This document shows positions 1 through 64,000 of a stretch of DNA of 64,000 bases, piece by piece. A model generated the notes under the pieces. It searched no databases, was not told the DNA's origin, and saw nothing but the letters and a program-made list of their open reading frames with translations. Location of the stretch: contig NZ_JAQMHX010000010.1 of the NCBI RefSeq assembly GCF_028331445.1, positions 1 to 64,000 on the forward strand, read 5' to 3'. The position numbers and the translations under genes were made by a program. Source of the stretch: Candidatus Phyllobacterium onerii. GTDB taxonomy: Bacteria; Pseudomonadota; Alphaproteobacteria; Rhizobiales; Rhizobiaceae. Within the stretch, counting starts at the first letter, position 1; each line of letters begins with the position of its first letter.

Positions 1-177
1 GACTTCTCCAAAGATGAACTTGTCACGCGTGCTCAAAGCCCGACGAAGAGTGATTGTTCCCAAGAAAATTGGCACCGACGTCCAACCGTCCGGTGCATGA
101 CAAATGACGCTGAGTGCGTGTCGCTCGGGAACATTGCGGCTTCGCTAGAGTTTTCAGCTAAACAAATTCGGGAGTTG

Positions 178-390
178 ATGTTTATGTCGCAAGCCTCGGT
201 CGGGGGTGGAAATGCCAAGCGCGACCCCGTCGTCGAGCCGAGCAAACCAAGACTGCTGAGTGTCCTTGGCCTTGGCCTGACAACAGGTGCTGCCGACGAC
301 GATCCGAGCGGGATTGCCACTTCTTCGCAAACGGGGTCTCAGTTTGACTATGCCAGGGTGTGGACCATATTCGCCGGTGGAACAAAATGA
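178..390 (+). pseudogene. Nramp-family metal transporter, N-terminal remnant
   Basis: This short reading frame contains the stretch LTTGAADDDPSGIATSSQ. It closely matches the first conserved helix of Nramp/MntH divalent-metal transporters, normally a GPGLITGAADDDPSGI-type motif with metal-binding Asp and following Pro-Ser-Gly. Intact family members have over 400 residues and about eleven membrane helices. Here the frame stops about 35 residues after the motif and nothing downstream continues it, so only the N-terminus survives. The frame is open upstream to base 1, so the true start may lie anywhere before 178. The identification rests on this one motif. Confidence 0.6.
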
Positions 391-550
391 AGCATGTCGC
401 TGTTGAGTCTGGATGATACGCACAACACGACCGTACCCAGAGCCGTGAACAACCCAGATCGATTTGAGCCGCGTTATAACTATGATGTCGGTCAAGGGTC
501 GGTTCGGTCTGCTGCCGCCTCGACTCGCCTGATCGACAAACGGGGGAAAA

Positions 551-1063
551 ATGATGAGCGCACGATTATTCGACAAGCTATTGTTTGGCGTCTTGGCAGG
601 TGTCGCTGCGACCATGGCAATGACGGCTACGATGAGACGCTTACATACAGCGCTGCCTGATGACGAGCGCTACCCGCTTCCACCTCGCGAAATCGTCGAT
701 CATTCTGTTCCAGCGGTTGATGAGAAAAGCGCTCGGTCAAGAACACTACTGGCGCATTTCGGTTTCGGTGGTCTCGCCGGTGCCCTGTTTGCCATAATGC
801 CCTTCCGAGGGGGTGGCGTATCCTATGGTATCGGTGTCTGGACACTGAGCTACCTTGGCTGGATCCCCGCAGCCCGCATTTTGACCCCCTCGCACCGTCA
901 TCCGCTCAGAAGGAACCTGCTGATGATGGCAGCTCACGTCATCTGGGGCCTGACGCTTGCAAAATCACTGAAGGAAATGGAAGACACGGCGGACGAGGCG
1001 TTCGCGTCACCTATCGGTCGGCTCATTCGGCAGAAGGAGCAAACAGAGAGGAGCGGTCTGTGA
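551..1063 (+). CDS. small integral membrane protein, unknown function
   Basis: This is a 170-residue protein with about four hydrophobic segments: residues 8-26, a glycine-rich segment near 72-90, one near 93-112, and one near 125-140. A polar loop carries the sequence LPPREIVDHS. The arrangement recalls small DUF1440/YagU-like inner-membrane proteins, but I do not recognise a specific family. A short A/G-rich stretch precedes the ATG. The gene lies 49 bp upstream of the NAD-dependent epimerase gene on the same strand, and that gene overlaps the next, so the three probably form one operon. No regulatory site was recognised in front of it. Confidence 0.6.
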   Translation: MMSARLFDKLLFGVLAGVAATMAMTATMRRLHTALPDDERYPLPPREIVDHSVPAVDEKSARSRTLLAHFGFGGLAGALFAIMPFRGGGVSYGIGVWTLSYLGWIPAARILTPSHRHPLRRNLLMMAAHVIWGLTLAKSLKEMEDTADEAFASPIGRLIRQKEQTERSGL

Positions 1064-1112
1064 TCGTTCAGCTTTCACTATTTCGAAGCGATCAGCCGGG
1101 GCTCGGCATATT

Positions 1113-2420
1113 ATGATATCTGACCGCACATCAGGAAAGAAGATTCTCGTGACGGGATCGAACGGCCTGATCGGCACAGCCGTTTGCGCGTGCTTGGTCG
1201 CCAGAGGCTATGTTGTCGTGCGGACATCAAGAAGCAAGTCAGATCGGGTAGGTGAGAACGAGACGATCGTCATTGATATGGCGAAGGCGCTATCGCCTGA
1301 AGATTGGAGGCTTGCTCTTTCAGATGTCGACGCCGTTGTGAATTGCGCAGGTGCTCTGCAGGACAGCGCCCGCGAACACATGACAGAGGTTCATGCTACG
1401 GGCGCAGCAGCGTTATTTCGGGCCTGCGAGCTGGCCGGTGTGCGCCGCGTCATCCAGTTTTCTGCCATCGGGGTCGATCGAGAGCTACCCTCCGCCTTTT
1501 CCGCCAGCAAACGGGCTGGCGAAGAATCCCTGATGAAGCTGGACCTGGATTGGATCGTACTGAGACCCTCCGTCGTTCTGGGCCGGTCAGTTTTCGGAGC
1601 GAGTGCACTGTTTCGCGGGCTGGCAGCGCTGCCTGTCCTGCCATCCATGCCGAATACGGGGCGGCTTCAAGTCGTCCAACTTGATGACGTGGTGGAAACA
1701 GTGATCTTTTTCATTGAAGCCGACAGCCCATCAAGGATCGCTCTCGACCTTGCCGGCCCGGACGCCTTCTCCATGGAGGAGGTGATCGCGCAATACCGAA
1801 GATGGCTTGGATGGAAGGACACGGTGGTATTGGCCATCCCAAGCTGGGCGGCGCGTCTGCTCTATCGCCTTGGTGACGCAGCGAGCGCGCTAGGATGGCG
1901 TCCGCCCATGCGCACGAACGCCTCCCTGGAGATAAGTCGTGGCGCGACAGGAGACGCGGGACCTTGGAAGGCAGCAACTGGAATCGAGGCACAAGGTCTT
2001 TCAGTCGCGCTAGCCGTCAACCCCGCCACAGTGCAGGACAAATGGTTTGCGAATCTCTATTTCATCAAGCCCGCGATCTTCATCGTGCTGCCGTTCTTCT
2101 GGATCATGACGGGAATTATATCATTAACAACCGGTTGGCAAAGCGGCCTACAACTCTTGGTTGGTACGGCCGTGAGCGCGCTAGCGGCGCCGTTGGTCAT
2201 CGCCGGGGCGTTGGCCGATGCGATCATTGGCATTCTCATCGCGATTCGCAAAACTGCGCGGCTGGGCCTGTGGGGAGCGATTTGCATATGCGTTTTTTAT
2301 ATATTGACCGGTACGGTCCTGCGCCCCGATCTGTGGAACGAACCGCTCGGTCCACTAATGAAAATCCTGCCGATCTTGCTTCTGCACCTCGCAGCATTGG
2401 CTATCCTGGAGGAGCGCTAA
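1113..2420 (+). CDS. SDR-family NAD(P)-dependent epimerase/oxidoreductase with DoxX-like C-terminus
   Basis: The protein has 435 residues. Residues 8-260 form an extended short-chain dehydrogenase domain, with the Rossmann glycine motif VTGSNGLIG near residue 13, the CAGA strand, and a region resembling NmrA/complex-I-type SDRs. Residues 310-430 are hydrophobic, with four predicted membrane helices of the DoxX-like kind, so the enzyme is probably membrane-anchored. Such fusions are annotated in many proteobacteria as SDR plus DoxX-like proteins; their substrate is unknown. The stop codon overlaps the start of the next gene by one base (TAATG), which implies translational coupling with the DUF2269 protein. 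Confidence 0.8.
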   Translation: MISDRTSGKKILVTGSNGLIGTAVCACLVARGYVVVRTSRSKSDRVGENETIVIDMAKALSPEDWRLALSDVDAVVNCAGALQDSAREHMTEVHATGAAALFRACELAGVRRVIQFSAIGVDRELPSAFSASKRAGEESLMKLDLDWIVLRPSVVLGRSVFGASALFRGLAALPVLPSMPNTGRLQVVQLDDVVETVIFFIEADSPSRIALDLAGPDAFSMEEVIAQYRRWLGWKDTVVLAIPSWAARLLYRLGDAASALGWRPPMRTNASLEISRGATGDAGPWKAATGIEAQGLSVALAVNPATVQDKWFANLYFIKPAIFIVLPFFWIMTGIISLTTGWQSGLQLLVGTAVSALAAPLVIAGALADAIIGILIAIRKTARLGLWGAICICVFYILTGTVLRPDLWNEPLGPLMKILPILLLHLAALAILEER

Positions 2421-2893
2421 TGCTCTACTTCGCTCTCAAATATTTGCATATCGTCGGTGCATCGGTTCTGCTGGGAACAGGCGCTGGCATCGCTTTCTTC
2501 ATGCTGCTTGCGCATTGGACCGGAACTGCCGCTACTGTGGCGGCAGTAGCACGCATTGTCGTCATCGCCGATTTCCTGTTCACTGCCACTGCCGTTGTGG
2601 CTCAGCCAATCACCGGCGTCGCGCTCGCCTGGCAGGTCGGCTATACGCTTTGGGAAGGTTGGATCGTGGTCTCAATCCTCCTTTACATCGTAACCGGGCT
2701 CTTTTGGCTTCCAGTCGTCTGGATGCAAATGGAGATGCGCGATCTAGCAGCGGCTGCGGCTAAGGCTGGCCAGCCCCTTCCGCTGCGCTATCACCGGCTT
2801 TTCCGGCTTTGGTTCTTTTTTGGCTTCCCTGCCTTTGTCGCGGTTGCAGCGATTTTCTGGCTGATGATCACCCGACCAGTCATCGAATGGTAG
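2420..2893 (+). CDS. DUF2269-family membrane protein
   Basis: This 157-residue protein has four predicted membrane helices, with a conserved start (LKYLHIVGASVLLGTGAG) and the WMITRPVIEW-like C-terminus typical of DUF2269 integral membrane proteins. The start is fixed by the overlapping TAATG and by an upstream GGAGG at the end of the previous gene. DUF2269 genes commonly follow SDR/DoxX-like genes, as here. The biochemical function is unknown. An alternative longer frame that begins inside the previous gene is judged to be a shadow. Confidence 0.8.
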   Translation: MLYFALKYLHIVGASVLLGTGAGIAFFMLLAHWTGTAATVAAVARIVVIADFLFTATAVVAQPITGVALAWQVGYTLWEGWIVVSILLYIVTGLFWLPVVWMQMEMRDLAAAAAKAGQPLPLRYHRLFRLWFFFGFPAFVAVAAIFWLMITRPVIEW

Positions 2894-3084
2894 GGACCGA
2901 CTCTAGGGCTCTTCCCGGTCGTCTTTGCTGGGATTGATTTCAACATCTTGGACTTGCATCGCTGTTTTTGGCGAGCGAGCACAGGACTCCTCGATCCTTC
3001 AAGTTTAAGCGCGGCGGGCGATTTCATTTTTCGACACGGATCGAAATGGCTTTGCCGGTCGTTATAGCCAAACAGGAGGCAGCG

Positions 3085-4659
3085 ATGAACGTCAGCGGCG
3101 AAGCCACGACATCCCTTTGGATGAAGGATACGGAATTTCCCTCGGCGCGGAAGCTCGATCGGGACGAGCGATGTGAAGTTGCTGTGGTGGGGGCAGGGAT
3201 TGCCGGTGTATCAATAGCCTATGAGCTTGCGCTGGCCGGCAGAAGCGTTGTTCTCATCGATCGCGGACCATTGCTGGGCGGCATGACGTCCCGCACCACT
3301 GCCCATCTCGCACCGATCTGCGACGACGGGCTGAGCGAACTCGTCAAGATACGCGGCGAGGAGTTGGCGCGAGGTTTTCAGGAGAGCCAGCAAGCTGCCG
3401 TCGACCGTATCGAGCGGCATGTCAAGGAGCTTGGTATCGACTGCGATTTCAGAAGATTAGATGGCTTTCTGTTTCCGGCGGCGTGGATGGACGCGGACGA
3501 AGCTGGAAAGGTTTGCGAGGAAGAATATAAGGCTGCCGGGAAAGTCGGCGCCACCGTGGAGCACGGCAAGGGCGTCCCGTTGAAAGGGCATGAGTCCGCA
3601 CAGGTTTTGCGCTATCCCAACCAAGCCACGTTTCACCCGCTCAAATATCTGCGTACCCTCTTGGCCGATTTCGAAAAACGCGGCGGCAAGATGTTTGCTG
3701 ACAGCGCCGTCACCGAGATTGAGGAGGGCCAAGAGGTCCGTCTCCACGTCGAGGGCGGGGCGACCATCATCGCTGACAATGTGATCTTCGCCACCAACTC
3801 CCCCATCAATACTGTCGCGGCGATTCACAGCAAGATGGCGCCCTATCGTACCTACGCGATGGCTATGGAACTGCCCAAGGGCTCACTTCCCGATGCGCTC
3901 TATTGGGACATGGACGATCCTTATCACTATGTCCGCCTCCATCCCGGAACAGGCAACCTCGACTACCTTATAGCGGGTGGATGCGATCACAAATCAGGAG
4001 AAGCCGACGACGGCGAAGCGCGTTTCGATGCGCTCGAGGCGTGGATCAGAGCGCTGGTTCCGGACTTGGGCGCTGAAACGACCCGATGGTCGGGCCAAGT
4101 TCTCGATACGATCGACTATTGCGGATTCATCGGCCGCAGTCCGGGCAGCAACAACGTTTTCATTTCCACCGGCGATTCCGGTCAAGGCATGACGCACGGG
4201 GCTTTGGCGGGCTTGTTGATCCGCGACTTGATCGTTGACGGTTCGAGCCCGTGGGAAGATGTTTATGCTCCCGATCGGACGCCACCGTCGGCTTTGGCTA
4301 ACTATATCAATGAAAACCTTACAGCGGTAAGGAATTTCGCCGAGCGTCTGTTACCCGGCGAAATCGGGTCGGCCGACGATCTCAATCCCGGCGAAGGGGG
4401 TATCCTGCGGCATCTTCTGAGCAAGCTCGCGGTTTGCCGTGATCAAAGCGGCCAAGTCCATACGCATTCCGCCTCTTGCACGCATCTCGGCTGTCTTGTT
4501 CACTGGAATTCGACCGAGCAATGCTGGGATTGTCCCTGCCATGGTTCGCAGTTCGCTCCCGATGGAACTGTGCTCAACGGACCGGCGATCCTATCTTTGT
4601 CTGGGTGCGACGCAGCTGCTGACCGTGATCCGACCGATGATACTAAAAGCGCAACCTGA
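3085..4659 (+). CDS. FAD-dependent oxidoreductase with C-terminal Rieske [2Fe-2S] domain
   Basis: The protein has 524 residues. An N-terminal dinucleotide-binding motif (VVGAGIAGVSIAYE, near residue 34) opens a DAO-type FAD oxidoreductase domain, similar to the glycine oxidase and gamma-glutamylputrescine oxidase group. The C-terminal ~70 residues hold a Rieske cluster site: Cys-Thr-His-Leu-Gly-Cys near 465 and Cys-Pro-Cys-His-Gly-Ser near 482, so both Cys/His pairs are present. This architecture is common in soil alphaproteobacteria; the substrate is not known. The ATG at 3085 is chosen because AGGAGG lies a few bases upstream; the open frame extends to 2968 without a better site. The last ~20 residues after the Rieske fold look non-conserved and polar, so the extreme C-terminus may be altered. 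Confidence 0.85.
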   Translation: MNVSGEATTSLWMKDTEFPSARKLDRDERCEVAVVGAGIAGVSIAYELALAGRSVVLIDRGPLLGGMTSRTTAHLAPICDDGLSELVKIRGEELARGFQESQQAAVDRIERHVKELGIDCDFRRLDGFLFPAAWMDADEAGKVCEEEYKAAGKVGATVEHGKGVPLKGHESAQVLRYPNQATFHPLKYLRTLLADFEKRGGKMFADSAVTEIEEGQEVRLHVEGGATIIADNVIFATNSPINTVAAIHSKMAPYRTYAMAMELPKGSLPDALYWDMDDPYHYVRLHPGTGNLDYLIAGGCDHKSGEADDGEARFDALEAWIRALVPDLGAETTRWSGQVLDTIDYCGFIGRSPGSNNVFISTGDSGQGMTHGALAGLLIRDLIVDGSSPWEDVYAPDRTPPSALANYINENLTAVRNFAERLLPGEIGSADDLNPGEGGILRHLLSKLAVCRDQSGQVHTHSASCTHLGCLVHWNSTEQCWDCPCHGSQFAPDGTVLNGPAILSLSGCDAAADRDPTDDTKSAT

Positions 4660-5037
4660 AAAGTATGCGAACCATGGGCATCTATATCCGCTTCAGAGGC
4701 TCTTTCGAGCTGGACTGGTTGCTCGAAGCTTTCTACTTGACAATCGTTTAGGAAGCCGCCGCCATCAGATTCGCGCTCGACCACCAAGCGCAGCGATAAG
4801 TCAGCTCAGTTTGATCAGAGGGGTGCATCCCTTGGGTGCACACCGCAGGCATGCAGCCAAGACGAACGAAACACTAAACTCCAGCATGTGAACGGATAAG
4901 CGACTAGTCGCGATGGACATGACATCGGCGCGGATGGGTATGGGATCACGGCTCTGACAGCGTTCGGCGATAGCCTCTCACTGGATATGTCACCGCGCGG
5001 CGAAGTCGAATCGATGGCGGACACAAAAGAATTGTAA
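4660..5037. other. intergenic stretch without a recognisable gene
   Basis: These ~380 bp separate the Rieske oxidoreductase from the EcfG promoter of the DUF892 gene. Short open frames exist on both strands, but none has a convincing start site or resembles a known protein. No stem-loop terminator was recognised after 4659. Confidence 0.5.
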
Positions 5038-5062
5038 GGAACGTTCCCGCCTCTCTTGCGTT
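5038..5062 (+). promoter_or_regulatory. EcfG-type general-stress promoter
   Basis: GGAAC at 5038-5042 is followed after 16 bases by CGTT at 5059-5062. This is the exact consensus bound by EcfG sigma factors, which run the PhyR/NepR general stress response of Alphaproteobacteria. It lies 32 bp before the ATG of the DUF892 ferritin-like gene, which leaves a short 5' leader with a ribosome-binding site. DUF892 proteins are frequent members of this regulon. Confidence 0.75.
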
Positions 5063-5093
5063 GGGAGCCTGTATCACCGAGAGGAGCATGATT

Positions 5094-5588
5094 ATGGCCG
5101 AGAAAACACTGGCGACATTGTTTCACGAAACGCTCAAAGACGTTTATTATGCGGAGCGAAAAATTTTGAAGGCACTGCCGAAGATGGAAAGGGCCGCGTC
5201 CCATCCAGACCTTAAAGCGGCCTTTGAAAAGCATCGCATGGAAAGCGAAGTACATGTTGAACGCCTGCAACAGGTCTTCGAGATTTTCGGGAAACGAGCA
5301 CAGGGCAAAACCTGCGATGCCATCGAGGGAATCATCGCTGAAGGCGAAGAAATAATGGAGGACTTTAAGGGTCAGGCAGCGCTCGACGCTGGCCTGGCAT
5401 CCGCGGCCCAAGCGGTCGAACATTACGAGATAGCCCGCTACGGCACCTTGGCGCGTTGGGCCGGCGAACTAGGCTTGAAGGACGCGCAAAAGCTTCTTGT
5501 TACCACCTTGCAGGAAGAGACGAAGACCGACGAGGCCTTGACTGCTTTGGCTGAAGGCTCCCTCAACCCAGCCGCAATGGCGGCGTGA
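5094..5588 (+). CDS. DUF892 (YciE/YciF-type) ferritin-like protein
   Basis: This 164-residue, all-helical protein matches DUF892 (YciE/YciF family), a four-helix-bundle group related to ferritins. It is thought to bind two metal ions and to act in stress protection. Characteristic pieces are the N-terminal LFHETLKDVYYAERKILKALPKM, the EVHVERLQQVF helix with Glu/His ligands, and the AVEHYEIARYGTL helix. The ATG at 5094 is chosen over the one at 5088 because GAGGAG at 5081-5086 is correctly spaced only for 5094. A perfect EcfG promoter precedes the gene and a strong intrinsic terminator follows it, so it is a single-gene stress-induced unit. A 3' remnant of a second copy lies near 33.9 kb. Confidence 0.9.
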   Translation: MAEKTLATLFHETLKDVYYAERKILKALPKMERAASHPDLKAAFEKHRMESEVHVERLQQVFEIFGKRAQGKTCDAIEGIIAEGEEIMEDFKGQAALDAGLASAAQAVEHYEIARYGTLARWAGELGLKDAQKLLVTTLQEETKTDEALTALAEGSLNPAAMAA

Positions 5589-5591
5589 TTG

Positions 5592-5626
5592 AAAGAGAGC
5601 GCCGCAAATGGCGCTCTCTTTGTTTT
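5592..5626 (+). terminator. rho-independent terminator of the DUF892 gene
   Basis: A perfect 12-bp stem (AAAGAGAGCGCC at 5592-5603 with its complement at 5610-5621) encloses a 6-base loop and is followed by GTTTT. It begins four bases after the DUF892 stop codon. It lies in front of the next gene's start at 5652 and rules out the upstream TTG as a start for that gene. Confidence 0.85.
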
Positions 5627-5651
5627 CGGAAAACAACGCGCGAAAAGCATC

Positions 5652-6266
5652 ATGGCCGAGGGATTGAGATTTGGATCGATTGGAAAAGGTGCGGTTCACA
5701 CCTGTGTCGACATGCAGGGATTGTTCCGGGGAGACAGCCCGTGGGCGATGCCGTGGTTCGAAAGGGTTCTGCCTAATATTCACTTGCTGGTCGAGCGCGA
5801 CCCCCATGCAACGATCTTCACGCGTTTCGTCCCGGCCAGAAACCTCGACGAAGTTGGCGGAACGTGGCTTCGGTATTATCACAGATGGGAAGGGCTTACG
5901 CTCGAGCACGTCGACCCGTCCAAGGTCGACATCGTGCCAGAGCTCAAGCGCTATGCACCACCGGCCGCGATCGTGGATAAGTCCGTCTACTCTCCCTGGT
6001 TTGCCAGCACGCTTTCGACGCTTCTTAAAACTCGCGGCATTGACACGGTTCTCGTATCAGGTGGCGAAACTGACGTGTGCGTGCTGTCGACCGTCCTCGG
6101 GGCAGTTGACTTTGGCTTCAGGGTGATTGTCGTTCATGACGCAGTGTGCAGTTCGTCCGATGCGGCTCATGATGCGATGCAGCTCTTCTACGGTCAACGG
6201 TTATCCCAGCAAGTCGAGACTGCTTCGACGGAAGAAGTGTTGGATAGCTGGGTGGTAAGGCGATAG
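5652..6266 (+). CDS. isochorismatase-family cysteine hydrolase
   Basis: The protein has 204 residues. The catalytic triad of the isochorismatase/nicotinamidase family can be read: Asp in CVDMQGLF near residue 21, Lys in VDKSVYSPW near 110, and Cys in GGETDVCVLST near 144. Family members hydrolyse small amides or carbamates (nicotinamide, N-carbamoyl compounds) or the isochorismate enol ether; the substrate cannot be named from sequence. The length is normal. The frame is open upstream to a TTG at 5589, but that lies within the terminator of the previous gene, so the ATG at 5652 is preferred. No promoter was recognised in the short gap. Confidence 0.85.
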   Translation: MAEGLRFGSIGKGAVHTCVDMQGLFRGDSPWAMPWFERVLPNIHLLVERDPHATIFTRFVPARNLDEVGGTWLRYYHRWEGLTLEHVDPSKVDIVPELKRYAPPAAIVDKSVYSPWFASTLSTLLKTRGIDTVLVSGGETDVCVLSTVLGAVDFGFRVIVVHDAVCSSSDAAHDAMQLFYGQRLSQQVETASTEEVLDSWVVRR

Positions 6267-6367
6267 GCAAGCAGCATTTCCCATGACGGCAGGCCGCGAA
6301 GTACCGAATAGCAAGGGCACACGAGGTCTAGCGCGCTTGGCGAGGGATCGCTGAAGACTTCACGTCG

Positions 6368-6970
6368 TCAATTGTGTTTTGCAGCAACGATTTCGCGGGA
6401 CGCTTGCCCTGTAAGCGCGGAGGCGATGTCCTGTGCCATCCGCAGATGTTTCATCACTGCGGGCAAGGTTGCCGCCGAATATTGTTGCAGTTGCGCATCC
6501 TCGCCGGACCCGATCTCCCATGCCAGCAATTGCGCGGTTTTTTGATGAGCGATGATCTGCGAACGGATGTATGCAACGTCAAATGCTTGTCCCTCGGCCG
6601 CGTCCAGCTTCTGTCGCATTGCCTTGTGGTCAGCGTCCAACTTGTCCGGCAATGGTATCTTGGCCGCATCCGCCAACGCCTTCAGTCTGCTGTTGGCATC
6701 GGAATGATCATCAACCATAGCCTGTGCAAATTCCTTGACCCTGGAATCGGTTGCCTTGGTTGCGGCAAGCTTTGCAAGATCGACTTCGGCCAGTCCACCC
6801 ACCGCTGCGAGCTGTGCAAAAAGCCGATCCTGATTGTTGGTTTGATGTGCGGCGGGTACGCCCGGTTCCTCCATCCGTGTGTCCGGTGCAAACCCCGCGG
6901 GATTGCCCATCTGGGCAAGTGCCGGTGTGCTGACGAGCGTCACTAAAACTGTGGTCAGAAAATCACGCAT
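6368..6970 (-). CDS. DUF4142 periplasmic protein
   Basis: This 200-residue protein has a signal peptide (hydrophobic residues 5-17, then PALAQ) and a DUF4142 domain. That is a ferritin-like helical domain with the pattern AxxGGLAEVDLAKLAATKATDSRVKEFAQ, then MVDDHSDANSRL and KALAD, and a C-terminal HLRMAQDIASAL. The function of DUF4142 is unknown; the proteins are exported and often stress-linked. The ATG at 6970 is used because the upstream ATG at 6985 overlaps the AGGAG ribosome-binding site. It starts 22 bp after the stop of the di-haem cytochrome gene on the same strand, so the two are probably co-transcribed and act together in the periplasm. It is divergent from the two frameshifted DUF4142 genes at 15.1 and 37.8 kb. 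Confidence 0.85.
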   Translation of the reverse strand: MRDFLTTVLVTLVSTPALAQMGNPAGFAPDTRMEEPGVPAAHQTNNQDRLFAQLAAVGGLAEVDLAKLAATKATDSRVKEFAQAMVDDHSDANSRLKALADAAKIPLPDKLDADHKAMRQKLDAAEGQAFDVAYIRSQIIAHQKTAQLLAWEIGSGEDAQLQQYSAATLPAVMKHLRMAQDIASALTGQASREIVAAKHN

Positions 6971-6991
6971 GTTGTGTCTCCTCATATCAAA

Positions 6992-8389
6992 TCAGAGTGT
7001 CAGCATGTAGGCCACGAGCGAATCCCTCTCGTCCTGGCTGAGCTTCACACCGAGCACCAGATTGAAGAACTCCACTGTGTCGGCCAAGGTGAGCAGGCGC
7101 CCGTCGTGCAGATAGGGCGGCGAATCCTTGATACCACGCAGGGTAAACGTCTTGATCGGACCGTCCGCAATGGCGACCTGATCATTGGCGGTGTAACCGA
7201 TATTGTAAAAACGTTCGAGCTTGAGATCATGCATGTTGTTGTCAAGGAATGAGGTTTGCGGCAGGTGGCATTCGCCGCAGCGGCCTTTGCCCATGAAGAC
7301 ACGCTCGCCCGCCAATTCCTGCTCGCTCGCTTTCGCCGGGTCGAGTTTGCCCATCAGGTCGAGCTTCGGTGCCGGCGAAAAATCGATGATGTTCTGCATT
7401 TGCGCCATCATGGCAACTTGGTTGGGTCTGTCGGGCAAGTTCACACCTTTGCGGGTGGCGCTGACATGGTCGCCATTAAAATAAGCCGTGCGCTGTTCGA
7501 ATTCGGTGAAATCCTCGATTGAACGCAGCGAGCGTTTTGATCCATGGATTTGTTGGTTGAACATGCCGCGCAGACTGGTGCTGTCGAGGCGAAAACGTGC
7601 GGCTTGCGGCCGGACATCGGGTGTGAGGTGAAAGGCTCCGTTCGTGTGAAAATTGGCGTGACAGTCGAGGCAGGCAACCCCCATGCTCTGCTGCGCGACC
7701 TTGCGATCTTCTGTCTGGTTGAATTCCTCTTGGGGAAATGGCGTCAGGAGAAGCCTGAGCCCCTCCATCTGGACCGGCGTAATGATGCCGTTCATATATT
7801 CGTAGAAATTTTTGATCGTCAGAAGTTCTCCGCGCGACACGTCACCCAGTTCGGGATGCGTCGTCAAGAAAATCGGAGGGGGAAATTCCGGCGTCAAATG
7901 ATCGGGAAGATCAAAATCGACGTCAAAGCGTTTGAGGTCGCGGTTCTCCTGTTTGCCGATCTCGTCTATTGCCTTTTGCGGGAAAACCTGTCCCCCCGTG
8001 GCTTGCTTCACGTGCGGAAGGGGCCTGAAGCCCTCGGGAAGAAGGTTTTTGTCGCGGATCTCGGTTGGGCTCATACTTGCCAGGGTATCCCAGGTGACCC
8101 CGTCAGGCAGCCTGACCCTTACACCGTCCTGCACTTTTTTCTGGCCCCCGGACATGCTGGCGTCGGGAATAGGTTTATCCGCGAGGTCGTATCGTTTGTT
8201 GAGAAGGTCTTGCTGGCGTTTCATGACTTTGGGTTTCTGCGCCTCGTCATTGGCCCTGACGCTCGAAAGGGGCTGCGTCGGTAGCGGACGGTAGGTCAGA
8301 TCCGGGGGCAGGGGATCCGAATATGCAGCAAGGCTTGCCGCGCTCGCACTCATAATACAGGCAAGAGCCATCAGTTTTAAGGGTGACAT
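6992..8389 (-). CDS. di-haem cytochrome c (MauG/cytochrome c peroxidase-like)
   Basis: The protein has 465 residues with an N-terminal signal peptide (LMALACIMSASAASLAA). It has two c-type haem sites: CLDCH near residue 237 and CGECH near residue 370. The spacing and the C-terminal TFTLRGIKDSPPYLHDGRLLTL, LADTVEFFN pattern are those of the bacterial di-haem cytochrome c peroxidase/MauG superfamily, in the branch annotated as cytochrome B6-like. It probably acts in the periplasm as a peroxidase or oxidase; the substrate is unknown. The ATG at 8389 has GGAG seven bases upstream and is preferred to a TTG at 8395. The DUF4142 gene follows closely in the same operon. The divergent upstream region contains an EcfG-like element and an FNR-type box. 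Confidence 0.85.
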   Translation of the reverse strand: MSPLKLMALACIMSASAASLAAYSDPLPPDLTYRPLPTQPLSSVRANDEAQKPKVMKRQQDLLNKRYDLADKPIPDASMSGGQKKVQDGVRVRLPDGVTWDTLASMSPTEIRDKNLLPEGFRPLPHVKQATGGQVFPQKAIDEIGKQENRDLKRFDVDFDLPDHLTPEFPPPIFLTTHPELGDVSRGELLTIKNFYEYMNGIITPVQMEGLRLLLTPFPQEEFNQTEDRKVAQQSMGVACLDCHANFHTNGAFHLTPDVRPQAARFRLDSTSLRGMFNQQIHGSKRSLRSIEDFTEFEQRTAYFNGDHVSATRKGVNLPDRPNQVAMMAQMQNIIDFSPAPKLDLMGKLDPAKASEQELAGERVFMGKGRCGECHLPQTSFLDNNMHDLKLERFYNIGYTANDQVAIADGPIKTFTLRGIKDSPPYLHDGRLLTLADTVEFFNLVLGVKLSQDERDSLVAYMLTL

Positions 8390-8423
8390 GGCCAATCTCC
8401 AGAACGCTCATGAATAACGCACG

Positions 8424-8448
8424 AACTTGCAAGGACAGAATTGGTTCC
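8424..8448 (-). promoter_or_regulatory. possible EcfG-like promoter for the di-haem cytochrome operon
   Basis: Read on the minus strand, GGAAC (8448-8444) is followed after 16 bases by AGTT (8427-8424), one mismatch from the EcfG consensus. It ends 35 bp upstream of the cytochrome start. The same AGTT variant occurs before both DUF2243 copies, which gives it some support, but it remains a one-mismatch match. Confidence 0.4.
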
Positions 8449-8644
8449 CCTGTTGCGGCATTTGCCGCTGGAGACGGGATCGTCTTCTGTAGCTGAGATT
8501 GCTTCGTGCGCCGCTGTATGTTCCACGGAACAAAGTGAGGCGTGGCTGGTTGGCGTTGCAACCCAGAAGGGAGGAAAGGATGGCACCACAAATTCTTTTG
8601 ACGGACGATGTCGTCATCGACCGTGGGCGGTACGGAGTTTCGAG

Positions 8645-8658
8645 TTGATCTACATCAA
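8645..8658. promoter_or_regulatory. FNR/FixK/FnrN-type box
   Basis: TTGAT-CTAC-ATCAA is an exact match to the Alphaproteobacterial Fnr/FixK binding site (TTGAT-N4-ATCAA), active under low oxygen. It lies between the divergent di-haem cytochrome gene (start 8389) and the thioredoxin-reductase-like gene (start 8815). Its centre is about 163 bp upstream of the latter ATG and about 262 bp upstream of the former. Either gene could be the target; the long leader makes the assignment uncertain. The remainder of the 425-bp gap shows no gene. Confidence 0.6.
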
Positions 8659-8814
8659 CTGGCTGACAACTTCGTCTCAAACGCAATCCCTCGCAAGGAA
8701 GTCTAATGTCGAGGCTGGGCTGATGAAAATGGGGATGAAGCAAGTTTCGGCGGTCAATCGTAGGGTGACACTTGCACTTTTGTGTCGGTGCCCAAGAGCT
8801 AGAGCAGGTCAAGA

Positions 8815-9723
8815 ATGAATACCGCAACCAATGTCTTGGACTGTGCTATCGTCGGAGCCGGTGTGGCGGGGCTCACCGCCGCCCTTTATCTTGGTCGCTT
8901 TCGCCGCAACGTAACGGTGATTGATGGTGGTCCCAGCCGAGCCTCCTGGATACCGGAAATACACAATTACCCCGGGATAATGGGTTCGTCCGGGCAACAT
9001 TTTCTCAGTCAGTTAAGGCAGCAAGCGCTTCGCTATGGTGCCAATATACAGCCGGGCTGGGTGACGAAGATTGATCGAACCGCCAATGGCGTCTTCGTTG
9101 TGGAAACAAAGGAGAATTCGATTTGTGCCTTCAACGTCATAGTAGCGACCGGCATTGAGGACGACCTTGCCGACATCGCCAATGCGGAAGATGCGGTGAA
9201 GGCGGCACGGCTCTGCCTCTGTCCTGTGTGTGACGGCTATGAGGCTATCGACAGGGAGATTGCCTGCCTCATTAGTCCCGACAATATCGACCACGCCCTT
9301 TTCCTGCGTACATACACCTCCCGTTTGACCGCCGTGATCGCCCGAAGAGCCGACAAAAATCTGACGGGGCGACAAAAGCGCGTTTTGGAGGATGCTTCGA
9401 TAGAGGTGATAGCAGGTGATTTTGCCATTTGCGTCGATGCCGACCATGCAGACATTAAGACGGGAAGCGGAAAATCCCTTAGCTTTGACCGTCTCTATTG
9501 TTTGATGGGGTCGTTACCTGGAAATGGGTTTCTCCGGCAGGTTGGTCCCGAGATGGATCGTTCAGGCAAAATCATCACTGATCTCCACCAGCAGACGTCC
9601 GTCGCAGGATTGTATGCTGCGGGCGACGTCACCGCGGGCTTGTGCCAGATTGCCGTGGCTACGGGAGAAGGCGCTACTGCCGCCGCTCATATTCATTCGC
9701 GGTTGCCGAGCGACCCAAGATAG
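8815..9723 (+). CDS. thioredoxin-reductase-like FAD/NAD(P) oxidoreductase
   Basis: The protein has 302 residues. It carries an N-terminal FAD motif (IVGAGVAGLTAALYLGR), a redox-type CPVC pair near residue 136 followed by DGYE, and the C-terminal FAD-contact motif GLYAAGDVT. The order is that of the low-molecular-weight thioredoxin reductase family. However, the usual second GxGxxA nucleotide-binding motif is poorly preserved (REIACLISPDNIDHA), so NADPH binding may differ. It could be a thioredoxin-reductase-like protein with another partner. It is followed closely by DUF3606 and DUF982 genes. A C-terminal remnant of a second copy lies on the minus strand at 33.3-33.7 kb. An FNR-type box stands upstream. 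Confidence 0.75.
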   Translation: MNTATNVLDCAIVGAGVAGLTAALYLGRFRRNVTVIDGGPSRASWIPEIHNYPGIMGSSGQHFLSQLRQQALRYGANIQPGWVTKIDRTANGVFVVETKENSICAFNVIVATGIEDDLADIANAEDAVKAARLCLCPVCDGYEAIDREIACLISPDNIDHALFLRTYTSRLTAVIARRADKNLTGRQKRVLEDASIEVIAGDFAICVDADHADIKTGSGKSLSFDRLYCLMGSLPGNGFLRQVGPEMDRSGKIITDLHQQTSVAGLYAAGDVTAGLCQIAVATGEGATAAAHIHSRLPSDPR

Positions 9724-9905
9724 GATCGACAGACCGCGCCAGAGTCACCGCAGATGAGAAATACGAAGTCGATTATCTGATAAAGTCCCTCATGCTCGAA
9801 CGCGACGATGCCGAGCAGTTGATAGAGAAGTATAATGGCGACCGGGAAAAAATCGAGGCAGAAGTAAAGAAGCGTAAACCTCGTCCTAAAAACTTGCCCA
9901 TCTAG
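9642..9905 (+). CDS. DUF3606-family small protein (start uncertain)
   Basis: The C-terminal ~60 residues read TDRARVTADEKYEVDYLIKS and continue with charged helices. This fits DUF3606, a short rhizobial domain that starts D-x-x-R-(I/V)-x-x-x-E/D-x-Y-E-V. The only ATG in frame is at 9642, inside the previous gene. The conserved part begins only near 9730, so the original start may have been lost or a non-ATG codon may be used. The function is unknown; such proteins are often stress-linked. The gene lies between the thioredoxin-reductase-like and DUF982 genes on the same strand. Confidence 0.5.
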   Translation: MPDCRGYGRRRYCRRSYSFAVAERPKIGSTDRARVTADEKYEVDYLIKSLMLERDDAEQLIEKYNGDREKIEAEVKKRKPRPKNLPI

Positions 9906-9961
9906 ATGGCGTTTCGCCATACTGCGGGGACGACGTTGGTCGAGGATGCGGATAAATTGAT

Positions 9962-10249
9962 GTGGCAATCCCAGCCACTGTCCTCACATCGGACGGCGTT
10001 GAATGCAACATTGCGGGCCCTCTAGAAGCCTTGTTCTTGATGCTCAACCATTGGCCCGTCAACGGTGCGCGGGAGTACGAAGATGCCATGGCAATTTGTT
10101 ATTCGTCACTCGAGCTGCCTCCAATGCTCGAACATTCGCGCGTCGCATTACGTGCCGCTGCTCAGGAGGCAATGATACTGCTAAACCAGGTGTCGTCTTA
10201 CCGCGAGCCGAGTGGCGGTCCGGCCAAGTTCATTTTAACTGGATTTTGA
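9962..10249 (+). CDS. DUF982-family protein
   Basis: This 95-residue protein has the DUF982 pattern: a short beta strand, then GPLEALFLMLNHWPV, followed by a helix in which small residues precede a conserved Cys, and a final alpha helix (ALRAAAQEAMILL). DUF982 is almost confined to Rhizobiales and its function is unknown. A GTG at 9962 is the likely start; an in-frame stop lies just upstream. It follows the DUF3606-like ORF and precedes the catalase remnant. Confidence 0.75.
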   Translation: MAIPATVLTSDGVECNIAGPLEALFLMLNHWPVNGAREYEDAMAICYSSLELPPMLEHSRVALRAAAQEAMILLNQVSSYREPSGGPAKFILTGF

Positions 10250-10336
10250 CAAGCCCCGTCTCAGCACCCGAAACTCACGCTAAATCAAGACGACAGGGGA
10301 ATATCCTCCGCGGCGGCAAGTTAGGATTGCCGTTTC

Positions 10337-10846
10337 ATGGAAGGTTTCGGTGTTCACAAATTTCGTTTCGTCAACGCTCAGGATGAATCCACCTTCGTGA
10401 AATTCCACTGGAAGCCGAAACTCGGCCTCCAGTCAGTCGCGTGGGATGAAGTGGTCAAGATCAATGCGCTGACCCGGATTTCCATCGCCGCGACCTTTGG
10501 GAATCTATCAAATCAGGCGCATTTCCCGAATGGGAGTTGCAAGTGCAATTGTTCGACCAAGAATTCGCCGACAGTTTCGACTTCGACATTCTGGACGCAA
10601 ACAAGATCATCCCCGAAGAAGTCCTGCCGCCGATCCCTGTTGGTCGGCTTGTTCCTGACCGCATGCCCGACAACTTCTTCGCCGAGACGGAACAGGTCGC
10701 GTTCATGACCCAAAACGTGCCACCGGGTACTTTCAAACGATCCACTGCTTCAGGGGCGTAACTTCTCATATCTCGACACGCAGCTGAAACGCCTCGGAGG
10801 ACCCAATTTCACCCATATCCCCATCAAGGCAGGACCAAGCTGGTAA
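10337..10846 (+). pseudogene. catalase (KatE-type), internal fragment with frameshifts
   Basis: Three consecutive frames together read as the middle of a monofunctional haem catalase: [15 protein letters not shown] and [11 protein letters not shown] in the first frame; the [54 protein letters not shown] region in the second; then [20 protein letters not shown] in the third. The N-terminal half with the catalytic His, and the C-terminus with the proximal Tyr, are missing, so no active enzyme can be made. At its 3' end it is joined directly to a ligD fragment, so two deletions or recombination events are implied. Confidence 0.85.
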
Positions 10847-10887
10847 CAACACTTCAAAAGGCCTTGCTCGCAGAGGGACGGCTCTAG

Positions 10888-11105
10888 GTAAAGGAGTTCA
10901 CCAAGGCTGTGGCAGATGCGATGACTTCCGACAGCCCAGACAAGAATGTCGCAACCGTTGCCAAATAAAATTATAATGGGAAAATCCTCATGGACTACCT
11001 GCGCAACATATTCCAGCCGCGCGAGCACTGCCCTCTCCATGCCGCTTTCATGGAACGAACTCAGCCCTTGATCGGCCCCGACAGCGTGTCGAAATCGCAC
11101 TGAAA
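10888..11105 (+). pseudogene. ligD, 3' polymerase-domain remnant
   Basis: [20 protein letters not shown], then VATVAK, a stop, and [10 protein letters not shown] match the end of the LigD polymerase domain of the intact gene at 34.4-36.9 kb (there [20 protein letters not shown], then [11 protein letters not shown]). DNA similarity is obvious, yet the copy has a stop codon, a frameshift and a deletion in the Arg/Ala-rich segment. As with the intact ligD, it is followed by a DUF2243 gene, so the order ligD-DUF2243 is duplicated in the window. Confidence 0.85.
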
Positions 11106-11210
11106 CTCAACTCCTGGCGCAACAGGATGCGACATCCTATGCACAAATGCAGCCGCACTTTACGTTGCTGGCGTTTCCTCCATGGTGCTTAGCACCGTTG
11201 TCGCCTCTAG

Positions 11211-11235
11211 GGAACGACTGTGCTGCAGAATAGTT
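11211..11235 (+). promoter_or_regulatory. EcfG-like promoter before DUF2243 copy 1
   Basis: GGAAC at 11211-11215 is followed after 16 bases by AGTT at 11232-11235, one mismatch from the EcfG consensus. It lies 28 bp before the DUF2243 ATG. The second DUF2243 copy has the same element with identical spacing (37150-37174) although the surrounding bases differ, which suggests functional conservation. Confidence 0.5.
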
Positions 11236-11263
11236 ACTGACGACAACAGGGCGGTTGGATTAA

Positions 11264-11800
11264 ATGAACACAAGCATGCGCCAAGCTAAAGACAAGAACC
11301 AAGCCTCTGAACAAGAGCCCAAAGCGTTTCCAGTGTTGGGGGGGATACTCCTCGGCCTCGGGCTTGGAGGTTTTTTCGACGGGATTGTTTTGCACCAGAT
11401 ATTGCAGTGGCACCACATAGCAACGAGTGCGGGATATCCCGCCAACAGCGTTGAAAATCTGGAATTCAATACGATGCTCGACGGCGTTTTCCACGCCGGA
11501 ACGTATGTGTTCACGGTCTCAGGATTGATCGTTTTGTGGAATACTGCTCGCAAACGGCATTTTCAGTGGTCGGCAGCTGAACTTTTGGCAACCATGCTGA
11601 TTGGCTTTGGTTTGTTCAATTTGATTGAGGGTTTCGTTGACCATCATCTGCTCGGCCTTCACCATGTCAACGAAACCGTACGGCATGAGTTTTGGGTTTA
11701 TTGGGATTTTGGCTTCCTTGTTTGGGGAGCAGTTCATGCTGCTTACGGGATTGGCACTTTTACGAAGAGGCCGATCTCCTCAATTACAGCAGCCCCCTGA
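11264..11800 (+). CDS. DUF2243 membrane protein, copy 1 (C-terminus frameshifted)
   Basis: The 178-residue frame matches DUF2243: four membrane helices and the motif GLGLGGFFDGIVLHQILQWHH, which has conserved Asp and His residues in the membrane. It aligns almost identically with copy 2 at 37.2-37.7 kb up to FLVWGA. Beyond that, this copy reads VHAAYGIGTFTKRP whereas the other reads AMLLTGLALLRQ. The bases show the LLTGLALLR reading in another frame, so an indel near 11732 has replaced the last ~25 residues and damaged the fourth helix. It may be inactive. An EcfG-like promoter precedes it; a ligD remnant lies upstream. Confidence 0.75.
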   Translation: MNTSMRQAKDKNQASEQEPKAFPVLGGILLGLGLGGFFDGIVLHQILQWHHIATSAGYPANSVENLEFNTMLDGVFHAGTYVFTVSGLIVLWNTARKRHFQWSAAELLATMLIGFGLFNLIEGFVDHHLLGLHHVNETVRHEFWVYWDFGFLVWGAVHAAYGIGTFTKRPISSITAAP

Positions 11801-12272
11801 AGCCTAGCGGGATGGGCACGGCGTTTTTCATTCAAGCCTTGATGCAACTTAGTTGCACTAGCCTACGGTAGGAGGTCGCAGATCCCTGCGGGGGCGAATG
11901 TTCGGCTGACATAGCCTTGCTTCGCCAAACATGGGCCGACCGCGTTATCGTTGTGAGCGCCGAGCTCTTCCGCTCCCAAACAATTACGATCATGCCGATA
12001 ATTGCGCATATCGCTGGATGCGCAAGAGGAAGTAACAGGAGCCACAAAACCTCGGTCATAGGCTTTCCAAGAGAGTACCCGTATTTGCTGCACAAAATGC
12101 GCATGCATTGCAAAGGTTCCATATCCGTTCCCTGGCAAGCATCCTAGAACACCGTCTTCGATTATCGCAACTGCCCGCAACGACGCGTCGCACACCCTCG
12201 TCTAACGAATGTTCTTGGCTCCTCCGGGCCGCGTATTGAAAACTTTGGTAATACCGTTGGAGCTGCCAACAA
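11801..12272. other. gap with no recognisable gene
   Basis: About 470 bp lie between DUF2243 copy 1 and the histidine-kinase remnant. Frames of 76-110 codons exist, mainly on the minus strand, but they have no clear start sites and resemble nothing known to me. Probably decayed sequence. Confidence 0.45.
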
Positions 12273-12640
12273 TCAGCTCTCAATGGGTACGAGGATGTCA
12301 ACGACAAGCCCATCATCGGACCATTCTCGCTCCACCTTGCCAAGAAGCTGCTTTTCTATCATCGCACCGACCATGGCCGTACCAAAACCGGGCTGACGAT
12401 CGGACGCGGGGGTACGGCCCCCGGTTTCTTCCCAACGAAGTTTGAAGCCGCCTTGTCCCGGTACTTCCTGCCAATGGATGTGCAACCGGCCCGACGGGGC
12501 ACTCAGTGACCGGTGTACGGCCGCGTTGATGAGCAATTCATGCACGACAAGTGCCAAAGGTTGGACGATCATGCCGGAACGAGAATCTCCGGTCCTTCCA
12601 TCGAGACTCGGGCAGGGGCTGAGTTCCTCAGATTGACAAG
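12273..12640 (-). pseudogene. HWE-family sensor histidine kinase, C-terminal remnant
   Basis: On the minus strand, PLALVVHELLINAAVHRSLS, then the GGFKLRWEETGG strand and GFGTAMVGAMIEKQLLG, correspond to the ATP-binding (N-box HELxxNA and G-box) part of HWE/HisKA_2 sensor kinases. Upstream, a second frame reads NLRNSAPARVSMEGPEILVP, the normal lead-in, so a frameshift separates the two near 12573. The sensory part and the phosphoacceptor His are absent. No response regulator lies nearby. Confidence 0.75.
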
Positions 12641-12811
12641 AAACATCCCGGTATTCTCATTGGTTTGGGCATCCTGCTGCGTTTTCCGTTCTACGGGCGC
12701 AAGCGCAGCCATGCTTCGCCGCAGTATGTTTTATTTGCCCGGTGCGGATCAAAAAGCTTCTGTCGACGTTGCGGACCATTAATTCAAGTTCAAGTCCGCT
12801 TGGGAGGTCCG

Positions 12812-14614
12812 ATGTATTCCAGTCTCACCCTTCTTTGGTCCGTTTCCGTTTTGTGCCTCGCGCTGCCTTCCTCTGGAGGGGCGCAAACCAAGGGGACAGT
12901 CGGAGAATTTTCCGATGTCGTTGTCCAAGGCTCGATCCTTGAACCGGAAAAGCTTCAAATCAATGACGACGCCAAGCTGACTGCCCTAATCAAGCGGACC
13001 GAAGGATTCAAGGTCGACGTTTTCGCCCGCGACCTGATCAACCCCCGGATGCTTGCCGTTTCGGACAAGGGTGTTGTTTATGCCACCAGGCGTAGCGTCG
13101 GCGATGTGATTATGCTCAAGGATGACAATGGCGATGGCAAGGCTGATGACGTCCAGATGGTGGCCAGCCGCCCCGGCATGCACGGCATTGCTTTTGACGG
13201 CAAGACGGTTTTCCTCGTCGCGGTGAACGATGTCTTCACGGCTGAGGTGAACGACGACGGGACATTTGGTCCTCTCAAGCGCATTATCAACGACCTGCCC
13301 GACGCGGGGCAGCACGCCAACCGAACCATCGCCATCGGACCTGACGGAATGCTCTATATCACCGTCGGCAGCACCTGCAACGAATGCCAGGAGAGCAATC
13401 CGGAAAACGCAACGATCCTCCGCGCCAAGAAGGACGGCAGCAGCCGGACGATTTTTGCCAGCGGCCTGCGCAACACCATCGGCTTCGATTGGGAGCCGAC
13501 GACCGGCGCCCTCTACGGCCTCGATCACGGGATCGATTGGCTCGGCGACGAGGTTCAGGTCGAAGAGGTCAACCGCATCGAGCAAGGAAAGCGGTATGGC
13601 TGGCCGTACGTCTTCGGCATGAGTGATATCAATCCCCATATCAACACGCCGGAAGGGATGTCGCTCCACCAGTGGGCAAAGCTGTCGACGGAACCCGTGC
13701 TTGGCTACACCGCTCACAGCGCGCCCATGCAGATGGCGTTCTACGACGGCAACGCCTTTCCGGCCGACTACAGGGGCGACGCGTTCGTCGCTATGCGGGG
13801 TTCATGGAATCGCCGTCCGCCGAGCGGGTATGAAGTGGTGCGGATCAATTTTGAAAACGGCAAACCCGTCGGCTTCGAGAAGTTTCTGGAAGGATTTCTT
13901 CTCAAGCAGGAAAACGGCAAATACGGCTTCCTCGGCCGCTTGACAGGTGTTGCTGTCGGCAAGGATGGATCGATTTACGTCGCGGACGATTCCAACGGCG
14001 TCGTCTACAGGGTTTCGTACGACGGCACGGCTTCTGCCCCAGCCGGGCCGGGGGCCGTTCCAAACGTGATCGCCGATATGCCGGTGTCAAAACTTGCCGT
14101 CGATCTGGTCGATGCAAAAATGACGGAGCCGATGAAGGTCATGTCGAGTTTCGAAAGCGATCAGGCCGTGCCACTTCCACATGCGGCGGACGGCGACAAT
14201 GCCTCGCCGAGGCTCAGCTGGAGCGGTGCACCGCAGGGGACACAGTCATTCGTTATCATTGCGGACGATCCTGATGCGGCAGAACCAAAGCCCTTCGTCC
14301 ATTGGCTCGCATATGACGTGCCGGGCACCACCACCGAGCTGCGCGAAGGCCTACCGACCGAGCCCGTGCTCTCGGATCCGAAGGGCATGAAGCAGGGCGC
14401 GAACTCGTCCGGTTCGCATGGATATACCGGACCCAAGCCACCTTTGGGCGATCCGGCCCACCATTACCATTTCCAGATATTCGCTCTCGACGTTCCCACC
14501 CTTGGTCTTGAACCCGGTGCCAAACGGGACGCCGTTTTGCAGGCGATGAACGGCCACGTTTTGGCGGAAGGCAAGATTGTGGGAACCTATGAAAGGAAGA
14601 CCGCAAGCAAATAA
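12812..14614 (+). CDS. PQQ-dependent sugar dehydrogenase fused to YbhB/PEBP-like domain
   Basis: The protein has 600 residues. A signal peptide (residues 1-24, ending SSGGAQ) directs export. Residues ~45-410 form a six-bladed propeller of the soluble glucose/sorbosone dehydrogenase family (GLRNTIGFDWEP, YGLDHGIDWLGDEVQVEEVN, YGWPYVFG, GRLTGVAVGKDGSIYVADDS), usually PQQ-dependent. Residues ~445-595 are a YbhB/YbcL Raf-kinase-inhibitor-like (PEBP) domain (FVIIADDPDA, FVHWLAYDVP, GYTGPKPPLGDPAHHYHFQI). The two domains are usually separate proteins; the seam at about 415-445 is Ala/Pro-rich and has no stop. ATG 12812 has GGGAGG upstream. The gene seems intact among decayed neighbours. Activity would need PQQ, whose synthesis genes are not in the window. 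Confidence 0.85.
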   Translation: MYSSLTLLWSVSVLCLALPSSGGAQTKGTVGEFSDVVVQGSILEPEKLQINDDAKLTALIKRTEGFKVDVFARDLINPRMLAVSDKGVVYATRRSVGDVIMLKDDNGDGKADDVQMVASRPGMHGIAFDGKTVFLVAVNDVFTAEVNDDGTFGPLKRIINDLPDAGQHANRTIAIGPDGMLYITVGSTCNECQESNPENATILRAKKDGSSRTIFASGLRNTIGFDWEPTTGALYGLDHGIDWLGDEVQVEEVNRIEQGKRYGWPYVFGMSDINPHINTPEGMSLHQWAKLSTEPVLGYTAHSAPMQMAFYDGNAFPADYRGDAFVAMRGSWNRRPPSGYEVVRINFENGKPVGFEKFLEGFLLKQENGKYGFLGRLTGVAVGKDGSIYVADDSNGVVYRVSYDGTASAPAGPGAVPNVIADMPVSKLAVDLVDAKMTEPMKVMSSFESDQAVPLPHAADGDNASPRLSWSGAPQGTQSFVIIADDPDAAEPKPFVHWLAYDVPGTTTELREGLPTEPVLSDPKGMKQGANSSGSHGYTGPKPPLGDPAHHYHFQIFALDVPTLGLEPGAKRDAVLQAMNGHVLAEGKIVGTYERKTASK

Positions 14615-14670
14615 GCGGGCAGGGAGGGGAGACACTACCAAGATTCGTCGGGAATGTGCGCGGGAGTCCT

Positions 14671-14890
14671 TCACCGCACCGCACCTACGGCAGCCTGCTT
14701 TCTTCGTGATAGCTGTAAGTCGCATCCCCCCGTTCCGCAGTAACCTTTCTTGGTCTTCTCGATAACATCCGGTTCGCCCGCCATGGCAAAGAAGATCGGA
14801 AGCCAGCCGTGGTGCTGGACGATTTCACGCGGTATGCAGCCATTGTCGATCTTGCCTGGCCAGCTTCGCAATTCGTTTCCGGTGCCATTC
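14671..14890 (-). pseudogene. arylsulfatase, internal remnant
   Basis: On the minus strand, ELRSWPGKIDNG, then IPREIVQHHGWLPIFFAMAG and EPDVIEKTKKGY, resemble the central part of type-I arylsulfatases. There RWPGxIxxGxxSxEIVSHxDWxPTLLAAAGxPxVxEKLxxGY is typical. Neither the N-terminal formylglycine region nor the C-terminus is present, and the frame changes after KKGY. The fragment therefore has no function. The remaining ~220 bp up to the DUF4142 gene show nothing else apart from an EcfG-like promoter. Confidence 0.6.
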
Positions 14891-15065
14891 CTTTTTGCGG
14901 ATGCCGCGGCCCTGTCGAGCCAGTCTGCTCAGGTTCGCATTGACGCCGCCGAGCGCTGTGCCGGCACAGGCCTTTGCCGGGGGCGTTTGCGGAACTACCC
15001 TCCGCATCTCAGGGTGTGCGATTGGCGGCAGGGACCTTGATCCGGATGCGCCCTGCTTGGGAGAA

Positions 15066-15090
15066 GGAACGTTTGGGTAAATCAAATGTT
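15066..15090 (+). promoter_or_regulatory. EcfG-like promoter before DUF4142 copy
   Basis: GGAAC at 15066-15070 is followed after 16 bases by TGTT at 15087-15090, one mismatch from GGAAC-N16-CGTT. It stands 27 bp upstream of the ATG at 15118, which has its own AGGAGG ribosome-binding site. Confidence 0.45.
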
Positions 15091-15117
15091 GTGCAACCAC
15101 AACCACAGGAGGAAGCC

Positions 15118-15611
15118 ATGAAACACGGACTGACTGTCATTGCAACCACGTTAATTGCATGTGGTGTCGCAGGAGCGCAAGAGGTCACGAAGCCCGCGGA
15201 ATTTGCCAAGATGGCGGCGGTCTCGAATATGTTCGAAATCAAATCCAGCGAACTCGCCTTGACACGATCCAGCGATGAGGCCACGAAAAAGTTCGCAGAA
15301 CATATGATCGCTGACCATACCAAGACCGGCCAGGAAATGATGCCGGCTGCCAAAGCGGACAAAGTCAAGGTCCCGGAGAAACTCGATCAAAACATCAAGC
15401 CAGATTGGATGCGCTGAAGGCCGCGGACAAATCAGCTTTTGACGCAATGTACAGGGCAGAACAGCTGAAGGCGCATGAAACGGCTGTTGCCTTGTTCTCC
15501 GATTACGCGAAAAACGGCGAAAAAGGCGAGCTAAAGACCTTTGCTGCCAAAACGCTTCCGACGCTGGAGCAACATCTGGCCGAGGTACAGAAAATGAAGG
15601 TCGCGCTGTAG
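15118..15611 (+). pseudogene. DUF4142 protein, frameshifted (copy 1)
   Basis: The first frame (15118-15417) encodes a signal peptide (ending VAGAQE) and the DUF4142 start: FAKMAAVSNMFEIKSSELAL, then FAEHMIADHTKTGQEM. It ends in a spurious NIKPDWMR tail. The second frame (from about 15396) continues as LKAADKSAFDAMYRAEQLKA, ALFSDYAKNGEKG, and HLAEVQKMKVAL. Loss of one A from an A-run near 15390 would explain the break, because adding it restores EKLDQKHQARLDALK. Together they would give a protein of about 163 residues. The related gene at 37.8 kb is broken at another position. Confidence 0.85.
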
Positions 15612-15889
15612 GAGGACATCGAGCCGTGACTTATTGAGAAGTAGATTTTTGGAACAACGGCGTGACGTGTGCCCCGCCTTGGTCGTCGAGCCCATAAGGG
15701 GCAGTCGCATACCGACTTTGCGCGCCTCTGCTTGGTCATATAGTGGAACGACATTGGCCGATAAAGCGGCAAAACTATTGTGGCAAATCCCGGTAACGTC
15801 AGATGGTTTCTGTAGTGACCGTGCCTGTTACCAACTGCGTGCTGGCAGTCCGGAGATGCTGGTAAATGGTTTGAGCGAGAGGAGGAACT

Positions 15890-16117
15890 ATGACTCAGGT
15901 TCAGGACATTGAAAAATCGGATATCCCACCGGAAAACGAAGATTGGGTGCTAATTGAGGTGACCGATGGAAAGTTTGTCGCGTCCGGTTCTTTGACTGCT
16001 ATCGATGGTCCGGCGTTCTTCAAGCCGGCCCCGTTCGAGACCCTCGACGAGGCGGTTACGGCATCGCTGCTTTGGGCCGAACAGAACGACGTTCCGTTCG
16101 TTTATGTGAGGGCCTAG
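15890..16117 (+). CDS. small conserved hypothetical protein
   Basis: This 75-residue acidic protein is unrecognised. It has a strong ribosome-binding site (GAGGAGG, spacing 5), regular codon use, and a compact mixed alpha/beta pattern (DWVLIEVTDGKFVASGS, then ETLDEAVTASLLWAEQN and a final beta strand VPFVYVRA). No signal peptide or membrane segment is visible. The 278-bp gap before it shows nothing recognisable. It stands alone between a broken DUF4142 gene and a convergent DHFR-like gene. Confidence 0.6.
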   Translation: MTQVQDIEKSDIPPENEDWVLIEVTDGKFVASGSLTAIDGPAFFKPAPFETLDEAVTASLLWAEQNDVPFVYVRA

Positions 16118-16214
16118 CTAGCACGCATACAGCACCACGGTGAAGTCGATGGTGGTGAACTGAAGATGCCGGGTTCTGCTATGGTGGCTATCGATCACGA
16201 TGGAGAAGGCCTTT

Positions 16215-16625
16215 TTATATCGAACCGGTCAAAGAGGCACTTACCCTGTAATCGGGGCGGCCCGCCGGCCCGTCATAGGGCAGCCGCGTGACATCCCAGT
16301 GGCTGACGAAGCGTGCGTAGGCGTCCCAGACCGGTGGGCCGCCGCCGATGAAGACGACACGGCCAGCAAAGCGCCGGAGCGTGTCCTCGGGATCCATGCT
16401 GGAGCGAACGACGACAAGTTCCCGATCCGCCCGGGCAAAATCCGGAACGCTCGCGATCGTCTTGGGGCCGGCGAGCAGGACGTGTCCTCTCGTGATGTCG
16501 AAAAACCGTGCAACGTCAGCGACGAACTCCGGCGACCGGTCGCCTTCCCATGGAACGACGGCTCTGAGGCCGAGCTGTTCCGCTTGGCCGATGGCACAGA
16601 CAACCCTAACCACAGCCGTCTTCAT
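16215..16625 (-). CDS. dihydrofolate-reductase-like protein
   Basis: This 136-residue protein has the order of a short DHFR-fold enzyme: N-terminal VVRVVCAIGQAEQLG, then VPWEGDRSPEFVADVARFFD, HVLLAGPKTIASVP with the NADP-contact GPKT segment, DRELVVVRSS, and VVFIGGGPPVWDAYARFV with the GGG loop. Chromosomal DHFRs are about 160 residues, so the C-terminal beta hairpin is shortened or altered here (GRPDYRVSASLTGSI). A frameshift near the end is possible. The ATG at 16625 has GGAG six bases upstream. It may be an accessory reductase rather than the housekeeping enzyme. Confidence 0.65.
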   Translation of the reverse strand: MKTAVVRVVCAIGQAEQLGLRAVVPWEGDRSPEFVADVARFFDITRGHVLLAGPKTIASVPDFARADRELVVVRSSMDPEDTLRRFAGRVVFIGGGPPVWDAYARFVSHWDVTRLPYDGPAGRPDYRVSASLTGSI

Positions 16626-16741
16626 GAAAACTCCATCCACAACTGGTCTGATGGATCTGTTGCAACGTTCTGGTTACCCGCGACGTGGAGCGGCTTGCCC
16701 TTCAGCTCTCCGCGTCGACGCGCTTGATCGCTTCGCCAAGC

Positions 16742-16933
16742 TTACGGAAGTTCGATCTCGCCGTCCACCACGTGGGTCAGGCCCGTGCCTTCCGCCGCCA
16801 GCGTCATGCGGACCTTCAGCTTCTTGCCGCTGATCTGCCTTTCGCGCACCGTCTCCTCGATCTTGCGCTGTGAGGTGACGCCGACTTCCTTCAGGAACTT
16901 GCGGATCGAAATGTTGAAGGCATCTTCGCTCAT
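16742..16933 (-). CDS. DUF6494-family small protein
   Basis: This 63-residue protein begins MSEDAFNISIRKFLKEVGVT and continues with SQRKIEETVRE and a C-terminal beta segment ending DGEIELP. This is the layout of DUF6494, a small family of Rhizobiales and related bacteria of unknown function. The frame is open further upstream to 17026, but that extension is a hydrophobic stretch without family similarity, so the internal ATG is chosen. It is transcribed towards the DHFR-like gene with 116 bp between them. Confidence 0.7.
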   Translation of the reverse strand: MSEDAFNISIRKFLKEVGVTSQRKIEETVRERQISGKKLKVRMTLAAEGTGLTHVVDGEIELP

Positions 16934-17315
16934 CGCGGAACTTCTCTGTGTCGCGAGAGCATTGTAAGTGAAGGCGAGCAGTGAGGGAAGCATGACGATG
17001 TGGCACGTGAGGTCGTATTTATTCAAGAAATTGCGGGCTAGGCGCGGTCGGAAATTTGCGAGCCGAATCGGCTGAAAGCCAAAAGCAAGGTTGAAGTTTT
17101 CATAAAGGACAGAACGACTGAATCAGCCAACGGTCATGAGAGGCCCGCCAACTTTGCTTCACATCTAGTCCGAACCTCACGGTTTTTTTCCAAAAAGCCC
17201 CGTTGCGGATCCGAGTAGAACTTGTTGCAGTCATCGACCTGCCTTGGGCTTGGCGGTCCAACCGCTCGATCCAGGTTTCACGCCCTGTAGTCAAACCCTC
17301 GGAGATTGCTGTAAT

Positions 17316-17639
17316 TCAACGCGATGAAGCTTCGGGGTTGATGCCGAGTATCAAACGCAGATGTCTGATCACTGCAGCGGCCTCCAGCATGACTGATCTC
17401 GTTTCATCGAGATAGATGAAATCGATCCGGTCTGCATAGTTCGTTAGCCTGCCAAAAATGTCCTTATCGATTTCGTAGGCAGCGGATCCATAAAGAGCTA
17501 GAAGGCTCTGATAGGCCTCGATTTGTTTTGCTGCTTCACGAAGCAGCGACTGTTGCTCTTGCCGTGAGGTTGCTCCTAGCGTCCGCGCACTGGTCGTTAA
17601 CCGATGCACAATTCCTGGTTCGTGCGAAAGGTCATTCAC
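17316..17639 (-). CDS. hypothetical helical protein
   Basis: This 107-residue protein is unrecognised. It is rich in Ala, Leu, Glu and Gln, with several amphipathic helices (QEQQSLLREAAKQIEAYQSL, then YADRIDFIYLDETRSVMLEA), which makes a soluble helical bundle likely. The predicted start is GTG, and no good ribosome-binding site is seen. Two further short frames lie directly upstream on the same strand, so it may end a small operon. The ~380 bp between it and the DUF6494 gene hold nothing recognised. Confidence 0.45.
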   Translation of the reverse strand: MNDLSHEPGIVHRLTTSARTLGATSRQEQQSLLREAAKQIEAYQSLLALYGSAAYEIDKDIFGRLTNYADRIDFIYLDETRSVMLEAAAVIRHLRLILGINPEASSR

Positions 17640-18515
17640 GGGGTGCTCACATTGAACAATGGAGATCCGTCGATTGAAGTGCGAACAAATCCGTAGCGGC
17701 TACGATACTCTCACTCATACCCGGATCGCGCATCATCGCACCTTGCCTTGTCACAGTTCGGGAAACCATTCGTTTATTTAGATATGCCGCGGATCGCTGC
17801 TTATTTTGCTGTCGCCACTCACGCATCCTTGCAGCCAACTTGGCACTAGGCTCAGCCCGTCTGCTTTTGCCTCAATTGATGAGCGGTGAGCGGCACGCAT
17901 TTCCGCATTTCCTCGGCACGCTTGGATTTGCGCACGGCTTCAGTGACCTCATGCCGTTTCATCCTCCCTACTCAGGCAGCTGCTCTATGGAGTATCTGCT
18001 AAAAGCGTAACACCGATAGCCCATAGCGCGGCAATCACGAGAAAAAATTTTCAGCAACCGCGGTTCACATAGCAAAAACACCAAATGCGCTGCGACTGGT
18101 ATTCAACTTCAGCCAGAGCAGATTTGTTCCACTACTTTTCGGCTCACGGTGGAACTGCTTGCCGTGATGCAGGGAGCAAAGAGCATTCGAATGTTTTTTG
18201 GCGCACATCTCGAGTCTCGCAACACCACGGTACGAAGTTGCGGCGGGGCCGTCACTACGCCGGAACAAAAACGGTGCACCCAAGTTAGATCACAGTCCGA
18301 AGGAATGATCTGGCCCTTCGACAGTGGACCGCTGCAAACCGCCCATCGGTTAAACCCCTGTGGCGGGCCTCACTTTTCCGAGGAACAATTTCATTCTGGC
18401 GGTTCTTTTGGGGTCGGAGTTGCGAGTCCTCTGACCCGAGGCTCGAGGTCGTCAAGGTTACACCGGCGTCGAGCCTCACCGTTAAAAGCACTTGGGCGGT
18501 GCTAGAGGAGCGGTA
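17640..18515. other. gene-poor stretch with two doubtful minus-strand micro-ORFs
   Basis: On the minus strand an ATG at 17962 opens a 36-residue basic peptide (MKRHEVTEAVRKSKRAEEMR at its start, stop at 17852) with GGAGG directly abutting the ATG. A 63-residue frame (17838-17647, TTG start) follows. Both are rich in Arg/Lys and could be real small proteins or remnants. From about 17970 to 18500 no supported gene was seen on either strand. Confidence 0.3.
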
Positions 18516-18653
18516 ATGCATATCGACATTTTACGGCGCTTATCTCTACACCGTATAATCTTTATGATAGCAGCCGTAGCGTCGGTGTCGGCTTTATGCT
18601 GCTATTTGCATCGTAGCCCAAGTTTTTTAAAAAGCAGCAGGCATGCGCTTTAA
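18516..18653 (+). CDS. putative 45-residue membrane peptide (RRLSL family, member 1)
   Basis: ATG 18516 follows GAGGAG with five bases between. The 45-residue product starts with a basic segment containing ILRRLSLHR, then one hydrophobic helix (about residues 14-30, IIFMIAAVASVSALCCY), and a polar tail. It would sit in the inner membrane with a positive N-terminus inside. The ILRRLSL heptapeptide recurs in the overlapping ORF at 18643, encoded almost entirely by different synonymous codons. The DNA around this ORF has a degenerate direct repeat near 19.24-19.37 kb. The family is unknown to me. Confidence 0.4.
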   Translation: MHIDILRRLSLHRIIFMIAAVASVSALCCYLHRSPSFLKSSRHAL

Positions 18654-18744
18654 CATCCTCAGGCGGCTAAGCCTAATTCGCTCCCGTTCGGCCAATGCCG
18701 ATGAGCAAAATCCATGGAGCGTTTCTCGCCGCTGGATAGATTGA
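18643..18744 (+). CDS. putative 33-residue peptide (RRLSL family, member 2)
   Basis: ATG 18643 opens a 33-residue peptide starting MRFNILRRLSLIRSRSANAD. It overlaps the 3' end of the previous small ORF by 11 bases in another frame. Seven residues (ILRRLSL) are shared with that ORF; six of the seven codons differ, all synonymously. The rest is dissimilar and lacks a membrane helix, so this copy may be truncated. Confidence 0.3.
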   Translation: MRFNILRRLSLIRSRSANADEQNPWSVSRRWID

Positions 18745-18964
18745 CGTAGTTGCGCTGCAGAACGGGCGTTTAAAAATCTCTGGAATTTGTTACCGATTTC
18801 TATCTCGGGATGTCTAGCTTTGAAACGCCCATTTTCGACCGGCAGCAATGAAGGACCGCTGTCCGAGAAAAAACTCGTTTTGCCCTCCGCATGGTCAACT
18901 GGTGGACATAGCATTGCGTAAAATTGCACAGCCGGTATCCTCCATTTTTAACATGGAGGCTGCC

Positions 18965-19178
18965 ATGGCGACGCAGTTAAATGGACGTTTGGAATGCTCC
19001 GAATGCCACCACCACGTATCTGCGGATAGCCGCGCAAGTACGATCTGAGAGTCCAATATTATGTACCACCTGCGGTAACTATGTCGGCAGTTGGCATGAA
19101 GCCGAGAGTAGTTTTATGAAGCAGGGCGGTTTGAATGGAGTATTCGATCTACATGATGGCCACATCATTAAGAGATGA
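18965..19178 (+). pseudogene. small zinc-ribbon-like protein, frameshifted
   Basis: The first frame starts at ATG 18965 behind a well-placed GGAGG and reads MATQLNGRLECSECHHH. A second frame then continues YLRIAAQVRSESPILCTTCG, then NYVGSWHE, SFMKQGGLNGVFDLHDG and HIIKR. Joined, they make a ~70-residue protein with two CxxC pairs (CSEC and CTTC), a likely zinc ribbon followed by a conserved GGLNGVFDL segment. One frameshift near 19000-19010 separates them. I do not know a name for this family. Confidence 0.55.
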
Positions 19179-19294
19179 CAACGCTATCCTTGCTCTCTGT
19201 GTCATCCAGGCGATCTAACTTTCAGGCCGGGGTTCCTCGTTAGGGCGAGAACTGTGTCGAGCCACACGGTTTGAAGCCAGCAAAGGAGCGGTAG

Positions 19295-19366
19295 TGCGTA
19301 CGAGCGATTTCAGGCGCTTATCTTCATCGTCGTCGATGCTATGCTGGATATTTGCGTCGCAATAAG
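19295..19366 (+). pseudogene. degenerate third copy of the RRLSL small ORF
   Basis: After AAAGGAGCGGTA, a GTG opens 23 codons including DFRRLS and then MLCWIF before a stop. The flanking DNA from about 19237 resembles that around the 18516 ORF: the GTCGAGCC-type lead-in, the AGGAGCGGTA start context and GGCGCTTATCT. It is an imperfect direct repeat of about 110 bp. The helix is largely lost. Confidence 0.3.
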
Positions 19367-20107
19367 CACTTTCAACAATTCGATCGTGAAACGGTCGGAC
19401 TCAGTCCGCGATCCGCGCTAGTTAATTTCCAAGCGGTCTATGGCTCAAAAAAAGACGGCAAGTTTGATCTCGCCGTCTAATTCATGAGTCCTGATTAAAC
19501 GGGGGTGGTCAGGTACCCAGCCGGACTGTCTCGGCAAATAAGCAACTACGAGGATATATGATTGTTCCTCTATAGTCCGCCGCTGGACCAATGTTGTCCG
19601 CGCACGAAGGAAAGCTCGCCAAGTACCTTTGAGTCAGCTATCAGCAAGTTCTCAGAATCCCATGAATGAGCTCAATCTCAAGCCGGATGATTCTTCCATC
19701 TGCGATATAGTATACCGCGTCATAGCTTGACCGCTCAGCCGCCGTTCCACCTCGTACCAGCGACCGATGTAGCTGCTACACAAATTTACAGAAGATTTGG
19801 TCTTTGCCGAGACAGTATCAGGCACCCGCATATTTGTGGTGCCACACGTTTCGGCCATTCCACATAATCGGGCTCGAAACGTCGGTAAGCGTTCTTCCGG
19901 CGGTTCTGCGCAACGAACCGACCGGGTTCCCGGCGGACCAGATCCCAGTTGAGCGCGGATTCCGGCTGCTCCACCGCTAATCGAAAACCCGGTCACTAAC
20001 TATTTGGAATGAACGCTACTTAGACCGATGGGGTAAGTTTGGTTGCCTTGCGGTTTCCAAGACAGCACCCTACCCTCCGCGTCGGGAGTTTCCTTCCAGG
20101 AGGAGCT
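19367..20107. other. gap with unsupported minus-strand ORFs
   Basis: Between 19652 and 19996 two overlapping minus-strand frames (114 and 62 residues) could represent a decayed gene. One segment, SALNWDLVRREPGRF, then NAYRRFEPDYVEWPKR, looks protein-like, but I recognise no family and see no start site. Nothing else in the 740 bp is supported apart from the ribosome-binding site of the next gene (AGGAGGAG, 20098-20105). Confidence 0.35.
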
Positions 20108-23011
20108 ATGTGGCGCATTTATACCTGTCTCAGGTATGAACACGACAATCGTCTTGTAGCGATCGCCGTGGGAATATGTGTACTTGGAAGCCTGATCAGC
20201 GCGATGTTCCTCCAACGCGGGGTGATCTCAACGAGGGAAAAACGTTTCTACTGGATCGTATTGTCCGGAATCGTGACGGGGATCGTCATCTGGACTACCC
20301 ATTTTGCAGCCATGCTTGGGTTTGCTCCAGGCCTAAATTTTAAATTTGACGCAGCTACCGCCATTATGTCGGGGTTCGTGTGCATACTATTTGGGGTTGT
20401 GGGCTGGATTGTAGGGTTTGGCGGAACACATCAACGGGGCGTTATTGGAGGGACACTCGTAGGGTTCGGGTTGGCAACCGGGCATTTTCTGGATATGGCC
20501 GCGCTACGGTTCAATGGCACCATGTCGTATGATAGCGATTTAATACTCGCTTCTGTTGTTGCGGGACTGTCGTTGAGTGCCCTGTCTGGTTGGCTGATGC
20601 AGCGAAGCCATGCTTCCGTGATGGCGCTTCCGACGGCGCTGGCTCTAGCAGGCGGAATCCTAAGCCTTCATTTCATCGCTATGGCCGGCCTGACAATTTT
20701 GCCATCGGTAGGTCCGGCGACAAACAATGGCGAGCTCGACGTTCACGCAATCGCCGTGGCCGTGATGGCTACTTCAGTGGCCATTGTGTCGATCGCGCTA
20801 GGTCTGACCTTCCATAGTCAGCGACTTGCACGGGCAACCGAAAGAGAACATGAGGCCATGCTTGGCGCTCTGAGTGCATTGCGTAAGAGCGAAGACCACC
20901 ATCGTGCATCAGTGGAACTCAACCCACAAATACCCTGGGTTGCCGACCCATCGGGATTGATCACCGAAATCGCGCCGCGGTGGGGAGAACTGGTGGGATT
21001 GCCGAGTGAACAGGCACTGGGTACTGGCTGGTCCCGAGTTGTCCATACTGCCGACTTGCCAGGTGTGATGGCAGTATGGAAGCGGGCGATCGAGACGGGG
21101 CAGAGGGATGCCGCCGATACGCGATACCGCATCAGGCTGCATGATGACAGCTATCGTTGGTTCCGCGCCGTCGCACGCCCTCGGCACAACGACAAGGGTG
21201 AAGTCATCGCGTGGTATGGGAATCTCGAAGACATCCACGACCAAGTTAAATCGGAACTTGCCCTCAGGGAAAGCGAAGAACGGTACAGGCTGGCTTCGCG
21301 CGCCACCAACGACGTGATCTGGGACTGGTCTGCGGAAACCAACTTGATAACTTGGGCGGGCGCTTACCTCGAAGTCTTGGGTTTCCCAGAGCTGAGCGAG
21401 CGAACTACGCTCGACTGGTGGGAACAGAGAATTCATCCCGAAGACAGAGAGCGTATTGTGAGTTCCCAGTTGTCGTTGGAATTTGGAGATAATAGTCAAT
21501 GGGATCACGAATATCGAATGCGAGTGGCTGGTGGCGACTACATCCACGTATATTCCCGCGGCCAGATCGTTCGGAACATTCAAGGGCGGGCCATAAGAGC
21601 TGTAGGGTCAATCAAAGACATAACAGCCCGTAAAAGAATCGAGCGAGATCTCCGGTGGACTGCCAACCATGATCCGCTCACGAAGTTGCCTAACCGATCC
21701 TTGTACTCAGATGGACTGGACACTGCCATAGAACGTGCCCGCAAGTACGGTGGATGCGTTGGTCTTATCGTGGTTGACCTCAACAAATTCAAGGTCCTCA
21801 ACGATAGCATGGGCCACGCCGTCGGAGATGCCGTGCTGGTCGAGGTTGCCGCAAGGCTTTCAAGGACTATTCCCCAAGGCGCGATGGCAGCACGTCTTGG
21901 AGGCGATGAGTTTGCCATTATCCTTCCCAACGTACCTTTGACGGACGCGAAAGCAGAGATGGTCCAGGCGATCCTTTCTCCCATAGACGCGCCGTTCTTG
22001 GTCGACGACATCAGAATTAATGTCATGCTGAGCGCCGGGTTTGCGATTTGGCCAAGGGATGCGGAAACCGCAGACGATCTGTTGAAATGCGCCGATCTGG
22101 CCCTTTACGTTGCAAAGGCCGATACACCCGGGACAATCCGAGGCTTTCGACCCGAGATGAGGCAGGCATCTGAAACAACGAGACGGATGCTCGCCGATGC
22201 GAGGACTGCCCTCAGTCGCAACCGGATCGTACCCTTCTATCAGCCAAAGATTTGCCTCAGGACCGGAAGAATATTGGGATTTGAAGCTCTTCTCCGTTGG
22301 TACGACAAGCATGCTAACATAAAGCCGCCAAGTGACATTGCCGCAGCTTTCTCTGATTCCATTCTTGCCGTCCAACTTACAGAACGGATGCTGGATCGCA
22401 TTATCGCGGATTGTACGAAGTGGAAACAGGCCGGAATACCGATTCTGCGAATTGCATTTAATGTCACTGGAGCTGATTTTGGGCGTGGTGATTTAGCCGA
22501 TCGGATACTGAACAAAATTGCGGCCGCACAACTGGACCCTTCCTGTTTTGAGATTGAAGTAACGGAATCAGTCTTCATAGGCCATTTTTCGTCTCGCGTC
22601 GAACGAGCTTTGCGCCGACTGAGAGACGAAGGACTAACAGTCGCTTTGGACGATTTTGGCACTGGATACGCTTCTCTTACGCACCTTCAGCGGTTCGCCA
22701 TCGACGTAATCAAGATCGACCGATCTTTCATAATGCGCCTATCAGAAGACACGGCGGGAACGGCGATCGTGAATGGGGTCCTGCAGATGGCCCAGAGCAT
22801 GAGGATCAAGACCGTCGCAGAAGGTGTCGAAACGCCAGAGCAAGCCGAGTACTTGTGCAAGAGAGGTTGCGACGTGGGGCAAGGATATCTGTTCAGTCGC
22901 GCAATTGATGCGTCCACGATTCCACTTCTGCTGTCGGATGAAAAGCTTCAGCTTTCCGAATGGTATGAAGAAACGATTGATAAGGAGGCGGGTGGCGGTT
23001 CGGCACCATAG
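20108..23011 (+). CDS. MHYT-PAS-PAS-GGDEF-EAL cyclic-di-GMP signalling protein
   Basis: The protein has 967 residues. The N-terminal ~235 residues form a seven-helix MHYT sensor, with the repeated motif THFAAMLGF, GHFLDMAAL and LHFIAMAGL, proposed to sense gases through metal. Two PAS domains follow (about 260-380 and 390-510; the second ends RAVGSIKDITARKR). Next is a GGDEF diguanylate cyclase domain with an intact GGDEF near 597, and an EAL phosphodiesterase domain with EALLRW near 725, EVTES, LDDFGTGYASL, KIDRSF and AEGVET. All catalytic residues are visible in both, but no RxxD inhibitory site is seen before GGDEF. It probably sets cyclic-di-GMP levels in response to oxygen, NO or CO. The start has AGGAGGAG. 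It has no operon partner. Confidence 0.92.
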   Translation: MWRIYTCLRYEHDNRLVAIAVGICVLGSLISAMFLQRGVISTREKRFYWIVLSGIVTGIVIWTTHFAAMLGFAPGLNFKFDAATAIMSGFVCILFGVVGWIVGFGGTHQRGVIGGTLVGFGLATGHFLDMAALRFNGTMSYDSDLILASVVAGLSLSALSGWLMQRSHASVMALPTALALAGGILSLHFIAMAGLTILPSVGPATNNGELDVHAIAVAVMATSVAIVSIALGLTFHSQRLARATEREHEAMLGALSALRKSEDHHRASVELNPQIPWVADPSGLITEIAPRWGELVGLPSEQALGTGWSRVVHTADLPGVMAVWKRAIETGQRDAADTRYRIRLHDDSYRWFRAVARPRHNDKGEVIAWYGNLEDIHDQVKSELALRESEERYRLASRATNDVIWDWSAETNLITWAGAYLEVLGFPELSERTTLDWWEQRIHPEDRERIVSSQLSLEFGDNSQWDHEYRMRVAGGDYIHVYSRGQIVRNIQGRAIRAVGSIKDITARKRIERDLRWTANHDPLTKLPNRSLYSDGLDTAIERARKYGGCVGLIVVDLNKFKVLNDSMGHAVGDAVLVEVAARLSRTIPQGAMAARLGGDEFAIILPNVPLTDAKAEMVQAILSPIDAPFLVDDIRINVMLSAGFAIWPRDAETADDLLKCADLALYVAKADTPGTIRGFRPEMRQASETTRRMLADARTALSRNRIVPFYQPKICLRTGRILGFEALLRWYDKHANIKPPSDIAAAFSDSILAVQLTERMLDRIIADCTKWKQAGIPILRIAFNVTGADFGRGDLADRILNKIAAAQLDPSCFEIEVTESVFIGHFSSRVERALRRLRDEGLTVALDDFGTGYASLTHLQRFAIDVIKIDRSFIMRLSEDTAGTAIVNGVLQMAQSMRIKTVAEGVETPEQAEYLCKRGCDVGQGYLFSRAIDASTIPLLLSDEKLQLSEWYEETIDKEAGGGSAP

Positions 23012-23732
23012 TGGAGATCATTACGGGGGCAGGGCACGGATAAGAGCTACGGCCAAGCAATCTCACGTTCCTTGGAGGAACGGGACGCGGCCGGGCTTAT
23101 CGAAGGCCTTTAAAACCACGCAATTATGTAGCAAAAACCACCAGACTTAGAATCCAGCATGACATCGCCTCGATCGCGCAGATTGGGAGCAGTGCCGAAT
23201 GGATGTTGCGGTCGAGTTGAAACGGAAAAGGGGCGAGGAGATTTTCGACGGGCTGGTCGAAGTCCGCGAGACGCAAGCGAGTTTGGAAGTCCCTTTACCG
23301 AGCACTTGTAGCGGCCGCGGCTCATGGAATAGCAACGCAGCGTGCCGCAGCTAGGGCAATAGGGATCTCGTGGGTTTCAGGCCAGCGCATCAAATATCAG
23401 AGCAAATACACAACAACAGGCGTAGTCCGCATCGAAATGCAATTGCGCCAAGCCGTTCATGCTCGCCATAATCCCTTCCGACCCGGGACAGTGGGTTTTT
23501 CGTAGCGATGCAGGGATGATTGTCTAAATGTGCCTCTTTTGTTGCTTTCTGCGAGTCCACACATGCTTGCCCATGCAGCGGTTGCTTTGTTCGAATTGCG
23601 TAGTGGGGGAAAATGACGCCCTCGTGATGCACGTGGGCGGTTGCCGATCAGGACTTTGTTTCCGGGAGCTTATCCTGTATTGCCACCCACTCGAAGGCGG
23701 GCTCCTCTTTTGTTTAAGACATCGGCGTTCCA
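23012..23732. other. gap with no supported gene
   Basis: About 720 bp between the cyclic-di-GMP protein and the DUF4325 remnant. Short frames exist, such as a plus-strand one from the ATG at about 23200 encoding VAVELKRKRGEEIFDGLVEV, but none has a ribosome-binding site and recognisable similarity. No terminator was identified. Confidence 0.4.
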
Positions 23733-24069
23733 GATTTTCGGCAGCTGACTGACTTCACCCGATGTCCCGGTCCAAGATTCAGAAGGCATGGTCCCTTCAG
23801 CGGACAAGAGCTTAGAGAGCGGGCTGATTGGGCCGGCACTTAAGTCAGCCGTCCAAAACGACACGAAGGTCACGGTCATCCTGGACGGAACTTTTAGCTA
23901 CCCTTCTTCATTCCTGGAGGAAGCTTTCGGCGTCCTCGTTCAACAGGGGTTCAGCAAGGAAGATATCGGTCATCTCGAAATCGTTGCTCATTCAAGTCGC
24001 ATGCAACACCACAAGATTACAGCCGAAAGGTCCATCAAGGACCAGTTAAATTTTGGGAAGCGAAATTAA
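23733..24069 (+). pseudogene. DUF4325 (STAS-like) protein, frameshifted
   Basis: One frame reads LTDFTRCPGPRFRRHGPFSG, then QELRER (about 23745-23815). The next continues LIGPALKSAVQNDTKVTVIL, then DGTFSYPSSFLEEAFGVLVQ and GFSKEDI (to 24069). Together they form the N-terminus and core of DUF4325, a STAS-like domain with the typical SSFLEEAFGGLV helix. An extra base near 23818 breaks the frame, and no start codon is visible for the first part. DUF4325 proteins are often found beside ATP-binding proteins in accessory regions; none is present here. Confidence 0.65.
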
Positions 24070-24254
24070 TGGTCAACGCCACAGAACCCACATCCGCAAC
24101 AATCTTGTCGTTTACGGCCAAGCGCCCATTCATCCCGAACTCAGCCGCGAACAGCCTCACACGCACTGAACATGAGGTTGTGTGCGAAGCCGCAGATGGC
24201 GCGTGGTACCACGCAGAGGCATTGCGGACAGAGAAGTCACTTCCAAAGAAATAG
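24069..24254 (+). CDS. short hypothetical protein coupled to DUF4325 frame
   Basis: The ATG at 24069 overlaps the stop of the DUF4325 frame (TAATG). The 61-residue product has a Thr/Ala/Pro-rich start and a middle TRTEHEVVCEAADGAWYHAE. I recognise no family. The overlap suggests a former two-gene operon in which the first gene is now broken. It may itself be truncated, because a charged segment in another frame (REVTSKEIDGKVADHS) follows. Confidence 0.35.
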   Translation: MVNATEPTSATILSFTAKRPFIPNSAANSLTRTEHEVVCEAADGAWYHAEALRTEKSLPKK

Positions 24255-24714
24255 ATGGCAAGGTTGCAGACCATTCGACGTGTCGGCTAAGTCGACGGCG
24301 AAGACAAGTGGATTCTCGTGCGGATCCCGGCATAGAACCGGCCATGCCGATCGATGTAACTGTTACGTACTTAGATTTATCCGGCTCCAGTAATATCATC
24401 GCATCAACCTTCAGTGTCGATCGTGCACATCACCTGATGAACAGTGTCATCAGGATCAAGCAGTACAGATTTTCCGGATTGCCTTGCATCCGACTTCGCG
24501 GCTTCGGTCGCAATGGTCGATTAATCAGAAATGAATTGGGCCACACCAGCAGACGAGTGGCATGCGCATAGGCTGCAACATTTGCGGTTCCTCAAAATCC
24601 AGAATGGTCAGGTTGTCGACTTTCGCGGGCGATGGAAATCACTTTGAATTCTGGCCGGCGGCACTAACGACGAAATGGCTGAAGCATTGAACTCGTGAAG
24701 GGAAGGGGACCACC
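24255..24714. other. gap with a possible decayed gene end
   Basis: The frame from 24344 (MPIDVTVTYLDLSGSSN...) and a second frame ending at 24643 (WHAHRLQHLRFLKIQNGQVV, then DFRGRWKSL and a stop) look protein-like but lie in different frames without clear starts. I treat this as remnants. The ribosome-binding site of the next gene (AAGGGGA) lies at about 24703. Confidence 0.3.
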
Positions 24715-26664
24715 ATGAGTAAATCTGACGTAAGATCAAACGGATCGCAGAAAGAAGTGGAGGAACCTCGGTCACCATGTAGGTCCATCAACAAACCCAA
24801 CAAAAAACCGGACGACGAGCCTTGCTCGCAGAATGCTGCCGCCAGCTGCAACATAAACATCCACATCAAAAGCACTGGCACCATCAACATCTACAATTGT
24901 TCCACGCCTTGCGAGCCTGAACATGGCGGTCCAAAAGACTGCAGACCCAGTAAACCTGCCGGTTCTTGTCTTGCCGTACCCGCCGGACGAAAACACAAGC
25001 TCAGCCGGGAGCAAAGGCTGAGCAAGTGGAGCCATGGGACGCCTGTGCCAAGTGCGTTGGCGGCAAGCACGCTTCACACAATTCGGCGATACCTTCTCAA
25101 CAACCCGCCAGCAAATGCCCTGGAAACCTCGTCTTTTTCCATTTTGTCCAGAATGACGCCTGAGATGCGCGAGGTGATGTCCTGTGCCGTATCGTCCTAC
25201 GATGGACTGCCGAAAGAACAACGGAAGCAACTGTTCGACACGTCACTGGCTTTGGGAGACGATCAGCCGGTCGACCCAGACTTGTTGGCGACGGCAGTGC
25301 TGCAGGAGCTTACCCGTCGCATCGGTCTCGTGATATTCAATGATCCGGACGGGCTCGAACAGGAACGCCCGGGACAAATCCGCGTCTACGAACCAGTGGG
25401 AGAAGATTTCTTCACCCAAGTACGAATCTGCCGGGTCAATGACCTGAGAACCGCAAATTACATTCCAACCCTTACTCCGGGAGACCTTCTTCCTGATGAG
25501 GTCCAACATGATTGCACATCTCAGATCGTCGACGGCGCGGTTCAGGTCGTTTGCCAGGTTCGAACTGACGATTGTCCCGGCTACCGTTTCAACGAGGAAG
25601 TATGTTTGCGCGTTCTCGATATCGAGGCGGGCAATTCGGTAGTCCTGCGGGGCGTGAACTACTTCAGCACCGACGCAAAGGTAAGATTGACATCGCGGCC
25701 CCCTGCCACAGTCGTCCGCGAAGTGGACGCCCATGTTTTCGGCGACGTCACAACGCCTGTCAGAGAAACTGTAAACGGCGAGTCAGTGCTGATCAATGAT
25801 TGCCGCGTTGACGACAGGATTACATTCCGGCTCCCTGATGACCTGCCGCCCGCGATTTACGAGATACAGGTCGTTGTCCCCAATGTCACCGGCATCGCGT
25901 CGTTGGGACCGTTCATGATCTCCAATACCGAGTTCATCAACGTATTGCCTGCATCGACGGCAAGGTTCCAGATAACTGCGGAACGTCTTGGGTGCCGAAA
26001 GGAATCGTCGCCCACGTGGGCCGGTTCCGACGAGGTCGGACTGACGTTCCTGACGATCGCGCTTTTCCCCGACCTTACCATGAGCGAAGCCGTCTCCAAC
26101 AAGTTCCCGATATTCGGAGACGTCGATTCCGCGGAAAACCGCTCCTTGAACCGCGTGCTCTTCGACCAGCAGCAACCGATCGCCGCAGTTGTCGTTACCG
26201 CGCTCGGGCACGAGGTAGACGGCCAGGATGCCTATGACAACATGATCACCGACTGGAAGGACATCTTTGTCGATCTCGTCAAGGATCAATGGAAGTACAT
26301 TACCGCCGGTCTATCGGCAGCGGGTGGGATTGCTGCTATCGCCAAGCTCGGACCCTACGCTTGGATCGCCATCGGAATAGGTGCATTGGTCACAGCGGGC
26401 ATCGATCTGATCATCGCGCTGTGGGCTCCCGCCGATCTGATCATCGAGGACAGCCTCGGATATTCGACGGCCGATCTTACGGCGCTCACGAGCGAGAACT
26501 ATCCCGCGCCGTCGACTGCAAGCTATGTCACTGCGGGAAAGATCACGGTGAATCCCCAATTCGTCGACAAGATACCGCTCCAATATCGGGTGCGGCATGA
26601 CTACGTCGATCAGGATGAGGACACACGATACGACGTCACGTACCGGATCAATCGTGTAGCGTAG
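24715..26664 (+). CDS. large unrecognised multidomain protein
   Basis: This is a 649-residue protein of unknown function. Residues 1-90 are polar and disordered-looking, with Cys residues and a short beta-prone stretch NINIHIKSTGTINIYNCS. Residues ~110-230 are mixed alpha/beta. Residues ~300-400 resemble an IPT/TIG-like immunoglobulin fold (IEAGNSVVLRGVNYFSTDAK, then a strand-rich LPPAIYEIQVVVPN). Residues ~430-520 begin with the GSDEVGLTF and FGDVDSAENRSLN pattern of a beta-sandwich. A Gly/Ala-rich hydrophobic segment follows at about 540-590 (AGLSAAGGIAAIAKLG, then WIAIGIGALVTAGIDLIIAL), long enough for one or two membrane helices. No N-terminal signal peptide is visible. ATG 24715 has AAGGGGA upstream. 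It looks intact in a region of broken genes. An adjacent transglutaminase gene is convergent. Confidence 0.7.
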   Translation: MSKSDVRSNGSQKEVEEPRSPCRSINKPNKKPDDEPCSQNAAASCNINIHIKSTGTINIYNCSTPCEPEHGGPKDCRPSKPAGSCLAVPAGRKHKLSREQRLSKWSHGTPVPSALAASTLHTIRRYLLNNPPANALETSSFSILSRMTPEMREVMSCAVSSYDGLPKEQRKQLFDTSLALGDDQPVDPDLLATAVLQELTRRIGLVIFNDPDGLEQERPGQIRVYEPVGEDFFTQVRICRVNDLRTANYIPTLTPGDLLPDEVQHDCTSQIVDGAVQVVCQVRTDDCPGYRFNEEVCLRVLDIEAGNSVVLRGVNYFSTDAKVRLTSRPPATVVREVDAHVFGDVTTPVRETVNGESVLINDCRVDDRITFRLPDDLPPAIYEIQVVVPNVTGIASLGPFMISNTEFINVLPASTARFQITAERLGCRKESSPTWAGSDEVGLTFLTIALFPDLTMSEAVSNKFPIFGDVDSAENRSLNRVLFDQQQPIAAVVVTALGHEVDGQDAYDNMITDWKDIFVDLVKDQWKYITAGLSAAGGIAAIAKLGPYAWIAIGIGALVTAGIDLIIALWAPADLIIEDSLGYSTADLTALTSENYPAPSTASYVTAGKITVNPQFVDKIPLQYRVRHDYVDQDEDTRYDVTYRINRVA

Positions 26665-26973
26665 GCCCACTGTGATCGCGACGAATGCGGGTGCGGTTGG
26701 AACTCAACATCGGCGCGGGAGCGGACGATCCGGCGGCCCCCCAGGCACACTCAGTGCGCCGAGCGTCACATTTGACGCTGGCGGCGGAACGCTCAACTTC
26801 AGTCCGACGTCCGCCAGCGATGGCAGCGGTGCTGGCGATCTTGCCCAATCACTGGTCGTGTATGCTGCAAGCCCGGCACGACCCGTAGCGTAGACGGATA
26901 TGGCCTGCCATCTTGATTATTATCGAACTGCGCAAAGTGTATGGCCAGCACGGGCCGTTGGGGGCGACCCTGG
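26665..26973. other. short gap, possible repeat-protein remnant
   Basis: A GTG-started frame (26672-26893) encodes 73 residues, with TLSAPSVTFDAGGGTLNFSP reminiscent of autotransporter passenger repeats. It is short, has no ribosome-binding site and no partner domain. I treat it as unsupported or a fragment. Confidence 0.3.
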
Positions 26974-27795
26974 TCAGGTCGGATTGGCCGTCGTCACTTC
27001 CTCTGTAATTACCTCGAAGCGAGTTAGTAATGAGGCACCAAAACTGGTGGATATAGCCACGTCGGTTGCGTCACGCCCGGTGGCCATGAGTATGCGCCCT
27101 ATGCGCGGCGTGTTGTGGCGGGCATCGACGGTGTGCCAGTGGCCGCCAAGATATACTTCGAACCATGCGCTGAAGTCCATGGGATCCGGATTGAATGGGA
27201 CGCCGATGTCGCCAAGATAGCCCGTGCAATAACGCGCGGGAATGTTCATGCAGCGGCAAAGGGTGATGGCGAGATGGGAAAAATCTCTGCACACGCCTGT
27301 CCTGTCGGTATATCCGCCAAAGGCTGTTCTTAGCGGATCGGCTTTCTGATAGTCGAAGGCTATGTGGTCATGGACGTAGTCCCGGATCGCCTCAACCCGA
27401 GGCCAGCCCAAGGGTGTCGATGAGAACTGCGACCAGGCAAAGTCGCCAAGCCTGTCCGTGTCGCAATAGCGGCTACCGAGGAGGAAGACGAGAACATCGT
27501 CGGGCAAATCCTTGATGTCGTGCTGGATGGCATTCCGGGGAATGACGTCTGGCTCGCCGCCGTCATAGATTACGAATTCTGAGGAGATTGTCGTAAGTCC
27601 GGGCGGGGCGACAATACGGGTGCAGGCATTTCCAAATCCATCCGTATAACCCCACGCATCGATTGGCTGGTTGAAAGTCAGTTTCTGCTCCGTCAGAAGA
27701 TCGACATGCCGCGAGGGATGAATATTCAGCACGAGCAACATCGCTGTCGGCTGCGGGCACTCGTATCCCAAAGTGAACCCGGCGCGTATCTTCAT
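26974..27795 (-). CDS. transglutaminase-like cysteine protease family protein
   Basis: The protein has 273 residues. The transglutaminase-like core has its catalytic triad: Cys in DRTGVCRDFSHLAIT near 165, His in GGHWHTVDARHNTPR near 220, and the following Asp. The N-terminal ~130 residues form the beta-rich domain usual in bacterial proteins of this kind (YECPQPTAMLLVLNIHPSRH). Such enzymes cleave or rearrange peptide/amide bonds; the substrate is unknown. The ATG at 27795 has a good AAGGAGA site and is preferred over the longer frame to 27834. It is transcribed in the same direction as the frameshifted transglutaminase upstream (27884-28493), so the pair may once have been an operon. Confidence 0.85.
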   Translation of the reverse strand: MKIRAGFTLGYECPQPTAMLLVLNIHPSRHVDLLTEQKLTFNQPIDAWGYTDGFGNACTRIVAPPGLTTISSEFVIYDGGEPDVIPRNAIQHDIKDLPDDVLVFLLGSRYCDTDRLGDFAWSQFSSTPLGWPRVEAIRDYVHDHIAFDYQKADPLRTAFGGYTDRTGVCRDFSHLAITLCRCMNIPARYCTGYLGDIGVPFNPDPMDFSAWFEVYLGGHWHTVDARHNTPRIGRILMATGRDATDVAISTSFGASLLTRFEVITEEVTTANPT

Positions 27796-27883
27796 CGTCT
27801 CTCCTTGATTGATAGCCGACTGCCTTGTTGACAATCATGCGGCAACGCCAAGGAGCCACTATGGGTTCCCTACAAACCTTCAA

Positions 27884-28493
27884 TCATGGCATCGTGTTCT
27901 CCGTAGTGACATTCACCTGCACCGACATTCCATCATAGTCGGAGGCGTCACCGTCGTAGCTTCCGGTCAATGGAATGGCTTGCCGCGGGTCACGGGCAAC
28001 AGCCACCCGGATCAGATCCCTGTTTCCCACGATCCCGTTCGTCGGATCGAACTCCACCCACCCGGCCCCGGAAGATAGATCTGGCACCATGCATGAGTCG
28101 ATCCGCCGCCGCGGGTTATCGAGCCATCGCGACTAGGCACATAAATGTAACCAGTGACAAAGCGCGCCGCTAATCCCAGTGAACGGGCTGCCTCCATCAT
28201 CAGCACGGCAAAGTCCCGGCAGGTGCCCCGCCGTAACGCAAAGTCTGAACAGGGGACTGCGTTCCCCGCGCTGCGCGACGCTCATACACGAAGCTCTCAT
28301 GAATTGCGAAGCAGAGCGTCATGAGCAGATGGCCCGTTTCCGTCGGATGGCCGACCCGAACGAACTGTCTGCCCCAGCGGCCGACTTCATCGTCACGATC
28401 CGGATAGTGACGCTCAATTGTGTGCTCCAGATCAGCAATCTCATCGTTCGCATAAGCGAAGGGATAGCTGAGGGCCTTTTCATCAATCTGCAA
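27884..28493 (-). pseudogene. second transglutaminase-family gene, truncated and frameshifted
   Basis: Three minus-strand frames together make the C-terminal two-thirds of a bacterial transglutaminase: DEKALSYPFAYANDE and the FVYERRAARGTQSPVQTLRYG helix, then GTCRDFAVLMMEAARSLGLA with the catalytic Cys and STHAWCQIYLPG with the His, then WVEFDPTNGIVGNRDLIRVA. Frameshifts lie near 28228 and 28065. No start and no N-terminal beta domain are present. All three catalytic residues are readable, but not in one frame. Confidence 0.8.
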
Positions 28494-28788
28494 ATCTTAA
28501 AAGATAGGATGGCGAAAACTTTGGCGGCCGCAATTGCAACATGGCCGCCTGAGATGCCTCTAGTGAGCAACGACATGACTTAGCGCGCGACGAGGACTTT
28601 CATGGGATTTTCCTGGAGCTGTCGCATCATCTGTTATTCGAGCAGAGATGGCATTTTACCAACCACGGAAATCGTACCGTTGGCGGGGAGTGCATGCAAA
28701 TGCTGGCAACCCTTGGCCCTATGCCATCATTTCAGTCGTCAGCGTCGGCGGATCGTTCGCGATCGGCATCGCGGCCAAGCTTTAGTAT

Positions 28789-29253
28789 ATGCATAGCACC
28801 GCTACTCCCGCCGCCACTTGCATGGGGGCGAACCTCGCATCGATGATGACCGAATTCGACAGCAACTTGTCTAACGAGGAATACCACGATCCAAAATTCG
28901 CATATCGCGTGGCGATGGTTCAGAAAAAAGCCAACAATCCTTCGACATCTGATTTGGCAGTCGAATTCGTGAAGAACGACACGGACGAAGCTGCAGAAAT
29001 CAACCGCGTCCTAATCAGGGATGTCGACAAACGGCGCTTCACATCAAGGCAAGTGTGGGAACTGATGCAAGCCAACGGCTACCCGAAATTCAACAACAAC
29101 AGCCATATGAAACTTTGGAAGAGTCTTGAAGCAAAAAATCCTGACAAAAGCTTCGGACGGGCGGGCGACTACAAGAACACGTGGGTTTGGCACGATTCAT
29201 GGATTGAACGCGTCCGAGCTCATTGTGAAGAGCACGCTCAAGATTATTGTTAG
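28789..29253 (+). CDS. DUF3644-like C-terminal domain protein, probably 5'-truncated
   Basis: This 154-residue protein has the sequence EYHDPKFAYRVAMVQKKANN followed by a winged-helix-like C-terminus (RFTSRQVWELMQANGYPKFN, MKLWKSLEAKNPDKSFGRAG, WVWHDSWIERVRAH). It resembles the C-terminal part of DUF3644 proteins from prokaryotic defence-type loci, which are normally about 320-350 residues. The N-terminal half is missing and the first ~25 residues are non-conserved, so the gene is probably truncated; ATG 28789 is the first in frame, and 28843 is an alternative. It ends four bases before the operator array of hipBA. The identification is from memory and moderately uncertain. Confidence 0.5.
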   Translation: MHSTATPAATCMGANLASMMTEFDSNLSNEEYHDPKFAYRVAMVQKKANNPSTSDLAVEFVKNDTDEAAEINRVLIRDVDKRRFTSRQVWELMQANGYPKFNNNSHMKLWKSLEAKNPDKSFGRAGDYKNTWVWHDSWIERVRAHCEEHAQDYC

Positions 29254-29257
29254 CGAT

Positions 29258-29381
29258 ATATACGATCCCATATGAATGGTAGTGATATAGGTCCATATAT
29301 AAAAATAAACTATATACGTGCCTATATTGACCTGCGTGATATACGAGCGTATATCATGACCATTCATATAGGAGCGTATAT
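29258..29381 (+). promoter_or_regulatory. five-site operator array of hipBA
   Basis: Five 16-bp imperfect palindromes with consensus ATATASGWNCNYATAT start at 29258, 29285, 29312, 29339 and 29366, exactly 27 bp apart. Half-sites are ATATA(C/G)G and C(C/G)TATAT. The last copy contains the GGAG ribosome-binding site of hipB and ends one base before its ATG. The array is placed and shaped like a HipB operator set, so cooperative autorepression of hipBA, including blocked translation initiation, is inferred. E. coli hipBA has four operators (TATCC-N8-GGATA) at unequal spacing; this half-site differs. Confidence 0.8.
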
Positions 29382-29382
29382 C

Positions 29383-29655
29383 ATGCGAATCCGAACTACT
29401 CGGGACATTGGCATTCTGATGAAAGAGGCCCGTAAACGGCAAAACCTGTCTCAGGCTACCTTAGCCAAGATGATCAACACGACCCAAACTTGGGTATCGT
29501 GGGTCGAACATGGCAAGTCCACCGCGGAGATCGGCAGCGTGCTGCTCGCCCTCACAACACTTGGTGTCGAGATGGACTTCAAACTTCCGACGATATCGTC
29601 GCCGACGCCGTCGGGGGATGATCAGGACGACGACACCCCGCCCTACACACTTTGA
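29383..29655 (+). CDS. hipB: HipB-type antitoxin, helix-turn-helix repressor
   Basis: This 90-residue protein has an Xre-type helix-turn-helix: DIGILMKEARKRQNLSQATL, then AKMINTTQTWVSWVEHGKST. It matches HipB antitoxins, which bind HipA and repress the operon. The C-terminus is acidic and Pro/Asp-rich (SPTPSGDDQDDDTPP). GGAG lies eight bases before ATG 29383. The same frame is open to an ATG at 29272, where the operator array reads as a nine-residue peptide repeat (xI-G/R-x-YI), but those codons are probably not translated. hipA begins 13 bp downstream. Confidence 0.88.
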   Translation: MRIRTTRDIGILMKEARKRQNLSQATLAKMINTTQTWVSWVEHGKSTAEIGSVLLALTTLGVEMDFKLPTISSPTPSGDDQDDDTPPYTL

Positions 29656-29668
29656 AAGATGATGATCA

Positions 29669-30961
29669 ATGGTCGATATCCTCGATGTCTACATTTCCGG
29701 TCGGGTGGTGGGAGAACTGTACCACCTGCAGGGCGGCAAGCTCTCGTTCTCTTATAATGAGTCGTGGATGAACGGCAAAATTGCCATTCCGCTGTCGCTG
29801 TCAATGCCAACCATCACCAAGACCTACGAGGGCAAAGCAGTTGAAGCCTTCTTATGGGGACTTCTGCCAGACAACGAGCAGACCCTCACCAGATGGGCGC
29901 AAAGATTCCAGGTTTCTGCTCGCAATCCGTTTGCCCTGCTGAAGAACGTCGGTCGTGACTGCGCCGGTGCCGTCCAATTCTTGCCACACGGTGAGGAAAC
30001 CTTCCGTGACGAGGACGTCGAATTACTAACAGATGAGCAGATTGGCGACCGCCTTCGCGACCTGCGCCGAGACGGTGCTGCAACACGGCGGATAGGCGAC
30101 CCTGGTCAGTTTAGCCTTGCCGGCGCGCAAGCAAAGACTGCCTTTCACTTCAACAAGGCCACTGGCCGGTGGGGTATCCCACTGGGCGATACGCCCACAA
30201 CGCACATCTTCAAGCCACCAATGCTGCACCTGCACGGGCATACAGAGAACGAACACTTCTGCCTGCAACTCGCAAACATGCTGGGTATGGATGCAGCGAA
30301 CAGTCAAGTTCTTGAATTTTCCGGGGAGAAAGCGATTGTCATCGAACGCTACGACCGTAGGAATCTTGCCGGGAAAACCGTCCGCATCCATCAGGAAGAT
30401 ATGTGCCAGGCACTGTCGGTCATGCCGACGCTTAAATACGAGAACCAGGGTGGCCCCGGCATTACAACGATCTCGAACAGGGTGCTTGCAGCGTCTAGAG
30501 ATCCCGTCCGCGACAGGCAGACGTTCATGGAAGCGAACATTTTCAACTGGGTTATTGGTGGCACTGACGCGCACGCAAAGAATTACTCCATGCTGATTGG
30601 CGTCTTGGCCGAAGCACGTCTCGCTCCACTCTACGACATCTCAAGCATCTTGCCACACCTTGGTGAAGGGGAGGTGCAAGCGGAGATGCGTGACCTGAAG
30701 CTCGCAATGAAGATCGACAAAACATATCAACTCGATGAGGTAATGCCCCGGTACTGGGAGCGCTGTGCGTCTGCCGCCAAAGTGAGTACCGAGTACACGA
30801 TGGAGGCTGTTCGCCGTCAGGTCACTGTGATGCCAGATATGGTATCTGATTGTGCGGCGAGCGTACGTGCTGAGGGCTTAACTCATGAAATTGTCGATCG
30901 GCTCGTCGATACGATTGCGGGGCGCGCCAAAGGCCTGTCGAGGATCTACGGCACGGAGTAA
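29669..30961 (+). CDS. hipA: HipA-type serine/threonine kinase toxin
   Basis: This 430-residue protein is full length for HipA. It has the N-terminal HipA_N domain (VYISGRVVGELYHLQGG), the phosphorylation/P-loop segment SLAGAQAKT near residue 148, the catalytic GGTDAHAKNYSM near 297, and the metal-binding LAPLYDISS near 322. HipA-family kinases phosphorylate a translation component (GltX in E. coli) and cause growth arrest and persistence; HipB counters this. The target here is not known. It is co-transcribed with hipB and followed by a perfect inverted repeat. Confidence 0.9.
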   Translation: MVDILDVYISGRVVGELYHLQGGKLSFSYNESWMNGKIAIPLSLSMPTITKTYEGKAVEAFLWGLLPDNEQTLTRWAQRFQVSARNPFALLKNVGRDCAGAVQFLPHGEETFRDEDVELLTDEQIGDRLRDLRRDGAATRRIGDPGQFSLAGAQAKTAFHFNKATGRWGIPLGDTPTTHIFKPPMLHLHGHTENEHFCLQLANMLGMDAANSQVLEFSGEKAIVIERYDRRNLAGKTVRIHQEDMCQALSVMPTLKYENQGGPGITTISNRVLAASRDPVRDRQTFMEANIFNWVIGGTDAHAKNYSMLIGVLAEARLAPLYDISSILPHLGEGEVQAEMRDLKLAMKIDKTYQLDEVMPRYWERCASAAKVSTEYTMEAVRRQVTVMPDMVSDCAASVRAEGLTHEIVDRLVDTIAGRAKGLSRIYGTE

Positions 30962-30997
30962 TCGAACGCCCAGGGCAATTTTCTCGAAGACGGAATC

Positions 30998-31039
30998 GTG
31001 AATCTGTTGGCATCCGCTACCGCATGCCAACAGATTCAC
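30998..31039 (+). terminator. perfect inverted repeat after hipA, probable terminator or mRNA 3' end
   Basis: GTGAATCTGTTGGCAT (30998-31013) and its exact complement (31024-31039) flank a 10-base loop, 37 bp after the hipA stop. There is no T-run, so termination may be Rho-dependent or the hairpin may protect the mRNA. It could also be a scar of a mobile element. The following ~320 bp to 31358 show no gene. Confidence 0.5.
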
Positions 31040-31358
31040 GCGCATTTCCCGCCGCTGCCTGACCATTAGGGTTTCGGCGTCGCGCGAACTCCGAGCCTGT
31101 AGTACCGAGACAATGTTCGGACGAACTTAAGATTGGGCGACATCACCCAAACGTCGCTGGTGACTCCTCCGACGTCCGGAAACGAGGGTGGCCTGAGATC
31201 ACGCCGTAAAGACAGGGCAGGGGTCTTGTTCCGACGGTCCATTGATCAATAAGGGGTGCCGACACCAACGCTTTCCTGGTGATCGACTTAAAAATCGAAT
31301 TCCATCCAGACCAGTGCCTCAAGCTCGGCAGCAGGCATTGGCAGGAATGTACGAGACT

Positions 31359-32180
31359 TCAAAACGGTTCGACTGACAGGGTAAACATATAGCCGATCCC
31401 CCGCTCGGTCTGGATGACTTGGGGTGCGCTTTCGTCGATCTCCAGTTTGCGGCGCAGGCGCAGCACTTGCACGTCGATGCTGCGGTCGAAAATGTCCTCG
31501 TGGATCCGGGTCGCCTGCAACAGTTGTTCACGCGAAAGCGAGCGGCGCGGCGCTTCGAGGAAGGCGATCAGCAGACCATACTCCCCCTTGGTCAAGGAGA
31601 CGATGTTGCCTGCCGGATCGGTGAGCCGCCTGCCTTGGCGCTCGAGTTGCCATCCGTTGAAGCGATAGCCGCCACTTTCCGAATTCTGCGAACGTGCCAG
31701 ACGTCCGATCTCCTGACGGCGCAGGACGGCGCGCACACGCGCCAACAGCTCGCGCAGATTGAACGGTTTGGTAATATAGTCGTCCGCACCAAGTTCGAGG
31801 CCAACGACGCGGTCAATATCGTCGCGCCTGTGTCCTGTTGTGATGATGACCGGGACATCGGAATGGGTGCGGATTTCCCGCAAGATATCGAGGCCGTCCT
31901 CCTGACCAAGTTTCAAGTCCAGAATGATCAGACTTGGGTGCGTTCCGGTGAAATAACGCGCCATCTCGTAACGGCCGGACGCGGCATTGACCGGGATATT
32001 ATGTTCCCCAAAGTAATCGGTCACCATCTGGCGTATCGCCGGATCATCATCGACAACGACAATATAACCAGCCTTCGTGCTCTCCCTGCCGCTAACATTG
32101 ATCGCAGGGCCAGGGGAGTGGTTTCTCGATGCGGGGGTTGGACTCACAGCGTCTATCGGCTCTCGTTGTAGCGAGGTCAT
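31359..32180 (-). CDS. OmpR-family two-component response regulator, orphan
   Basis: The protein has 273 residues. After a 38-residue unconserved N-terminal extension comes a receiver domain (YIVVVDDDPAIRQMVTDYFG; phosphoacceptor Asp in LIILDLKLG; Thr in VIITTGH; Lys in DYITKPFNLREL) and an OmpR/PhoB winged helix (SLTKGEYGLLIAFLEAPRRS, then SIDVQVLRLRRKLE and VIQTERGIGYMF). All phosphorylation residues are present. GGAG lies six bases before ATG 32180. No histidine kinase is adjacent, so it is an orphan in this window. Targets are unknown. Confidence 0.9.
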   Translation of the reverse strand: MTSLQREPIDAVSPTPASRNHSPGPAINVSGRESTKAGYIVVVDDDPAIRQMVTDYFGEHNIPVNAASGRYEMARYFTGTHPSLIILDLKLGQEDGLDILREIRTHSDVPVIITTGHRRDDIDRVVGLELGADDYITKPFNLRELLARVRAVLRRQEIGRLARSQNSESGGYRFNGWQLERQGRRLTDPAGNIVSLTKGEYGLLIAFLEAPRRSLSREQLLQATRIHEDIFDRSIDVQVLRLRRKLEIDESAPQVIQTERGIGYMFTLSVEPF

Positions 32181-32277
32181 GATATCTCCGATTCGTTATG
32201 GCTGATGGGAGCGATGGCTATGGGTTTCTGGCTGGGAGCGACAGATCGGGCTGAGGCCGTTTTGCTTCTCGATATAA

Positions 32278-32442
32278 CCAACGGCAATAGCTACGACCCT
32301 ACCTCGGCTACGCCTTCGGGAAGGTCGCAAACGTGAAGCGATCAACGTGCTAGCGTCGGTGTATGATGAGTTGACCGAGGGTTTTTCTACACCCGATGTT
32401 CAGCATGCCAGGATGATTCTGCAAGATCTTGCCCGATCGTAG
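32278..32442 (+). pseudogene. C-terminal remnant of an adenylate-cyclase/TPR-type regulator
   Basis: The 54 codons before the stop at 32442 read ATTLPRLRLREGRKREAINV, then LASVYDELTEGFSTPDVQHA and RMILQDLARS. They match the extreme C-terminus found in many rhizobial adenylate/guanylate cyclase or SARP-like proteins (LLAPVYGWFTEGFDTxDLKxAKxLLDEL). A stop in frame just upstream shows that the rest is lost. Confidence 0.55.
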
Positions 32443-32447
32443 ATAGC

Positions 32448-33184
32448 ATGATGCGGCTTAACCAGCCGTGCACCCACGCGGTGGTGATCGACCTTCCCGT
32501 CAAAGGTTCGGGTGTAGCCGCGCCCGGTGTGATTTATGAGTGCGGCGTCTTTCACATGTTCATACAAACGGAATTCATGAAATACGGGGGCGTTGCGAGC
32601 ACGCTTAGTCCGGCCCTATTGTCAGTACCTGATAGCGATGAGGACGGTATCTACATCCACACCCAGCGATCGTGAGTGGTAAGCGATACATTGTTTATTC
32701 CGGCATGCCGAAGTTCACACGGGTCCCGCAGCCTGACATTTATCTTGCACGAAGCATGTCCGATTCCTGGTTCGGCCCATGGAAACGGGTCGGCAAGATT
32801 TTAGACCATCCCGAACTTCTTCACCACAATTCACGTGAGGACCCAGACTACGAGTGGGGTTTAGAAGGAGCACAATTGGTAGAACTACCGGGCGGGCGCG
32901 TCCTTCTCAATGCCACTTGCTTTCTTCCCCAAGGTCCACGCGGCAGCCGTCAGCGGGTCTTTTTCGCTATTGCTGACAACATCAAAGGGCCGTACGTCTC
33001 GGTTGGACCAGTGCTCGATCCGGGGGGATTAGGAGAAAACGGTCATTCCACAGTTATAATTCATGACCGCCGACTTACGCTTTTCTACCAGGGTCGGGTC
33101 GAGGCGACGAATCATCGATGGCGTTATGGCTTGGCCAAGTACAGCATTTTATCTCGTTTTAAGGCATCTGAAAGGCTGAGGTGA
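32448..33184 (+). pseudogene. beta-propeller glycoside-hydrolase-like protein, frameshifted
   Basis: Frame one (32448-32675) contains VKGSGVAAPGVIYECGVFHM and ends DEDGIY plus a spurious tail. Frame two (from about 32655) reads PHPAIVSGKRYIVYSGMPKF and then PQPDIYLARSMSDSWFGPW, EWGLEGAQLVELPGGRVLLN, GLGENGHSTVIIHD and LTLFYQGR. It resembles GH43/GH32-type five-bladed propeller hydrolases. A one-base loss after DGIY (expected DGIYDPHPAIV) breaks the gene near 32654. The C-terminal end (KASERLR) also looks short for the fold. Substrate unknown. Confidence 0.6.
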
Positions 33185-33267
33185 AGGCACTGGGCCGTTG
33201 GTATCGCTAACGGTGGCCTGACGTCTTTTTAGGCGTGTGTGAAGGTGAACTGGCTTTCACACGTCAT

Positions 33268-33735
33268 TTATAGTCCGCTGATTGGCTCGGCTTCTGCTGG
33301 AATGCTGGGCAGCTGGGCGTGAATATGGCTGGCGGCAGTCGCGCTCCCGTTGGCGATTTGACACAAGCCCGCAGTAACGTCGCCCGCAGCATATAATCCC
33401 GAAACGGAAGTTTGTTGGTGAGCATCGGTGATGATTTTGCCCGATCCATCCATCTCCGGACTAACCTGCCGGAGAAATTCATTCCCCGGCACCGAGCCAA
33501 TCAAGCAGTACGGCGCGTCAAAAATGCGAGTTTGACCGTTTTCCAACTGGATGATTGCATGATCAGCGTGGATGCGAATTTTAAAATCCACGTCTACCAG
33601 CTCTATCGAAGCCTCCTAAAGGACGCGCATTTGGCAATCCGTTAGGCCGCTGCCCGTTATTTGTGGAGACCATGGCGGTCAGACGGGCGGTATACGTACG
33701 CAGGAACAAGGAATACTCTACTTCATGGTCCTCGC
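33268..33735 (-). pseudogene. thioredoxin-reductase-like gene, C-terminal remnant (copy 2)
   Basis: Minus-strand frames read VEYSLFLRTYTARLTAMV, then VDFKIRIHADHAIIQLENGQ, LIGSVPGNEFLRQVSPEMDG and SGLYAAGDVTAGLCQIA. They align with the second half of the enzyme at 8815-9723 (LFLRTYTSRLTAVIA, GSLPGNGFLRQVGPEMDR, AGLYAAGDVTAGLCQIA). The FAD motif and the CPVC redox pair are missing, and frameshifts are present. Confidence 0.8.
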
Positions 33736-33869
33736 TTGAGGAGATTTGCGAGCGGTCGCGATTGTCATGCTTGAGTTTGTTGTGGTCATCTGCCTGCATC
33801 CTGTTGCCAAACACACGAACAATACCGGGCTATTTTCGTTCCACAAGTCGGTTGTCGTCGCTTCAATTC

Positions 33870-33980
33870 GCCATGCTGAACTTGGTTTGAAAGATGCCCA
33901 ATAGCTTCTAATGACGACCTTGCAGGGAAGAGACAAAAACCGACGAGGCTTTGACCGCCTTGTCGAAAGGTACGCTAGGA
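33870..33980 (+). pseudogene. DUF892 ferritin-like gene, 3' remnant (copy 2)
   Basis: The DNA reads GAACTTGGTTTGAAAGATGC and on through ACCTTGCAGG-GAAGAGAC and ACCGACGAGGCTTTGACCGC, clearly homologous to the 3' end of the DUF892 gene at 5470-5560 (ELGLKDAQ, then TLQEETKTDEALTALAEG). Stops and an indel interrupt it, and only about 35 codons survive. Some 410 bp follow up to ligD without a recognisable gene. Confidence 0.7.
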
Positions 33981-34389
33981 GTGCTTGTCTGCCATGGCCT
34001 ACTTGGGCGATCGAGCCATTTGCGATCGTGCGGCACAGCCTCGTGACAGAGTGGACGAAGGACTGTATCGGCACCGACTTTGGACGACTTCCAACCGCGG
34101 TGTTGGTTGTCGATTGAAAATAGGCTCGGCGTTGAACTACCAACACGAGTCGCGACTCGCTGCTATGCGTACCCGGCCCGGTCACCGCGCCAACTCGACG
34201 TACTTGGCTCCGATTGCTCGTCGGGCGGCGCTTCGAGGTCCCTAATCCCGTCGAAGCGTAGGGGAGCGCCTTCACGCTTGTCACAAGGCCAACGCTCGGC
34301 GACGGGAACCAACATCTCCCCCCGGCATTTCTGAGGACCCTCTCCTAGTTGGAACATCCCAATATCACACTCGAAAGGGCAGGCCGAAG

Positions 34390-36936
34390 ATGGCGGTGCT
34401 TGAGACCTACCGGAATAAACGGAACTTCGCCAAAACAAACGAGCCGAAAGGTGGCGAGCCAAGGGAGGCAGGTAATGCGTTTGTCATTCAGAAGCATGCT
34501 GCGACACGTCTTCACTACGACCTACGGCTAGAAATGGACGGAGTTATGAAGAGCTGGGCGGTCACGCGAGGTCCCAGCCTGATACCGGGCGAAAAGCGAC
34601 TGTCGGTTCATACCGAAGACCATCCCCTCGAATATAACGAATTCGAAGGGACGATTCCCAAGGGCGAATACGGCGGTGGAACGGTCATTATCTGGGACCG
34701 CGGCAGTTGGACCCCTGTTTATGACGCCCACAAAGGATACGCCAAGGGACATCTCGAATTTGAGCTCCACGGTCAGAAGCTTGGTGGTCGATGGCATCTT
34801 GTACGTATGCACGGCAAACCCCGGGAAAAGCACGAAAACTGGCTGCTCATAAAAGGCGAAGACGAAATGGCACGGCCGTCAGGAGCGCCTGATATTCTTG
34901 AGGAACAACCCCAATCTGTGGTTACCGGCCGGGTGATTGAGGAGGTTGCTGGGGAAGCGCCCGGATGGTCATCCAAGACGGGCAAAATCTACAAAAAGAA
35001 ACCGACCTTACGCGCTAGAAAGCCGACAGTTGTAGTGGAGGAAACGGTTGAGCTTGTGCCAGCGAACGTCAAAGGTGCAAAGAGGGCGTCGCAACCGCAT
35101 TTTATGGAGCCGACCCTCGCGACATTATCTTCAAAGCCGCCCGCAGGTGATCGCTGGATTCACGAGATAAAGTTCGATGGTTACAGGTTGCAGGCAAGCA
35201 TCGAAGCCGGCCGCGTCAAGCTCTTCACCCGCAGCGGTCTCGACTGGACCAAAAAATTCGGCAAGGAGGTTGTTTCGGCATTTCAGGATTTGCCTGTCGG
35301 CACGGCGATCATCGACGGCGAGCTTGTCGTGGAGGCCGGCTCGGGCGCTTCGGATTTCTCGGCATTGCAGGCAGCACTCAGCGAAGGGCGCACCGAACGC
35401 TTCGTCTTTTATGCGTTCGATCTGCTCTATCTCGACGGCTATGATCTTCGACCATCGCCCCTCGCGGAGCGAAAGTCACTGCTTCAGAAAATAGTGGGTA
35501 CTGAAGAGGGACTTTTGAAATACAGCGTCCACTTTGACGAAAACGGCGGACTGGTTTTGACGCACGCTTGCCGCCTCAGCCTCGAAGGGGTTGTTTCCAA
35601 ACTCCGCGATGCCCCGTACAAATCCGGCCGAGGCAAAAGCTGGATTAAATCGAAATGTTCTTCGCGTCAGGAATTTGTCCTCGCCGGATACACACCGTCG
35701 TCCACCTCGCGCCGGGCTATCGGCTCGCTCGTTCTCGGGGTATACGACAAAGGTTCTCTGGTTCATGTTGGCCGGGTGGGAACGGGCTTTACTGTATCCC
35801 TGGCCGAGGAGCTGTTTAAAAAGGTAGATCGTTTACGAATTACGGAAAGCCCTTTCGCGGAGCGCCTCGCCTCGGAGGAAGCGCGCACAATTCGATTTGT
35901 TAAACCGCAACTGGTGGCCGAAGTCGAGTTTCGGGGGTGGACCGCCGATGGCAGCCTTCGCCATGCCGCGTTTCGCGGGTTGCGAGAGGACAAGGCTGCA
36001 AAAGATGTGATCCGTGAAACGCCAAAAACGACGATTACTGCCCGGCCTCAGGCTCGGACCGTCAAACTGACACATCCTGACCGTGTCTATTGGCCTGATG
36101 ACGGAGTCACTAAGGAAGGTTTGGCTGACTACTACACCGATGTTTGGCGCTATATAGCACCTTTCATTGCCGGACGGCCCCTTTCACTGCTGCGTGGCCC
36201 TGGCGGTATCAAGGGTTCGCAACTTTTTTTTCAAAAGCATGCATGGAAAGGCCTGAACTCCAATATTGTTCTGGTGAATGATCCGAAGGATAAGAATGGC
36301 GAGCCGCTGATCAGTATCAACGATCTGGATGGGCTCATTGCTCTCGTTCAATCGGCTGTTCTCGAAATTCATCCATGGGGATCGGCGCTCCCAAATTGGG
36401 AGCAGCCCGATATGATCATCATGGATCTTGACCCGGGCCCGGGCGTCGGATGGCAGGATGTCATCGACGCAGCCATCGAGACGCGAGACAGACTGAAAGA
36501 TGCGGGACTGAACTCCTATGTCAAAACCTCGGGCGGCAAGGGGTTGCATGTCGTCGCGCCTTTGGTCCCGAAGGCGGAATGGCCCGAGGTAAAGGCGTTT
36601 ACCAAAGCCTTGGCCGATGCAATGACTTCGGATAGTCCAGACAGATATGTTGCGACGGTAGCAAAAGCAAAACGTCACGGCAAAATTCTCATGGACTACT
36701 TGCGCAACCAGAGAGGGGCGACTGCCGTTGCGCCATATTCCACCCGCGCTCGTCCTGGCGCGGCCGTCTCCATGCCCTTGGCGTGGGACGAGCTCGGTCC
36801 ATCAATTGGCCCTGACTACTTCACTGTGGACAACGCGCCAACTCGCATAGCTGCATTAAGGGTCGATCCCTGGGAAGATTTCCGCGCCACAGCAGAACCG
36901 TTAAGAGCGACCAACACCCTCCACAGGAAGACCTAG
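34390..36936 (+). CDS. ligD: ATP-dependent DNA ligase D (non-homologous end joining)
   Basis: The 848-residue protein has all three LigD domains. The N-terminal 3'-phosphoesterase (residues ~25-170) has FVIQKHAATRLHYDLRLEMD and the PxGEYGGGTV segment. The central ligase (about 230-520) has the lysine nucleotidylation motif EIKFDGYR near 258 and IDGELVVE, plus an OB fold (GVYDKGSLVHVGRVGTGF). The C-terminal primase-polymerase (about 560-840) has IIMDLDPGPG near 675 and TSGGKGLHV. With Ku it would repair double-strand breaks; no ku gene is in the window. An EcfG-like GGAAC-N16-CATT at 34305-34329 precedes it by 60 bp, consistent with stress control. A decayed second copy of the 3' end lies at 10.9 kb. 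Confidence 0.95.
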   Translation: MAVLETYRNKRNFAKTNEPKGGEPREAGNAFVIQKHAATRLHYDLRLEMDGVMKSWAVTRGPSLIPGEKRLSVHTEDHPLEYNEFEGTIPKGEYGGGTVIIWDRGSWTPVYDAHKGYAKGHLEFELHGQKLGGRWHLVRMHGKPREKHENWLLIKGEDEMARPSGAPDILEEQPQSVVTGRVIEEVAGEAPGWSSKTGKIYKKKPTLRARKPTVVVEETVELVPANVKGAKRASQPHFMEPTLATLSSKPPAGDRWIHEIKFDGYRLQASIEAGRVKLFTRSGLDWTKKFGKEVVSAFQDLPVGTAIIDGELVVEAGSGASDFSALQAALSEGRTERFVFYAFDLLYLDGYDLRPSPLAERKSLLQKIVGTEEGLLKYSVHFDENGGLVLTHACRLSLEGVVSKLRDAPYKSGRGKSWIKSKCSSRQEFVLAGYTPSSTSRRAIGSLVLGVYDKGSLVHVGRVGTGFTVSLAEELFKKVDRLRITESPFAERLASEEARTIRFVKPQLVAEVEFRGWTADGSLRHAAFRGLREDKAAKDVIRETPKTTITARPQARTVKLTHPDRVYWPDDGVTKEGLADYYTDVWRYIAPFIAGRPLSLLRGPGGIKGSQLFFQKHAWKGLNSNIVLVNDPKDKNGEPLISINDLDGLIALVQSAVLEIHPWGSALPNWEQPDMIIMDLDPGPGVGWQDVIDAAIETRDRLKDAGLNSYVKTSGGKGLHVVAPLVPKAEWPEVKAFTKALADAMTSDSPDRYVATVAKAKRHGKILMDYLRNQRGATAVAPYSTRARPGAAVSMPLAWDELGPSIGPDYFTVDNAPTRIAALRVDPWEDFRATAEPLRATNTLHRKT

Positions 36937-37149
36937 TGTTGATTAGAACCTTTGCGCACCGAGAGGACACTTTTTCTTGAAACCAACCCCGCAGTATGAT
37001 CGGTGGCCAGGTCTCGTCGGCGGTGATAAGCGAGCGGGGCCGGGCCCTTCAACGAGGCGGTAGCCATGCGCCCGGATACAAATTTTTCTCCCGACACAAT
37101 GTGCCGCCTACATTCTGAACCTCGCAGCACGCGCTCACGGGAAAGGTGG

Positions 37150-37174
37150 GGAACGTCCGAGCCTTGGAATAGTT
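37150..37174 (+). promoter_or_regulatory. EcfG-like promoter before DUF2243 copy 2
   Basis: GGAAC at 37150-37154 plus 16 bases plus AGTT at 37171-37174. Spacing and the AGTT variant are identical to the element before copy 1 (11211-11235), while the intervening bases differ. Confidence 0.5.
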
Positions 37175-37244
37175 ATTCACCGACAAAGGGCGGTGGGGTC
37201 GACGAATACAAACATTGCCCAGGATCACCAGAAAGGGTGAAGCG

Positions 37245-37715
37245 TTGCGAAAACAGCTCAACGAGTTTCCCGTGTTGGGAGGCATTCTGCTCGGTCTCGG
37301 CCTTGGAGGATTCTTTGACGGAATTGTTCTCCACCAGATACTGCAATGGCACCACATGGCAACGAGTGCGGGATATCCCGCCGACAGCGTTGAAAATCTG
37401 GAATTCAATACGATGCTCGACGGCGTTTTCCACGCCGGAACGTATGTGTTCACGGTCTCGGGACTCATCATCTTGTGGAATACTGCACGCAAGCCCCATT
37501 TTCAGTGGTCGGCAGCGACACTCTTCGCAACTATGCTGATTGGCTTCGGGTTGTTCAATTTGATAGAGGGCGTCGTTGACCATCAACTGCTCGGACTTCA
37601 CCATGTCAACGAGACTGTTCGGCATGAGCTTTGGATCTTTTGGGACATGGGCTTCCTTGTTTGGGGAGCCGCAATGCTGCTGACAGGACTGGCACTTTTA
37701 CGCCAACAACGATAA
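37245..37715 (+). CDS. DUF2243 membrane protein, copy 2
   Basis: The ~156-residue protein has four membrane helices and the DUF2243 signature GLGLGGFFDGIVLHQILQWHH, an intact last helix (AMLLTGLALLRQQR), and near-identity with copy 1 over the core, including long stretches of identical DNA (37361-37460). The start is unclear: the ATG of copy 1 aligns here with ACG and an indel. TTG at 37245, with a weak AAGGGTGA site, or TTG at 37215 would be used. DUF2243 function is unknown. ligD lies 310 bp upstream and a broken DUF4142 gene follows. Confidence 0.75.
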   Translation: MRKQLNEFPVLGGILLGLGLGGFFDGIVLHQILQWHHMATSAGYPADSVENLEFNTMLDGVFHAGTYVFTVSGLIILWNTARKPHFQWSAATLFATMLIGFGLFNLIEGVVDHQLLGLHHVNETVRHELWIFWDMGFLVWGAAMLLTGLALLRQQR

Positions 37716-37762
37716 CTCGAGAATTTGGTGTCCACAAGGATCTTAGGCCTTAGGAGAAAGCC

Positions 37763-38241
37763 ATGAGATACGCACTGACTATAATTGCAGCCACGGTAAT
37801 TGCGTGTGGCACCGCAGGAGCTCAAGAGATCACCAAGCCCGCAGAATTTGCCAAGATGGCAGCGATCTCGAATATCTTGGAGATCAAGTCCAGCGAACTC
37901 GCCTTGAAACAATCCAGCGACGAAGCCACGAAAAAATTCGCCGAGCATATGATCGCTGACCATACCAAGGCGGGCCAGGAGATGATGCCGCAGCCAAGGC
38001 GGACAAGGTCAGTGTTCCTGAAAAACTCGACAAAAAACATCAACTAAAGGCCGCCGACAAATCGAGTTTTGACAAAATGTACCGGGCCGAACAATTAAAG
38101 GTGCATGAATCGGCCGTGGCATTATTTTCCGAATATGCGAAAAACGGCGAAAAAGGAGAATTGAAGAGCTTCGCGGCCAAAACGCTTCCGACGCTGGAGG
38201 AACATCTGGCTGAGGTTCAAAAAATGAAGGTGGCACTCTAG
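37763..38241 (+). pseudogene. DUF4142 protein, frameshifted (copy 2)
   Basis: Frame one (37763-38047) gives the signal peptide (ending GTAGAQE), FAKMAAISNILEIKSSELAL and FAEHMIADHTKAGQEMMP, and then runs into a wrong frame (QPRRTRSVFL). Frame two continues to 38241 as LKAADKSSFDKMYRAEQLKV, ALFSEYAKNGEKG and HLAEVQKMKVAL. One G seems lost at ATGATGCCGCAGCC near 37990, where copy 1 keeps the frame. A 12-bp deletion near 38046 is in frame. Copy 1 is broken elsewhere, so the two copies decayed independently. The ATG follows AGGAGAAAGCC. Confidence 0.85.
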
Positions 38242-39061
38242 GATCCGGAATAAGTCCGCGCGCGTCGAAGCCCGTGAGCAGTCAATATTCTTGGAAAGGT
38301 CACTTGACTGGGCGGACGCAATTCCACCTCAAGGCGAGCTTTGCTCTGTCTTCTCTTTTACACGCTCCCGCTCTTCTTCCGAAGCTTCTCTTGGCAATGT
38401 CGCTGGCGGTATCGAGCTTAACTTCAGACGATGACAGCTTGATATCTGGAGGTTTCTCCCACTGGGAGAGGTCTTTTAGCAGTGTTTACTTCAGGCATAA
38501 TCTGATCTCCGTAGTGAGGTTCGGGCGGGCTTAATCTTCAGCACTGCGAGATCAAACCCGCTGCTACCCTTCGAGCAACTTGAGCCGAACATAGTACTGA
38601 GGATTAAGTTCCTTACCCCGACGACGCGGCTTCGTTTTTTGCTCCCGTTCCCGTTGAACGAATTGCTCAGTCTCGGATGTGCTCAAACCCAACGGTTTGG
38701 TGAGCATCTGGTATCGTCGGGCAATCACTCGACTTAGAAGCATCAAGATTATCCGTCGTCACGTTCGAAAAAGAGGGGAGGGCGGACGTATCAGGATGAT
38801 GGGACGACGGACCTCTGTAGGAGGTGTCTATGCCGCGACTTAAGGCGATCGAGGTGAGCGAGCGGGCCTGTACCAGTGTTCAAACTATCTCGTCCCCGTC
38901 GTTGCTACTTCTTCCGTCATACGGCCAGGCACGGCCATCTGCGGCGGGTTTCGCAACACCCATGGTGTTCAAGTTGAACCTTCATGCCCGAGTGAGCCGA
39001 ACATGACCTTCGCGGTACTTGCTCAGCCAGATTTTAGGCGGTTGTTGTGTGCGTGTTCACA
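38242..39061. other. gap without a supported gene
   Basis: About 820 bp. A plus-strand frame at 38830 begins MPRLKAIEVSE behind GGAGG and could be the start of a carboxymuconolactone-decarboxylase-like protein, but the similarity ends there. A basic 60-residue minus-strand frame (38746-38564) is also unsupported. The stretch is probably decayed. Confidence 0.35.
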
Positions 39062-39217
39062 TCAATAAGTCGATTTAGCCACACGGTTTCCGGCGGATTG
39101 CGTCGCGTTGACGGTATTGGCCGTATCCGCGCCCATACCTCTGATGGTGTTTGCACAAGCCGACAGCGTTATGACGGCGAACACGGCGGCGATCGAAACA
39201 AGAGTCAGGCGTCTCAT
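39062..39217 (-). CDS. entericidin A/B-family lipoprotein
   Basis: This 51-residue protein has a lipoprotein signal peptide (MRRLTLVSIAAVFAVITLSA followed by Cys, lipobox LSAC) and a short mature part NTIRGMGADTANTVNATQSA, which matches EcnA/EcnB-type entericidins. These tiny outer- or inner-membrane lipoproteins are stress-induced; in enterics EcnA/B act as an antidote/toxin pair, and in rhizobia they are frequent EcfG targets. The internal ATG at 39217 (AAGACTTTGCTG upstream, a weak site) is preferred to the longer frame because it starts the signal peptide. A perfect EcfG promoter precedes it. Confidence 0.85.
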   Translation of the reverse strand: MRRLTLVSIAAVFAVITLSACANTIRGMGADTANTVNATQSAGNRVAKSTY

Positions 39218-39254
39218 CAGCAAAGTCTCCCAGTTGCAAAGGTAACAAGTGGAG

Positions 39255-39279
39255 AACGCGGCTCGGCTCTTACAGTTCC
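39255..39279 (-). promoter_or_regulatory. EcfG-type promoter of the entericidin gene
   Basis: On the minus strand, GGAAC (39279-39275), 16 bases and CGTT (39258-39255) match the EcfG consensus exactly, 38 bp before the entericidin ATG. Confidence 0.75.
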
Positions 39280-39606
39280 GAGGATTTGCAGGGGTTGATG
39301 TGCTGCAATGGTTCGCACAATGCATACGAACAGCTTATCCGGGGTAGCGTTTGAATCGCGAGGAATGACCCTTCCAATGCACAATGCCGCTCTGAAGCTT
39401 GGATAGTTCTATCATATTGCCCGGGTCACATTGGACTACTTGTAATCGAGTGTGATCCAATGGGCGGACCGACGTTTGGAAGGCGGGCCTGTCTCAACTT
39501 CTATCTTTCGCCGTCACGGCAAAATAGCGGTACGTCGCGGTTTGCCATCGCGTATCCAAGGCTAAAATTTGAGCGGATGTCCGCTTGGAACGATTTGTTT
39601 TGCTGC

Positions 39607-39631
39607 GGAACAACTGGATAGACTGCTTGTT
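39607..39631 (+). promoter_or_regulatory. EcfG-like promoter of the PRC-barrel gene
   Basis: GGAAC at 39607-39611, 16 bases, TGTT at 39628-39631: one mismatch from consensus, 52 bp before the PRC-barrel ATG. A second GGAAC at 39587 has no partner at the right distance. Confidence 0.45.
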
Positions 39632-39682
39632 ATTTCTCCAGTGGGAGCGCGCATAAGCGCTCAATCAAAAGGAGGATCTGAA

Positions 39683-40303
39683 ATGCGTACGACAATCTTG
39701 ATCACGACCGCTTGCCTGGCGCTTATGTCAGGCAGCGCACCTGCACAGACGACCACGACCCCGGCTGCACCTGCAGATACCACGGCATCGCCTGCAGACA
39801 ACTCTGCTCCTGCCGTCACCAAGGAACTGTTCAAGGCACCTGCTGGTACCCAGGCGCTGACCGAAGTGCAGCCTATCAGCAGCGTTACGGAAGGCCAAGT
39901 GCTCGCCTCGGAATTTATCGGCAAATCCGTATATAGCGGCGACGGGGACGACGCGCAGTCTATAGGGGAGCTCAATGACCTGATCATCACGCCGGAGGGA
40001 ATGGTTCATGCCGCTGTGATTGGCGTCGGGGGCTTTCTGGGGGTTGGCGAGAAGGACGTCGCCATTCCGGCAAGTCACCTCAAACTCTCCGTTCGCAGCG
40101 ACAAGTCGAATTGGATAGTGGTGAACACGGCCAAGGAAGACCTCCAAAGCGCTCCGGCTTTTGAGGTTTCCGAGAAGTTTACGGAAGGGGTCGCTGATCC
40201 GAACAAGGCGAACGAAGCCAAGACGGATGCCGCGCCGGCCGAGACGATACCTGCAGTTCAGGACAACAAAATGGCACCGGCCACTCCGGCTCCCGCGAAC
40301 TAA
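39683..40303 (+). CDS. PRC-barrel-domain exported protein
   Basis: This 206-residue protein has a signal peptide (hydrophobic residues 4-19, then APAQ), followed by a Thr/Pro/Ala-rich linker (about 22-50) and a PRC-barrel domain (about 75-155: ASEFIGKSVYSGDGDDAQSI, GELNDLIITPEGMVHAAVIG and VGGFLGVGEKDVAIP). The C-terminus is again Ala/Pro-rich. Periplasmic PRC-barrel proteins of this layout are common and stress-linked in Rhizobiales; the ligand is unknown. AGGAGG lies upstream of ATG 39683, the longer frame from 39569 being an artefact. A hairpin follows the gene. Confidence 0.85.
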   Translation: MRTTILITTACLALMSGSAPAQTTTTPAAPADTTASPADNSAPAVTKELFKAPAGTQALTEVQPISSVTEGQVLASEFIGKSVYSGDGDDAQSIGELNDLIITPEGMVHAAVIGVGGFLGVGEKDVAIPASHLKLSVRSDKSNWIVVNTAKEDLQSAPAFEVSEKFTEGVADPNKANEAKTDAAPAETIPAVQDNKMAPATPAPAN

Positions 40304-40326
40304 CGGCCGGGAGCTAGCGAGATAAC

Positions 40327-40350
40327 AGGCTCATCTCTAGCGATGAGCCT
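40327..40350 (+). terminator. hairpin terminator after the PRC-barrel gene
   Basis: AGGCTCATC (40327-40335), loop TCTAGC, and GATGAGCCT (40342-40350), followed by TCCCC. It stands 23 bp after the stop codon. The T-run is weak. Confidence 0.5.
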
Positions 40351-40394
40351 TCCCCTGCCTGTCGGTTTAGCGGGGACTTTTTCGCCTGAACACG

Positions 40395-40810
40395 CGTTGG
40401 TTTACGGTTCTTTGAGAAGCTGGAATGGTCCGGTACCTTGCCGTCCAGTCCCAGCCGGCAGAACAAGCGGTAGGCGAGATTGAGATGAACCTCCTCGCAC
40501 AGCCGGCGCTCCGACCGGATGCCCATGCTGTAGCCGATGATCAGCATTCGCATCATCAGTTCTGGATCGATTGAGGGCCGACCCGTGCTGCTGTACTAGG
40601 GATTCAACTGCGTGCGGACGCTATCGAGGTCCAGGTGGTTGTCGATCCGGCGCAGAAGATGATCGGCCGGCACGTGCTCATCGAGGCTGAAATCATAGAA
40701 GAGCTGCGCCGGTCCGCCTGAAATCCCATCATCGCCTGATCCCCTGCCAAATCACTCAGAGGATTGAATCATGCAACCCAAGCGCCTGCAACGATGAGTT
40801 TTTCAACAGT
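40395..40810 (-). mobile_element. IS1182/IS5-like transposase, N-terminal remnant
   Basis: On the minus strand, LFYDFSLDEHVPADHLLRRI, a stop within QLNP-stop-YSSTGRPSID, then PELMMRMLIIGYSMGIRSER, RLCEEVHLNLAYRLFCRLGL and KVPDHSSFSKN match the N-terminal third of IS1182-type transposases. The match ends at SFSKN (about 40397) and unrelated sequence follows, so the catalytic part is gone. TGAGTTTTTCAACAG at 40796-40810 resembles the terminal inverted repeat at the right end. The frameshift, stop and truncation show an inactive element. Confidence 0.8.
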
Positions 40811-40952
40811 ATTGGCGCGAAGCAGACATTCAGCATTCATCCCGAGAGCCAAGTAGCTTAACAATGGCCAACGGCGCATCTCAGCAGCTACACTTTCTGG
40901 ACTGGACGAGCGGAGACTTTGATCGCATAGTTTCGACTTGGGAGATAGTCCG

Positions 40953-41633
40953 ATGTCGAGCGACGGCTACAACCAATATTGCCCGGTGGCTAAAGCGTCC
41001 GAGGTGCTGGAACCGCGTTGGACTCTTCTGCTCCTTTGCGAAATGTGGTCCGGGTCGACCCGCTTCAACGAAATTCGCCGAGGCGTTCCCGGCATGTCAC
41101 CGTCTCTCATGTCAAAGCGGCTCAGGGAGATGGAGGCCAAGGGTCTCGTTGCCCGCACGGAAAATCCGTCGACGGGTGACATCAACTACACCACAACGCC
41201 AATTGCTGATGAGCTTGAACCGATTGTTCTGGAACTCGGCAAATGGGCGCACCGCAATGTCGATGCGGAGGTGACGCTGGAAAACCTCGATGCGAAACTA
41301 TTGATGTGGAACATGCGTCGCAAGATCAACATCAACGCTTTGCCGGCCAGACGCAGCGTCATCGAGTTCACATATCCGGAACTGCCAAAAGACGAGCAAA
41401 ATTTCTGGTTGATAGCGAAACCCGGAACGCCCGTTGACCTGTGCTCGCTCGATCCTGGTCACGATGTCGATCTGTTTGTCTCCGCCGATCTGAAAGCCAT
41501 GACGTCGGCCTGGATCGGCCATTCCACTTTAAGAGCGGAGATATGTCGGGGCAAGATTTCCTTGATCGGCGACATTTCTATCGCAGCGTCCATCGACAGT
41601 TGGTTGGGGCGCAGCACGTTTGCCGATGGTTGA
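40953..41633 (+). CDS. HxlR-family transcriptional regulator with SCP2-like C-terminus
   Basis: The protein has 226 residues. Residues ~8-100 form an HxlR winged helix with the N-terminal Cys (YCPVAKASEVLEPRWTLLLL, then GVPGMSPSLMSKRLREMEAK and wing VARTENPSTGDINYTTTP). The C-terminal ~110 residues (DLFVSADLKAMTSAWIGHST, then ISLIGDISIAASIDSWLG) look like an SCP2-type sterol-carrier-like fold, an arrangement seen in longer HxlR proteins. It may bind a hydrophobic effector. GGGAG precedes ATG 40953. It probably controls the flavoenzyme gene 226 bp downstream on the same strand, an inference from position. Confidence 0.8.
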   Translation: MSSDGYNQYCPVAKASEVLEPRWTLLLLCEMWSGSTRFNEIRRGVPGMSPSLMSKRLREMEAKGLVARTENPSTGDINYTTTPIADELEPIVLELGKWAHRNVDAEVTLENLDAKLLMWNMRRKININALPARRSVIEFTYPELPKDEQNFWLIAKPGTPVDLCSLDPGHDVDLFVSADLKAMTSAWIGHSTLRAEICRGKISLIGDISIAASIDSWLGRSTFADG

Positions 41634-41859
41634 CAAAGGGCCTTCCAGTTTGACCGCTCCATAATCTGTACCTGCGTCGCTACAGTTTCTGCACTGGCCT
41701 TATCGCTCGTTTTGGCGAAGACTCTTCCATGCCGAACAACGCAGCATCTGTCTTTGGACCGCTTCCGGTCTGGCTTCGGCACAGTATCAACAAAGAGAAA
41801 TGATGCAGGAAACGCCCGTAAGGTTCCGCGCACCATCCGTCTATAAAGGAGGAGGTTTC

Positions 41860-43284
41860 ATGAGTGACATTCAGTTCACGCAACGAGAAGGCGGGTCAAT
41901 TTCCATCTCCAGTGACTTTTTGACCGTACTGCGGACCGAACTTCGAGGAGGCTTGTGTTTGCCGGGCGAAGTCGGCTACGACGATGCACGGACGATCTGG
42001 AACGCCATGATCGATAGACGACCTGCTGCTGTCATACGCTGCCATGGCGCAAGCGACGTAATGCGGGCTGTTAACCTTGCTCGCGACAACGGGCTGCTCG
42101 TGTCAGTACGCGGTGGCGGTCACAACATTTCCGGCAACGCCGTCTGTGAGGGCGGCTTGCTGATCGACCTTTCACCGATGAGGTCGGTGCGGGTCGATCC
42201 AAGGACGCGCACGGCACGGGTGGAGCCGGGCGTGACGCTCGGAGAGTTCGACAAAGAAGCGCAAACATTTGGCCTTGCCACGCCGCTCGGCATCAACTCG
42301 ACCACGGGCGTGGCCGGACTTACACTCGGCGGCGGTTTCGGATGGCTCAGCCGAAAATTCGGTTTCACCGTGGACAACTTGATCTCGGCCGATGTGGTTA
42401 CCGCGGCGGGAGAGCTTGTTCAAGCCAGTGCATCGGAGAACCCGGACCTGTTTTGGGCCATTCGTGGCGGCGGCGGAAACTTCGGCGTGATCACGTCCTT
42501 CGAGTTCCAATTGCATCCGGTTGGTCCCGATCTGGTATCCGGACTGATCGTTCATCCGTTTGCCAATGCCCGTGAACTTCTTGCCGGGTATCGCGAGGTG
42601 GCGGCCTCAACGCCCGACGACCTCACCATATGGGTGGTATTGCGGAAGGCACCGCCTCTGCCGTTCCTTCCTGAGGATGTGCACGGCAAGGAAATCCTGG
42701 TGTTTGCCGTCTGTTATGCAGGGGAGCCAAGTAAAGCGGAAGAGGCACTTCGCCCGCTTCGCGCACTTGGAGAGCCCATCGCCGAGGTCATCGGCCTGCA
42801 ACCCTATACTGCCTGGCAGACAGCGTTCGACCCACTGCTGACGCCGGGTGCATTCAACTATTGGAAGTCCCACAATTTTATAACTCTCGGCGACGACCTG
42901 TTCGACACGCTGATCGACTATGTTGGCACACTGCCAACCGCGGAATGCGAGATCTTCATTGGCCAGCTCGGCGGTGCCAGTAGCCGCGTCGCCTCCAATG
43001 CAACCGCGTATCCGCATCGCGAGGCACAATTCGTGATGAACGTTCATACGAGGTGGCTGGAGCGAGCCGAAGAGCAGGTATCCATCGACTGGGCTAAAGG
43101 GCTTTTTGCGGCTACAGCGCCGTACGCGACGGGCGGCGTCTACGTCAATTTTATGCCCGAAGATGAGACTGACAGAGTGGCGCAAGCCTACGGTGGCAAC
43201 CTTGCACGGCTGGCGACGCTCAAGGCCAAATACGACCTGGACAACCTCTTTCGGCTGAATCAGAATGTTAGGCCCAGAACGTAA
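41860..43284 (+). CDS. FAD-linked oxidoreductase, berberine-bridge/PCMH type
   Basis: The protein has 474 residues. The PCMH FAD-binding domain has the covalent-histidine motif SVRGGGHNISGNAVCEGGLL near residue 83 and the GINSTTGVAGLTLGGGFGWL loop. The C-terminus has the BBE motif (GGVYVNFMPEDE, ending YDLDNLFRLNQNV). Many relatives are bicovalent, with a Cys two residues before DNL; here that position is Val (FTVDNLIS), so only the His link is expected. Such enzymes oxidise sugars, alkaloids or aromatic alcohols with O2. ATG 41860 has AAAGGAGGAGG upstream; the longer frame from 41800 is rejected. Substrate unknown. Confidence 0.85.
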   Translation: MSDIQFTQREGGSISISSDFLTVLRTELRGGLCLPGEVGYDDARTIWNAMIDRRPAAVIRCHGASDVMRAVNLARDNGLLVSVRGGGHNISGNAVCEGGLLIDLSPMRSVRVDPRTRTARVEPGVTLGEFDKEAQTFGLATPLGINSTTGVAGLTLGGGFGWLSRKFGFTVDNLISADVVTAAGELVQASASENPDLFWAIRGGGGNFGVITSFEFQLHPVGPDLVSGLIVHPFANARELLAGYREVAASTPDDLTIWVVLRKAPPLPFLPEDVHGKEILVFAVCYAGEPSKAEEALRPLRALGEPIAEVIGLQPYTAWQTAFDPLLTPGAFNYWKSHNFITLGDDLFDTLIDYVGTLPTAECEIFIGQLGGASSRVASNATAYPHREAQFVMNVHTRWLERAEEQVSIDWAKGLFAATAPYATGGVYVNFMPEDETDRVAQAYGGNLARLATLKAKYDLDNLFRLNQNVRPRT

Positions 43285-43386
43285 CGGGTTGACGCTGAGG
43301 GATGTCAAGAGTCACGAGTGCCGAGGTGTGATCCGGATTGGTGGGCCAGGGTCGTGTTTGTTGCTGGCGAGTGCACAGGGGGTGGA

Positions 43387-43815
43387 ATGATGCGCAAGGC
43401 ATGGCTCGTGGCGGCTGGGGCGTTGGCTCTTATGACTGTCGCCACGCGCTCGGAAGCATGCGTCGACACGGCGCTGGTATTAGCGGTGGATGGTTCTGGC
43501 AGCATAACCGACGACGAATATGGATTTCAGAAGTCGGCGATCGTCTCTGCCTTTCGCGACGCATCGGTGCTGTCAGCCATACGAACCTCCGGGAGTGTGG
43601 CAGTAGCCGCTGTATTCTGGGGAGACGGCGAATTATCCTCACAAAGAATCAGCTGGATTATCATGGACGGAATCAAGCCATCGGAGCAGTTCGCGCTTGA
43701 AATGAAACGCAATGAGCGAACGGCTTGGGGAAATACCGACATAGGTGGCGGCCTCTGGGTCGCACTTGATCTGCTTTCCGGGGCGGAGCCCGTCACGCGG
43801 GAAAACATCAAGGGT
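43387..43815 (+). pseudogene. DUF1194 (VWA-like) exported protein, truncated
   Basis: A signal peptide (MMRKAWLVAAGALALMTVAT) is followed by ACVDTALVLAVDGSGSITDD, with the DxSxS metal site of VWA domains, and SIRTSG-like and GNTDIGGGLWVALDLLSGAE segments of DUF1194. The usual second half (RRVIDVSGDG...) is missing: after about 43815 the frame runs through a terminator hairpin and ends at 43977, overlapping the next ATG. The gene has been cut and joined to foreign sequence. Confidence 0.7.
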
Positions 43816-43831
43816 TTTGAATCAGCCCGAA

Positions 43832-43860
43832 GAGCCCGCCGGATTTCCGGCGGGCTCTTC
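43832..43860 (+). terminator. intrinsic terminator upstream of the SDR gene
   Basis: GAGCCCGCCGG (43832-43842), loop ATTT, CCGGCGGGCTC (43847-43857), then TTCC. It would stop transcription from the DUF1194 fragment before the SDR gene. Confidence 0.7.
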
Positions 43861-43973
43861 CAAATCTATTTCCACTCAAGGATCGCCACGATGAACGCCG
43901 CTGTCTGTTGCCCCGGGCAATCGGGTACTCGAAGATCGTCCGGAACGGCCCGCAACTATCGGAGGAGCGAAAA

Positions 43974-44738
43974 ATGAAACTATTCGATCTGCATGGTGAA
44001 GTGGCCATCGTCACAGGCGCGGGCAGTGGCATTGGGCAGGCCATAGCAATTGGGATAGCTGAGGCTGGAGCTGATGTCGCCTGTTTTGGCCATCGCTCAA
44101 ACGGTGGTTTGGATCAGACGGCAGAAAAGATTCGTGCTCTGGGCCGCAAGACCTTGACGTTCGAAGGTACTGTAGTCTCAGCGAAGGACCTTTCTGGGGC
44201 GATCGAACGAATTGAGAAAGAGCTCGGCCCGTTGACCCTCGCTGTTAACAACGCAGGCATTGGCGCTGGCGGCGAAGCCGAGACACTGGAGCTGAAGGAC
44301 TGGCAGCGGGTCTATGACGTTAACGTTACGGGCGTGTTCCTGTCTTGCCAGGCTCAAGCACGCGTAATGCTGCCCCGTAGGAAGGGGTCAATTATCAACG
44401 TCGCTTCCATATCCGGCTCGATCGTCAACCGCGACCTGAAGCAGGCAGATTATAATTCGTCCAAGGCCGCTGTCATTCATCTCTCCAAGAGTCTGGCGAT
44501 GGAGTGGATTGGCCGTGGTGTTCGGGTTAACTCGATTAGTCCTGGATACACACTGACACCGATGAATCGTCGGCCAGAAGTTGCCGACCAAGTGGAGATA
44601 TTTGCGCGGGATACGCCGATGGGTCGCTTGGCGACGCCTGAGGAAATGATCGGTCCCGCCGTATTCCTTTCGAGCCGCGCTTCGGCGTTTGTCACGGGCA
44701 TCGACCTTGTCGTCGATGGTGGATTCACTTGCTGGTAG
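43974..44738 (+). CDS. SDR-family NAD(P)-dependent oxidoreductase
   Basis: This 254-residue classical short-chain dehydrogenase has the glycine motif VTGAGSGIGQAI, NNAGIG, catalytic Ser in NVASISGS, the YNSSK Tyr/Lys pair, and a C-terminal FVTGIDLVVDGGFTCW. It resembles bacterial sugar/polyol dehydrogenases (sorbose, rhamnose, gluconate types). AGGAGCG precedes ATG 43974. A sugar-type ABC operon lies 2.2 kb downstream with a broken aldo/keto reductase gene between, so a role in sugar or polyol oxidation is likely but not shown. 246 bp of non-coding DNA follow. Confidence 0.85.
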   Translation: MKLFDLHGEVAIVTGAGSGIGQAIAIGIAEAGADVACFGHRSNGGLDQTAEKIRALGRKTLTFEGTVVSAKDLSGAIERIEKELGPLTLAVNNAGIGAGGEAETLELKDWQRVYDVNVTGVFLSCQAQARVMLPRRKGSIINVASISGSIVNRDLKQADYNSSKAAVIHLSKSLAMEWIGRGVRVNSISPGYTLTPMNRRPEVADQVEIFARDTPMGRLATPEEMIGPAVFLSSRASAFVTGIDLVVDGGFTCW

Positions 44739-44984
44739 CGGTTGGTAGGAGGGGGGATTTTCTAGTCCCTCGGCCCGACACCACAGTCTACCGCAATATA
44801 GACTTGATCCGCCGCGATCTGCGCACCGTAGTCGGCGACCATTGGTCGGTTTCTCCATCACGCTGGATGCACATTGACTCATGTTTTAAATGATAAACAA
44901 TAACGAATGGGTGCTCTGCCGCTCGAGACGAACGATGACGAAGTTCGTCGGATCAATGAATGAAGGGCAGGGAGATAAAGTCGC

Positions 44985-45950
44985 ATGAATCGCCGGAGAA
45001 TTGGAAATACGGGCGTTCACGTTACGGATGTCGCATTCGGTTGCTCGGCAATCGGTAATTTCTATAGGCTCGTCAGCGAGCAGGACGTCTCGCAAGTGCT
45101 GCAGCTCGCTTGGGATAGGGGTATCCGTTATTTTGACACCGCGCCTCACTACGGCGCGGTCGTTCGGAATACGCCTTGGCCTGTTCCTCAAGGGTCGCGA
45201 TCGGCAAAGTTATGTCGTCTCCACCAAGGTCGGTCGCCTCCTGTCGCCCGGCGAAACCCTGGAGCAGGCTGATGGGTTCATCGCGCCACTACCAATGACC
45301 GTTCGCTACGACTATTCTGGAGACGGTATTGAGGCTGCCTTCGAGCAGAGCTGCGCGCGGCTTGGGACGTCCTATATCGATGTCCTCTATGTGCACGACA
45401 TCGGCCGCCTGACCCATGGGGCCTGCCAAGAGGTGCATATGGCCGACTTGTTGGGCACCGGCATCGATCGGCTCCAACGGCTGAAGCAAGCCGGCGGCAT
45501 CGGCGCGTTCGGCCTTGGTGTGAATGAGAACGAGGCTAGCCTGGAAGTGATGGCGGCGGCGGAACTCGATGTGATCCTTTTGGCGGGACATCTCACGCTA
45601 ATTGACCGCTCGGCGGAAGAGGCGCTTGTCGCACGATGCCGGAAATCGAATACGAGCCTTGTGCTCGGCGGAATATTCAATTCCGGCATCCTGGCGACGG
45701 GGCCGGTTCCGGACGCCGTGTTCGACTATAAACCTGCGACGCCGCACATGCTCGGCGATTACTCCAAAGCCGCGCCGAGTCTTTTGAGGTACCCCTCGCC
45801 ACCGCGGCACTTCACTACGCGATGACCCACCCGGCGGTCACATCGTTGCTCCTGGGGACCGCGCAAACGCGTTCCCTGATCCGCAATCTCGATGCAATCT
45901 ATGCGCCGTGGCCCGGGGGCGGTGATGCCATCTTCGACCCGCTAGGATAG
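44985..45950 (+). pseudogene. aldo/keto reductase (aldose dehydrogenase-like), frameshifted
   Basis: Three frames give one aldo/keto reductase: RRIGNTGVHVTDVAFGCSAI, then GIRYFDTAPHYG with catalytic Asp and Tyr (to about 45155); LGLFLKGRDRQSYVVSTKVG, DYSGDGIEAAFEQSCARLGT and DVLYVHDIG (to about 45785); and EVPLATAALHYAMTHPAVTS, then LLLGTAQTRS (to 45950). It resembles D-threo-aldose (L-fucose) 1-dehydrogenases. Frameshifts lie near 45160 and 45790. The ATG has GGGAGA upstream. Its end overlaps the convergent GntR gene by nine bases. If the breaks are real, the enzyme is lost. Confidence 0.8.
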
Positions 45951-46844
45951 GGCGTGAATGCGCAGCGAGGAGAGTAGGGTCTGCTTCGATGTGCGAAGGT
46001 GATCGCGCGCGGCCGCGAGTGCCGAGGCTTCATCGCGCGATTTCAGGGCCGCGATCAGTCTCAGATGTTCGTCGATTGCGGCTGCATTACGCTCGCGTTC
46101 GTCCTTCTTATCCCACTGATAATGGTAGTGGAAAATCAATGAGATTACCTTCTGGAACTCGGCAACGAAGCGATTGCGCGTGATGCTGCCTATCGTTAGA
46201 TGAAAGCGCTCGTCCAGCAGGGAAAAATCGTGAAAGCGCTCATCTATTGCCGCCGCCAGTGCGCGATGGGCCTCGTCGAGCTCCTCTATCCTGTCCCAAA
46301 TCTGGTGGTTGTCGGGTAGCGCGATGAGCTGCGAAATCGCGTTGAGCTCAATCATCATCCGGAAATCGGAAAGCTCGATCGCGAAATCAGAAGTGAATCC
46401 AACCAGCTCCCAACCGTTTTTGGGCCGACGTTTGACAAGGCCGAACCGGCTGAGCGACGCTAGAAACTCCTGCAGGCCGTGGACGCTGACCCGAAACTGT
46501 CGGGCAAGTTCGGCGACATTGAGCGGTGTGCCCGGCGGCACGTCGAAGCGTAGGATCCAGTAGAGAAACTGACGTTCGAGCTCCTCGGGGGAAACCTGGC
46601 TCGCACTTACCGTCAGCCATTCGTCTGGGCGGGGCGTCCGCATAAGCGCTTTCTGGCGTCCCCTCCATTGCACTACCCCGATCATATCCAAACGCTCGAG
46701 GATTGAACGGATCACAGTACGGCTCACGTCGAATTGCGCGGCAAGCGCCAGTTCCGAAGCCAGCAAATCACCCGGTTTCAACGCGGAACACTCCTCGAGA
46801 ACCGCATTGAAAGTTGCCCTGAAGCGTTCGTCCGTCCGCGCCAT
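45942..46844 (-). CDS. GntR-family regulator (FCD type) of the ribose-type ABC operon
   Basis: The protein has 300 residues. An N-terminal winged helix (LLASELALAAQFDVSRTVIR, SILERLDMIGVVQWRGR) is followed by a second helix-turn-helix-like segment (LNVAELARQFRVSVHGLQEF) and an all-helical FCD effector domain (DFRMMIELNAISQLIALP, FHDFSLLDERFHLTIGSITR, with His/Asp metal ligands). The double HTH layout occurs in some sugar-acid GntR regulators. GGAGG lies eight bases before ATG 46844; the longer frame to 46898 is rejected. It is divergent from the permease gene and probably controls that operon and itself. Confidence 0.85.
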   Translation of the reverse strand: MARTDERFRATFNAVLEECSALKPGDLLASELALAAQFDVSRTVIRSILERLDMIGVVQWRGRQKALMRTPRPDEWLTVSASQVSPEELERQFLYWILRFDVPPGTPLNVAELARQFRVSVHGLQEFLASLSRFGLVKRRPKNGWELVGFTSDFAIELSDFRMMIELNAISQLIALPDNHQIWDRIEELDEAHRALAAAIDERFHDFSLLDERFHLTIGSITRNRFVAEFQKVISLIFHYHYQWDKKDERERNAAAIDEHLRLIAALKSRDEASALAAARDHLRTSKQTLLSSLRIHALS

Positions 46845-46889
46845 CGCGAGTGCCTCCTGTCTCGGCTTCCCAATATACCAAAGGACAAG

Positions 46890-46940
46890 TGTCGACAATA
46901 ATTAAAAACAATTGACAGTGGATATTTTGCTCTGCATTCT
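46890..46940 (+). promoter_or_regulatory. candidate operator and promoter of the ribose-type ABC operon
   Basis: The 133-bp divergent spacer contains the palindrome TGTCGACA at 46890-46897 and a consensus -35 box TTGACA at 46912-46917, with a weak -10 (CATTCT, 46935-46940) 17 bp further on. The palindrome just upstream of -35 is a candidate GntR site. This is a pattern-based guess. Confidence 0.35.
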
Positions 46941-46977
46941 GCATTTAATTATTTTATACCGCTCAGGGAGGGGCGTC

Positions 46978-48000
46978 ATGTCAGTTGAAGTGGATCGGCT
47001 TGCTGTGCCTTTTGCCGGCGTCAAAATTTCATCCGACGCCCTGCATAAGCTTTCAGCGCTATTCACGCTTTTCATGCTGGTCGGATTTTTTTCCTTCGGC
47101 AATGCAGCCTTCCTGAGCGTCGGTAACGGGCTGACGGTGCTCTTGCAGACGTCGGTAATCGGCCTGCTCGGGATCGGAATGACGCTGGTGATCGTGACCG
47201 GAGGTATCGATCTCAGCGTGGGTTCGGTACTGGCGCTTTCCGGAACCGTGGCCGGGCTCGCGGTCAAGGCCGGAATTCCTGTACCGCTCGGCATGGCTAT
47301 GGGAATCGCGGTCGGGGCTCTGTGTGGGGCCGTCAATGGGATCGTGGTCACGAAGATGCGCATCACGCCATTTGTCGCCACGCTGGGCATGATGCTGATC
47401 GCGCGAGGCACTGCCTTGCAGATCACCGGCGCCGCTCCGATTTCGCAGCTAGGCGAGGCGTTCGGCAAGCTGGGCAACGGTTCGCTTTTCCGAATGATCG
47501 GCATGGGTTCGAATGGGCTGCCCAAGGTCATTTTTCCGGGAATTCCCTATCCGGCGATCCTGCTTGTCGTCGTTGCCGTTGCCGTCGGCTTCATGCTGCG
47601 CCGGCGCTCCATCGGCCGCCACATCTATGCCACTGGTTCGAATGAGGAAGCCGCGCGGCTTTCCGGTGTCGAGGTCGATCGAACCAAACTTGCCGCCTAT
47701 GTCATGTCCGGCGCGCTCGCCGGATTGGCCGGGATCGTTTTGATGTCCCGACTGGTTACCGCCCAGCCCAATGAGGGCGTCATGTACGAGCTCGACGCGA
47801 TCGCTGCGGCCGTCATTGGCGGGGCGTCGCTGATGGGCGGGGTTGGCACCGTGTCAGGAACCATGATTGGCGCCTTCATCATCGGCGTCTTGCGCAACGG
47901 CCTGAACATGGCCGGCGTCTCAGCCTTCATCCAGCAGATCATCATCGGCTTCGTCGTCATCATGGCGGTCTATGTCGATCAGCTGAGAAGCCGCCGTTAA
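46978..48000 (+). CDS. ribose-type sugar ABC transporter permease
   Basis: This 340-residue RbsC/AraH-type permease has 8-10 membrane helices and the family signature GMTLVIVTGGIDLSVGSVLA, followed by NGIVVTKMRITPFVATLGMM and IVLMSRLVTAQP, GASLMGGVGTVSGTMIGA. The ATG at 46978 follows GGGAGGGGCG. It forms an operon with the binding protein (33 bp on), ATPase and alcohol dehydrogenase. The transporter belongs to the CUT2 class, which imports monosaccharides and polyols; the specific sugar cannot be read from sequence. Confidence 0.9.
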   Translation: MSVEVDRLAVPFAGVKISSDALHKLSALFTLFMLVGFFSFGNAAFLSVGNGLTVLLQTSVIGLLGIGMTLVIVTGGIDLSVGSVLALSGTVAGLAVKAGIPVPLGMAMGIAVGALCGAVNGIVVTKMRITPFVATLGMMLIARGTALQITGAAPISQLGEAFGKLGNGSLFRMIGMGSNGLPKVIFPGIPYPAILLVVVAVAVGFMLRRRSIGRHIYATGSNEEAARLSGVEVDRTKLAAYVMSGALAGLAGIVLMSRLVTAQPNEGVMYELDAIAAAVIGGASLMGGVGTVSGTMIGAFIIGVLRNGLNMAGVSAFIQQIIIGFVVIMAVYVDQLRSRR

Positions 48001-48033
48001 CCGGCAAAACTGTTTTCATCAGAGGAGGAGACT

Positions 48034-48975
48034 ATGAAGAAGACCTTGAAAGCACTGCTTCTGGCAAGCACAATGATCGCCGCGCCCGCCACCGTCATGG
48101 CGGGAGAAATCGCGGTGATCGTCAAGACGACGAACTCGAACTTCTGGCAGAATGTCAACAAGGGCGCTTCTGCCGCTATCGCCGGTCAGGGTGAACACAC
48201 GATGACCTTCAACGGCCCGGCAGCGGAGTCCGCGATTGCCGACGAACTCAGCATGGTCGAAAACGCCATCAACCGCGGCGTGATTGGCATCGTGCTCGCA
48301 CCGTCGGATCCGGATGCGCTTGCTCCGGCTGTCAAAAAGGCCAACGAAGCCGGTATTCCAGTCGCAATCATCGACTCCGCGCTCTCGGATGCCAGCAAGG
48401 GCACCTTCCAGACCTTCCTTTCGACAGATAACTGCGCGGCCGGCAAGCTTGCCGCGACGATGATGATCGACAAGGTCGGGAAAGAAGGCAAGGTGGCCGT
48501 AATGTCCTATGTGGCGGGTGTCGGTTCGGAAGTCGGTCGTGTCGGCTGCTTCGTCGATTATCTAAAGGCGAATTCCAAGCTGGAAGTCGTCGGGCCATAC
48601 TATTCGCAGTCCCAGATGGCGACTGCGCTCAACCAGACGACCGACGTGCTCGCCGCTAATCCGGATCTCAAAGGCATCTTCGGCGCCAACGAGCCGACAG
48701 CGGTCGGCATGGGCCGTGCGATCGTCCAGGCCGGCAAGGTGGGCGATGTCGTCGCCATCGGCTTTGATGGCAATGAAGACCTGCAGGCCTTCGTCAAGGA
48801 TGGTACGCTCGTCGCGACCATGGTCCAGGGTTCGTATCAGATGGGCGAACTCGGCGTGAAGGCCATTCTTGACATGGTCGGCGGCAAAAAGGCTGAGCCG
48901 GAGATCGATACGGGCGTTGTCGCTGTCACCAAGGACAATATCGCCGCTCCCGAGGCCAAGAACGTTCTGTACTGA
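48034..48975 (+). CDS. periplasmic sugar-binding protein (RbsB-like)
   Basis: This 313-residue type-I periplasmic binding protein has a signal peptide (LKALLLASTMIAAPATVMA, cleaved near residue 23) and two Rossmann-like lobes. Landmarks are VIVKTTNSNFWQNVNKGASA, GVIGIVLAPSDPDALAPAVK, NEAGIPVAIIDSALSD and FGANEPTAVGMGRAI, VAIGFDGNEDLQAFV. It resembles RbsB, FrcB and related CUT2 proteins. GAGGAGG precedes the ATG. A strong hairpin after the stop probably raises its yield relative to downstream genes. Confidence 0.92.
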   Translation: MKKTLKALLLASTMIAAPATVMAGEIAVIVKTTNSNFWQNVNKGASAAIAGQGEHTMTFNGPAAESAIADELSMVENAINRGVIGIVLAPSDPDALAPAVKKANEAGIPVAIIDSALSDASKGTFQTFLSTDNCAAGKLAATMMIDKVGKEGKVAVMSYVAGVGSEVGRVGCFVDYLKANSKLEVVGPYYSQSQMATALNQTTDVLAANPDLKGIFGANEPTAVGMGRAIVQAGKVGDVVAIGFDGNEDLQAFVKDGTLVATMVQGSYQMGELGVKAILDMVGGKKAEPEIDTGVVAVTKDNIAAPEAKNVLY

Positions 48976-48988
48976 ACCGGCGGCCGCC

Positions 48989-49023
48989 AGAAGGTAGGGG
49001 CTTCAGGCCCCTGCCTTCTCTTT
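48989..49023 (+). terminator. intra-operon hairpin after the binding-protein gene
   Basis: AGAAGGTAGGGGC (48989-49001) pairs with GCCCCTGCCTTCT (49007-49019) with one T-G wobble and a 5-base loop, followed by CTTTCC. Located between the binding protein and the ATPase gene, it would act as a partial terminator or 3' stabiliser that favours the binding protein. Confidence 0.65.
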
Positions 49024-49038
49024 CCTCAGGAAGACCTC

Positions 49039-49851
49039 ATGAATGCTCATGTCACACGATCGCGGCCGCTGGTCGAGATGATCAATATCCAGAAGAGCTT
49101 TGGCGGCGTCCACGCAGTCGAAGACGTGTCGATTGACCTCTTTCCTGGAGAGGTCGTTGGAGTCCTGGGCCATAATGGCGCGGGAAAATCCTGTCTGATG
49201 CGGATTCTCTCCGGCGCCATGGCGCCGAACGCCGGCACGATCAGGATGGGGGACGAGGATGTCCGGTTCCTATCACCTCAGGACGCCCGACGTCAGGGGG
49301 TCGAGACCATCTACCAGACGCTTGCCCTTGCCGACCATCTCGATGCTCCGTCCAATCTGTTTCTCGGCCGCGAGCTGAAGACGCGATGGGGCAATCTTGA
49401 CGACAAGAACATGATGGAGGAAGCGCGCCGGGTGCTGCATCGGCTCAACCCCAACTTCAAGAATCTGAGCGATCCGATTTCGCGATTGTCCGGCGGTCAG
49501 CGGCAGGTCATTGCCATTGCCCGCGCCATTTATTTCAAGGTGAAGATCCTCATCATGGACGAGCCGACGGCCGCGCTCGGACCAGCCGAGACAGCAATGG
49601 TCGCCGATCTCATCAGGCAGTTGCGGAGCGAAGGTATCGGCATCTTTCTCATCAGCCACGACATGCACGACGTTTTCGATCTCTGCGACCGTATTGTTGT
49701 GATGAACCGGGGACGCAATGTCGGCGGCTACTGCATCGAGGAAGTAACCAAGGATGATGTGCTGAGCCTGATCATCAAGGGCGAGATGCCCGACGGCTGG
49801 TGGCCGCGCAATGCCGCCAAGACACCACAACCCGGCCTGAGTTCGAATTGA
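49039..49851 (+). CDS. sugar ABC transporter ATPase (single-domain CUT2)
   Basis: This 270-residue protein has one ATPase domain: Walker [16 protein letters not shown]-loop [12 protein letters not shown], signature [16 protein letters not shown], Walker [14 protein letters not shown], and H-loop [18 protein letters not shown]. Most CUT2 ATPases are duplicated (about 500 residues); the single-domain form as in FrcA works as a homodimer. The Walker A has Cys after Ser where others have Ser/Thr, without clear consequence. It is co-transcribed with the flanking genes; 13 bp separate it from the dehydrogenase. Confidence 0.92.
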
Positions 49852-49864
49852 AGAAGGAAGACGA

Positions 49865-50860
49865 ATGTTATGCGGCACCTGCGTCGAACCCGGACGGTTC
49901 GAACTCATCGAACGGCCTCTTCCCGTAGACTTGCCGGAGGGCTCGGTCTTTGTCGACATCACGGCAATCGGCATTTGCGGAACGGATTATCACATCTATG
50001 CCGGCAAACATCCCTATCTCAGCTATCCGCGCGTGATTGGCCATGAACTCAGTGGCCGGCTGGTCACGCCTGTAGACGGCATCGAGGCGGGCACCCTTGT
50101 CGTGATCAATCCCTACATCGCCTGTAACAAATGCCGGGCCTGCCTGCGCGGCAAACCGAACTGCTGCTCGAACATCGCGGTGCGGGGCGTTCACTGCGAC
50201 GGCGGCCTCTGCCAGCGTGTCGCAGTTCCGGCAGGCAATCTTATGGCCGCCGAAGGACTCGACGAAATCCAGGCGGCCATGGTCGAATTCCTGGCGATCG
50301 GGGCCCATGCGGTGGCCCGTTCGGGACTGGCCGCCGGTGACCGGGTGCTGGTCACGGGCGCCGGCCCGATCGGCATCGGGACCGCGCTTTTCGCGCGGCT
50401 CGCAGGCGCCGATGTTCATCTTTTGGATTTGAGCTCGCAGCGGCTGGCTTTGGCGCGCGAGAGTTTCGATTTTCAGAATACGTATGAAGATACGTCGCGG
50501 ATCCTTGAAGGCGACCGCGCCGATGGCTTCGACACTGTCTTCGATGCAACGGGGACTGCGGTAGCGATAGAAGCGGGCTTTCCATTACTCGCGCATGGAA
50601 GCAGCTATGTGCTCGTCAGCGTCGTGAAGGATCATATTCGTTTTGACGACGCGGAATTCCACAAGCGGGAAACGCGCATCATCGGCAGCCGCAATGCCGT
50701 CCAGTCAGATTTCGAAACCGTCATGGCGGCCATCCGTGAGGGCAAGATTTCCACGGATGCCCTCTGCTCGGTGATCCTGCCGCTGGCCGACCTGCCGCAG
50801 CGCCTGCCCGAACTCGCCCAGGACAGGACCGGACTGATCAAGGCGGTGGTGAGACTCTGA
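49865..50860 (+). CDS. zinc-dependent alcohol dehydrogenase (sugar/polyol type)
   Basis: This 331-residue medium-chain dehydrogenase has catalytic zinc ligands in GICGTDYHIYAG and GHEL, structural zinc Cys residues (CNKCRACLRGKPNCC), and an NAD motif GAGPIGIGTALFARLAGA. It belongs with L-gulonate/L-galactonate 5-dehydrogenase and threonine/sorbitol-type enzymes, so it probably oxidises the imported sugar, polyol or sugar acid. It is last in the operon. The gene ends upstream of a convergent TIM-barrel gene, with a 313-bp spacer. Confidence 0.88.
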   Translation: MLCGTCVEPGRFELIERPLPVDLPEGSVFVDITAIGICGTDYHIYAGKHPYLSYPRVIGHELSGRLVTPVDGIEAGTLVVINPYIACNKCRACLRGKPNCCSNIAVRGVHCDGGLCQRVAVPAGNLMAAEGLDEIQAAMVEFLAIGAHAVARSGLAAGDRVLVTGAGPIGIGTALFARLAGADVHLLDLSSQRLALARESFDFQNTYEDTSRILEGDRADGFDTVFDATGTAVAIEAGFPLLAHGSSYVLVSVVKDHIRFDDAEFHKRETRIIGSRNAVQSDFETVMAAIREGKISTDALCSVILPLADLPQRLPELAQDRTGLIKAVVRL

Positions 50861-51041
50861 TCCAGCGCTTACGGTTGCATCCAGAGAATAATGTGGCTTA
50901 AAATTGTGGGTGTGCCTCCCACGATGCCCTACGCCGTGCCCGACGGCCACAAGATTGCGTTTCCAGAATAATGGCTGGCGGTCAAATCGGCAGTACCTTG
51001 AAGATATCGGGTAAAAAAGCGGCGCACGATGCTAGATTGGG
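50861..51041. other. intergenic spacer
   Basis: No gene or clear terminator was seen in this part of the convergent spacer between the alcohol dehydrogenase and the TIM-barrel gene. The rest of the spacer holds an aldehyde dehydrogenase remnant. Confidence 0.4.
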
Positions 51042-51170
51042 TCAGGCTGATTCGGTAACCAGATTGATGTTGAAAAAGTTATCCTTCGCCTCAGTCCTAC
51101 CTTCGGCCCATAGCCCGAGTCCTTCATGCCGTCGAAGGCAAAATTCTGACGGATGCGAAGGATGGCTCGG
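51042..51170 (-). pseudogene. aldehyde dehydrogenase, C-terminal remnant
   Basis: On the minus strand, frames read NAEPSF, RQNFAFDGMKDSGYG, then EGRTEAKDNFFNINLVTESA and a stop at 51042. This is the end of NAD-dependent aldehyde dehydrogenases (INxxxxx...PFGGxKxSGYGxEGGxEAxxxYxxxKxV). At least two frame changes occur in 40 codons. It suggests that a former pathway gene was deleted here. Confidence 0.45.
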
Positions 51171-51173
51171 CGT

Positions 51174-52025
51174 TCATGCCGCGGCGTGCCATCCATTGTG
51201 GATATGGCGGTATCCTTCGCGATAGACCACTTCCGGCGTCTCGGAAAAGTCGCGCCAGACCTTTGTCGCGGCGGCAAGGTCCTTGAGCGCTCGGCCGAAC
51301 GCCTCGATCGTCAGCCAGTCGTCGTAGCCGCTCGCGCGCAGCGCCTTGAACGTCTCCGCCCAGGGAATGTTGCCACGTCCCGGTACGCCGCGGTCGTTCT
51401 CCGAAATGTGTACATGGACGATGCGGTCACGATTTCGCGTGAAGGCGCCGATGGGGTCGGGCTCCTCGATATTGCTGTGGAAGGTGTCGTATATAGCGCG
51501 GATATTCGTATGCTCGACCGCATCGACGTGGGCCGCAAGTGCATCCATCGTGTTGAACAGGTAGCATTCGAAGCGGTTCAGTGCCTCAAGCCCGATCGTG
51601 ACGCCGCGCTTTGCAGCATGATCGCCAATCGCGCGTTGCGAGGAGACCGAGCGCGTGAGTTCCGCCGCGCTCGGACCACGTCCGGAAAATTTCCCCAGCG
51701 TCGAATGCAGCGGCCCGCTCAGCAGACTGGCGCCGAGTGCATCGCTGCAGTCGATTGCCCATTTCATGTAGTCGATGCCGCGTCTACGGGTGGCGGAGTC
51801 GGGGGCAATCAGGTTCATCGAGGGGTCGCCCATGGCGGAAACGGCAGTCCGTTCCAAGCCGATCCGCTCCAGCAGATCCCCCAGCCGCCGGTAGTCGTCT
51901 GGCGCGCCCGAAAAGACCGGGATTTCGACGCCGTCAAACCCCGTGTCCTTGATGTCCCGCAACAGTCCTTCATGCTTCCGGCCGACGCTGGTCGTCCAGA
52001 GGAACATGCACATGCCGATCTTCAC
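51174..52025 (-). CDS. TIM-barrel sugar isomerase/epimerase-like protein
   Basis: This 283-residue protein belongs to the xylose-isomerase-like TIM-barrel superfamily (AP_endonuc_2), similar to ketose 3-epimerases. It begins MKIGMCMFLWTTSVG and includes GFDGVEIPVFSG. Metal-binding residues are visible: Glu in TIGLEALNRFECY, Asp in AIYDTFHSNIEEPD, His in VHVHISENDRGVPG, Glu in LTIEAFG. Family members isomerise or epimerise keto-sugars, or act on related acids. It is transcribed away from the cluster B enzymes; the TGGTAATACCA palindrome lies 68 bp upstream. Confidence 0.85.
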   Translation of the reverse strand: MKIGMCMFLWTTSVGRKHEGLLRDIKDTGFDGVEIPVFSGAPDDYRRLGDLLERIGLERTAVSAMGDPSMNLIAPDSATRRRGIDYMKWAIDCSDALGASLLSGPLHSTLGKFSGRGPSAAELTRSVSSQRAIGDHAAKRGVTIGLEALNRFECYLFNTMDALAAHVDAVEHTNIRAIYDTFHSNIEEPDPIGAFTRNRDRIVHVHISENDRGVPGRGNIPWAETFKALRASGYDDWLTIEAFGRALKDLAAATKVWRDFSETPEVVYREGYRHIHNGWHAAA

Positions 52026-52092
52026 GTGTCCTCCTTTTTGCCGCTATGGGCCCTGCGCGCCGCTTCTAGCGACGAGTAGTTTTTGCTTTATC

Positions 52093-52103
52093 TGGTAATA
52101 CCA
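52093..52103. promoter_or_regulatory. FCD/GntR-type operator, site 1
   Basis: TGGTA-A-TACCA is a perfect 11-bp palindrome (in TCTGGTAATACCAAATTT) in the 341-bp spacer between the two divergent TIM-barrel genes. The same motif, including the TCTGGTA..TACCAAATTT context, recurs at 62071 before the ABC operon. FCD-type GntR regulators typically bind TGGT-N3-ACCA. The regulator encoded at 54479 is the likely ligand. Confidence 0.65.
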
Positions 52104-52366
52104 AATTTAGAGATCTGGTCAAGCCAATTCCTTGGTTCCGATCGCTCGCAAATGCGCGCAAGTGCAAGAGATTGCCGTTAAACGACGGCATAATAAGAGA
52201 AATATTCCGTTTTCGACCCATCTTGCATAGGATGAAAAATTACGCTAGAGCTTTGAAACAACAAAAATTGGCCAAACCAGTTGCTCAGCGGGTTGGCTGA
52301 CGAGAGGGTGGCCGTCACTGCCGCCGACGGTGCTCGAGCAAGCTGTAAACAGTCTGGGAGGACTTC

Positions 52367-53254
52367 ATGCATCTTTCGACACACAACTGGATGCGGGCGG
52401 AACCGCTCGCACTCACGCTGGCGCGGATCAAGAAATATGGTTACGAAAGCATCGAGATATCCGGGGAGCCGGCACAGTACGACGTCAAGGAGACGCGCGC
52501 ACTGCTGAAAGAATACGGCATCCGCTGCTGGGGTGCCGTCACGCTGACACTCGGTGAACGCAACCTTGCCGCCCGGGACGAAGGCCAACGCGCCAGGTCG
52601 GTGGATTATGTCAAGAGCGTCATCACGATGGTCGGTGAACTCGAGGGCCAGATCGTCACCCTCGTACCGGCGACCGTGGGCAAGGTGGTGCCGGACGGGA
52701 CCGAGGAGGAAGAGTGGACCTGGGTCGTGGAGGCCACCAAGGAATGTTTTGCCCATGCCCGGAAGAAGGGCGTACGCATTGCCGTCGAGCCGCTCAACCG
52801 TTTCGAGACCTATTTCTTTAACCGTGCCGCCCAGGCGTTGGCGCTCGCCGATGCCGTCAGCCCCGAATGCGGGGTCTGTCTCGATGCTTTTCACCTGAAC
52901 ATCGAGGAGGAAGACATGTATGAGGCGATCCGGCTCGCCGGAAAGCGCCTGTTCGATTTCCACGTCGCCGACAACAACCGTTTCGCCGCCGGCCTTGGCC
53001 AGCTCGACTGGCCAAAGATCATCGGCACGCTGAAAGAGATCGGATATGACGGAGCGGTAACGAACGAGTTCGTCGCTCCGGTCGATCGCACGCCAGCGGC
53101 CAAGTACCCGGATATGGTGGAGCGCAACCCCGTCGATATCCCGCCGGAGCAACTGAAGTTCATCCAGGACCACGGCTCAAGCCTGCTCACCGAGAAGTTC
53201 TACGATGATCAGATGCGGATCACCGCCGAGACGATCCTGCCGCTGATCAAGTAA
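52367..53254 (+). CDS. TIM-barrel sugar isomerase/epimerase-like protein, cluster B
   Basis: The protein has 295 residues and belongs to the AP_endonuc_2/xylose-isomerase-like superfamily. Metal ligands are Glu141 in VEPLNRFETYFFN, Asp172 in CLDAFHLNIEEEDM, His197 in DFHVADNNRF, and Glu232 in NEFVAPVDRT. The start MHLSTHNWMRAEPLALTLAR follows GGGAGG. The long conserved C-terminal extension (DIPPEQLKFIQDHGSSLLTE) and overall pattern recall enzymes of branched sugar-acid (apionate-type) pathways, such as 3-oxo-isoapionate decarboxylase, but this is from memory and uncertain. It opens an operon with the mandelate-racemase-type enzyme (58 bp on). Confidence 0.85.
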   Translation: MHLSTHNWMRAEPLALTLARIKKYGYESIEISGEPAQYDVKETRALLKEYGIRCWGAVTLTLGERNLAARDEGQRARSVDYVKSVITMVGELEGQIVTLVPATVGKVVPDGTEEEEWTWVVEATKECFAHARKKGVRIAVEPLNRFETYFFNRAAQALALADAVSPECGVCLDAFHLNIEEEDMYEAIRLAGKRLFDFHVADNNRFAAGLGQLDWPKIIGTLKEIGYDGAVTNEFVAPVDRTPAAKYPDMVERNPVDIPPEQLKFIQDHGSSLLTEKFYDDQMRITAETILPLIK

Positions 53255-53312
53255 CGAACGGAAAGGCATATGCCCTGCGGCCCGCGGGTCGTGAGAGCGA
53301 GGGATCCGACAC

Positions 53313-54482
53313 ATGCGTATCAAGACCGTAGAGGCCTGGTGGGTGAATATCCCCATAGCGGCGAGCCGCCAACATCGCAGCGATTTTGGCAGGCTGACGA
53401 CCTTCGATGCTGCGATCCTGCGTATCGAAACGACTGACGGTATCGTCGGCTGGGGAGAGGGGAAGAATGCCGCCGGCAGTGCAGGCACCTATGGCACGCT
53501 GGTCCACATGCTGAACCACGAGGTCGCGCCGAAGCTCGTCGGCCGTGACCCTGCCGACATCTCCAGCATATGGGAGATGCTCTACAATGGCGTGCGCCAC
53601 GAGACGGCGGCGATTGCGGGTCACGCCATGCCCGAGATAGCGCGGCGCGGCCTGTCCGTCGCGGCTATCAGCGCGGTCGACATAGCGCTGTGGGACATTC
53701 TCGGCAAGTCGCTCGGCGTCCCTGTCTGGAAACTGTTGGGTGGTCGCAAGGCGGACAGGTTGCCCACCTATGCCTCGGGTGGCTGGGAGAGCGCGGACCG
53801 GATCGGCGGACAGCTTCAGTCCTATATCGCCGCCGGCGGTTTCAAATCGGTCAAGATGCGCGTTGGCGCGATGGACCGTGCGCCGCATGTCTCGGCGTCG
53901 CGGGTGCGGGCGGCCCGCGAGGCGATTGGCCCCGACGTCGACCTTATGGTCGACGCGCACGGCACCTATACGGTTGCCGAAGCGAAGCGCTTTATCCAGA
54001 TGGTGGCCGATTGCGACCTCGCCTGGTTCGAGGAACCGGTGATCGCCGACGACAAGCCGGGCATGGCGGAGGTGCGCGCGGCGGGGAACGTGCCGATCGC
54101 TGCGGGGGAGAGCGAGGCGACACGGTTTGCCTTTCGCGATCTTGCCATCCTGCGGGCGGCCGATATATTTCAGCCCGATCCGGCCTTCTGCGGTGGCATT
54201 ACGGAGGCAATGCGCATCAGTTCGCTCGCCAGCGCCTTCAACCTCCGTTTCGCACCGCATCTTTGGGCCGGTGCGCCCTGTTTCTTCTCCGGCCTACACT
54301 TATGCGCGGCTTCCCCGGCAAGCTTCGTCATCGAATATTCGCTCGGCACCAATCCGATGATCCATGATCTTGTCGAGGACACTGTGTCGGTAAAGGATGG
54401 TATGATAGAGATTCCTGATAGACCCGGCTTGGGATTCACCATCAATCAGAGGGTCCTGGAGGCCCACGCACAAAGACCGTGA
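53313..54482 (+). CDS. mandelate racemase/muconate lactonizing enzyme family protein
   Basis: This 389-residue enolase-superfamily enzyme has the MR-subgroup pattern. A K-x-R dyad lies in FKSVKMRVG near 180 (many members have K-x-K). Metal ligands are Asp in LMVDAHGTY (~212), Glu in AWFEEPV (~240) and Glu in AAGESEAT (~265). The Asp of FQPDPAFCGG (~289) and His of APHLWAGAP (~316) form the catalytic dyad. Such enzymes dehydrate or racemise sugar acids after proton abstraction. Substrate specificity cannot be read. The gene sits between a TIM-barrel isomerase and the FCD regulator and is probably co-transcribed with both. Confidence 0.88.
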   Translation: MRIKTVEAWWVNIPIAASRQHRSDFGRLTTFDAAILRIETTDGIVGWGEGKNAAGSAGTYGTLVHMLNHEVAPKLVGRDPADISSIWEMLYNGVRHETAAIAGHAMPEIARRGLSVAAISAVDIALWDILGKSLGVPVWKLLGGRKADRLPTYASGGWESADRIGGQLQSYIAAGGFKSVKMRVGAMDRAPHVSASRVRAAREAIGPDVDLMVDAHGTYTVAEAKRFIQMVADCDLAWFEEPVIADDKPGMAEVRAAGNVPIAAGESEATRFAFRDLAILRAADIFQPDPAFCGGITEAMRISSLASAFNLRFAPHLWAGAPCFFSGLHLCAASPASFVIEYSLGTNPMIHDLVEDTVSVKDGMIEIPDRPGLGFTINQRVLEAHAQRP

Positions 54483-55177
54483 CGATGCAAAAAAATTCCC
54501 TCCTCTCCGATCTCGCGGCATATCTTTTCTCGACTTCGAGCGGCAACGGCCGCACGCCGTCGGAGCGGGAGCTTGCGGAGCATTTCGGCGTCAGCCGCGG
54601 CCAGATCCGCGAGGCGCTGGCGATCCTGGAGGCGATGCGCATCGTCGAGCGCCGCGCCAAGTCGGGAATCTACCTGACGACCACGGAGGCGAGCGTAGAG
54701 GCCATGGCACTTTTTGCCCGCGCCGGCGTGCCCCTTGATCCGATCCTGATCTATGAGACCGTGGAACTGCGCAAGATACATGAGATAAAGGCCGCGGAAC
54801 TCGCCTGCCTGCGGGCGACAGAAGAGAATTACCAGCGCCTGAGCGTCATACTCGCCGCGTCCGAGGCGAAGCTTGCGGCAGGCGAGGGGCTGGCGCGCGA
54901 GGACCGGGATTTCCATTTGGAGATCGTCCGAGCCACCAAGAATAGCGTCTTCTATCGCGTGTGCAGCGTCTACTACATGATGGGCGAGCAGCGGCTGCCG
55001 ATCTATTTTGGCGACGCCGCACGCAGCCGGCTCTCGCATGACGAACATATCCGTATCTACGAGGCGTTGCGTGCCCGCGACGGCAATCTCGCCCAGGCGT
55101 TGATGAACGCGCATCTCCAGGGTGCTGAAAGCTATTGGAAGGGTCTCATCGGCGGGCCCGCGGCTGCCGCCGGATAG
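54479..55177 (+). CDS. FCD-type GntR transcriptional regulator, cluster B
   Basis: The protein has 232 residues: an N-terminal GntR winged helix (TPSERELAEHFGVSRGQIRE, ALAILEAMRIVERRAKSGIY) and an FCD ligand-binding domain (LIYETVELRKIHEIKAAELA, EDRDFHLEIVRATKNSVFYR, LSHDEHIRIYEALRARD) with His/Asp metal ligands. A GTG start overlaps the previous stop by four bases (GTGA); ATG 54485 is an alternative. Repression relieved by a sugar-acid metabolite would be usual. Palindromes TGGTANTACCA at 52093 and 62071, and a variant at 62247, are its probable operators, linking the catabolic and transport genes. Confidence 0.88.
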   Translation: MTMQKNSLLSDLAAYLFSTSSGNGRTPSERELAEHFGVSRGQIREALAILEAMRIVERRAKSGIYLTTTEASVEAMALFARAGVPLDPILIYETVELRKIHEIKAAELACLRATEENYQRLSVILAASEAKLAAGEGLAREDRDFHLEIVRATKNSVFYRVCSVYYMMGEQRLPIYFGDAARSRLSHDEHIRIYEALRARDGNLAQALMNAHLQGAESYWKGLIGGPAAAAG

Positions 55178-55199
55178 GCGCAACCGGCGGGGAGGGCCG

Positions 55200-56174
55200 A
55201 TGAGCTTTATCTTTTCCACACATCCCCTGCATCCTGCGGCCGAGGCCATGCTTAAGGCTGCGGGTGATCTGCGCGTCGCCTCAGCGCCCGATCCCGAAAC
55301 GTTGCTGCGAGAAGGGCGGGGTGCAGGCATCGTCGTCGTGCGCGCTCCGATCCCGCCGGCCTTCTTCGAGGACGCGCCGGCGCTTCGTGCTGCGATCCGC
55401 CATGGCGCCGGGCTCGACATGGTGCCGATGGATGCGGCGAACCGTGCCGGCGTGCTTGTCGCCAACGTGCCGGCCGTCAATGCGTCGACGGTCGCCGAGC
55501 ACGTCTTCCTCGTGACGCTGGCCCTGCTTCGGCGCTTCCGCCTGATGGACCGGGAACTGCGACAGAAGGGCTGGGCTGCCGGGCGTGGCCAGTCGGACGG
55601 GGCGACGGACCTTTGCGGCCGCGCCATGGGAATTGTCGGCATGGGCAATGTCGGCAAGGCGATTTTCCGGATCGCGAAGTTCGGTTTCGGCCTGGAGGTG
55701 GTCGCCACGAGCCGGTCGCCGGAAAGCGTGCCGGACGGTGCGCGCTTCCTGCCGGTCGACGACCTCGTCGCGATAGCCGACATCGTCGTGCTCTGCTGCC
55801 CGCTGACGTCGGAGACGACGGGCCTGCTCAATGCCGGGCGCATCAGCCGCATGAAGCCCGATGCCATTCTGGTCAACGTCGCGCGCGGCCCGGTGATCGA
55901 TGACGCGGCGCTGATCGAGGCGCTGGGCGAGGGCCGCATCGGCGGAGCCGCGCTCGACGTCTTCGCAACTCAGCCCCTTCCGCTCGACCATCCATATTTC
56001 GGCTTCGACAATGTCATCGTCACTCCGCATCTCGCCGGTCTTACGGACGAGAGCATGATGCGCATGGGAACGGGCGCGGCAAGCGAAGTCCTGCGCGTCA
56101 TGAGGGGCGAACTGCCCGTCAATCTGCGCAATCCCGAAGTGGTCGTGCACTACCGCCGGCGCTTTCCGGCATAG
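55200..56174 (+). CDS. D-isomer-specific 2-hydroxyacid dehydrogenase
   Basis: This 324-residue protein has the NAD-binding motif GIVGMGNVGKAIFRIA and the 2-hydroxyacid dehydrogenase signature VNVARGPVIDDAALIEAL with catalytic Arg, then Glu in GAALDVFATQPL (the usual VFxxEP Glu position reads Thr-Gln here) and His in VTPHLAG. Substitution of the E of VFxxEP is unusual, because that Glu normally supports the catalytic His. It may interconvert a hydroxy and keto sugar acid. GGGAGGGCCG precedes ATG 55200. It follows the FCD gene by 22 bp and converges with the ABC operon. Confidence 0.85.
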   Translation: MSFIFSTHPLHPAAEAMLKAAGDLRVASAPDPETLLREGRGAGIVVVRAPIPPAFFEDAPALRAAIRHGAGLDMVPMDAANRAGVLVANVPAVNASTVAEHVFLVTLALLRRFRLMDRELRQKGWAAGRGQSDGATDLCGRAMGIVGMGNVGKAIFRIAKFGFGLEVVATSRSPESVPDGARFLPVDDLVAIADIVVLCCPLTSETTGLLNAGRISRMKPDAILVNVARGPVIDDAALIEALGEGRIGGAALDVFATQPLPLDHPYFGFDNVIVTPHLAGLTDESMMRMGTGAASEVLRVMRGELPVNLRNPEVVVHYRRRFPA

Positions 56175-56208
56175 CTGCGGGCCCTTCGCGACATCTTGGA
56201 CTATGAGC

Positions 56209-57285
56209 TCAGCCCGCGTGCCGCAGGCTGACGCCGCTTCCGCTGTCGAACAGCACGACCTTCTCCGGATTCCACGAAAAACGAACCGTATCCTCGATCT
56301 GCAGCACCGTCTGCGCCGGCACGGTCGCGTGGATGAACTTCTCACCGGTGAGCAGCGTCACGATCTTTTCGACGCCATGGTTCTCAACGTCGTGCACCCG
56401 TGCTTCCCCCGGCGCGCCGCTGTCGAGGAAGAGGTCCTCGGGGCGGATGCCGAAGGTGAGTGGGCGACCGTCCATGGCGATGCCGTGACCGTCGCCGAAC
56501 GGCAGCCGGTAGCCCTCGCTGGCCACTGCCTCGCCGCCGGCAAGCGTGCCGGCGATCAGGTTCATCGGCGGTGACCCGACCGCGCGCGCGACGAAGGTGT
56601 TGACCGGGTTTCTATAGATTTCCTGCGGCGTACCCATCTGCACGAGTTGGCCGTTGTTAAGCACGCCGATCTTGTCGCCCATCGACATGGCCTCGATCTG
56701 GTCGTGTGTGACAAACAGGAAAGTCGCGCCGAGGTTCATCTGCAGGTTTTTCAGCTCGGTCCGCAGCGCCTCGCGCAGCTTGGCGTCGAGCGCCGAAAGC
56801 GGTTCGTCCATCAGAAAGACGCGCGGCTTGCGCACGATGGCCCGGCCGATCGAAACGCGCTGCATCTCGCCGCCCGACAGCCGGTCAGTCTTGCGCTCGA
56901 GCAGGTGCTCGATGCGCAGGGTTTTCGCAACCCGGTCGACGCGTTCCTTGATCTCCGCTTGTTCGACGCGGCGGATGCGGGATTTCAATGGAAATTCCAG
57001 GTTCTCCCGCACCGTATAGCGCGGATAGAGCGAATATTGCTGGAGCACCAGGGCTACATCGCGCTCGGCGGCACCCCAGTCCGCAACGTCCTGCCCGTCG
57101 ATGAATATCTGCCCTGCCGTCGGCTTTTCGAGACCGGCTATCAGGCGCAGCGTCGTCGTCTTGCCGGCGCCGGTCTGGCCGAGCAGCACGAAGAACTCGC
57201 CGTCGGCGATGTCGATGTTCAGGTTTTTCAGCGCCGTGTGGTTGCCGAAGGTCTTGGTGATACCCTTGAGTTCGATGTGTGCCAT
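56209..57285 (-). CDS. sugar/polyol ABC transporter ATPase 2 (MalK/UgpC-type)
   Basis: This 358-residue CUT1-class ATPase has Walker A GQTGAGKTTTLRLI, Q-loop LVLQQYSLYPR, signature DRLSGGEMQRVSIGRAI, Walker B FLMDEPLSALD, H-loop FVTHDQIEAM, and a C-terminal TOBE/OB regulatory domain (about 235-355). Its ATG overlaps the stop of the first ATPase gene by one base. Two non-identical ATPases suggest a heterodimer, as in the glycerol GlpST system of Rhizobium. It is the last gene of the six-gene transporter operon. Confidence 0.92.
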   Translation of the reverse strand: MAHIELKGITKTFGNHTALKNLNIDIADGEFFVLLGQTGAGKTTTLRLIAGLEKPTAGQIFIDGQDVADWGAAERDVALVLQQYSLYPRYTVRENLEFPLKSRIRRVEQAEIKERVDRVAKTLRIEHLLERKTDRLSGGEMQRVSIGRAIVRKPRVFLMDEPLSALDAKLREALRTELKNLQMNLGATFLFVTHDQIEAMSMGDKIGVLNNGQLVQMGTPQEIYRNPVNTFVARAVGSPPMNLIAGTLAGGEAVASEGYRLPFGDGHGIAMDGRPLTFGIRPEDLFLDSGAPGEARVHDVENHGVEKIVTLLTGEKFIHATVPAQTVLQIEDTVRFSWNPEKVVLFDSGSGVSLRHAG

Positions 57286-58394
57286 CAGAGTCTGATCCCG
57301 AGCGACGAGCCGGTAGCCGAGTTAAAAAAATGCGCCTGGGCGGGGTCGATGCGCGCCCATACAGCTTCCCCCGCACCGGGCACGAAACCGCTCTTGGTGC
57401 GTGCCCTGATCATGTGGTCGCCGACCTTCAGGTCGACAATGTCGTGCGAGCCGAGCGGCTCGATGATGTGCGCCTTGACCGGCATGAAACCTTCGCGGGC
57501 CGCGCGCGAGATCAAAACGCCCTCGGGCCGGACGCCGAGCGTCAGCTTGCCGTTCTCGGCCCTCGCGTCCGCAAGGCGATTGGCAAGGGCGGCCGGAAAC
57601 TCGAAGCCCTTTGGCTGACCGCCGACCTGCACGCTGGCATGGCCGCCCGTTTCGCTGACGATCGCCGGGGCCATGTTCATCACCGGGCTTCCGACGAACT
57701 GGGCGACGAACATGTTGGCGGGGTGCGAGTAGACCTCGTCCGGCGAGCCGACCTGCTGGAGAATGCCCTCATGCATGATGACGATGCGGTCTGCGAGCGA
57801 CATGGCCTCCACCTGGTCGTGGGTCACGTAGATGGTGGTCGAGCCCTGCTTGATATGCAAACGCTTGATTTCCGCCCGCATCTCTTCGCGTAACTTCGCG
57901 TCCAGCGCACCTATTGGCTCGTCCATCAGCATGGCCTTTGGCCGTCGCACGAGCGCACGGCCGATCGCAACACGCTGCATATCGCCGCCCGATAGAGCCG
58001 AAGGCTTGCGTGCCAGCAGACCGGTGATGCGCAGCACGCCGGCGATCTCGCGCACCGACGTATCGACATCGTTCCGGCCCATCCGGGTGGCGCGGAGCGG
58101 AAAGGCGATATTCTCGTAGACTGTCATATGCGGATAGAGCGAGAAAGATTGGAACACCATGGCTATGTCCCGGTCGGATGCCTTGATATGCTGCACCGGC
58201 TGACCGTCGATCAGGATGTCGCCTTCATCGATGGTCTCGAGGCCTGCGACGGCACGCAATGTCGTCGTCTTGCCGCAGCCGGATTGACCAAGCAGCACGA
58301 TGAATTCGTTGTCGGCGATGGCGAGATTAAGGTCCTTGATGACCTGGACGGCACCGAAATATTTCTGGATGCCGCGAAGTTCGATCTGCGTCAT
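57285..58394 (-). CDS. sugar/polyol ABC transporter ATPase 1 (MalK/UgpC-type)
   Basis: This 369-residue protein has Walker A GQSGCGKTTTLRAV, Q-loop MVFQSFSLYPHM, signature SALSGGDMQRVAIGRAL, Walker B MLMDEPIGALD, H-loop YVTHDQVEAM, and a C-terminal TOBE domain. It overlaps the upstream small membrane gene by four bases (ATGA) and the next ATPase by one, so translation is coupled. It differs clearly from its partner in sequence, consistent with an asymmetric ATPase pair. Confidence 0.92.
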   Translation of the reverse strand: MTQIELRGIQKYFGAVQVIKDLNLAIADNEFIVLLGQSGCGKTTTLRAVAGLETIDEGDILIDGQPVQHIKASDRDIAMVFQSFSLYPHMTVYENIAFPLRATRMGRNDVDTSVREIAGVLRITGLLARKPSALSGGDMQRVAIGRALVRRPKAMLMDEPIGALDAKLREEMRAEIKRLHIKQGSTTIYVTHDQVEAMSLADRIVIMHEGILQQVGSPDEVYSHPANMFVAQFVGSPVMNMAPAIVSETGGHASVQVGGQPKGFEFPAALANRLADARAENGKLTLGVRPEGVLISRAAREGFMPVKAHIIEPLGSHDIVDLKVGDHMIRARTKSGFVPGAGEAVWARIDPAQAHFFNSATGSSLGIRL

Positions 58395-58594
58395 GAATGG
58401 CTGCCTTCGTCTGGTTGATCGTCCCGCGGGATCTTGGTCGTCACCATGAAGGCGATCAGTCCGACGAGCGTCATCGTCATGCCGTAGCGGTGGAGAAACA
58501 GGTTCCAGGGTTGGCAGAGCGCGATGATGCCGAAGATCATCAGGTACTGCGAACCGGGTTCGAGATATTTCTGATTGAGGGCGCGGAAGCTCAT
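58391..58594 (-). CDS. small two-helix membrane protein of the ABC operon
   Basis: This 67-residue protein has two hydrophobic helices (LMIFGIIALCQPWNLFLH and TMTLVGLIAFMVTTKI) and a charged tail. It overlaps the permease and ATPase genes by four bases on each side, so it is an integral part of the operon. A similar small membrane protein (GlpU) accompanies the GlpSTPQV glycerol transporter of Rhizobium leguminosarum. The role is unknown; a transporter accessory subunit is inferred from position. Confidence 0.75.
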   Translation of the reverse strand: MSFRALNQKYLEPGSQYLMIFGIIALCQPWNLFLHRYGMTMTLVGLIAFMVTTKIPRDDQPDEGSHS

Positions 58595-59550
58595 TTGCGG
58601 ATCGCTCCGAAGCTCATGCCACGCAGGAGGTGGTTCCTGAGCAGGAAGGTGAAGATGGCGACCGGCAAAAGGAACAGGAACGTGCCGGCGGCTATCACCG
58701 TCCAGTCCGGCAGGCCGGAGCCGACCTGGCTCGGGATGAAGGGCGGCGCGGTCTGCGCGCGCCGGTTGGTCATGATCAGCGCAAATGCAAATTCGTTCCA
58801 GGCCGTGATGAAGCAGAAGACGGCGGTGGCGGCGATGCCGGTGGCGGCTTCCGGGATGACGATCTTGAAGAAGGCCTGCATGCGAGTGTAGCCATCGACG
58901 AGTGCCGCCTCTTCATATTCCTTGGGGATTTCGTCGATGAAGCCCTTCATCAGCCAAACTGAAAAGGACAGATTGAAGGCGGTATAGAGGATGATGAGAC
59001 CCCAATGTGTGTCGTTGAGGCCGACGACGCGATACATGAGGAACATCGGGATCGCCACGACGACGGGCGGCAGCATGCGTGTCGACAGGATGAAGAAGAG
59101 AAGGTCCGCCTCTCCCTTCACCCTGAAACGCGAGAAGCCGTAAGCCGTGAAGGTTCCCATGCCAACGGCCAGCACCGTCGACGTGATGGCGACGATCAGC
59201 GAGTTCATGAAGCGATTTGGATAGCCGGACGGCTGCACCTCGCCCCGGCCGGAGCGGACGATCTTCTCGCCGCCGTCGAAAACCATGCGCTCCCACCAGG
59301 GGGCGGCGGCATATTCTTCCGGGGTCGGCGCTTCGCGCAGTTGCGAGCGCTTGGTGAAGAGCTTCACGAAGGGCGAAATTTCCGGTTCGAAGAGCACGGT
59401 CGGCGGAATGGTGGTGGCGAGGTTGCGCGGCTTGAAAGCTGTCGCGGTGATCCAGTAGACTGGCGCCAAGAAGATCAGCGTGATGACCAGCACGGCGGCG
59501 ATCGCTATCCGGTTTAGCGCGCGTTCAGAGCGGGTTTGGACGGCAGCCAT
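58591..59550 (-). CDS. ABC transporter permease 2 (MalG-like)
   Basis: This 319-residue protein has six membrane helices and the EAA loop (EYEEAALVDGYTRMQAFFKI, then VIPEA) that contacts the ATPases. A periplasmic loop of about 75 residues after helix 1 (PRNLATTIPPTVLFEP onwards) is longer than in MalG. It ends four bases into the small membrane gene. CUT1-class permease for a sugar or polyol. Confidence 0.9.
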   Translation of the reverse strand: MAAVQTRSERALNRIAIAAVLVITLIFLAPVYWITATAFKPRNLATTIPPTVLFEPEISPFVKLFTKRSQLREAPTPEEYAAAPWWERMVFDGGEKIVRSGRGEVQPSGYPNRFMNSLIVAITSTVLAVGMGTFTAYGFSRFRVKGEADLLFFILSTRMLPPVVVAIPMFLMYRVVGLNDTHWGLIILYTAFNLSFSVWLMKGFIDEIPKEYEEAALVDGYTRMQAFFKIVIPEAATGIAATAVFCFITAWNEFAFALIMTNRRAQTAPPFIPSQVGSGLPDWTVIAAGTFLFLLPVAIFTFLLRNHLLRGMSFGAIRK

Positions 59551-59551
59551 C

Positions 59552-60457
59552 TCAGCGCTCCTTCACCTTGTTGAGGTATTTGACGTAGATGTTGGTGATG
59601 GCGAGCACCATGATGAGCACGATGTAGGCGAGTGCGCAGGAGCGACCCGTCTGCCATTCCTGGAAGGCCATCTTGTAGAGCCGGATCGAGATCACCTCGG
59701 TCGTCGGTTGGCTGGTCAGGATGTAGGCGAGGTCGAAGGTCTTGAAGGCTTCCATGGTACGGAAGATGACCGCGATCATCAGGATCGGCGCCACCAGCGG
59801 CAGCGTAATGCGGAAGAAGGTGTAGAACGGCCCCGCCCGGTCGATCGCCGCTGCCTCGTAGAGATGCTTTGGCACGGCCGAGAGGCCGGCAAGCGATAGC
59901 AGCATCACGAAGGGCGACCACATCCAGATGTCAGTGATTGCGACCGCATAGAGCGCCATGTCCGGATTCGACAGCCACTCGAAGGAGCCGAGACCGAATG
60001 TGTAGTTGATGATGCCGAAGGACGGATCGTAGAGCAGCTTCCAGAAGAGGCCGACCACGGCCATCGAGAGCATCATCGGCAGCAGCAGCAGGGTCGTAAG
60101 CAGACCCTTCAGCGGAATGTCGCGGTTGAGCAGCATCGCGGTGCCGAAGCCAACGATCACCTGCCCCGTCACAGAGATGATCACATATTTCGCGGTTATG
60201 GCGAAGTTCAACCAGATGAAGGGGTCGTTCAGCAGCGCGCGATAGTTCTGCAGGCCGACGAAACTGGCCGGCGCGTTCGACGAGGCACGGAAGTCGGTAA
60301 AGGAATAGCCGAGCGAATAGATCAGCGGAAAGATGTTGAAGACGATCAGGAACAGGATCGTCGGAATGATGAACAGATTGCGGATCCGGATGTCGCTCAT
60401 GCCGCGGGGTGCGGACCGCGATTTCGTATCCAGCGATGTCATGACTGCGGTGGCCAA
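59552..60457 (-). CDS. ABC transporter permease 1 (MalF-like)
   Basis: This 301-residue protein has six membrane helices (first LFIIPTILFLIVFNIFPLIY) and an EAA loop (YEAAAIDRAGPFYTFFRITL, then PLVAP). A TTG at 60457 follows GGAGGAG at normal spacing and is the likely start; ATG 60442 lies too far from the ribosome-binding site. One base separates its stop from the next permease gene. The 154-bp spacer upstream holds a terminator-like hairpin after the binding-protein gene. Confidence 0.9.
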   Translation of the reverse strand: MATAVMTSLDTKSRSAPRGMSDIRIRNLFIIPTILFLIVFNIFPLIYSLGYSFTDFRASSNAPASFVGLQNYRALLNDPFIWLNFAITAKYVIISVTGQVIVGFGTAMLLNRDIPLKGLLTTLLLLPMMLSMAVVGLFWKLLYDPSFGIINYTFGLGSFEWLSNPDMALYAVAITDIWMWSPFVMLLSLAGLSAVPKHLYEAAAIDRAGPFYTFFRITLPLVAPILMIAVIFRTMEAFKTFDLAYILTSQPTTEVISIRLYKMAFQEWQTGRSCALAYIVLIMVLAITNIYVKYLNKVKER

Positions 60458-60576
60458 TACTTCTCCTCCTCCGAAAGTTCGGCGCCGGATGCCGCAAGAG
60501 CATCACCATGCGCGAAGTTAATGTCGGCGCGCCACGCCCGCTCGAACCGCGCACTTCGGCGCAGAGGTGCAGGATG

Positions 60577-60603
60577 AAAAGGAAGGGGGCAGGGGCCCCC
60601 TCC
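60577..60603 (-). terminator. intra-operon hairpin after the binding-protein gene
   Basis: On the minus strand GGAGGGGGC, loop CCCT, GCCCCCTTCC (one bulge), then TTTT. It starts eight bases after the binding-protein stop and would make part of the transcripts end there, favouring the binding protein over the membrane genes. Confidence 0.7.
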
Positions 60604-60611
60604 GCGGGGCG

Positions 60612-61922
60612 CTACTTGTTGCGTCCGTATTTATCGAAGGTGGCTTTCCAGTCCGCGGCCAGCGAGTCGAGCGCTTCCTTCGCCGTGCCTTGGCCGGCAG
60701 TGACGAAGGGATAGATGCGCTGATTCATTTGGATCAGCAGTTCGGCATATTCCGGGGTCGCCCAGAAGTCCTTCACCTTAAACATGGTTTCGTAGAAGGC
60801 CTTGTTATAGGGCGTCGCATTCTGGAATTCCGGCGATTCAAGCACCTTGGCGCTTGCCGTGTAGCCCCCGAGTTCGGCCCAGCGCTTCTGGGTCTCGTCC
60901 TTGATAAACCATTCGAGGAATTTCATCGCCTCTTCCTGGTTGTCCGAGTAGGAGATGACCGATATGCCCTGGCCGCCAAGCGCTGCGAACTGCTCGCCGC
61001 CGGGACCTGCCGGATTGGCAAAGAAGCCGGTAACCTTGGCGTTTGGGTTAGACGCCTCGTTTACCAGTGCCGGGAAGAAGGCGAAGTAGTTCATGCTCAT
61101 CGCTGCCAGGTTCTCGGTGATGGCCTGGTTGTTCTCGACGAAAAAAGTCTTGGCCCAACCCGGAGGCGTGAAGCCATAAAGCTCGCGATACATCTCGAGC
61201 GCCTTGACGTTCTTCTCGGAATTGATGATGCCGTCGACCTTGTAACTCTGATAGTCGCCGAGTTCGCCGCCATAGGAGAACATCGCGTTCTCAACGCCCA
61301 TGACGAGGCCGTCATAAGAGTTGTCGGTGTATATCGCTATGCCGTAGCGCTTCTCGCCCGGGCGGTGGAAAAACTCGGCGATGTCACGCATCTCGGCCCA
61401 TGTCTTCGGCGGGGCGAGGTCGTAACCGTATTTGGCCTTGAACGCTGCCATCTCCTTGGGGTCTTCGAACCAGTCCTTGCGGTAGGACCAGCCGACGGCG
61501 TCACCTTCGGCCGGGATCGACCAGTACTTTTTCGAGTTCGACGGATACTCCGAGTAGTATTTCACCGTTGCCGGCGCCATGACCTCGTTCAGTTTGTGCT
61601 TGTTGAAGAAGTCGGTGAGATCGACGTAATGTCCGGCTTCCGAGGCTGCACCGATCCACTGGCTGTCGCCCACGACCATGTCATAGGCCGAACCTTTGGC
61701 ATTGAACTCAGTGAAAGCCTTGGTCTGGAAGTCGGCCCACGGCGTGGTCTCGACAGTGACCTTCACGCCGGTTTGAGCCTCATATTCATTCGCGAGCTCC
61801 TGAAGGTAATTTGCCGGGTCCCACTCGGCCCAGAAGATCGTCAGTTCCTGGGCCTGTGCGGACGTTCCGCAGGCCCACATCAAGCCGATCCCGGCCAAGA
61901 GACCGGTCATAGTTTTGCGCAT
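60612..61922 (-). CDS. ABC transporter substrate-binding protein (CUT1 type)
   Basis: This 436-residue extracellular solute-binding protein, family 1, has a signal peptide (MTGLLAGIGLMWACGTSAQA) followed by ELTIFWAEWDPANYLQELAN. Other landmarks are TPWADFQTKAFTEFNAKGSA, YDMVVGDSQWIG, GYDLAPPKTWAEMRDIAEFF and a C-terminal GGYTASAKVLESP. The ATG at 61922 follows GGGAGG at a good distance; the ATG at 61937 overlaps that site. It is the first gene of the six-gene operon and directs specificity, probably for a small polyol or sugar acid given the neighbouring enzymes. Two palindromic operators lie 149 and 325 bp upstream. Confidence 0.92.
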   Translation of the reverse strand: MRKTMTGLLAGIGLMWACGTSAQAQELTIFWAEWDPANYLQELANEYEAQTGVKVTVETTPWADFQTKAFTEFNAKGSAYDMVVGDSQWIGAASEAGHYVDLTDFFNKHKLNEVMAPATVKYYSEYPSNSKKYWSIPAEGDAVGWSYRKDWFEDPKEMAAFKAKYGYDLAPPKTWAEMRDIAEFFHRPGEKRYGIAIYTDNSYDGLVMGVENAMFSYGGELGDYQSYKVDGIINSEKNVKALEMYRELYGFTPPGWAKTFFVENNQAITENLAAMSMNYFAFFPALVNEASNPNAKVTGFFANPAGPGGEQFAALGGQGISVISYSDNQEEAMKFLEWFIKDETQKRWAELGGYTASAKVLESPEFQNATPYNKAFYETMFKVKDFWATPEYAELLIQMNQRIYPFVTAGQGTAKEALDSLAADWKATFDKYGRNK

Positions 61923-62070
61923 AACGTTTCCTCCCATTTATGCACGTTTCCCGCTGCATCGCGGGCCTTCCGATCCGGCTTTCCGATCCTCCTGGGTGGT
62001 GTTCGTGTGGGGGTTCGCCCCGACCGTTAGCTCCGTTTCAGATCTCAAGCCTGAATTATTTTCCCTGATC

Positions 62071-62081
62071 TGGTAGTACCA
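62071..62081. promoter_or_regulatory. FCD/GntR-type operator, site 2
   Basis: TGGTA-G-TACCA, perfect palindrome apart from the centre, with the flanks GATCTGGTA..TACCAAATTT as at 52093. It lies 149 bp upstream of the binding-protein gene. The shared 11-bp core and flanks at two distant places in cluster B indicate one regulator. Confidence 0.65.
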
Positions 62082-62246
62082 AATTTCCCCATCGTCAAGA
62101 GTAACTTCGGCCGGACTTGCGCCAAAACCCGGCTCAATCTTTTCTATATCGCCCAATATAGAGCGTTCCTCGACGCGTTCTTGCCGGATAAGTCTGATCC
62201 ACCATCCCCGGTCCGGTCGATGAGGCAAAAAGGATATCGGTTAAAC

Positions 62247-62257
62247 TGGTAAAACCA
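62247..62257. promoter_or_regulatory. FCD/GntR-type operator, site 3 (variant)
   Basis: TGGT-AAA-ACCA, part of the longer palindrome CTGGTAAAACCAG and enclosed by GATATC on both sides (62233 and 62258 region). It lies between the TetR stop and the ABC operon, 325 bp from the binding-protein start. It may allow DNA looping with site 2. Confidence 0.5.
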
Positions 62258-62288
62258 GATATCGCTTCAACATGAGCGGTCGCCGATC

Positions 62289-62930
62289 TCATGCCTCGCT
62301 CTCCGCCTGCCGTATCGCGGCGTCAACGAGCGCCGTCGCCGCCCATTCAGCAACAGACTGCGCGCGGGCTGAGGTCAGTCCCCAGATATCTTTCAACACG
62401 ATCAGCACCTCGACGCCGAAGACAAGCGAGAGCGCCTGTGCGAGGCGTTCGCGGGATTCGGGCGTCACCGTCCCCTGCAGAGGCGCAGTCGCGCACTTCA
62501 GCAGATCGACGCGGTGGCCGCGTGTGAACAGCGGCTCATTGCCGAGCGTGCCGGCCTGGCGCAGCACCCACTGGTCCAGCGAAAGCTTCAGCGCCGCCTT
62601 GAAGGTCGCCTCGAACTCGTCGATGCGCGGCATCGCGGTCGCCAGCAGATCGGCAACACGGGTGCGTGCATCGGGGCTGTCGGACGACCAGTCGAGTATA
62701 GGCCCCAGGGCCTCTCCCACCACGGCATGCACGAGCGCGGCCTGGCTTGGAAAGTAACGGTAGGCCGTTGCGCGCGAAACTTCGGCAGCCTCGGCAACTT
62801 CACTTACCGAGGGAGTAATGCCGGATTGCATGAGCCGTGTTGCGGTATCGAGCATCAGTTTGCGCGTGCGGGCACGCGGGCCCCGCTCGGCGCGACTGGC
62901 GGTTTCGTTCTGTTGACGTGAGACAGACAT
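62289..62930 (-). CDS. TetR-family transcriptional regulator
   Basis: The protein has 213 residues. The N-terminal TetR helix-turn-helix reads LMLDTATRLMQSGITPSVSE, VAEAAEVSRATAYRYFPSQA and ALVHAVVGEA. The C-terminal helical ligand domain is generic. The ATG at 62930 is chosen because the frame further upstream is basic and unconserved. It is divergent from the Tm-1-like gene, with a 101-bp spacer carrying an inverted repeat, so it probably represses that gene and itself. The ligand is unknown. Confidence 0.85.
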   Translation of the reverse strand: MSVSRQQNETASRAERGPRARTRKLMLDTATRLMQSGITPSVSEVAEAAEVSRATAYRYFPSQAALVHAVVGEALGPILDWSSDSPDARTRVADLLATAMPRIDEFEATFKAALKLSLDQWVLRQAGTLGNEPLFTRGHRVDLLKCATAPLQGTVTPESRERLAQALSLVFGVEVLIVLKDIWGLTSARAQSVAEWAATALVDAAIRQAESEA

Positions 62931-62953
62931 ATCTTTATGATACGCTCGTCTCA
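62919..62953. promoter_or_regulatory. candidate TetR operator
   Basis: TGAGAC at 62919-62924 and GTCTCA at 62948-62953 form an inverted repeat with a 23-base spacer over the start of the TetR gene. Pattern-based guess. Confidence 0.3.
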
Positions 62954-63031
62954 TTAATTTGCAAGGGTCGATGGCCTGGCCCAAACCTTGAGATATCGCT
63001 GCGAGGGAATTCACCCGGTCGCGGAGGAGAA

Positions 63032-64000
63032 ATGAAGCGGATTTACGTCGTCGGCACGGCCGATACAAAGGGCGAGGAGCTTGCCTATCTGGCCGCTTGC
63101 ATCGAGACGGCGGGCGGGAGCGTTGCGCGCGTCGATGTCGGCACACGCGAGCCTGCGACCGAGGTCGATATAAATGCCGAGACGGTTGCGGCCTGCCATC
63201 CGGAGGGCGTCGGAGCGGTACTTGCCTGCGACGACCGCGGCGAAGCGGTCGAGGCGATGGGCATTGCGTTCTCTAGCTTCCTCGTTGAGCGCGAGGATAT
63301 TGCCGGCATCATCGGGATCGGTGGCGGCGGGGGCACTTCGATCATCACCGCGGGCATGCGGCAATTGCGGCTCGGCCTGCCAAAGATCATGGTCTCGACG
63401 CTCGCGTCCGGCGACGTCGCTCCCTATGTGGACGTTTCCGACATCGTGATGATGCCGTCCGTGACTGACATGGCGGGTCTGAACCGGCTCAGCCGGGTCA
63501 TCCTGCACAACGCGGCCCAGGCGATCACGGCCATGACCAGCCGGCCTGCTGAGCTGACGGCATCAAAACCGGCCCTCGGGCTTACCATGTTCGGGGTAAC
63601 GACGCCTGCCGTAACCGCCATGGTCGAGCGCCTCAGGGCGGACTACGACTGCCTGGTTTTCCACGCCACCGGCACGGGCGGGCGTACAATGGAGAAGCTT
63701 GCCGACAGCGGGCTTGTCTCGGGCGTGCTCGACATCACGACGACCGAGGTCTGCGACCTGCTTTTCGGCGGCGTCCTGCCTGCCACCCCGGACCGTCTCG
63801 GCGCGATTGCCCGCTCGGGCTTGCCCTATGTCGGCTCCGTCGGCGCGCTCGACATGGTGAACTTCTGGGCGCCGGAGACGATCCCGGAGCGCTATGCTGG
63901 CCGGCTATTCTACCGCCACAACCCGAACATCACGCTGATGCGCACGACGTCGGCCGAATGTGCGCAGATTGGGCGCTGGCTTGGCGAGAAGCTCAATCTT
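63032..64000 (+). CDS. Tm-1-like ATP-binding (UPF0261) protein, 3' end outside the window
   Basis: The first 323 residues of a UPF0261/Tm-1-like protein are present; family members have about 400. It starts MKRIYVVGTADTKGEELAYL behind GGAGGAGAA. Landmarks are the nucleotide-binding loop GIIGIGGGGGTSIITAGMRQ, LPKIMVSTLASGDVAPYV, VMMPSVTDMAGLNRLSRVIL, and FHATGTGGRTMEKLADSG, ITTTEVCDLLFGGVLPA. Bacterial members usually pair with a phosphoenolpyruvate-hydrolase-like TIM-barrel protein, expected just beyond the window. The function is not established. It is divergent from a TetR gene. The frame is open to the last base. Confidence 0.9.
   Translation, partial: MKRIYVVGTADTKGEELAYLAACIETAGGSVARVDVGTREPATEVDINAETVAACHPEGVGAVLACDDRGEAVEAMGIAFSSFLVEREDIAGIIGIGGGGGTSIITAGMRQLRLGLPKIMVSTLASGDVAPYVDVSDIVMMPSVTDMAGLNRLSRVILHNAAQAITAMTSRPAELTASKPALGLTMFGVTTPAVTAMVERLRADYDCLVFHATGTGGRTMEKLADSGLVSGVLDITTTEVCDLLFGGVLPATPDRLGAIARSGLPYVGSVGALDMVNFWAPETIPERYAGRLFYRHNPNITLMRTTSAECAQIGRWLGEKLNL

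Follow-up and report, generated by a model that had tools for sequence, protein, structure and literature searches.

HipA is a textbook case of a persistence toxin, whose release is believed to hinge on contacts between HipAs on the promoter. In the hipBA operon of Escherichia coli K-12, four TATCCN8GGATA sites are found at -134, -106, -67 and -39, with spacings of 28, 39 and 28 bp. According to PMC3376134, E. coli HipB binds the four sites cooperatively and the complex bends an operator by 70 degrees, and two other papers report that HipA dimerises within the E. coli HipA/HipB/operator complexes (PMC7029023, PMC6581861). For the HipBST system of Legionella pneumophila, PMC10653801 describes three even HipB-bound sites upstream of the operon; their 53-bp gaps, added to 18-bp sites, imply a 71-bp pitch.

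We analysed a window of 64,000 nucleotides, i.e. the whole stretch of DNA under study, in which five dyads precede a hipBA operon. Judged from the sequence, these dyads are very probably the sites where the HipB antitoxin binds and thereby switches off its own genes. The features are as follows.

29258 to 29273, no strand: candidate operator site 1, ATATACGATCCCATAT, from the sequence and orthologue comparison
29285 to 29300, no strand: candidate operator site 2, ATATAGGTCCATATAT, from the sequence and orthologue comparison
29312 to 29327, no strand: candidate operator site 3, ATATACGTGCCTATAT, its final T being the first base of the predicted -35
29339 to 29354, no strand: candidate operator site 4, ATATACGAGCGTATAT, inside the promoter spacer, its right arm forming most of the predicted -10
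29366 to 29381, no strand: candidate operator site 5, ATATAGGAGCGTATAT, 3' of the predicted transcription start and enclosing the Shine-Dalgarno
29327 to 29332, plus strand: predicted -35, TTGACC, from a looser hexamer pattern across orthologues
29350 to 29355, plus strand: predicted -10, TATATC, 17 bp after the -35, from the pattern across orthologues
29370 to 29374, plus strand: Shine-Dalgarno AGGAG, 8 nt before the ATG and inside site 5, read from the sequence
29383 to 29655, plus strand: hipB, a 90-aa XRE-type antitoxin of the couple_hipB/Y4mF kind, with HTH_31 and HTH_3 above cut-off
29669 to 30961, plus strand: hipA, a 430-aa HipA-family Ser/Thr kinase toxin, with PF07804 and PF13657 above cut-off

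As the preliminary description proposed, the genes downstream of the dyads are hipB and hipA, judged from their family matches and from the match of the latter to the solved E. coli HipA chains (about 2e-63). The window HipA keeps the key kinase residues, with equivalents of S150, D309, D332, G22 and P86 all present, and HipB matches TIGR03070 at 7.5e-16 and 57.8 bits, under the curated cut-off of 71.65. A HipA with its N- and C-terminal domains and catalytic residues, preceded directly by a small XRE-type HTH gene, is the composition of a type II hipBA; in HipBST systems HipA is split into HipS and HipT, and here a single 430-aa HipA holds both domains. By gene content, the operon can be classed as a type II hipBA toxin-antitoxin, with putative toxicity and neutralisation. 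The window HipB ends in the tail DDDTPPYTL, and an acidic tail, in some cases also His-rich, is seen in the HipBs of the window and of L005, L006, L007, L034, L035 and L036, with a PY(K/T)L terminus in 7/7. The C-terminal Trp88 of E. coli HipB is called universally conserved in PMC3376134; tails of the window clade end in PY(K/T)L.

Just 5' of the array, a 154-aa open frame on the plus strand (28789-29253) has no Pfam or NCBIfam match. Further away, a transglutaminase-like gene occupies 26974-27834 on the minus strand, and the short overlapping minus-strand frames found upstream of it (27884-28493) resemble, as far as the list of open reading frames can tell, a frameshift-broken second transglutaminase-type protein.

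The claim of five regularly spaced 16-bp dyads was borne out: all five are present at the starts listed above with zero mismatches to ATATASGWNCNYATAT, and the pitch is 27, 27, 27 and 27 bp. Taking as an E. coli-type operator array a minimum of two palindromes spaced 26-28 bp in front of hipB, the window holds one of five sites at 27. A repeated-dyad scan, which assumed no motif and covered lags 18-70, returned 27 as the best lag of the window promoter, with a score of 54/64 and a maximum of 42 among 100 dinucleotide shuffles. The 11-bp spacers separating the dyads are unrelated to one another and Tandem Repeats Finder reported no array at the five dyads, which makes a recent tandem duplication an unlikely origin. 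Perfect matches to ATATANGNNCNTATAT in the whole 6.0-Mb genome are confined to four of the five array sites; the fifth carries one mismatch, as do two places elsewhere in the genome. When up to two mismatches were allowed, ATATANGNNCNTATAT was found at 55 places of the 6.0-Mb genome, the five sites included, versus 88 for a reversed-pattern control, and a genome-wide regulon of array-like sites was rejected since there is no excess over this control. On straight DNA of 10.5 bp per turn, 27 bp correspond by arithmetic to 2.57 turns, or about 206 degrees, between neighbouring dimers. The previously suggested placement of successive HipB dimers on alternating faces fits this value, though bending may change the geometry.

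HipBs 70-78% identical to that of the window are encoded on two Devosia plasmids and in genomes of its own family, for instance on an Aminobacter contig and on one of a 'Rhizobiaceae bacterium'. The orthologue set comprises seven promoters, two of which are near-identical Devosia plasmid loci. Searching 347 genomes of the order with HipB turned up no further close relative, the two matches being the window and G351, already collected. ATATA..TATAT dyads are present in 7/7 orthologous promoters, and 18 of their 19 adjacent spacings are of 27 bp, the remaining one being of 28 bp. Relative to the ATG, site starts run from -125 to -17 in the window (five sites), from -127 to -19 in L036 and L037 (five each, the last one degenerate), from -125 to -44 in L007 (four), from -127 to -45 in L006 (four, spacings 27/28/27) and from -98 to -17 in L034 (four), and L035 and L005 have two sites each, at -68 and -41. 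The expectation that homologous upstream regions might keep both features of the array is thus upheld for the 27-bp pitch but not for copy number, which varies from two to five. With motif and pitch kept in orthologues, the dyads behave as HipB operators would.

To place this array among hipBA promoters, 222 loci, picked by HipB or HipA score and all from Pseudomonadota, were surveyed together with the window. Thirteen loci had been excluded manually at the outset: ten that duplicated places in the set, and the weak own-genome matches L002-L004. HipB-HipA pairs were found at 182 loci and the 41 without a pair were dropped, among them L011, L012, L013, L016, L025 and L030, which have clear arrays at 49-50 or 38-39 bp. 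Removing HipBs at least 80% identical left 128 non-redundant promoters. At p of at most 0.02 in 150 shuffles per promoter, 81/128 contain a significant repeated dyad, and the 47/128 without one count against the array reading. The same scan inside the hipA genes was significant in 5/128 (lags 27, 44, 54, 69 and 73), with the single cases at 27 and at 54 also counting against. Best lags of the 81 fall at 26-28 bp in 22, at 49-51 bp in 28 and elsewhere in 31. Three are at 54-55 bp, twice 27, and minor groups lie at 30-31 (five), 37-41 (seven) and 70-71 (three). Some lags outside the main classes are multiples (54-56, 74, 77, 80), but 21, 30-31, 40-43, 60, 70-71 and 79 fit neither the classes nor multiples, which again counts against. 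The mean excess over shuffles peaks at lags 27, 50 and 54.

A spacing of 26-28 bp is therefore one of the two commonest best lags and, against the preliminary description, 27 bp is not unique to the window. Its view that known hipBA promoters have fewer and uneven sites also fails, given the four sites of E. coli K-12 (28/39/28) and the five of Methylorubrum extorquens AM1 (27/27/28/27). When arrays of best lag 22-32 were extended freely, allowing 20-34 bp, further spacings were 26-28 in 21/23 and exactly 27 in 18. The 27 promoters of this best lag hold two sites in 13 cases, three in 7, four in 5 and five, the most seen, in the window and M. extorquens. On the other hand, pitch is sometimes mixed, with 28 and 39 bp in E. 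coli and 28 and 37 bp in L187, which counts against a uniform value. Half-sites within the '27' class differ widely (ATATACG, ATACGC, TTACGC, AGACC, ATCCC, ATAGCC), and that related gene pairs with quite different site sequences share this spacing suggests that it counts in its own right. With half-sites free to vary at a fixed pitch, the pitch is naturally read as a distance between proteins, perhaps set by contacts of neighbouring HipAs; contacts between HipBs could set it instead.

Several further arrays were noted. Loci L010-L015, L017, L018, L021, L022 and L025 carry a hipB type common in the window's family, with TTTCCCGATCGGGAAA-like operators 49-50 bp apart. At L109, L112 and L128, which are HipB-HipA loci, GATTT...AAATC-like dyads are 70-71 bp apart, near the pitch implied for Legionella HipBST. 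A scan of viral contigs gave one HipA relative, L236 (IMGVR_UViG_3300023213_000717), where a hipBA with a HipA 47% identical is accompanied by four identical GTCACCGATCGGTTAC sites at 28/26/29 bp. The idea of the 50-bp class as 2 x 25 with hidden middle sites was rejected, with mean scores of -0.05 to 0.03 at offsets 16-34 over 56 intervals.

Pitch classes were then mapped on a HipA tree (123 rows, FastTree, with long-branch warnings). Labels were given to 87/128 rows: the significance rule labelled 81 of them, and a preset-bin rule (a chain of at least 3 sites), which favours the named classes, the other six, which are non-significant. The 45-row clade that includes the window (support 100) contains 27 of the 28 '27' rows, one '50', one '38', three 'other' and 13 unlabelled rows; L183, with which the E. 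coli HipB was merged, is one of its rows. The neighbouring 48-row group (support 84) has no '27', 29 of the 30 '50' rows, three '38', six 'other' and 10 unlabelled. The label '27' requires 7 changes on the tree versus a shuffled mean of 23.5, with 0/500 shuffles as low; labels '38' and '62' show no clustering on it. Some labels are weak or odd: L225 and L228 have low scores, L198 resembles a non-palindromic minisatellite, L069 is labelled 50 with sites at 24/24 and L187 is labelled 38 with 28 and 37, and L134 and L193 are 'other' despite chains of 27/26/27 and 28/28. Since genomes of the window's own family hold all three kinds, 27, 38-39 and 49-50, pitch class goes with the clade of the toxin and not with the host. 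In a full-text literature search, we recognised no paper stating a pitch rule across hipBA promoters, nor any tying pitch class to HipA clade.

HipA length separates the pitch classes little (medians of 432.5 and 418). At E. coli position 86, P is found in 13/28 '27' rows and is outside the five commonest letters, which cover 26/30 rows, of the '50' class; at position 88, D is found in 10/28 '27' rows versus 0/30 '50' rows, and the window has A. We take P86 of E. coli HipA to be a high-persistence position, and positions 86 and 88 to belong to the dimer interface. These letters are a suggestive hint, and only that, of a dimer-interface difference between pitch classes, and the retention of P86 in just 13/28 '27' rows counts against the best reading set out next.

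Collectively, these data are best read as a real, conserved array of HipB operators, an extended version of the E. coli type. We put the probability that it is an autoregulatory hipBA operator at roughly 0.85, a reading in which we infer HipB binding, cooperativity, bridging by HipA and toxin sequestration. A HipB dimer would sit on each 16-18-bp dyad. Sites 3 and 4 would hold the predicted promoter between them, so that bound HipB would exclude RNA polymerase, and sites 1, 2 and 5 would lengthen the array and strengthen binding by cooperation. At the fixed 27-bp pitch, HipA on one HipB dimer could touch HipA on the next, as in the E. coli complexes, and at full occupancy transcription would be repressed and the kinase held paired and inactive. 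More tentatively, at somewhat less than even odds, operator spacing may be a built-in dimension of the HipA-HipB complex whatever the operator sequence, of 26-28 bp in the window/E. coli clade, about 50 bp in the neighbouring group and, more rarely, 38-39 and 62 bp; a five-site array would then be a short DNA filament storing paired inactive kinase, with a capacity given by site number. From about 27 to 38-39 and on to 50 bp, each step is of 11-12 bp, which suggests roughly one extra helical turn per step.

The predicted promoter itself offers a different origin for the pitch. In 7/8 promoters, including the window and excepting L035, a sigma-70-like hexamer pair TTGAnn-17-nATATn, located at -53 to -58, threads two neighbouring sites. 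In these seven, the -35 starts at the final base of one dyad, and the right arm of the following dyad, the last or second last, serves as the -10. The sigma-70-like promoter at 29327-29355 is thus a prediction drawn from this looser pattern, with a start predicted near 29362. A generic promoter scan does not list the pair because it demands that the -10 end in T; on the plus strand it gives one other weak pair (29356-29384, 9/12), for a total of 2 against 1.0 (sd 1.0) in shuffles, i.e. chance level. The 27-bp pitch could accordingly be a by-product of promoter geometry, with AT-rich arms doubling as a -35 and -10 17 bp apart, which would force 27 bp, and further sites added by duplication. Indeed, the window's clade has a -35 that opens with the final T of one arm and a -10 formed by the right arm that follows, and 27-4 = 6+17. 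Sites outside the promoter pair nevertheless share the same pitch, half-sites unlike a -10 (TTACGC, AGACC, ATCCC) also keep 26-28 bp, and the unrelated window spacers speak against recent duplication, which leaves this explanation improbable.

Site 5 was also proposed to cover the ribosome-binding site and to extend repression to translation. The overlap is present here, with AGGAG inside the dyad, but among the seven orthologues a clear equivalent is seen only in L034; the two Devosia plasmids have a degenerate site over the ribosome-binding site. Were site 5 to act at the RNA level, its dyad would block translation at the Shine-Dalgarno as a hairpin or when bound by HipB, and RNA from 29334, holding sites 4 and 5, does fold at -23.1 kcal/mol (z -4.11). 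Such an RNA needs a start upstream of the predicted one, however, and any dyad in two copies pairs within a long transcript, whereas RNA from 29361, close to the predicted start, folds no better than shuffles (z -0.88 and 0.09). Furthermore, the last site ends 25-29 nt 5' of the ATG in 4/7 orthologues. Repression through translation is thus not supported and appears a shade less probable even than the by-product of promoter geometry; a repressor on DNA at site 5 can block transcription without acting on translation. A coding repeat, in which in-frame 9-codon units form an N-terminal HipB extension from an ATG at 29272, draws on 27 being nine codons and on a hipB frame open for 129 nt upstream in the window and likewise over the two-site arrays of L035 and L005, but was rejected as highly improbable because a stop closes this frame within the array in 5/7 orthologues, the ATG at 29383 has a good Shine-Dalgarno and what recurs is a dyad, with unrelated spacers between the copies, and not a set of codons.

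The array, read as an autoregulatory operator, is of a known type; the interesting part is that pitch class goes with HipA clade. If the pitch is fixed by HipA-HipA contact and differs between clades, the promoter sequence alone would reveal the geometry of the HipA dimer. Natural arrays of two to five sites would provide a ready series on whether site number sets the amount of toxin held, and the window array, with five sites at uniform spacing, is a clean example from the top of the range of site numbers seen.

Among the systems compared, Legionella HipBST differs from the window in its 53-bp gaps, its motif and its split toxin (PMC10653801). The '50'-class promoters (TTTCCCGATCGGGAAA, L010, L014, L078) resemble the window in that between two and four evenly spaced dyads precede hipB and hipA, but have a pitch of 49-51 and no hidden middle site and belong mostly to a separate HipA group. 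For the hipBA1 and hipBA2 promoters of Caulobacter crescentus, PMC7029023 notes a similar series. The megaplasmid hipBA of M. extorquens AM1 (L038) has five sites at 27/27/28/27 and a HipA 48.6% identical to that of the window, but its half-site is ACCG. Like E. coli K-12, the window has several dyads upstream of hipB in a HipB-HipA operon, with adjacent pairs 28 bp apart in E. coli; it differs in having five sites at 27 instead of four at 28/39/28 and the half-site ATATA(C/G)G instead of TATCC. The half-site TATCC is absent from the window array, and we do not treat it as family-defining because half-sites vary widely within the '27' class.
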